This document shows positions 1-22,092 of a stretch of DNA of 22,092 bases, piece after piece (position 1 is the stretch's first letter; every line of letters begins with the position of its first letter). The DNA comes from a virus: positions 1 to 22,092 of the IMG/VR virus record IMGVR_UViG_3300049595_002348. The stretch is one strand, 5' to 3'. The notes under the pieces are model-generated. The model was not told the DNA's origin. It did not search any database and saw nothing but the letters and a program-made list of their open reading frames with translations. The translations under genes and the position numbers were made by a program.

Positions 1-658
1 TGGATACCCCCCCCTGTTTTCCTAAGATTTTTCTTTTTTTATTCGTTTTTTTCCTATTATTTTTCGAAAAAAATACGAACCCACTATTTTTTATAACTTT
101 ATTGTTATTTTTTTTATCAGGTCCAAAACCATGTGCAGCCAATTTTAGAACATCAGTTAAACTCGCATCGCTTTTTCGTCTGTTTGCTTTATTAGATATA
201 ATTTGTACATTACCTACAACATATCCTTTGCTGGCGTCTATTCGATCTATTGATATACCATTGTTTTTTCTTGAATCTGTTAAACTCATAGATGAATATA
301 TTAAATCAATATCTTCATATATCGGACACTTAACTGGTAAAACTGGATATTTTTCTCTAAGATGTTTTATTAAAATACGCGATGAATCATTTATTAATTT
401 AACTTCGTTTTCTCTAGTTCTACTGCAACAATTAGTAGTCAATCTTTCAACTCTTTTCCAACGTGCTTGTTCAGATGTCGCGCATAACTCGTTTGTCTTG
501 TTTCTTTTTTCTTTTTCCTGTTTTGTATGACACGATCTGCAAATTTTTCCACCTCTTTTATATTCATTTTCGTGTATATTATCGCCGGGAATTAAAACTA
601 GCGAACAAACGCAGCATTTTCTTTCTTGATTAAATGTGATGTCCATATTTATTGACAT
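1..658 (-). CDS. HNH-type phage endonuclease, open at the left edge
   Basis: This minus-strand frame stays open from an ATG at 658 to the window edge (219 codons), so its C-terminus is not seen. The N-terminus has two CxxC pairs (C15/C18 and C40/C43), a likely zinc knuckle. Residues 111-166 hold the pattern of small phage HNH/VSR-like nucleases: a CPIYE segment, then SIDRIDASKGYVVGN, then a SNKAN segment. Family members are usually free-standing homing or nicking enzymes that cut DNA and spread themselves. Homologues normally end soon after this block. Here a Lys/Asn-rich tail of about 40 residues follows and reads into a run of eight C at 7-14, so a natural tail, a frameshift or a contig-end artefact are all possible. 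M5 (646) is an alternative start. The opposite-strand frame over this stretch is a shadow. Confidence 0.75.
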   Translation of the reverse strand, partial: MSINMDITFNQERKCCVCSLVLIPGDNIHENEYKRGGKICRSCHTKQEKEKRNKTNELCATSEQARWKRVERLTTNCCSRTRENEVKLINDSSRILIKHLREKYPVLPVKCPIYEDIDLIYSSMSLTDSRKNNGISIDRIDASKGYVVGNVQIISNKANRRKSDASLTDVLKLAAHGFGPDKKNNNKVIKNSGFVFFSKNNRKKTNKKRKILGKQGGVS

Positions 659-664
659 ACTACA

Positions 665-670
665 TTTATA
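665..670 (-). promoter_or_regulatory. TATAAA box before the HNH gene
   Basis: Read on the minus strand, TATAAA lies six bases before the ATG at 658. The same arrangement occurs before three plus-strand genes at 820, 3042 and 14619. It resembles a -10 or T4-type late promoter box (consensus TATAAATA). No -35 at normal spacing was found: a TTGACA lies only eight bases upstream. If used, transcription would start at or next to the start codon. Confidence 0.4.
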
Positions 671-677
671 GCCGCCG

Positions 678-812
678 ATGTCAAAAAAAATTTTTATAAT
701 ACAATACTATCCGCCGCTTTCAACTACTATCCAGCACTTAGCGTCAACATTCTTTAAAGATTGTTTATAGTATTCATGTTTTTTTAGAAATCGACATGTC
801 GAATTTTTATAA
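678..812 (+). pseudogene. Possible remnant of a GT4 glycosyltransferase N-terminus
   Basis: An ATG at 678 opens 30 codons beginning MSKKIFIIQYYPP and ending at TAG 768-770. The same frame then continues to RNRHVEFL and a second stop at 810-812. The opening strand plus YYPP looks like the first beta-strand and loop of GT4 glycosyltransferases, which often begin K-I-L-I-I-x-Q-Y-F-P-P. The later HVEFL resembles the GHEVxVL strand that follows about 25 residues on. Nothing of the rest of the enzyme remains before the epimerase at 820. This is a weak reading from a short stretch. It could also be a small unknown peptide gene or chance. Confidence 0.25.
791..802. promoter_or_regulatory. Perfect 12-bp palindrome upstream of the epimerase
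   Basis: TCGACATGTCGA equals its own reverse complement. It sits five bases upstream of the TATAAT at 808-813, where a repressor or activator could act on the glycan operon. It is also one of the few GC-containing blocks in an AT-rich spacer. The regulator, if any, is unknown. Confidence 0.35.
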
Positions 813-813
813 T
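808..813 (+). promoter_or_regulatory. TATAAT box before the epimerase gene
   Basis: TATAAT ends six bases before the ATG at 820. There is no Shine-Dalgarno sequence and no room for one between the box and the start. If this is the promoter of the glycan run, its transcript would be leaderless or nearly so. No -35 hexamer was recognised. Confidence 0.45.
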
Positions 814-819
814 TGATAT

Positions 820-1638
820 ATGCGCGTATTAGTTACTGGGGGTTCAGGTTTCATAGGCACTCATTTAATAAATAGGCTGTTGAATGATGGACACGAAATA
901 TATAATATAGACAAAATTCCCAGCCCCGCACTTCCCGATCATCGGCAAAAAATCATAGACATATTAGATGTTGATATTAATGATAATATATTTAAGAATA
1001 TAGATTGTATCATTCATCTTGCTGCAATGGTAAGTGTGCCGAAATCATTTGACGATCCTATAAATTGTTTTGGCAATAATACATTCTTGACTATAAAAAT
1101 ATTATCAGCCGCCAAACTCCATAATATTAAAAAATTTATATTCTCATCTAGCGCAGCAGTGTATGGTGATAAAGAAGGCACTGTTAGTGAAACAGATATT
1201 ACAGAACCAAATAGCCCATATGGATTAGATAAGTTAGTGTCCGAAAAGTATATACAAATGTATTGTCAATTATGGAGTATTGATTATTTAATACTGCGAT
1301 TCTTTAATGTATATGGGGCTGGGCAGAATCCGCAATACGCTGGCGTAATAACTGCATTTAATATCGCCGCACAGAAAAAAGAACCGTTGATTATTTATGG
1401 AGATGGCGAACAAACTAGGGACTTTATAAGCGTAAATGACGTATGCAATTATGTTTCTAGACTATCTATTCTGATGGTTAAGAACGAGATATTTAATATT
1501 GGAACTGGCAACTCTATTTCTATAAATTCACTAGCAAAACAGTTCGGAAATAATATCGTCTATAAAGAAGCAAGAAAAGAAGTGCGGAACTCATGTGCAA
1601 GTATAAATAAATTAAATTCAATATTTAAAAATGTATAA
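820..1638 (+). CDS. NAD-dependent sugar-nucleotide epimerase/dehydratase, short C-terminus
   Basis: This 272-residue protein is an extended short-chain dehydrogenase of the UDP-glucose 4-epimerase type, acting on nucleotide sugars in the cytoplasm. The Rossmann motif GGSGFIG is at 7-13, the SSSAAVYG strand at 109-116 with the catalytic Ser/Thr region, and the Tyr-Lys pair in YGLDK at 134-138. Substrate-side motifs RFFNVYG (160-166) and GDGEQTRDFI (194-203) follow. Relatives usually run to about 310-330 residues. This one stops just after the ARKEVRNS segment and lacks the final helices, so it may be truncated or simply compact. Which sugar it converts cannot be told. Its last eight bases overlap the next gene. 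G+C in 841-1320 is about 32%, well above the gene that follows. Confidence 0.85.
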   Translation: MRVLVTGGSGFIGTHLINRLLNDGHEIYNIDKIPSPALPDHRQKIIDILDVDINDNIFKNIDCIIHLAAMVSVPKSFDDPINCFGNNTFLTIKILSAAKLHNIKKFIFSSSAAVYGDKEGTVSETDITEPNSPYGLDKLVSEKYIQMYCQLWSIDYLILRFFNVYGAGQNPQYAGVITAFNIAAQKKEPLIIYGDGEQTRDFISVNDVCNYVSRLSILMVKNEIFNIGTGNSISINSLAKQFGNNIVYKEARKEVRNSCASINKLNSIFKNV

Positions 1639-3001
1639 AACTTTAATATTTAATTATTATTTCGATAAGAATCAAGAAAGAAATAATGAATTAATATATT
1701 GTTTTGAAAAAAATTTGCAAGCTGGATTTGATTGTATTGTTATTTTTTCAGAAGTAGATATAAATACAGTATATAAAAATATAAATAACAACATATTAAA
1801 AAACTTTAATGGTAAAATTCTTTTTACACAAACAAAATATCGACCAACATTTAATAATTTATTTGAAGTTTCAAAACTAAACTTTTTTGAAAAAGAAAAA
1901 GAGAAATTATTTTTTGTCGCCAATACTGACATATATTTTGAAAATTTAAATAAGGTAGAAGATTTTTATCGTTCGATTGATGATAAAAGTAACACGGTAT
2001 TAGCTTTAACTCGTTGGGATATCCAAAAAGATGGATCTAGTAAACATGTAGATCGAATTGATTCTCAAGACGCATGGATATTTTATGATGTAATTAATTT
2101 TTGTTTAGAATCTGATTTTTATATGGGAATTCCAGGTTGCGATAATAAATTAGCTTATGAATTATATCGCAATAATTATAATATCTTAAATCCTAGCGAT
2201 ACAATAAGAATATATCATTACCATTTAAGTAATATAAGACGATATTTTGATAACGATGAAACTCACGAAGCTTTTCTTGATAAACCTTCAAAAAGAATTG
2301 ATGGCCCATATTATTTATTCGATCAATATGAAAAATTATTAAAAGATAAAGAAAAAAAAAGAATAATATCTTTTTCTTTATTTGGTGATGATCCTAAATA
2401 TTGTATTGGCGCAATTAAAAATGCTAAATTAGCTAACCATATCTATTCAGGATGGATTTGTCGATTTTACATATCTAAAGATGTGAATATATCTTATATC
2501 GATGAATTAAAAAAAATGAATAACACTGAGTTAGTTATAATGAATGAAATTGGAAATTATAATGCTAAATTCTGGAGATTTTTACCGATATGTGATTCTT
2601 CTGTAGATATTATGATATCTAGAGATTGTGATTCTAGATTATGTATGCGTGAAAAATATGCTGTTGATGATTGGATATTGTCAGATAAAAGTTTTCATAT
2701 TATGAGGGATCATCCTTATCATGATGCAATAATAATGGCCGGTATGTTTGGTGTAAAAAAAGGTTGTTTGCCTAATTTCGCTGAACTTTTAAAAAATTAT
2801 GATAAAAATAATAACTATGAATGTGATCAATTTTTTCTTGAAGATGTCGTATACCCTTTAATTAAAAATAATTGTGTCGTTCATGACGAGTTTAAAGAAA
2901 ATAAGCCTTTTCCTACATTAAGATCTTATAATAAAAAATTTGTAGGTGAAATTTATGATGAAAATGATATGCGTTACTCAGAGCATTATAAACTTATTTG
3001 A
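1631..3001 (+). CDS. Two-domain glycosyltransferase
   Basis: This is a 456-residue protein with two different glycosyltransferase-like halves. Residues 1-215 carry an ANTDIYFE segment (T99-D100-I-Y, a DxD-like metal site), LTRWD at 126-130, DSQDAW at 144-149 and PGCDN at 168-172. These are conserved blocks of a GT-A-like family that I know only as uncharacterised viral and bacterial proteins. Residues 244-456 form a second unit with ISFSLFGDD, then SRDCDSR (330-336), REKYAVDDW and MRDHPYH. This is a separate GT-A-like family with a DxD at D332-C-D334. No signal peptide or membrane segment is visible, so action on a cytoplasmic acceptor is likely. The start overlaps the epimerase stop by eight bases, implying translational coupling. 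The gene is very AT-rich (20 of 120 G+C in 1681-1800). Donor and acceptor are unknown. Confidence 0.7.
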   Translation: MYKTLIFNYYFDKNQERNNELIYCFEKNLQAGFDCIVIFSEVDINTVYKNINNNILKNFNGKILFTQTKYRPTFNNLFEVSKLNFFEKEKEKLFFVANTDIYFENLNKVEDFYRSIDDKSNTVLALTRWDIQKDGSSKHVDRIDSQDAWIFYDVINFCLESDFYMGIPGCDNKLAYELYRNNYNILNPSDTIRIYHYHLSNIRRYFDNDETHEAFLDKPSKRIDGPYYLFDQYEKLLKDKEKKRIISFSLFGDDPKYCIGAIKNAKLANHIYSGWICRFYISKDVNISYIDELKKMNNTELVIMNEIGNYNAKFWRFLPICDSSVDIMISRDCDSRLCMREKYAVDDWILSDKSFHIMRDHPYHDAIIMAGMFGVKKGCLPNFAELLKNYDKNNNYECDQFFLEDVVYPLIKNNCVVHDEFKENKPFPTLRSYNKKFVGEIYDENDMRYSEHYKLI

Positions 3002-3030
3002 TAATTTTGCTTTATATTTATCGATTTTAA

Positions 3031-3036
3031 TATAAA
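3031..3036 (+). promoter_or_regulatory. TATAAA box before the methyltransferase at 3042
   Basis: TATAAA ends five bases before the ATG at 3042, in the only intergenic gap of the plus-strand glycan run (3002-3041). Spacing matches the boxes at 808 and 14608. It could be an internal promoter, though in DNA this AT-rich a chance match is possible. Confidence 0.35.
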
Positions 3037-3041
3037 ATATT

Positions 3042-3662
3042 ATGATGATTTCTAGAGAACAATTAGTCAGTATTTTTGAACGAAATAAACTTATAGGAAA
3101 AGGAGTTGAAATAGGATCTTTTGAAGGAGGATACGCGAACCAAATTCTAAAACAATGGTCAGGTAAACTTTACTTAGTTGATGTATGGAGACCATTGGAT
3201 ATTAAGGATTACCAAGATTCTTCTAATCAGCACAATTATAAAAATATTATTAATTCTTGTTTAGATAATATTCGTGGTAATGAAAATAGATGTTTCATGA
3301 TAAGAAGTGATAGCGTCAATGGAGCGGAATTATTTGCTGATGAATCATTAGATTTTATTTATATTGATGCTAATCATAAATATGAATTTGTTAAGCAAGA
3401 TATGCAAATATGGTTTCCAAAATTAAGGCGCGGTGGTGTTTTCGCTGGACACGATTATTTGAAAATGGATTGGTATTCTGATGGAAATTATACAGAAAAT
3501 GGAAAAGATAAACATATTTGGACTCAAACTTCAAGTGGAAAATTTGATAATTACGCAGGACAGTTTGGCGTGAATCCAGCGGTAGATGAATTTTGTAAAA
3601 AACACGGATACAAGTTTGATTTGACAAATGAATGGTTCGCTTCTTGGTATTTTATTAAATGA
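3042..3662 (+). CDS. Class I SAM-dependent methyltransferase (Methyltransf_24-like)
   Basis: This 206-residue enzyme has the SAM-binding glycine loop VEIGSFEGG at 22-30, an acidic residue at the end of strand 2 (D47), and the FIYIDANHKYEFVKQD block at 105-120 with D109. GGVFAGHDY follows at 131-139. This is typical of Methyltransf_24/TylF-like enzymes that methylate sugars or small molecules and often sit in glycan clusters. H111 and H137-D138 are probable metal or active-site residues by family analogy. An ATG at 3045 is an equally good start. The stop is one base before the start of the giant glycosyltransferase gene, so the two are surely co-transcribed. A cap on a sugar hydroxyl is the likely role. 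The true acceptor is unknown. Confidence 0.8.
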   Translation: MMISREQLVSIFERNKLIGKGVEIGSFEGGYANQILKQWSGKLYLVDVWRPLDIKDYQDSSNQHNYKNIINSCLDNIRGNENRCFMIRSDSVNGAELFADESLDFIYIDANHKYEFVKQDMQIWFPKLRRGGVFAGHDYLKMDWYSDGNYTENGKDKHIWTQTSSGKFDNYAGQFGVNPAVDEFCKKHGYKFDLTNEWFASWYFIK

Positions 3663-3663
3663 T

Positions 3664-6600
3664 ATGAATTATTATATAACACATAGCGATAAAAATTATG
3701 TTGAAGTTGCAGAAAAATTATTTAAAAGTCTAGAGTTAAATTCTAATTTAAAAATATTATATTATACAGTAAATTTTGAATATGAAAATAAATTCTCCAA
3801 TGTAATTCCAATACATTATCAAACTAATTTTAAAAAAACTTCTGGTTTTACAGAAGAAAGAAATATAAATAATAATTCTGAATCAGTAAGAGCGAATCTT
3901 TTATTTTTAAAATCTAAAATATGCAATGAATCACTAAGAAATGAAAATGATAATTTTTGCTATTTAGATGCTGATTGTATAGCTGTCGAAAACTGTGATA
4001 AAATTTTTGAAAGCGCAAGTAAAATAACTTCATATCCATTGCTAGGAGAAAATTGTCATGAATATATGATTTATTATGGAAAAGGAAATCCTTTTTTATC
4101 TAATGGCAGTTTAGATTTAAATTTATGTTTAGAAGCGTCATTATTGAAAAAATTAAATATTCCAATTCATAAAAGAACTTCTTTATATAGACAAACTAAT
4201 ATTTTATTATTTAATAAAAAATGCTTAAATATAATTAATGAGTGGGAAAAAATTTGTTATAATTCTGTAGTAACATCTGAATGGAATAAATACGCTTGTT
4301 TTAATGATGAGACTGTATTGAATTGTATATTATGGAGAGACGATATGAATGATCATTTATCCCAAATTTCAATAAATATTCCAGCTAAAGATGATGATGG
4401 TAACTTTGTTGAGCCTAAAAAATTAAATGATTTTATAAATGCTTATAAAAACCCAAAAGATAATGATTTTTATTATGGAACTTTTTGTAAAATCCCTAGT
4501 AAGGATAAAATAAATAATATAAAATTTCTACATGGAAGAGTTTCTGAGGATCAATTTGAATATATTAATAAAAACCTCACTAAACAAAAAAATAAAATCC
4601 AGTATTTTGTCACGCATAGCGATGAAAAATATCTAAGTGTTTGCGAAAAATTATTTGAGAGTTTAGAATTAAATTCTGAATTACAAATTTTATATTATAC
4701 AGTAAATTTTAAATATAAAAATCGTTTTAAAAACGTTATTCCGATTTATTATGAAATAGATTTAAAAAATACTGGTAAAAGCTTAAATTATTCTAATGTA
4801 TTTAATGTAAAAGAAAATGAGGTAGTAAACTTTTTATTTTTAAAGCCAGAAATTTATAATGCGGCTTTAAAATACGGGGATAATGATTATTGTTATATAG
4901 ATGCGGATTGTTTAGCTTTGAAAAATTGTGATGAAATTTTTAAAGAAACTGTAAATATTGTTAATTATCCATTACTCCCTAAAGGTCCGCATGATTATAT
5001 TATTCATGATGGACGAGGAATACATTTTAATAATGATGGAACTTTAAATTTAGATTTATGTCTAGAATCTGATTTATTGAAATTTATTGGATCAGATTCA
5101 AGTAAAAGAACATCTTTGTATAGAACGGCTCACATAGTTCTGTTTAATAATAAATGTAAAGAAATAATACAAGAATGTAAAAATATTTGCAACACGCCTA
5201 AAGTGCTAGAAAACTGGAAGAAATACGCAATAATGACTGACGAAACTGTAATAAATTGTGTATTATGGAAATATAATTATTACAATAACTTAGATCAAAT
5301 TTCTATTCATATACCTTCATTAGAAAACAATTCATTTGTTTCTAATGAAAAATTCGACCAGTTTATAGAAGCGTTTTTAAAACCAAATGAACAAGAATAT
5401 ATGTATGAAAATTTCACAAGAATACCTAACTCTTCTAAAATAGAAAATATAAAATTTTTACACGGTAAAACCAATGATAATCAATTTAAGTTAATAAAAG
5501 AAAAAATATTTATGATAAAAACTCAGAATGAAAAAGAAAATAAAAGTGATTTGTTGTTAATTATTCATAGTTCAAGTCTTGGGGATACTATTGCTGCAAC
5601 TCCAGTTTTAAGAAAATTATATAAGAGTTATAATAAAAAAATTGACATTGTAACTTATCATCCTGAAATTTTTAAGAAAAATAAATATGTAAATATTGTA
5701 CTAGACTATTCATCAACTAACTTAAATAATTTATCTTATAAACAAAAATTTGAAACGTTTTTAGGTGTAGGGGGAATAAAAAATAATCTAGGAGTAGAAA
5801 AAAAGCATAATACAATAGATATTCGTCAATTTCATGCTATTGATCTTGGATTCATGTTGCATGAGAATGAAATGGAATATGATTTTCTAGCAGATGATTA
5901 TATTAATATAAACAATTTACCAGAAAAGTATGTCTGTATTCATGCAGCTAATACTTGGCCGTCTAGAACATATTCAGACGAAAAATTTCAACAACTAATT
6001 GATAAATTAAATAATAATAATATTCCAGTCGTTTTGATTGGAAAAAATTCAATTGAGCGTGGTTATTTTATAATAGATAAACAGACCAAAAAATTATCTA
6101 TAAAAAATGGATTAGATTTAACTAATATTTTAAATTTATCTCAGTGTTGGCATGTTATTAATAAATCTATATGCTTTATTACTATGGATTCTGGGCTTCT
6201 TCATTTAGCTGGAACCACTGATACAAATATTATTCAGTTAGGATCTTCTATAAACAATAAATTAAGAGCGCCATATCGTAATGGTTCTCAAGATTATAAA
6301 TATAAATACATAAGCGGTTCATGTAATGTATTTTGTGCATCAGATATTAAATATGGTGTCAAAGAATGGGGAAATATTCAAGGAGTTCCTCCGTTAATAA
6401 ATTGTTTAGAAAACAAAAATACTTTTGAATGCCATCCTAATTCAGTAGATATATATAATTATATAATTCAGAATTTTATTAATTTATTTGATTTAAAAAT
6501 AGATTTATTTAATTTAGATACGAGTGATATTAATAATGTCATTATTAACTATAGATCTAAAAATGGTAATATAAATAATTGTCGTGTTAAACTATTAGAT

Positions 6601-8430
6601 ATTCAAACTAAAACGATTCTTTATGAAGGTTGTATAAGTATAGAACAAGGAATAGATTATTGGACTAGTGTCGGTAATATTTCTACAATTATATCAAATG
6701 ATATTCGCGTATTATTTTTTGATAAAGATGTCATAATTTTTGATAAAATATATAAAATACATAAACAAGACAGAAAGACTCCGGTTAGTCATTTATGTTT
6801 TAATTATGATTTACATTCTTCTAATTTATATGAAATATACATATGCAAAGATTATGAATATAAAGATATTAAAATAGAAACAGATGATGTTGTAGTAGAT
6901 ATAGGTTCGAATCTATCAACTTTTATACATTACGTTTTAGAGAATAATGCTAGTAAAGTTTATTCTTGTGAGCCAGCATCATATTGTATAAAAATAATTA
7001 ATAATTATTTCAAAAATAATGAAAAAGTAATAATTAATCCAATAGCTATCTCTAATAAAAATGATTTTTGTTTTATCGAATCTTTATCTGATGGATGTGG
7101 TTCTAACAAATTGACTTATGCAGAAGCTAATAACAAGTCGTCATATATTAATTGTAATACAGAAAAAGTAAAAACTCAAACTTTTAAAACTTTTATCGAA
7201 AACAATGATATTAAAAGTATAGATTTTTTAAAAGTTGATTGTGAAGGTTCGGAAGTTTTCATATTCGTCGAAGAAAATAAAGATTTTTTTAAAAATAAAG
7301 TTCATAAAATTGCTATTGAATACCACAACAAAGAAAAAGATAATATAATTTCTTATCTTAAATCTTTGAATTATGAAGTTTATGAAAAAAATAATTCTTT
7401 TGGAGAAGTCGTTATTGGAATGATTTATGCAAAAAACAAAAGTTTTAATAAACAACCTATAACTTTATTTTTAGCTCCTCATCTTTCAACTGGTGGATCA
7501 CCAGCTTATTTAAAATGGTTAATTGAGGAAAATATTAAAAAAAATATTAAACCTGTAGTCATTGAATACTGTAATTATGGCGCATACGAGGTTCAAAAAA
7601 AAGAAATTATAAATTTAGTTGGCAAAGATAATTTTCATACTTTTGGTAACCACTGGGATTCAGATTTAGAATATGACGAAAAATCTCTGAATTTAATAAA
7701 ATTAATTGAAGATATTAATCCGTCAGTTATTCATTTAAATGAGATTTCTGAAATATTTAGTTTGAAAAAGATGACTTCGTCGTTATTTAAATATCTATAT
7801 TCTAAAAATAGAAAATTCAAACTAGTCGAAACATCACACACTTCAGAATTTAATTTTCATAATAAATATTATTTGCCGGATAGGTTTGATTTTTGCACAT
7901 CGCATCATTTAGAAAAAAGCGAACACCTAAATGTTGAAAAAAATATTGTTGAAATGATTATCCCAAATAAACTTAGGCCAAATAGATCAGAAACATTGAA
8001 AAAACTTAATTTGTCTGAAAATTATTTTCATGTCTTAAATGTTGGATTGTTTACAAAAGATAAAAATCAAAAATATTTATTTAATTTAGCGGAAAGACTA
8101 CAAGATAAAAAAGTTGTATTTCATTTTGTCGGTAACACATGTTATTATGATGATTGTGAAATAACCGAAAAACAAAAGGTATTATCAAATTGTGTTTTAT
8201 GGGGCGAAAGAAATGATGTAGATATATTTATGTCATGTATGGATTTATTTGCTTTTCCATCTTTAAAAGAATTGAATCCCATATCTATTAAAGAAGCTTT
8301 AAGTTGGAGCATGCCATGTTATATAAATTATCTTGAAACTTATGGTGAAAAATACGATAATAATCCGTTAATAAATTACATACAAAACGATAATTTATTC
8401 AAATTACTAAATAATTTACCTTATGTATAA
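3664..8430 (+). CDS. Giant five-domain glycan enzyme: GT-GT-GT9-FkbM methyltransferase-GT4
   Basis: This is a 1588-residue protein. Residues 2-305 and 312-620 are two copies of one GT-A-like domain, each with a D-A-D metal motif (D102/D104 and D413/D415). Residues 630-940 are GT9 (heptosyltransferase-like): SSSLGDT at 636-642, MDSGLLHLAG at 841-850, and cysteines C887, C891, C914 and C923. A probable beta-rich linker follows. Residues 1060-1250 are an FkbM-type methyltransferase (VDIGSN at 1078-1083, VDCEGSE at 1191-1197). Residues 1268-1588 are GT4 with TGG near 1276-1278 and the donor-site pair E1536-x7-E1544. The ATG at 3664 is chosen because homology between the two copies begins there. 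An in-frame ATG at 3628 lies inside the previous gene. The stop overlaps the next start by eight bases. No frameshift or stop breaks it. It likely builds and caps several linkages of one glycan in the cytoplasm. Confidence 0.85.
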   Translation: MNYYITHSDKNYVEVAEKLFKSLELNSNLKILYYTVNFEYENKFSNVIPIHYQTNFKKTSGFTEERNINNNSESVRANLLFLKSKICNESLRNENDNFCYLDADCIAVENCDKIFESASKITSYPLLGENCHEYMIYYGKGNPFLSNGSLDLNLCLEASLLKKLNIPIHKRTSLYRQTNILLFNKKCLNIINEWEKICYNSVVTSEWNKYACFNDETVLNCILWRDDMNDHLSQISINIPAKDDDGNFVEPKKLNDFINAYKNPKDNDFYYGTFCKIPSKDKINNIKFLHGRVSEDQFEYINKNLTKQKNKIQYFVTHSDEKYLSVCEKLFESLELNSELQILYYTVNFKYKNRFKNVIPIYYEIDLKNTGKSLNYSNVFNVKENEVVNFLFLKPEIYNAALKYGDNDYCYIDADCLALKNCDEIFKETVNIVNYPLLPKGPHDYIIHDGRGIHFNNDGTLNLDLCLESDLLKFIGSDSSKRTSLYRTAHIVLFNNKCKEIIQECKNICNTPKVLENWKKYAIMTDETVINCVLWKYNYYNNLDQISIHIPSLENNSFVSNEKFDQFIEAFLKPNEQEYMYENFTRIPNSSKIENIKFLHGKTNDNQFKLIKEKIFMIKTQNEKENKSDLLLIIHSSSLGDTIAATPVLRKLYKSYNKKIDIVTYHPEIFKKNKYVNIVLDYSSTNLNNLSYKQKFETFLGVGGIKNNLGVEKKHNTIDIRQFHAIDLGFMLHENEMEYDFLADDYININNLPEKYVCIHAANTWPSRTYSDEKFQQLIDKLNNNNIPVVLIGKNSIERGYFIIDKQTKKLSIKNGLDLTNILNLSQCWHVINKSICFITMDSGLLHLAGTTDTNIIQLGSSINNKLRAPYRNGSQDYKYKYISGSCNVFCASDIKYGVKEWGNIQGVPPLINCLENKNTFECHPNSVDIYNYIIQNFINLFDLKIDLFNLDTSDINNVIINYRSKNGNINNCRVKLLDIQTKTILYEGCISIEQGIDYWTSVGNISTIISNDIRVLFFDKDVIIFDKIYKIHKQDRKTPVSHLCFNYDLHSSNLYEIYICKDYEYKDIKIETDDVVVDIGSNLSTFIHYVLENNASKVYSCEPASYCIKIINNYFKNNEKVIINPIAISNKNDFCFIESLSDGCGSNKLTYAEANNKSSYINCNTEKVKTQTFKTFIENNDIKSIDFLKVDCEGSEVFIFVEENKDFFKNKVHKIAIEYHNKEKDNIISYLKSLNYEVYEKNNSFGEVVIGMIYAKNKSFNKQPITLFLAPHLSTGGSPAYLKWLIEENIKKNIKPVVIEYCNYGAYEVQKKEIINLVGKDNFHTFGNHWDSDLEYDEKSLNLIKLIEDINPSVIHLNEISEIFSLKKMTSSLFKYLYSKNRKFKLVETSHTSEFNFHNKYYLPDRFDFCTSHHLEKSEHLNVEKNIVEMIIPNKLRPNRSETLKKLNLSENYFHVLNVGLFTKDKNQKYLFNLAERLQDKKVVFHFVGNTCYYDDCEITEKQKVLSNCVLWGERNDVDIFMSCMDLFAFPSLKELNPISIKEALSWSMPCYINYLETYGEKYDNNPLINYIQNDNLFKLLNNLPYV
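3667..5516 (+). repeat. Tandem duplication of a glycosyltransferase domain inside one gene
   Basis: The segments 3667-4580 and 4597-5516 encode the same roughly 300-residue domain twice. Shared stretches include THSD near each start, KLF.SLELNS, ILYYTVNF, the D-A-D-C motif, RTSLYR, DETV.NC.LW, and FLHG near each end. The DNA is also visibly alike, for example around 3756-3776 and 4690-4710, so the duplication is probably recent or under gene conversion. Confidence 0.85.
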
Positions 8431-10486
8431 GCATAAATTTGGAATAGTTACTTCATTTTATAATACAGAAGAATTTGTTGATAGCGTTTTCGAGTCAATA
8501 CTAAATCAAACTTATAAAAATTGGGTTTATTTTGTAACTGATGATGGAAGCTCCGATAGAACGAAAGAAAAAATTTTAAAATATTGCGACAATATAAAAA
8601 TATTTTATGTTGAACAAAAATTTAAAAAAGAAATGTTCTGGCAACCGCAGCGTTTTATAACTGAAGATTGTGATTATCTTATAACGATGGACTCTGATGA
8701 TTATGTGTTGCCAAAAGCACTTGAAGTTTATAATAATGCTTTAAATGAATATAAAGATAAAAATATAGTATTTATTTCTTGCGACTCTGCTTGGATGAAC
8801 GATAAAATGACTTCTTTATTAAATTATACATATGTATATCATGATAAATCATATTATTTAAATGATAATGATGTTGAAAGAAATAGAAGAGGTATTGATA
8901 GAATTTCGCCAAATACTTTTGGAAGTTTTCGTGGAATAAAAAATATAAAAGGATTGGATTTTGGAGTGAACTCTTATAATGCTGCTGGAAACAATGATAT
9001 GTTGCATACTGGATTGTTACAAAATTTTGGAAATTCATTAATTATTCAAAGAAATTTGTACAAATATAGATATAGAACAAATAGTATATCGCATAAAATA
9101 TTAAATAATAACGAATGGAATCACACGGTATTAATAAGAGATATTTTAAAAGATAAAGTAACTAATTTTGATTGCCGAGTTATTAACATGGAATTTAAAA
9201 ATCTTTATACAGATTTTTGTTCTTTATTGATGTGTGAAGAATTAGCAAATATTAATAGTGATTATAGAGTTAATTTAATAACTAAATTTATTAACAAAGA
9301 TTTTAGTCATTTAAAAAATCTTTATAAGGAGCATTTTATAGATATAAATAATTTTGTTGATGATTTCGATTTTTATGTACTGAATTTAACTGATTATGAT
9401 TTAGACAATAAAGATGAAATAAAAAAAATTATTAACTATGTAAAATCAAAAAATTTTTATAAAATAGTTTTATATTATCATGATCGAAGAGATTCTTCAG
9501 AAATAGAAAGTAATCCAAAATATAATATTGAAAAAATTGATAAAATACTTTCGCAATATTTTTCAACTTATTATTGGGCGAGTTATTATAGAAACACTTC
9601 TTATATGTCAGAAAATTTAAACTATGTTAATATAAAAAACTCTATTAATATCGTGAATGAATCTCCGAGTTTAGGTGATTGTATAGCGTGGGTTCCGATA
9701 GTAAATGAATTTGCAATAAAAAATAGAACAAAAGTTAACTTGTACACTCCAAATAAAGAAATATTTGTAAACGAATATCCAATGATAAATTTCTTCAACT
9801 ACTCAGAAAAGCCAGATAATAATATATCAATAGGATGTTTTGATGATAAAAAGTGGCGACCAATTTCTTTACAACAAGTGGCTTGTGATATTTTAAAACT
9901 AGATAATAAGGAAATTCGTTGTAAACTAGATTTTAATAAAACTAAAAAATCTAATTTTAATAAAAAATATGTTTGCATAGCCACTCAATCAACTGGTCAA
10001 TATAAATATTGGAATAGAGAAAATGGATGGATACAAGTTGTTGACTATTTGAAAAATCTAGGTTATGATGTTGTTTGTATTGATAAGCATTATTCTTTTG
10101 GTAATGCAGAAAAAATGAATGTTATTCCATATAACGCAATAAATAAAACTGGTGATTTGCCATTAGAAGACAGAATTAATGATTTATATCATTGTGAGTT
10201 TTTCATAGGTTTGGGATCTGGATTGTCTTGGTTAGCGTGGGCATGTGAAAAACCAGTGATTATGATTTCAGGTTTTTCTGATCCTATATCAGAATTCTAT
10301 ACTCCATATAGAGTTCATAATAAAAATGTTTGCAATAGCTGTTGGAATGATTTTACATGTACATTTGATAGATCTAATTGGTTATGGTGTCCAAGAAATA
10401 AAAATTTTGAATGTTCACGCGAAATAACATTTGACATGGTAAAAGAAAAAATAGATCTTTGTATCAAAGATTTATCAAATAAATGA
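8423..10486 (+). CDS. Fusion of a GT2 glycosyltransferase and a BAHT-like heptosyltransferase
   Basis: This is a 687-residue protein. Residues 1-230 are a GT2 (GT-A) domain with DDGSSD at 40-45 and TMDSDDY at 88-94, the metal- and nucleotide-binding motifs. Residues 230-400 are mostly helical and unrecognised. Residues 407-687 are GT9-like: SLGDC at 416-420, LGSGLSWLAW at 597-606, then C637-x2-C640-x15-C656-x7-C664 within a WLWCPR...NFEC context. That cysteine finger and its surrounding residues match bacterial autotransporter heptosyltransferases (TibC family), in which four cysteines bind iron and the enzyme glycosylates serines of a protein. The fusion suggests consecutive transfer steps. 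C646 is an extra cysteine. The start overlaps the giant gene by eight bases, and the stop overlaps the next gene by four (ATGA). Sampled G+C is about 22%. Confidence 0.8.
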   Translation: MYKHKFGIVTSFYNTEEFVDSVFESILNQTYKNWVYFVTDDGSSDRTKEKILKYCDNIKIFYVEQKFKKEMFWQPQRFITEDCDYLITMDSDDYVLPKALEVYNNALNEYKDKNIVFISCDSAWMNDKMTSLLNYTYVYHDKSYYLNDNDVERNRRGIDRISPNTFGSFRGIKNIKGLDFGVNSYNAAGNNDMLHTGLLQNFGNSLIIQRNLYKYRYRTNSISHKILNNNEWNHTVLIRDILKDKVTNFDCRVINMEFKNLYTDFCSLLMCEELANINSDYRVNLITKFINKDFSHLKNLYKEHFIDINNFVDDFDFYVLNLTDYDLDNKDEIKKIINYVKSKNFYKIVLYYHDRRDSSEIESNPKYNIEKIDKILSQYFSTYYWASYYRNTSYMSENLNYVNIKNSINIVNESPSLGDCIAWVPIVNEFAIKNRTKVNLYTPNKEIFVNEYPMINFFNYSEKPDNNISIGCFDDKKWRPISLQQVACDILKLDNKEIRCKLDFNKTKKSNFNKKYVCIATQSTGQYKYWNRENGWIQVVDYLKNLGYDVVCIDKHYSFGNAEKMNVIPYNAINKTGDLPLEDRINDLYHCEFFIGLGSGLSWLAWACEKPVIMISGFSDPISEFYTPYRVHNKNVCNSCWNDFTCTFDRSNWLWCPRNKNFECSREITFDMVKEKIDLCIKDLSNK

Positions 10487-11307
10487 AAGTTAAAATTGTC
10501 TTAAATACATCTTCTTTAGGTGATACCATTGGGGCTGTAGCTCAGGTAGATAAATATCAAAAATTGACAAATAATGAGGTTGGTTTTTATATTAATAATG
10601 CTTTTGTAAATCTTTTTAAAAATTCATATCCTAATATATCTTTTAATCCAATTAATTTTGAATTTCAAGAGTTAAAATATATTAATTTTTATTTTGACCG
10701 CCCATTACAAAAAGGTTTCTCTGATGATCTTGGAATGCAGTATGAAGAAATAAATACTAAAATTGATAATCATTCAAGTGCTAGACATATAAAACAAAAA
10801 TATATAACTATATCAACTCATTCTACACATCAAGGTAGATATTGGAATAATGATAATGGTTGGAATGACTTAATAAGATATTTAAAATCAAAATATGATA
10901 TTTCTACGGTTTGTATAGATAGAGATCATTCTTTTGGAATAAAATCTTGTATGAATCCAATTCCTAAAAAAGCAATCGATAGATGTGGTTTAAATTTGAA
11001 AGAATGCATTAATTATATTAGTCATGCAGAATTCCATGTAGGAACATCTAATGGTTTATCATGGTTGGCGCATGGAATAGGTAAGCATACTGTGCTTATA
11101 TCTAATGTTACAAAACCTTGGTGTGAGTTCACTACAAATATAACAAGAATATATGATGATTCTATTTGCAGCGGATGTTTAAACGAAGAAAAATTTGATC
11201 CTACTGATTGGTTATGGTGTCCAAGAAAAAAGAATTTTGAATGCACCAAAAAAATAAATTTTGAAAGTTTAAAAAGCAAAATAGATAATTGTATAATTAA
11301 TTTATGA
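10483..11307 (+). CDS. Stand-alone BAHT-like heptosyltransferase (GT9 superfamily)
   Basis: This 274-residue protein is paralogous to the second half of the preceding protein. Shared features are SSLGDT near residues 10-15, the strand before W121 (HQGRYW against GQYKYW), NGWN at 125-128, CIDRDHSFG at 144-152, TSNGLSWLAHG at 188-198, and the four-cysteine finger C229-x2-C232-x13-C246-x7-C254 with WLWCPR and NFEC. Members of this family transfer heptose or related sugars to protein serines and assemble as large oligomers around the iron finger. That role is known for the bacterial enzymes and inferred here. It is shorter than the roughly 400-residue bacterial enzymes and lacks their N-terminal part. 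The start overlaps the upstream stop as ATGA, and the stop overlaps the next start in the same way. The sugar and target protein are unknown. Confidence 0.75.
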   Translation: MKVKIVLNTSSLGDTIGAVAQVDKYQKLTNNEVGFYINNAFVNLFKNSYPNISFNPINFEFQELKYINFYFDRPLQKGFSDDLGMQYEEINTKIDNHSSARHIKQKYITISTHSTHQGRYWNNDNGWNDLIRYLKSKYDISTVCIDRDHSFGIKSCMNPIPKKAIDRCGLNLKECINYISHAEFHVGTSNGLSWLAHGIGKHTVLISNVTKPWCEFTTNITRIYDDSICSGCLNEEKFDPTDWLWCPRKKNFECTKKINFESLKSKIDNCIINL

Positions 11308-11663
11308 TTAATCTTTTAGTAGATGAAGCATACGCTTTCGATTATCTTAGCATTTTAGAAGTAAAAAAAGAAAAATCTTGTAATAGTTATACAGCTTGGA
11401 TCAATTGTTGGTCTAATTTGCAAAGCCAGTTTGATTCAGAAAAATGGTTATCGATAATATATTCAGAAGAATATAAAAACATGATTAAAGCTAATCGATT
11501 AACATTTGACGCAGTTGATAAAGCTAAAACCGATGAAGTAACCGCAAAATACGTAGATCATTGTAATTTTCAGAGATATATAGCGAAACAAAATTTTCAA
11601 AAAAAATTCTTTAACAATGAATTGCAAGAATATAAAATAGGTTATGATAAATACACAATCTGA
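11304..11663 (+). CDS. Small conserved-looking protein of unknown function in the glycan operon
   Basis: This is a 119-residue soluble protein. It opens LLVDEAYAFDYLSILEVK, a segment I believe recurs in phage and bacterial proteins near glycosyltransferases, but I cannot name a family or reaction. The rest is largely helical, with W33, W36 and W48 and a lysine-rich C-terminus. No catalytic motif, signal peptide or membrane segment is seen. It is linked to its neighbours by ATGA at the 5' side and by a 20-base overlap with the LicD-like gene at the 3' side, so translation is probably coupled to both. It may be an accessory subunit or belong with the LicD step. Sampled G+C is about 30%, higher than the large glycosyltransferase genes. 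Confidence 0.65.
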   Translation: MINLLVDEAYAFDYLSILEVKKEKSCNSYTAWINCWSNLQSQFDSEKWLSIIYSEEYKNMIKANRLTFDAVDKAKTDEVTAKYVDHCNFQRYIAKQNFQKKFFNNELQEYKIGYDKYTI

Positions 11664-12405
11664 TATAAACTTATATATAGAATATTCTAAATTTATGCAG
11701 AATGCTATATTAGAACAAAATATTCCATGCTATTTAATTGGAGGGGCTTTAATAAATTGTTTGAGAGATAATGGAAAATTGTTAACAGATGATATAGACT
11801 TTGCTATTATATTCGATGGTAATTTTAGCGATATATTGAAAATACTTGAAAAGTCTGGATTGCTATTTAGTTGGGAGTGTTTTAATTCTATACTTCGTAT
11901 ATTCCCGCTTTGTAGAAAAGAATTGAAAATTGAGTTGTTTTTATTTGTTAAGCGTCATGTAAATTATTACATGTATGAGGCGCACTGGCCTCATGAGCGC
12001 ATATCTAGTTTTCAGACTTTTAAAGAACAAAAAGTAGTTTTAGAAAATAAAGAGTTTGTAACATTTTTTAAACCAGAGTTGTTCTTAACCACGGTTTATG
12101 GTGATTGGCGTCAAGCTCAAAATGCTTATTTTTGTAGAAAAGGAGGGGACACAACACATTTAAAAGATTGCATTTTTTATACAAATGAAGACAACTATGA
12201 TAAAATAGATTTTCAAGTTGAAAATCTAAAAATAATTTTTAAAACCGTTTCTGTAAAAAGAAATTTGGAAAAAATAGATGACAGTAAAATCAATATCTTT
12301 GATAATTTTTATTCTGAACAAGTTTCAAAAGAAACTAATTTGTTTTATAGTGATTTTGTAAAATTCTTTATCAAAGAAAAAATTAAGTATTTCGATCTTC
12401 AATAA
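11644..12405 (+). CDS. LicD/fukutin-like nucleotidyltransferase-fold transferase
   Basis: This 253-residue protein has the LicD signature: GGALINCLRDNG at 33-44, then TDDIDFAI at 48-55 with two metal-binding acidic residues, IELFLF at 96-101, and YGDWR at 152-156. LicD and fukutin-type proteins move a phosphorylated alcohol (phosphocholine, ribitol phosphate or similar) from its CDP form onto a glycan. That role is known for the family and fits here because a CDP-forming enzyme lies next door on the opposite strand. The last roughly 85 residues are not recognised. The start overlaps the upstream gene by 20 bases. The 3' end overlaps the 3' end of the cytidylyltransferase by 23 bases, leaving no room for a terminator between them. 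Sampled G+C (36%) is above the big glycosyltransferase genes. Its donor cannot be told. Confidence 0.75.
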   Translation: MINTQSDINLYIEYSKFMQNAILEQNIPCYLIGGALINCLRDNGKLLTDDIDFAIIFDGNFSDILKILEKSGLLFSWECFNSILRIFPLCRKELKIELFLFVKRHVNYYMYEAHWPHERISSFQTFKEQKVVLENKEFVTFFKPELFLTTVYGDWRQAQNAYFCRKGGDTTHLKDCIFYTNEDNYDKIDFQVENLKIIFKTVSVKRNLEKIDDSKINIFDNFYSEQVSKETNLFYSDFVKFFIKEKIKYFDLQ

Positions 12406-12787
12406 TTTTTTTTATTATATCTGAAGTGCATATACCACTTGTTCTTTCTAATAAAATTAATTTTCCGTCGCTTACTGGATAAAAATATTTTAAAAATTTT
12501 TCGTTTTCTTTTCCGGTAAACATACAATCAGCTTTTAGTTTTTCTAATAATTCATCAGTTGTTATTAAATCTGCGTTTTCGTAGATTTCATCGACATATT
12601 TGCATGAACGTATGATTTCTAGCCTGTTATTATAACTAATGACAGGTTTTCTTTTTTTATAACTGATAACCTGCTCATCATTATGAACACCCACAATAAG
12701 TTTATCACAATTTTCTTTTATCCTTCTTAGCATATTAACATGACCAATATGAAATAAATCGTAAACCCCATTTGTATATGCTGTCAT
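12383..12787 (-). CDS. TagD-like cytidylyltransferase
   Basis: This 134-residue protein matches the usual length of glycerol-3-phosphate cytidylyltransferase. It opens with TNGVYDLFHIGH, giving the HxGH CTP-binding motif at 13-16. YNNRLEIIRSCKYVD at 52-66 and RTSGICTSDII at 115-125 follow. The last corresponds to the family's RTxGISTT motif with Ser to Cys and Thr to Ser changes. Such enzymes join CTP and a phospho-alcohol to give a CDP-activated donor (glycerol, choline or similar). Substrate is not readable here. The ATG overlaps the stop of the GT4 gene upstream on this strand by four bases, so both form one short operon. With the convergent LicD-like gene it makes a plausible donor-plus-transferase pair. 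Confidence 0.85.
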   Translation of the reverse strand: MTAYTNGVYDLFHIGHVNMLRRIKENCDKLIVGVHNDEQVISYKKRKPVISYNNRLEIIRSCKYVDEIYENADLITTDELLEKLKADCMFTGKENEKFLKYFYPVSDGKLILLERTSGICTSDIIKKIIEDRNT

Positions 12788-13830
12788 AATATTAAAGATT
12801 CAAATATATATTCATAGTAATTACATTGTTTTTCTAAAGTAAATTTTAAAATAGCATTTTTATAACAATTTTCAGGATTAATTAATTCATCTATATTTTG
12901 GATGGCATAAATCATATCGTTTACGACGGAACATCTTAATCCAGTTTCTCCTTGTAGTACCGTTTCAGTAAAACCGCCAAAATTTGTTGTAATGGTAGGC
13001 GTTCCTGAAAATTGAGCTTCAATAACTGTCCAATTGCATGGCTCCATAAACAAAGAAGGAGCAAATAAAAATTTTGAATCGCTTAATAAATTCATTCGTT
13101 GAATAGGATCAACAAATCCAGTGAATTTACAATGTTTAGTTTCTTTAAGGTTTAAGATATTTGGTCCTGCAAAAATAATATCTTGCCCAATATAATTACA
13201 AATATCGTAAGCTAATTTAGCTCCTTTTTGTTCGGTAATTCTACCTAAAAATAATGCTGTATTTGATTTTTCTTTTTTATATATAAAATCATTCGTATCA
13301 AAACCAGGATACACAATATATTCATGTCCTAAAGAAATATTTGTTGCAGAACTTCCGTGCATTTTGTGCATTTGACTATATGTTTCAAAGATTTTAATCG
13401 GAGCAAACATGCTATCATATCCAATGCTTGGTTCTACTACGATAGATTTATCATAAAAATGTTTAACGCACGGTTCATGAGCAAATCCAAACCAGCATAA
13501 TATAAATTCGTTATTTGATTTTATTCTTTTATTTAATTCAATAATACAATTATCATTAAATATTTTTATAGCTTCTGTTCCTACATTTTGATCGAATCCT
13601 TTAATCTTCCAATCATTTAAGTTGCCATAACTCTTTTTTAATATATCATTATTAATAACATTAATATGTTCTGTGCAGTTAACAATAGAATCTTCATGAC
13701 CATAATGATAAACAGTATGTCCTCTTTTTGTCATTTCGTCGCAGAACTTGTAAACTTTTTGAACAAACGCGCACAATGAAACATTTTTGTTAGTTGGCGA
13801 ATAAGGTACGCTCAAACAGTGAAAAACCAT
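12784..13830 (-). CDS. GT4-family glycosyltransferase
   Basis: This 348-residue enzyme has the GT-B fold features of family GT4. The N-terminal half includes the MTKRGHTVYHYG strand at 33-44. The C-terminal half has FLGRITEQKG at 194-203 (donor-phosphate loop), FTGFV at 236-240, and the EPCNWTVIE block with the donor-binding pair E263-x7-E271, followed by GGFTE and GETGLR. Retaining transfer from a nucleotide sugar is expected. No membrane segment is seen. It is the first gene of a two-gene minus-strand operon whose second gene is the cytidylyltransferase. Its start lies only 27 bases from the divergent PhoH-like gene. A TATATT sits two bases upstream of the ATG, and no Shine-Dalgarno sequence is present. 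Confidence 0.85.
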   Translation of the reverse strand: MVFHCLSVPYSPTNKNVSLCAFVQKVYKFCDEMTKRGHTVYHYGHEDSIVNCTEHINVINNDILKKSYGNLNDWKIKGFDQNVGTEAIKIFNDNCIIELNKRIKSNNEFILCWFGFAHEPCVKHFYDKSIVVEPSIGYDSMFAPIKIFETYSQMHKMHGSSATNISLGHEYIVYPGFDTNDFIYKKEKSNTALFLGRITEQKGAKLAYDICNYIGQDIIFAGPNILNLKETKHCKFTGFVDPIQRMNLLSDSKFLFAPSLFMEPCNWTVIEAQFSGTPTITTNFGGFTETVLQGETGLRCSVVNDMIYAIQNIDELINPENCYKNAILKFTLEKQCNYYEYIFESLIL

Positions 13831-13857
13831 ACAATATAGTGTAACTGAATTTATATC
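13831..13857. promoter_or_regulatory. 27-bp divergent promoter region between GT4 and PhoH genes
   Basis: Everything needed to start both genes must lie in these 27 bases or inside the genes. ACAAT (13831-13835) and GTGTAACT (13839-13846) recur upstream of the portal gene at 20162-20174. TTATAT at 13851-13856 abuts the PhoH ATG, and TATATT read on the minus strand precedes the GT4 ATG. No Shine-Dalgarno sequence is seen on either side. Confidence 0.45.
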
Positions 13858-14607
13858 ATGTCAACCAAAAAGAAAAGAATTCCAAAGGAAAAAGAAGACA
13901 TTAAGCAAAATATTGATGATAATCATCTTAAACTTGTTAGATTAAATATTAAAGAATTTAAACTTACAGATAAACAAAAAAGTTTCGCTCAGATAGCTTT
14001 TGATAAGAATACTAAAATTATTTTTATCAATGGTCCCGCTGGAAGCTCTAAAACTTTCTTGGCTGTTTATTGTGCTTTGCATATGTTGAATTCAAATCCA
14101 AAATCAGAAATCAAGTATATTCGTACTATAGCAGAATCTGGAGAAAGAGCTTTGGGATCTTTGCCTGGAACTGTAGATGAAAAGTTCAATCCATTCATGA
14201 TGCCTCTTTATGATAAATTGGATGAATTGCTACCGATGTCTCAATCAAAATATTTAGAAACGAATGGTTATATTGAAGCTCTTCCTATTAATTTTCTAAG
14301 AGGCGCAACTTGGAATGAAAAAATTATTATTGCAGATGAGTCTCAAAATTACAGTAATAAAGAATTGGTAACTCTTTTAACTCGTATTGGCGAAGGAACA
14401 AAAATGTTTATTTGTGGAGACGCGATGCAATCAGATATTGGCAATAAATCTGGTTTTATGAGAATATATGATTTGTTTAATAATAAAGAAAGCGAAGAGC
14501 GCGGTATTTATTGTTTTCAATTTGATGAAGAAGACATTATGCGTAGCGAAATATTAAAATATATCGTAAGTATGTTCAAGAAATTAGATAAAATAAACAC
14601 ACACTGA
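13858..14607 (+). CDS. phoH: PhoH-like P-loop ATPase
   Basis: This 249-residue protein has Walker A GPAGSSKT at 59-66 and Walker B IIIADESQN at 156-164, with RTIAESGERALGSLPG (89-104) and RGATWN (148-153) between them and ICGDAMQSD after. These are hallmark blocks of PhoH ATPases, which are very common in phages. A role as an RNA or DNA helicase-like ATPase in phage-infected cells is suspected but unproven. The first 30 residues are a Lys-rich extension. It starts the plus-strand late and packaging run and shares an upstream motif with the portal gene. The next gene begins 11 bases after its stop. The start ATG fits the divergent arrangement; no other in-frame ATG precedes the ATPase core. 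Confidence 0.9.
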   Translation: MSTKKKRIPKEKEDIKQNIDDNHLKLVRLNIKEFKLTDKQKSFAQIAFDKNTKIIFINGPAGSSKTFLAVYCALHMLNSNPKSEIKYIRTIAESGERALGSLPGTVDEKFNPFMMPLYDKLDELLPMSQSKYLETNGYIEALPINFLRGATWNEKIIIADESQNYSNKELVTLLTRIGEGTKMFICGDAMQSDIGNKSGFMRIYDLFNNKESEERGIYCFQFDEEDIMRSEILKYIVSMFKKLDKINTH

Positions 14608-14613
14608 TATAAT
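14608..14613 (+). promoter_or_regulatory. TATAAT box before the zinc-ribbon gene
   Basis: TATAAT immediately follows the PhoH stop codon and ends five bases before the ATG at 14619. The placement matches the boxes at 665, 808 and 3031. It may start a separate transcript for the zinc-ribbon and sigma-like genes. Confidence 0.4.
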
Positions 14614-14618
14614 ACAAT

Positions 14619-15026
14619 ATGAGTAACATTTACTGTTCTAATTGTGGTACTAAGCATATTCTAGGTTCTAAATTTTGTACTAGCTGTGGAAATTCATTGG
14701 GTAGTTTTTCTAATATTAATAAACCAGTTTTAAAACAAAACGCTAATGCACCAAGAAATATTTCTAATACATCATCTAGAGAAGTAGATGAAGATGGTAT
14801 CCCAACTGTATTCGTAAAGCCTTCTAGACTTTCATATGAAATTGAAAAGCCAGCAGGTAATAAATATTCTGCTAAAGATTTATTTAATTCACCTCCTGTA
14901 GATCCAAGCGAAAGAATTTCCTCTAGAGGAAATTCAAACTATAGAAAGCTAACTAAAGAAGAATTGCTATCACAATCATTAAAGGAATGTAGTTCTAGAC
15001 AAACACAAGATATTGATGAATCGTAA
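14619..15026 (+). CDS. Zinc-ribbon protein
   Basis: This 135-residue protein has an N-terminal zinc ribbon: C6-x2-C9 and C20-x2-C23, with each second cysteine followed by G. The rest (residues 28-135) is low in hydrophobics, rich in Ser, Asn, Lys and Glu, and likely disordered. No enzyme motif is present. A short DNA-, RNA- or protein-binding factor is the best guess. The end of the gene overlaps the sigma-like gene by 11 bases, so the two are translated together. A partner of the phage sigma factor, like small co-activators of late transcription in other phages, is possible but is inference only. Confidence 0.8.
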   Translation: MSNIYCSNCGTKHILGSKFCTSCGNSLGSFSNINKPVLKQNANAPRNISNTSSREVDEDGIPTVFVKPSRLSYEIEKPAGNKYSAKDLFNSPPVDPSERISSRGNSNYRKLTKEELLSQSLKECSSRQTQDIDES

Positions 15027-15729
15027 AAAGAAAAAATTTGAAGACATGTATGAAACGATTGATCAAGTAATCAAAAAGCGAAAAAATAAATGGAAATTAA
15101 AAGCGATTACTTGGTTTGATTTTGAAGATATAGAGCAAATAATAAAGCTCCATATTTATAAAAAATGGCATTTATGGGATCAATCGCGAGCTATTGAACC
15201 TTGGGTAAATCGCATAGTTACAAATCAGATTAGAAACATAATCCGTAATAATTATACTAGTTTTGCAAGACCGTGTTTATCTTGCCCATTCAATCAAAAT
15301 AAAGAAGGCGATTCTGGCGCTGAAATGTCTTGCGGATTCACTACAAATGGAAAGCAATGTAATGAATGTCCTTTATACGCTAAATGGGAAAAGATAAAAA
15401 AATCAGCATACGATGTGAAAATCACAGTTAGTTTAGAAAATCATAAAAATTATTTTATGAATGTTGAATCAACAATGAATCATGATTATAAATTAGCAGA
15501 AAATAAATTACATGATTTGATGAAAAGTTCTTTAAGCGATAAACATTATTTTATTTATAAAATGTTTTTTGTAGACAATTTAACTGATGATCAGGTTGCT
15601 AAAATTTTGAAGTTTAAGACATCAGAAAAAGGTAGAAAAGCAGGATACAAGCAAATAAAAAATTTAAAAAAAATGTTGTATATTAAAGCTCAAAATTTAT
15701 TAAAAGACAACGATATATTCTCTTCTTAA
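15016..15729 (+). CDS. Sigma-factor-like protein with a cysteine-rich insertion
   Basis: This is a 237-residue protein from the ATG at 15016; a TTG at 15013 is a less likely start. Residues 33-80 look like sigma region 2: FDFEDIEQIIKLHIYKKW then AIEPWVNRIVTNQIRN, the core-binding and -10-recognition helices. Residues 173-225 resemble region 4, a helix-turn-helix (DDQVAKIL) ending in basic helices. Between them lie C87-x2-C90, C106, C115 and C118, a probable zinc-binding insertion not found in ordinary sigma factors. The likely job is to direct host RNA polymerase to phage late promoters. It overlaps the zinc-ribbon gene by 11 bases, and the next gene starts one base after its stop. The similarity is by pattern only; a structure prediction is needed to settle it. 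Confidence 0.7.
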   Translation: MNRKKKKFEDMYETIDQVIKKRKNKWKLKAITWFDFEDIEQIIKLHIYKKWHLWDQSRAIEPWVNRIVTNQIRNIIRNNYTSFARPCLSCPFNQNKEGDSGAEMSCGFTTNGKQCNECPLYAKWEKIKKSAYDVKITVSLENHKNYFMNVESTMNHDYKLAENKLHDLMKSSLSDKHYFIYKMFFVDNLTDDQVAKILKFKTSEKGRKAGYKQIKNLKKMLYIKAQNLLKDNDIFSS

Positions 15730-15730
15730 T

Positions 15731-16801
15731 ATGTTAACAGACGACAACAAAGCATTTATTTTAAGAAAAATTAACGAAGGTATACAAGATTATGTTGTAT
15801 TAGCTAATCTTGTTTTTAATCGCGAAGATCTAACCGGGAGAGCTAAAGAAGCTAAAGCTATAAGAGATTTTTTAATTTCAACTGGCTTTTCTAAGAAACA
15901 AGAAAAACCAAAGCCAACACAGACGGTAGAAATACTATCAAAAGAAAATTGTGAATTTATTGATCAGAATATAAAAACAGGAATCACGCCAAGACAAGTT
16001 ACAGAACTAATATTTCATGAGAAGTTTGTGGGCGTTGAGAATTTAAATATTTTTATTACAGCAGAATATCGTGCAGTTCAAAAATATATTAAAGAAAAAT
16101 ATCCAGATTATTTAGTAGATAACGAATCTGGGGTTGGAGATAAATATTCAGTACCCCGTTCTATCAAAACGGTAATAAATAAAGCTAACAAATGGTGCGG
16201 TCAAAATATTTCTGAAGATAAGTTGTCTTTGCAGCATAGAAAATGCATGGAGAAACTCTTAACTTATTTATCAAGTCCACGATTTGTTGGCAACTATGAT
16301 TCTTATAATAGCTCTACAGATAAAGAATTATTTGAAGCGGAATTTGTGCGGTCTGTATGGGACAAACCGGATTTAACAATTGATGAAATCAATTTATACA
16401 TTAATGTTTGTATGGATTATATTAATCTACGCCAGATAGATATTAAAAAGAACAAGATAAACGATATGTTTAATGAGACGCAAGATCAAAAAGATTTTAC
16501 TATGCGTCTAACTGAAGTTCTTAAGACAATCTCTGAAGAATATAATCAATGTGCTGGTCGCATTGATAAGAGCATTCAAAAATTGAATGGCGAACGTTCT
16601 AAGAGGGTAGAACAGACACATCAGAAGAACGCTTCTATTCTTAATCTAGTAGAACTATTTCAAGACGAACAAGAACGTAAAATGATGATTCAAATTGCAG
16701 ATATGCAGAAACGGACAATTAAGGAAGAGGCTGATAGATTGGAGAACATGTCTTCATGGAAAGCTAGAATATTAGGAATAAGCAAGGAGGATGCGATTTA
16801 A
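15731..16801 (+). CDS. Unknown protein with tandem helical repeats; candidate small terminase
   Basis: This 356-residue protein belongs to no family I recognise. Residues 2-53 and 69-128 are two copies of one helical unit: both share L-x3-N-x2-FI-x3-I-x2-GI, then a hydrophobic helix and a closing helix near RDFL or QKYI. The spacing suggests small helix-turn-helix-like domains. Residues about 180-250 are helical. Residues about 255-345 are rich in Glu, Lys, Gln and Arg and likely form a coiled coil. It ends ISKEDAI. Lying between the sigma-like gene and the terminase block, with DNA-binding-like units and a probable oligomerising coil, it would suit a small terminase subunit or other packaging factor. 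That is position-based inference. Its stop overlaps the next ATG by one base. Confidence 0.65.
   Translation: MLTDDNKAFILRKINEGIQDYVVLANLVFNREDLTGRAKEAKAIRDFLISTGFSKKQEKPKPTQTVEILSKENCEFIDQNIKTGITPRQVTELIFHEKFVGVENLNIFITAEYRAVQKYIKEKYPDYLVDNESGVGDKYSVPRSIKTVINKANKWCGQNISEDKLSLQHRKCMEKLLTYLSSPRFVGNYDSYNSSTDKELFEAEFVRSVWDKPDLTIDEINLYINVCMDYINLRQIDIKKNKINDMFNETQDQKDFTMRLTEVLKTISEEYNQCAGRIDKSIQKLNGERSKRVEQTHQKNASILNLVELFQDEQERKMMIQIADMQKRTIKEEADRLENMSSWKARILGISKEDAI
16784..16790 (+). promoter_or_regulatory. Strong Shine-Dalgarno AAGGAGG before the methyltransferase
   Basis: AAGGAGG lies 10 bases before the ATG at 16801, inside the last codons of the upstream gene. It is the only clear Shine-Dalgarno sequence among 19 gene starts in this window, and it precedes a gene that looks inserted. 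Confidence 0.5.
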
Positions 16802-17373
16802 TGAATTTTCACTTACCATTTAATGGAGATAATTTTATTGCTAATAATTTTTTAAAATTAAAAGAAAAATTTAATATAGAAAATGCTGTTGAAACTGGAA
16901 CCTTTGAAGGAGGTACTACAATTTTTTTAGCCCAGAATTTTAAAAATGTTTTTTCAATAGAGTGTGATGAACCATCATTCAAAAAAGCAGAAAGTAACAT
17001 AAAAAATGCTAATGTTAATGTTAATTTGATATTTGGAAAAAGCGAAGAAGTTTTGCCATCTATTTTAAATACCATAAGCAATAACACAATATTTTATTTA
17101 GACGCTCATTGGTATAACGATTGCCCGTTAAAAAATGAATTACAATTAATAAAAAAATTTAATCTAAAACCAATTATTGCTATTCATGATTTTCTTGTTC
17201 CTGATAGTAAAAAATTAGGTTATGATACTTATAATGGTCAATCTTTTACTTATGAATGGTTAAAAGAAGAATTAGATGCAATATATGATAAAAAATATAA
17301 TTATTTTTATAATAATGATATAGATAGTGAAGGAGCAATGCGTGGAATAATTTATATATTTCCAGATAATTAG
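16801..17373 (+). CDS. Class I SAM-dependent methyltransferase in the packaging block
   Basis: This 190-residue protein has the SAM loop ETGTFEGG at 31-38, an acidic strand-2 end at E54 (FSIECDE), YLDAHWY at 99-105 and AIHDF at 127-131. This points to the Methyltransf_24/TylF-like class, as for the enzyme at 3042, though the two are not close copies. The acceptor is unknown; a sugar or small molecule is likely. It sits between the candidate small terminase and the ERCC4 nuclease, where a glycan-type enzyme is out of place. Sampled G+C is lower (45 of 180) than in the surrounding genes, and A runs are more frequent, both signs of insertion. Start and upstream stop overlap by one base. Confidence 0.8.
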   Translation: MNFHLPFNGDNFIANNFLKLKEKFNIENAVETGTFEGGTTIFLAQNFKNVFSIECDEPSFKKAESNIKNANVNVNLIFGKSEEVLPSILNTISNNTIFYLDAHWYNDCPLKNELQLIKKFNLKPIIAIHDFLVPDSKKLGYDTYNGQSFTYEWLKEELDAIYDKKYNYFYNNDIDSEGAMRGIIYIFPDN

Positions 17374-17374
17374 T

Positions 17375-18328
17375 ATGGAGTGCAAAGTCTGTAATCAAAT
17401 ATATAATAACGATAAATCATTTCATGCTCATTTAAAAAAGCATAATCTTTATCAAGCCGAGTACTATTGTAAATATTATCCAAGATATTCTCTTTATTAT
17501 CGTCAACAGATACCTTTCAAAAATAAGAAACAATATTTTGAAACAGAGTTTCTTGATTATACAGAATTTTTGAAATGGGAGGCTGCATCAAATCAGGATA
17601 CTGTTAAAACAAAATGCATTGAATTGCTTAAGAAAAGAATTGATGAAAAACAATATCATTTTGCGCCATTTCATAATGAGCTTATCACGCTTAACTTGCC
17701 AAGTTTAAATATTTATAAGAAATATTTTAATTCATATACGGGAGCGTGTAAGCTGCTAAATATTGAACCTCTATATAATAAAAATTTGCCAGAAATTTTT
17801 AATAAAACAAATGTTTCTCATTTGCCTATATTGGTTGATACTAGAGAGCAAGATGCTTTAGAGTTTCCTAAGTCTAAAATTGAAAAAATATTTGTAGGAG
17901 ACTATTTGATCGCTGATAAAAAGTATTTTACTAATACTTTTGTTGATAGAAAAAGCGAATCTGATTTTCTTGGAACAATGGCGTCTGGGATAGATAGATT
18001 TGAAAGAGAGTTGATCAAAGCTGTTGAATTGAATTGTTATTTATTTGTGGTTGTTGAGTCTAGTATTAATAATATTTTAATCAATCAGCGTAAGTATAAT
18101 AGAAAAACAAATTTAGAATATATTTTTCACAATATGCGTAACTTATGTCATAAATATCCTAGACATATACAGTTTATATTTACTGGAAGCAGAAATAAAT
18201 CTTTAGATATTATACCTAAATTATTGTATCATGGTAAGTCACTATGGCAGGTAGACATTCAATACTTTTTAGATCATGTGGGAAACAGGGAACCAAGCGC
18301 CAAGGAAATCGCAGTTAATTTCCAATGA
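17375..18328 (+). CDS. ERCC4-type nuclease with an N-terminal C2H2 finger
   Basis: This is a 317-residue protein. A C2H2 zinc finger occupies the N-terminus (C3, C6, H19, H23). Residues 40-145 are unrecognised helical sequence. Residues 151-290 hold the ERCC4/XPF/Mus81 nuclease core: LVDTREQ at 153-159, VGDYLI at 174-179 and VDRKSESDF at 190-198, which together give the GDx(n)ERKx3D metal site with Asp in place of Glu. RFERELIKA (208-216) follows. The family cuts branched or structured DNA in eukaryotes and archaea. In a phage it may trim replication intermediates or branched DNA before packaging, which suits its place beside the large terminase. The gene starts one base after the methyltransferase stop and overlaps the terminase by 53 bases. 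Confidence 0.8.
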   Translation: MECKVCNQIYNNDKSFHAHLKKHNLYQAEYYCKYYPRYSLYYRQQIPFKNKKQYFETEFLDYTEFLKWEAASNQDTVKTKCIELLKKRIDEKQYHFAPFHNELITLNLPSLNIYKKYFNSYTGACKLLNIEPLYNKNLPEIFNKTNVSHLPILVDTREQDALEFPKSKIEKIFVGDYLIADKKYFTNTFVDRKSESDFLGTMASGIDRFERELIKAVELNCYLFVVVESSINNILINQRKYNRKTNLEYIFHNMRNLCHKYPRHIQFIFTGSRNKSLDIIPKLLYHGKSLWQVDIQYFLDHVGNREPSAKEIAVNFQ

Positions 18329-20138
18329 GGAATTAGCGAAGATACCTGGATATATAGAAGAACGAGAAGCGAAGTTATTGTTTTATCAATTTCTTCGCAA
18401 CAATACTACTTTCGCTACTGATCTTATAACTGGTGTTAAATTATTTCCTTTCCAGCACATGGCTATTAAAGCGATGTTGGAAAGTGATTATTTTTTAGGA
18501 GTATGGTCGCGTGGTATGAGTAAATCTTATACCACTGGTATTTATGCCGTGCTTGATGCTATATTAAACCAAGGAATTGAAACTGGTATTTTGTCTCGTT
18601 CATTTCGTCAGTCTAAAATGATATTTAAAAAGATAGAAGATATTGCTGCAAAGCCTGACGCTTATCTTCTAAAACAATGTATTACAAAGATATCCAAATC
18701 TAATGATGAATGGGTAATGGAAATTGGAAAAAGCCGTATTCGTGCGTTGCCATTGGGTGATGGCGAAAAGCTTCGTGGTTTTCGCTTTCATCGTATTATT
18801 ATTGATGAGTTTCTATTAATGCCTGAAAGAATTTATAATGAAGTTATTGTACCGTTCTTGTCTGTAGTTCAAAATCCTACACAAAGAGAAGAGTTGTATA
18901 ATCTTGAAACGCAATTGATTGCTAAAGGAGAAATGACTGAGGAAGATAGATATATATGGCCTAATAATAAATTGATTGCTTTGTCATCAGCTTCTTTTAA
19001 ATTTGAATATTTATATAAGCTTTATGAGCAATACGAGAATCTGATATTTAATCCTAAAAATAAGGAAAAGACAAAGCGTTGTATAATGCAGTTCTCTTAT
19101 GATTGCGCTCCAGTTCAGTTGTACGATCAGAATCTAATTAATCAAGCAAAAGCCACAATGAGTGAGTCACAATTTTTGCGAGAATTTGGCGCACAATTCA
19201 GTGATGACAGTTCTGGATATTTCAAGATCTCTAAAATGGCTTTATGTACAGTGCCTGATGGAGAAACTCCTGCTGTTGAAGTAGTTGGAAATGCGGAAGA
19301 TGAATATATATTAGCGGTTGACCCATCTTGGTCTGAAACTGAATCATCTGACGATTTTGCTATTCAAGTTCTTAAAATAAATACGGAAAAACAAATAAGC
19401 ACACTGGTTCATTCTTATGCTTTGTCTGGTTCATCTTTAAAAGATCATATTAAATACTTCTTATATCTATTGCAAAATTTTAATGTTGTAGCTATATGTA
19501 TGGACTATAATGGTGGAGTTCAGTTTATGAACTCATGTAATGAAAGTGAATTATTTAAAGATGCAAAAATCAATTTAAAATCAATTGCCACCGAATTTGA
19601 ACGTCCAGAAGAATATACTCAGAATCTTTATTCTGCAAAAAGTGAATATAATAAATCAGATTATAAGCATGTTTTCTTAAGAAAGCCAACTTCTGGTTGG
19701 ATTCGTTTGGCGAATGAATTGTTACAAGCTAATTTCGATCATCGTCGTACTTATTTTGCCAGCAGAGCTATTGATGATAATTTTAGAAGCCAAACTAAAA
19801 AACACATAGGAATTTCTGATTTAAAATTCTCAAATGCTTTGGATACTGAAAAAGAAAATGAAGAAGCTAAAATGATCGACTTTGTGGAACATTTATCAGA
19901 TATGATTATGCTTACAAAAACAGAATGCGCTTTGATTCAAATAACTACTTCTGCTCAAGGTATGCAAAACTTCGATCTTCCAGCTAATCTAAAACGTAAA
20001 TCTGGTCCAGATAAGCCAAGAAAAGATAGTTATTCTGCATTAGTACTTGGTAACTGGATGGCGAAGATTTATTTTGATATCAATACGACTCAAATAGATA
20101 ATAGTATGGATACTTTTGAACCAATGTTTATCGCATAA
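18276..20138 (+). CDS. terL: Terminase large subunit (DNA packaging ATPase-nuclease)
   Basis: This is a 620-residue packaging motor that pumps and cuts phage DNA at the portal. The adenine-side Q motif FPFQ is at 57-60, Walker A SRGMSKSY at 78-85, Walker B RIIIDEF at 173-179, and the coupling motif LIALSSAS at 233-240. The C-terminal RNase H-like nuclease has D349 in LAVDPSW, D410 in VAICMDY, and a third acidic residue near 535-542 (MIDFVEHLSD). Length and order are normal for tailed phages. The ATG at 18276 lies 53 bases inside the nuclease gene. It is kept because the next ATG, codon 62, would remove the Q motif and no other start fits. No Shine-Dalgarno sequence is visible, so coupling to the upstream gene is likely. 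Confidence 0.95.
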   Translation: MWETGNQAPRKSQLISNEELAKIPGYIEEREAKLLFYQFLRNNTTFATDLITGVKLFPFQHMAIKAMLESDYFLGVWSRGMSKSYTTGIYAVLDAILNQGIETGILSRSFRQSKMIFKKIEDIAAKPDAYLLKQCITKISKSNDEWVMEIGKSRIRALPLGDGEKLRGFRFHRIIIDEFLLMPERIYNEVIVPFLSVVQNPTQREELYNLETQLIAKGEMTEEDRYIWPNNKLIALSSASFKFEYLYKLYEQYENLIFNPKNKEKTKRCIMQFSYDCAPVQLYDQNLINQAKATMSESQFLREFGAQFSDDSSGYFKISKMALCTVPDGETPAVEVVGNAEDEYILAVDPSWSETESSDDFAIQVLKINTEKQISTLVHSYALSGSSLKDHIKYFLYLLQNFNVVAICMDYNGGVQFMNSCNESELFKDAKINLKSIATEFERPEEYTQNLYSAKSEYNKSDYKHVFLRKPTSGWIRLANELLQANFDHRRTYFASRAIDDNFRSQTKKHIGISDLKFSNALDTEKENEEAKMIDFVEHLSDMIMLTKTECALIQITTSAQGMQNFDLPANLKRKSGPDKPRKDSYSALVLGNWMAKIYFDINTTQIDNSMDTFEPMFIA

Positions 20139-20183
20139 GTTAAAAAGTCACTTTTAAAGTTACAATGTGTAACTATTATTAAC
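20139..20183 (+). promoter_or_regulatory. Intergenic region with two inverted repeats before the portal gene
   Basis: AAAAGT-C-ACTTTT (20143-20155) and AGTTACA-ATG-TGTAACT (20158-20174) are perfect dyads placed back to back in a 45-base gap. ACAAT and GTGTAACT inside the second dyad repeat the motif upstream of PhoH. TATTAT lies four bases before the ATG. This could be an operator, a late promoter or a transcript hairpin. The stems are short and no U-tract follows, so a terminator is unlikely. Confidence 0.45.
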
Positions 20184-22092
20184 ATGAGCCGTAAATATAC
20201 AAAAAAGTCAGAATATTGGAACAAATTATCTTCTGGTAATCAAGATTCTTCACAGCCTTTGGAAAATTTAATACATGGAGATCAATCTTCTGAGCCAAAT
20301 TTTGTTGGTGAACCATTTTACACTCATGAAACTCGCGCATCAGATAGTGATAGAAATGGCGGTCAATTAGACACAACTCTTAGAAGAAATTTAGCTTATG
20401 TAGGTCCAAAGATTTATAAATATGGTAATATTCGTGAAGGAATTTTACCTTTTGAGGCATCTATTAATGGTTATAATATTCGCGATGCTATTGAGCTTTG
20501 TCAAAAAGCTTATGCAAATGTTGCTATTTTTAGAAATGCTATAGATATCATGTCTGAATTTGCTAATGCAGAAATTTATTTAGAAGGCGGAACTCAAAAA
20601 TCTAAGGACTTCTTCAAAAAATGGATGAAGTCTGTAAGAATGTGGAATGTGAAAGACCAATATTTTCGCGAATACTATAGAAGTGGAAATGTTTTCTTTT
20701 ACAAGATAAATGCTAAATTTGAAATCGCTGACTTTCAAAAAATTCTAGAAACATATGCTAATTATGATGGTCAATCATATACTACTGATATGGGTATATT
20801 ACCATATCCAACTTCATATGATGTTAAAAATAAAATTCCTGTTCAATATACATTGATTAATCCTTATTTTTTAACAGTTAATAGAGCAAGCAGTTGGAAC
20901 TCAGTTCTTTATGAAAAGATTCTTTCTGAATATGAATTAGAGAGACTTCGTACACCAAAGAATGATCATGACAAATTGATATTTGATTCACTTAATAAAG
21001 AAACTCAGAATAAAATTACCAATGGTCAATGGGCGCGTAATGGTCTTAATATACAATTAGATCCCACGAATATAATCTACTCTTTTTATAAGAAACAGGA
21101 CTACGAACCTTTCGCTATTCCATTTGGATTTCCTGTACTTGACGATATCAACTTTAAAATGGAAATGAAGAAGATTGATCAAGCTATTTGCCGCACTATC
21201 GAAAACGTTATTCTTCTTATCACTGTAGGAACTGAACCTTCTAAAGGTGGAATTAATCATAAAAATATAAAAGCAATGCAGGGTCTTTTGAATAATCAAT
21301 CTGTTGGTCGTGTTCTTGTCGCTGACTATACAACCAAAGCTGAATTCGTTATTCCTGATATGCAAAAAGTTTTGGGTTATGAAAAATATAGAATTGTAAA
21401 TGAAGACATTAAAGAAGGCTTGCAGAATATATTGATTGGTTCTGAAAAGTTTGCAAACACAACTGTAAAAGCTCAAGTATTTTTTGAAAGACTTAAAGAA
21501 TCTAGAAATGCATTTTTAAATGACTTTTTGCAACCTGAAATCGAAGCTATATTTAAGAATTTAGGATTTAAAGGTAAATGTCCTGTAGCTAAATTTGAAG
21601 AAGTTTCTATTAAAGATGAAACTCAATTTAATCGTGTAGTAACAAGAATGATGGAGCTAGGAATTCTACCTCCAGAACAAGGTCTTAAAGTTATTGAAAG
21701 TGGTATTTATCCTAGTGAAGAAGAGTTGGCTGCTGCTCAAGCAAAATTCGTCGAAGATAGAAAGAAAGGATATTACAATCCTATGGTTGGTGGAGTTCCT
21801 GTAATTCCTGACGATTCACTTCAATCAAATGCTGCGCCAAATAGCAAGCCAAATTTAACTAATAGAAATCCAATTCCACCAAAAGAAAAAGGTCGTCCAA
21901 TGGGAGCAAAAGCTTCAGTGTTTGCGAAAGATGCAATAGCTAAAGTATTGAATCAGACAAAAGTGTTAAACGCTTCTGTAGAAGCCGCATTAAAGAAAAA
22001 ATATTCTAAAAAGAATTTATCTTCTGATCAAAGAAAATTAGCTGAAGGTATTACAGAAGCAATTATCGTTGGATGTGAAGGCGTATCATGGA
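20184..22092 (+). CDS. Portal protein, open at the right edge
   Basis: This frame is open for 636 codons from the ATG to the window edge, so the C-terminus is missing. It follows the large terminase directly, where most tailed phages place the portal, the ring through which DNA enters the head. The segment YYRSGNVFFY at 164-173 is typical of portal proteins, as is the long alpha/beta body with a later helical stretch (LKESRNAFLNDFLQPEIEAI) and a PPKEKGRPMG motif near 565-574. The N-terminus (about 90 residues) is polar and probably flexible. An ATG at 20165 runs only five codons and is discarded. Identification rests on pattern and position; no catalytic motif is expected. A following head protease or scaffold would support it but lies beyond the window. 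Confidence 0.85.
   Translation, partial: MSRKYTKKSEYWNKLSSGNQDSSQPLENLIHGDQSSEPNFVGEPFYTHETRASDSDRNGGQLDTTLRRNLAYVGPKIYKYGNIREGILPFEASINGYNIRDAIELCQKAYANVAIFRNAIDIMSEFANAEIYLEGGTQKSKDFFKKWMKSVRMWNVKDQYFREYYRSGNVFFYKINAKFEIADFQKILETYANYDGQSYTTDMGILPYPTSYDVKNKIPVQYTLINPYFLTVNRASSWNSVLYEKILSEYELERLRTPKNDHDKLIFDSLNKETQNKITNGQWARNGLNIQLDPTNIIYSFYKKQDYEPFAIPFGFPVLDDINFKMEMKKIDQAICRTIENVILLITVGTEPSKGGINHKNIKAMQGLLNNQSVGRVLVADYTTKAEFVIPDMQKVLGYEKYRIVNEDIKEGLQNILIGSEKFANTTVKAQVFFERLKESRNAFLNDFLQPEIEAIFKNLGFKGKCPVAKFEEVSIKDETQFNRVVTRMMELGILPPEQGLKVIESGIYPSEEELAAAQAKFVEDRKKGYYNPMVGGVPVIPDDSLQSNAAPNSKPNLTNRNPIPPKEKGRPMGAKASVFAKDAIAKVLNQTKVLNASVEAALKKKYSKKNLSSDQRKLAEGITEAIIVGCEGVSW

Follow-up and report, generated by a model that had tools for sequence, protein, structure and literature searches.

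A modular family of glycan-enzyme fusions in aquatic phages with a candidate role in fibre O-glycosylation

Background

Phage glycosyltransferases are usually read as anti-restriction or anti-superinfection tools, whereas the TibC/Aah family of autotransporter O-heptosyltransferases (BAHT), whose hallmarks include an N-terminal beta-barrel domain and a dodecameric assembly, glycosylates protein side chains. The key residues of TibC are the catalytic D110, Lys-230 and an iron finger formed by C339, C342, C358 and C370 (PMC4358343). Multidomain viral glycan enzymes are known from the chloroviruses (PMC7826918). In the papers searched, from a PMC collection with few subscription journals, we found no account of a phage BAHT, of the fused phage family, of its link to GSS-repeat fibres or of glycosylation of collagen-like fibres. 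A relative of the protein described below is encoded in the deposited genome of Microcystis phage Mel-JY01, where it is annotated just as "methyltransferase FkbM".

A fused gene for five glycan-enzyme domains

The window, that is, the whole stretch of viral DNA analyzed here (22,092 nucleotides; IMG/VR record IMGVR_UViG_3300049595_002348), contains a gene that, in the original prediction, was proposed to encode a single unbroken chain of 1588 residues with two DAD-type glycosyltransferase domains, a GT9 domain, an FkbM methyltransferase and a GT4 domain. The open reading frame and all five domains were confirmed, and a beta-rich segment was found in addition (Table 1). The frame is open already from ATG 3628, which would yield a 1600-aa product; ATG 3664, yielding 1588 aa, follows the stop of the upstream gene by 1 bp and agrees with the MNYxxTHxD start conserved in all relatives.

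Table 1. Features of the glycan-synthesis cassette in the window (positions in nucleotides)
Feature	Position	Strand	Evidence and remarks
NAD-dependent nucleotide-sugar epimerase/dehydratase (sugar donor supply)	820..1638	+	
Methyltransferase (Methyltransf_24)	3042..3662	+	ends 1 bp ahead of the fused gene
Fused glycan-enzyme gene, 1588 aa, DAD-DAD-GT9-beta-FkbM-GT4	3664..8430	+	open frame, Pfam, own HMMs
DAD domain 1, GT-A fold glycosyltransferase	3664..4599	+	aa 1-312, DAD at about aa 102-104; alignment, AlphaFold, VIA
DAD domain 2, tandem copy	4600..5529	+	aa 313-622; 46% identical to domain 1
GT9a domain, TibC/WaaC-like	5530..6543	+	aa 623-960; D641; four invariant Cys 887, 891, 914, 923
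Beta-rich segment	6544..6843	+	aa 961-1060; between GT9a and FkbM
FkbM methyltransferase domain	6844..7431	+	aa 1061-1256; motif I DIGSNLS altered
GT4 domain	7432..8427	+	aa 1257-1588; STGGSP loop and EX7E (E1536, E1544) intact
Next gene, 687 aa, GT2 + TibC/Aah-type O-heptosyltransferase	8423..10486	+	overlaps the stop of the fused gene
GT9b/BAHT domain	9323..10483	+	TIGR04414 281 bits; iron-finger Cys 637, 640, 656, 664 of the 687-aa product
Second BAHT-like protein, 274 aa	10483..11307	+	183 bits to TIGR04414, slightly under the cut-off
Adenylyl/cytidylyltransferase-like protein (HldE- or G3P-cytidylyltransferase-like), possible donor supply	12383..12787	-	
Stand-alone GT4 (phrog_3408)	12784..13830	-	conserved beside the cassette

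The nearest relative (L001) is 80-86% identical and has the same domain order without the second DAD domain. In this comparison, dN/dS is 0.12-0.20 for DAD1, GT9a, FkbM and GT4 and 0.33 for the beta-rich segment, so every domain compared, FkbM included, is constrained. The recurrence of the order in L001, the fused variants in ~20 further phage contigs and the dN/dS range of 0.12-0.33 together argue that the fusion is not an artefact; misassembly and lost stop codons were accordingly rejected, given purifying selection and fusion in many independent contigs. As a separate observation, the synonymous divergence (pS) from L001 is 0.36 for DAD1 and likewise for the beta-rich segment, below most other parts compared (about 0.5-0.6), and for DAD1 this is a possible sign of recombination.

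The original prediction also held that each domain keeps its key residues. This was borne out for the DxD motif of both DAD domains, D641 of GT9a and E1536/E1544 of GT4, all present and invariant in the alignments, but only in part for FkbM, whose SAM motif I is DIGSNLSTF both in the window and in L001, compared with DIGxNxG in the 7 other copies listed. The FkbM assignment as such comes from PF05050 (49.8 bits, aa 1079-1238, E 5.5e-13) and TIGR01444 (61.8 bits), both above cut-off, and the beta-rich segment accompanies the FkbM module wherever the latter is inserted in close relatives. For GT4, the Pfam Glycos_transf_1 match covers aa 1442-1552 (E 1e-9), with a VIA Z of 22 to GT4 structures.

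Neither DAD domain had a match in the Pfam search, and a sequence search of PDB found no relative. The AlphaFold model of DAD1 (mean pLDDT 85, pTM 0.87, against pLDDT 49-61 in the four remaining, far weaker models) has a GT-A fold, with VIA Z 16.3 to GT6 (1g8o) and 15.5 to LgtC (1g9r, GT8); with their DxD motifs, the DAD domains resemble GT6/GT8-like GT-A glycosyltransferases. The tandem DAD arrangement was found only in the window's phage among those retrieved. In the domain tree, DAD1 groups with the DAD domain of L001 (99/99) and DAD2 is the sister to both (95/95), a topology that fits a duplication before the split of the two lineages followed by loss in L001; DAD2, a long branch in the tree, could instead have been acquired.

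The GT9a domain (Pfam GT9 match at aa 748-871, E 1.3e-11) gave a model with VIA Z 19-21 to WaaF, WaaC and TibC (19.0 for TibC), and its four cysteines align with the iron finger of TibC. In the window protein it did not match TIGR04414 at E 0.01, and the L001 copy scored 23.9 bits; as judged by sequence, GT9a is a BAHT homologue that falls below the family cut-off rather than a member.

A TibC/Aah-type domain in the overlapping gene

What the original prediction missed is that the machine continues into the next gene, which overlaps the stop of the fused gene by 8 bp, ATGTATAA, a stop-start overlap conserved in L001. A programmed frameshift was considered at this overlap and set aside, as no obvious slippery site was seen by eye. 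The C-terminal domain of the second product, GT9b, exceeds the curated 200-bit cut-off of TIGR04414 (NCBIfam, autotransporter O-heptosyltransferase family). A profile comparison with TibC (4rap; E 4.5e-70) aligns the four iron-finger cysteines as well as the catalytic Asp and Lys-230; the Asp lies in an LGD motif and is invariant in the alignment, and the Lys falls within a KYW motif. Thus, in family score, iron finger and catalytic Asp and Lys, GT9b has the hallmarks of a BAHT. GT9a and GT9b are related to each other (97.6% probability), with their four cysteines aligned. As regards the N-terminal beta-barrel domain of BAHTs, the TIGR04414 match in the window begins at profile position 63, and in fused relatives a barrel-like segment precedes GT9b. 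Homology of this barrel to the beta-rich segment before FkbM was too weak to be claimed (hhalign probability 19%).

The match to this family recurs in other phages: each of the 13 machine-bearing IMG/VR records tested has a TIGR04414 hit above the cut-off inside a long frame, and so do Mel-JY01 (317 bits) and a 735 kb megaphage (305 bits); in most relatives, the TibC/Aah-type domain sits on the same chain as the other modules. GT4 and a protein-directed O-heptosyltransferase are thus the domains that stay constant in the machine. Because a TibC-type protein O-heptosyltransferase belongs to the machine, the acceptor is likely a protein and not a free glycan.

Some flanking genes may supply sugar donors; for ADP-heptose, the caveat is that the adenylyl/cytidylyltransferase-like protein falls far below the cut-off of the HldE profile. 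Between the epimerase and the methyltransferase, a 456-aa protein (1631-3001), 72% identical in L001 and without a family match, is a candidate glycan enzyme. At the left edge of the window, there is an HNH/endonuclease VII-like gene (2-658, minus strand). A TerL search for the host of the window's lineage returned distant matches only, to phages 22-27% identical.

Module gain, loss and exchange in related phages

Four scans of viral contigs, run with the whole protein and with domain profiles, retrieved about 75 contigs, and the architectures of the relatives were called with HMMs built in this analysis. They define a family of fusion proteins of about 850-1900 aa, found in many aquatic phage contigs, with the core DAD-GT9-GT4-GT9b. 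Around this core, whole modules have been added, dropped, doubled or separated in frame. Many contigs encode DAD-GT9a-GT4-GT9b. Insertion of FkbM gives DAD-GT9a-FkbM-GT4-GT9b (L002, L029) and, with a further GT2-like module, the 1891-aa protein DAD-GT9a-FkbM-GT2-like-GT4-GT9b (L003), whereas L001 splits the machine into two genes, DAD-GT9a-FkbM-GT4 and GT2-GT9b. Other forms include DAD-GT4-GT9b (L039), GT9a-GT4-GT9b (L046, L091), GT4-GT2-FkbM-GT9b (L051) and, in L060-L072, GT4-GT2-GT9b either on its own or combined with FkbM; a more distant phage (L086) encodes a 1914-aa FkbM-sugar transferase-methyltransferase-DAD-pyruvyltransferase-GT4-GT9b protein. In every architecture except L076, GT4 stands before GT9b. 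The architecture search thus found the core order again in further viral contigs. The domain order that had seemed unfamiliar is a modular variant of a large family and not a unique fusion, and, among the phages retrieved, only its tandem-DAD form is peculiar to the window's.

Module changes are seen even between phages in which neighbouring genes are 95-99% identical. Between the window and L004, the PhoH, sigma and g15731 proteins are 99% identical and TerL 95%, compared with only 42-71% for the machine domains, which are also split differently; hence, the machine has been replaced or is diverging far faster than its surroundings. The window (region 12383-13830) and L004, with four core proteins at 95-99% identity and a strongly different machine, are thus a clear example of cassette replacement at a local scale.

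Fusion might serve only co-expression in equal amounts, with the domains acting independently in different pathways and no assembly line. This is a minority possibility in our estimate: the same domains occur as separate genes in L001, L004 and the window's 8423 gene, and no packing between the domains is predicted (pTM 0.40), but the order DAD, GT9a, GT4, GT9b is kept across many contigs and the domains remain clustered even when split. For the single-chain assembly line that had been proposed, a conserved multi-enzyme chain, the core order and purifying selection were found; the methylation step, in contrast, is put in doubt by the altered SAM motif of the window's FkbM domain.

Several contigs have features of their own. 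Just upstream of the machine in a 127.7 kb relative (G002), the region 4759-8842 of contig L122 encodes proteins of 623 aa, with a DAD-like domain at its N-terminus, and of 213 aa, together with a Nod-type carbamoyltransferase (phrog_1601), which suggests carbamoylated sugars. In a 64 kb record (G007), the locus L073 (1321-4831) contains two in-frame TGA codons in the GT4 frame, one of them where Gly would fit the GT4 motif, and eight in the downstream TibC match, so that TGA is probably translated in this phage, as either Trp or Gly. Genome contigs scanned with the GT4 profile for a bacterial source yielded one close match and weak ones in Bacillota and others. The close match is a DAD-GT9a-GT4-GT9b frame (L113, 3217-6444) in a 6.4 kb contig from a Candidatus Lokiarchaeota bin; this contig looks viral and probably belongs to a phage that was placed in the wrong bin.

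Gly-Ser/Thr-Ser repeat fibres as candidate acceptors

Machine loci that were not chosen for proximity to GSS repeats lie close to genes for repetitive, fibre-like proteins. In at least six other lineages, the closest GSS/GTS-repeat gene, with up to 252 triplets (60-97% Ser/Thr), is separated from the machine by 99-2333 bp. In the L060-L072 group it follows downstream after 409-423 bp, in the same orientation; in the L077-L085 group it is convergent, at a distance of 720 bp. The spacing is 2.3 kb in L075, 1.9 kb in L076, 1.7 kb in Mel-JY01 and 99 bp in LR756501. For the lineage of the window itself, the fibre genes are some 13-17 kb downstream, and the window stops short of them. The 127.7 kb relative has two fibre-like genes downstream of the terminase, with runs of 52, 81 and 89 Gly-Ser/Thr-Ser triplets and almost no proline. 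In Mel-JY01 (L126, 2-3052), the plus strand has an open frame of 1016 aa that contains 149 Gly-X-Y triplets, and the CDSs annotated there are on the other strand; the annotation as deposited may have the strand wrong.

Pfam collagen/GSS repeats over cut-off were detected in 20 of the 23 machine-bearing records (17 of 19 from IMG/VR, 2 of 3 from the phage collection, and one BAHT-positive control), compared with 3 of 27 control records chosen by PhoH profile; the machine-bearing records below cut-off are G007, G016 and W03. TIGR04414 was run on part of the 23, and in the BAHT-positive subset, with W03 counted as positive by an HMM built in this analysis, the repeats were present in 13 of 15 (Fisher p 2e-6; 6e-5 when each lineage, as grouped by us, contributes a single record), p values that are optimistic because the records are partly related and because of fragment length. 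AIDA/autotransporter repeats, considered as an alternative acceptor, were rejected, as none was found in 11 records.

The fibre association and the protein-directed family of GT9b bear on two other readings. Phage glycosyltransferases are commonly interpreted as modifiers of the host surface, for example, in pelagimyophages (PMC7029224), and GT9a also resembles LPS heptosyltransferases, so the machine could alter the LPS core or O-chain and block superinfection. We consider this unlikely given that the constant partner domain belongs over cut-off to the BAHT family, not to WaaC/WaaF, and that the machine repeatedly adjoins genes for Ser/Thr-repeat fibres. Still far less probable is glycosylation of modified bases that would shield phage DNA from nucleases, a commonly proposed role of such enzymes (PMC10202952): the TibC family targets protein side chains, the searched parts of the window contained no recognisable gene for modified-base synthesis, and the fibre association would be left unexplained.

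Proposed mechanism and implications

From the domains observed and their conserved catalytic residues, rearrangement and purifying selection, together with the family of the initiating domain and the association with GSS fibres, we infer an acceptor, a donor, an order of action and a biological role: the fused protein and its overlapping partner probably form a swappable phage machine that O-glycosylates fibres. The TibC/Aah-type domain would initiate the glycan at Ser/Thr residues in a repeat-rich phage fibre, most likely one with Gly-Ser/Thr-Ser repeats; the GT4, GT9a, DAD and GT2 domains would extend it, and FkbM would O-methylate it where active. The donor may be ADP-heptose. The neighbours of the gene include an epimerase, an adenylyl/cytidylyltransferase-like protein and additional glycosyltransferases. 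Since modules come, go and are exchanged in frame, the glycan coat would be quick to vary from one close relative to the next. Against fibre glycosylation stand the altered SAM motif of the window's FkbM, the three records lacking collagen repeats over threshold, the end of the window ahead of any fibre gene, the score of the adenylyltransferase below the HldE cut-off, and the low pTM (0.40) for the placement of the domains relative to one another. The beta-helical autotransporters on which known BAHTs act likewise count against a fibre acceptor.

More tentatively, the whole could work as an assembly line of glycan modules, with a logic like that of modular peptide or polyketide synthases, in which the TibC-type domain loads the first sugar on Gly-Ser/Thr-Ser fibres and further in-frame modules set the composition. 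If so, insertion, loss and duplication of modules would rewrite the sugar coat of the virion among otherwise near-identical phages, and the family would represent a natural set of swappable glycan-synthesis modules for fast surface variation. Contrary to the usual reading of phage glycosyltransferases, the family suggests that proteins of virion fibres are glycosylated, and the long Gly-Ser/Thr-Ser repeats offer an acceptor that can be tested; the relative in Mel-JY01, a named phage, makes the idea testable at the bench.

Comparison with known systems

Multidomain viral glycan enzymes and BAHTs are both already known; what is possibly new is the organising principle. Like TibC and Aah (TIGR04414; PDB 4RAP, 4RB4), GT9b exceeds the family cut-off and keeps the catalytic Asp, the Lys-230 equivalent and the four-Cys iron finger. 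Unlike them, the phage domain is fused to, or encoded in a gene overlapping with, other glycosyltransferases and an FkbM methyltransferase, and its acceptor is probably a GSS-repeat fibre rather than an autotransporter beta-helix. Furthermore, TibC is described as adding heptose alone, whereas the phage machine has further modules.

The chlorovirus PBCV-1 proteins A064R (two glycosyltransferases and a methyltransferase, 638 aa) and A111/114R (three glycosyltransferases) are likewise virus-encoded and multidomain and assemble and methylate the glycan of a virion protein, and the fused protein shares with them the combination of several glycosyltransferases and a methyltransferase in one viral chain. 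This is a comparison by architecture; PBCV-1 is a eukaryotic virus with an N-linked capsid glycan, other glycosyltransferase types, 2-3 domains and no TibC domain. The capsule multienzyme of Actinobacillus pleuropneumoniae serotype 3 (PDB 8QOY), which appears in the Foldseek list, is also a long chain with several glycan-synthesis domains, but it makes a capsule polymer, lacks the DAD-GT9-FkbM-GT4-TibC set and superposes poorly (rmsd 30). A functional parallel is BclA of Bacillus anthracis, a collagen-like spore protein carrying an O-linked short glycan that ends in a 2-O-methylated sugar: its Gly-X-Y repeats bear the glycan, but the protein belongs to the spore coat, the glycan is rhamnose-based and its biosynthesis genes are separate.
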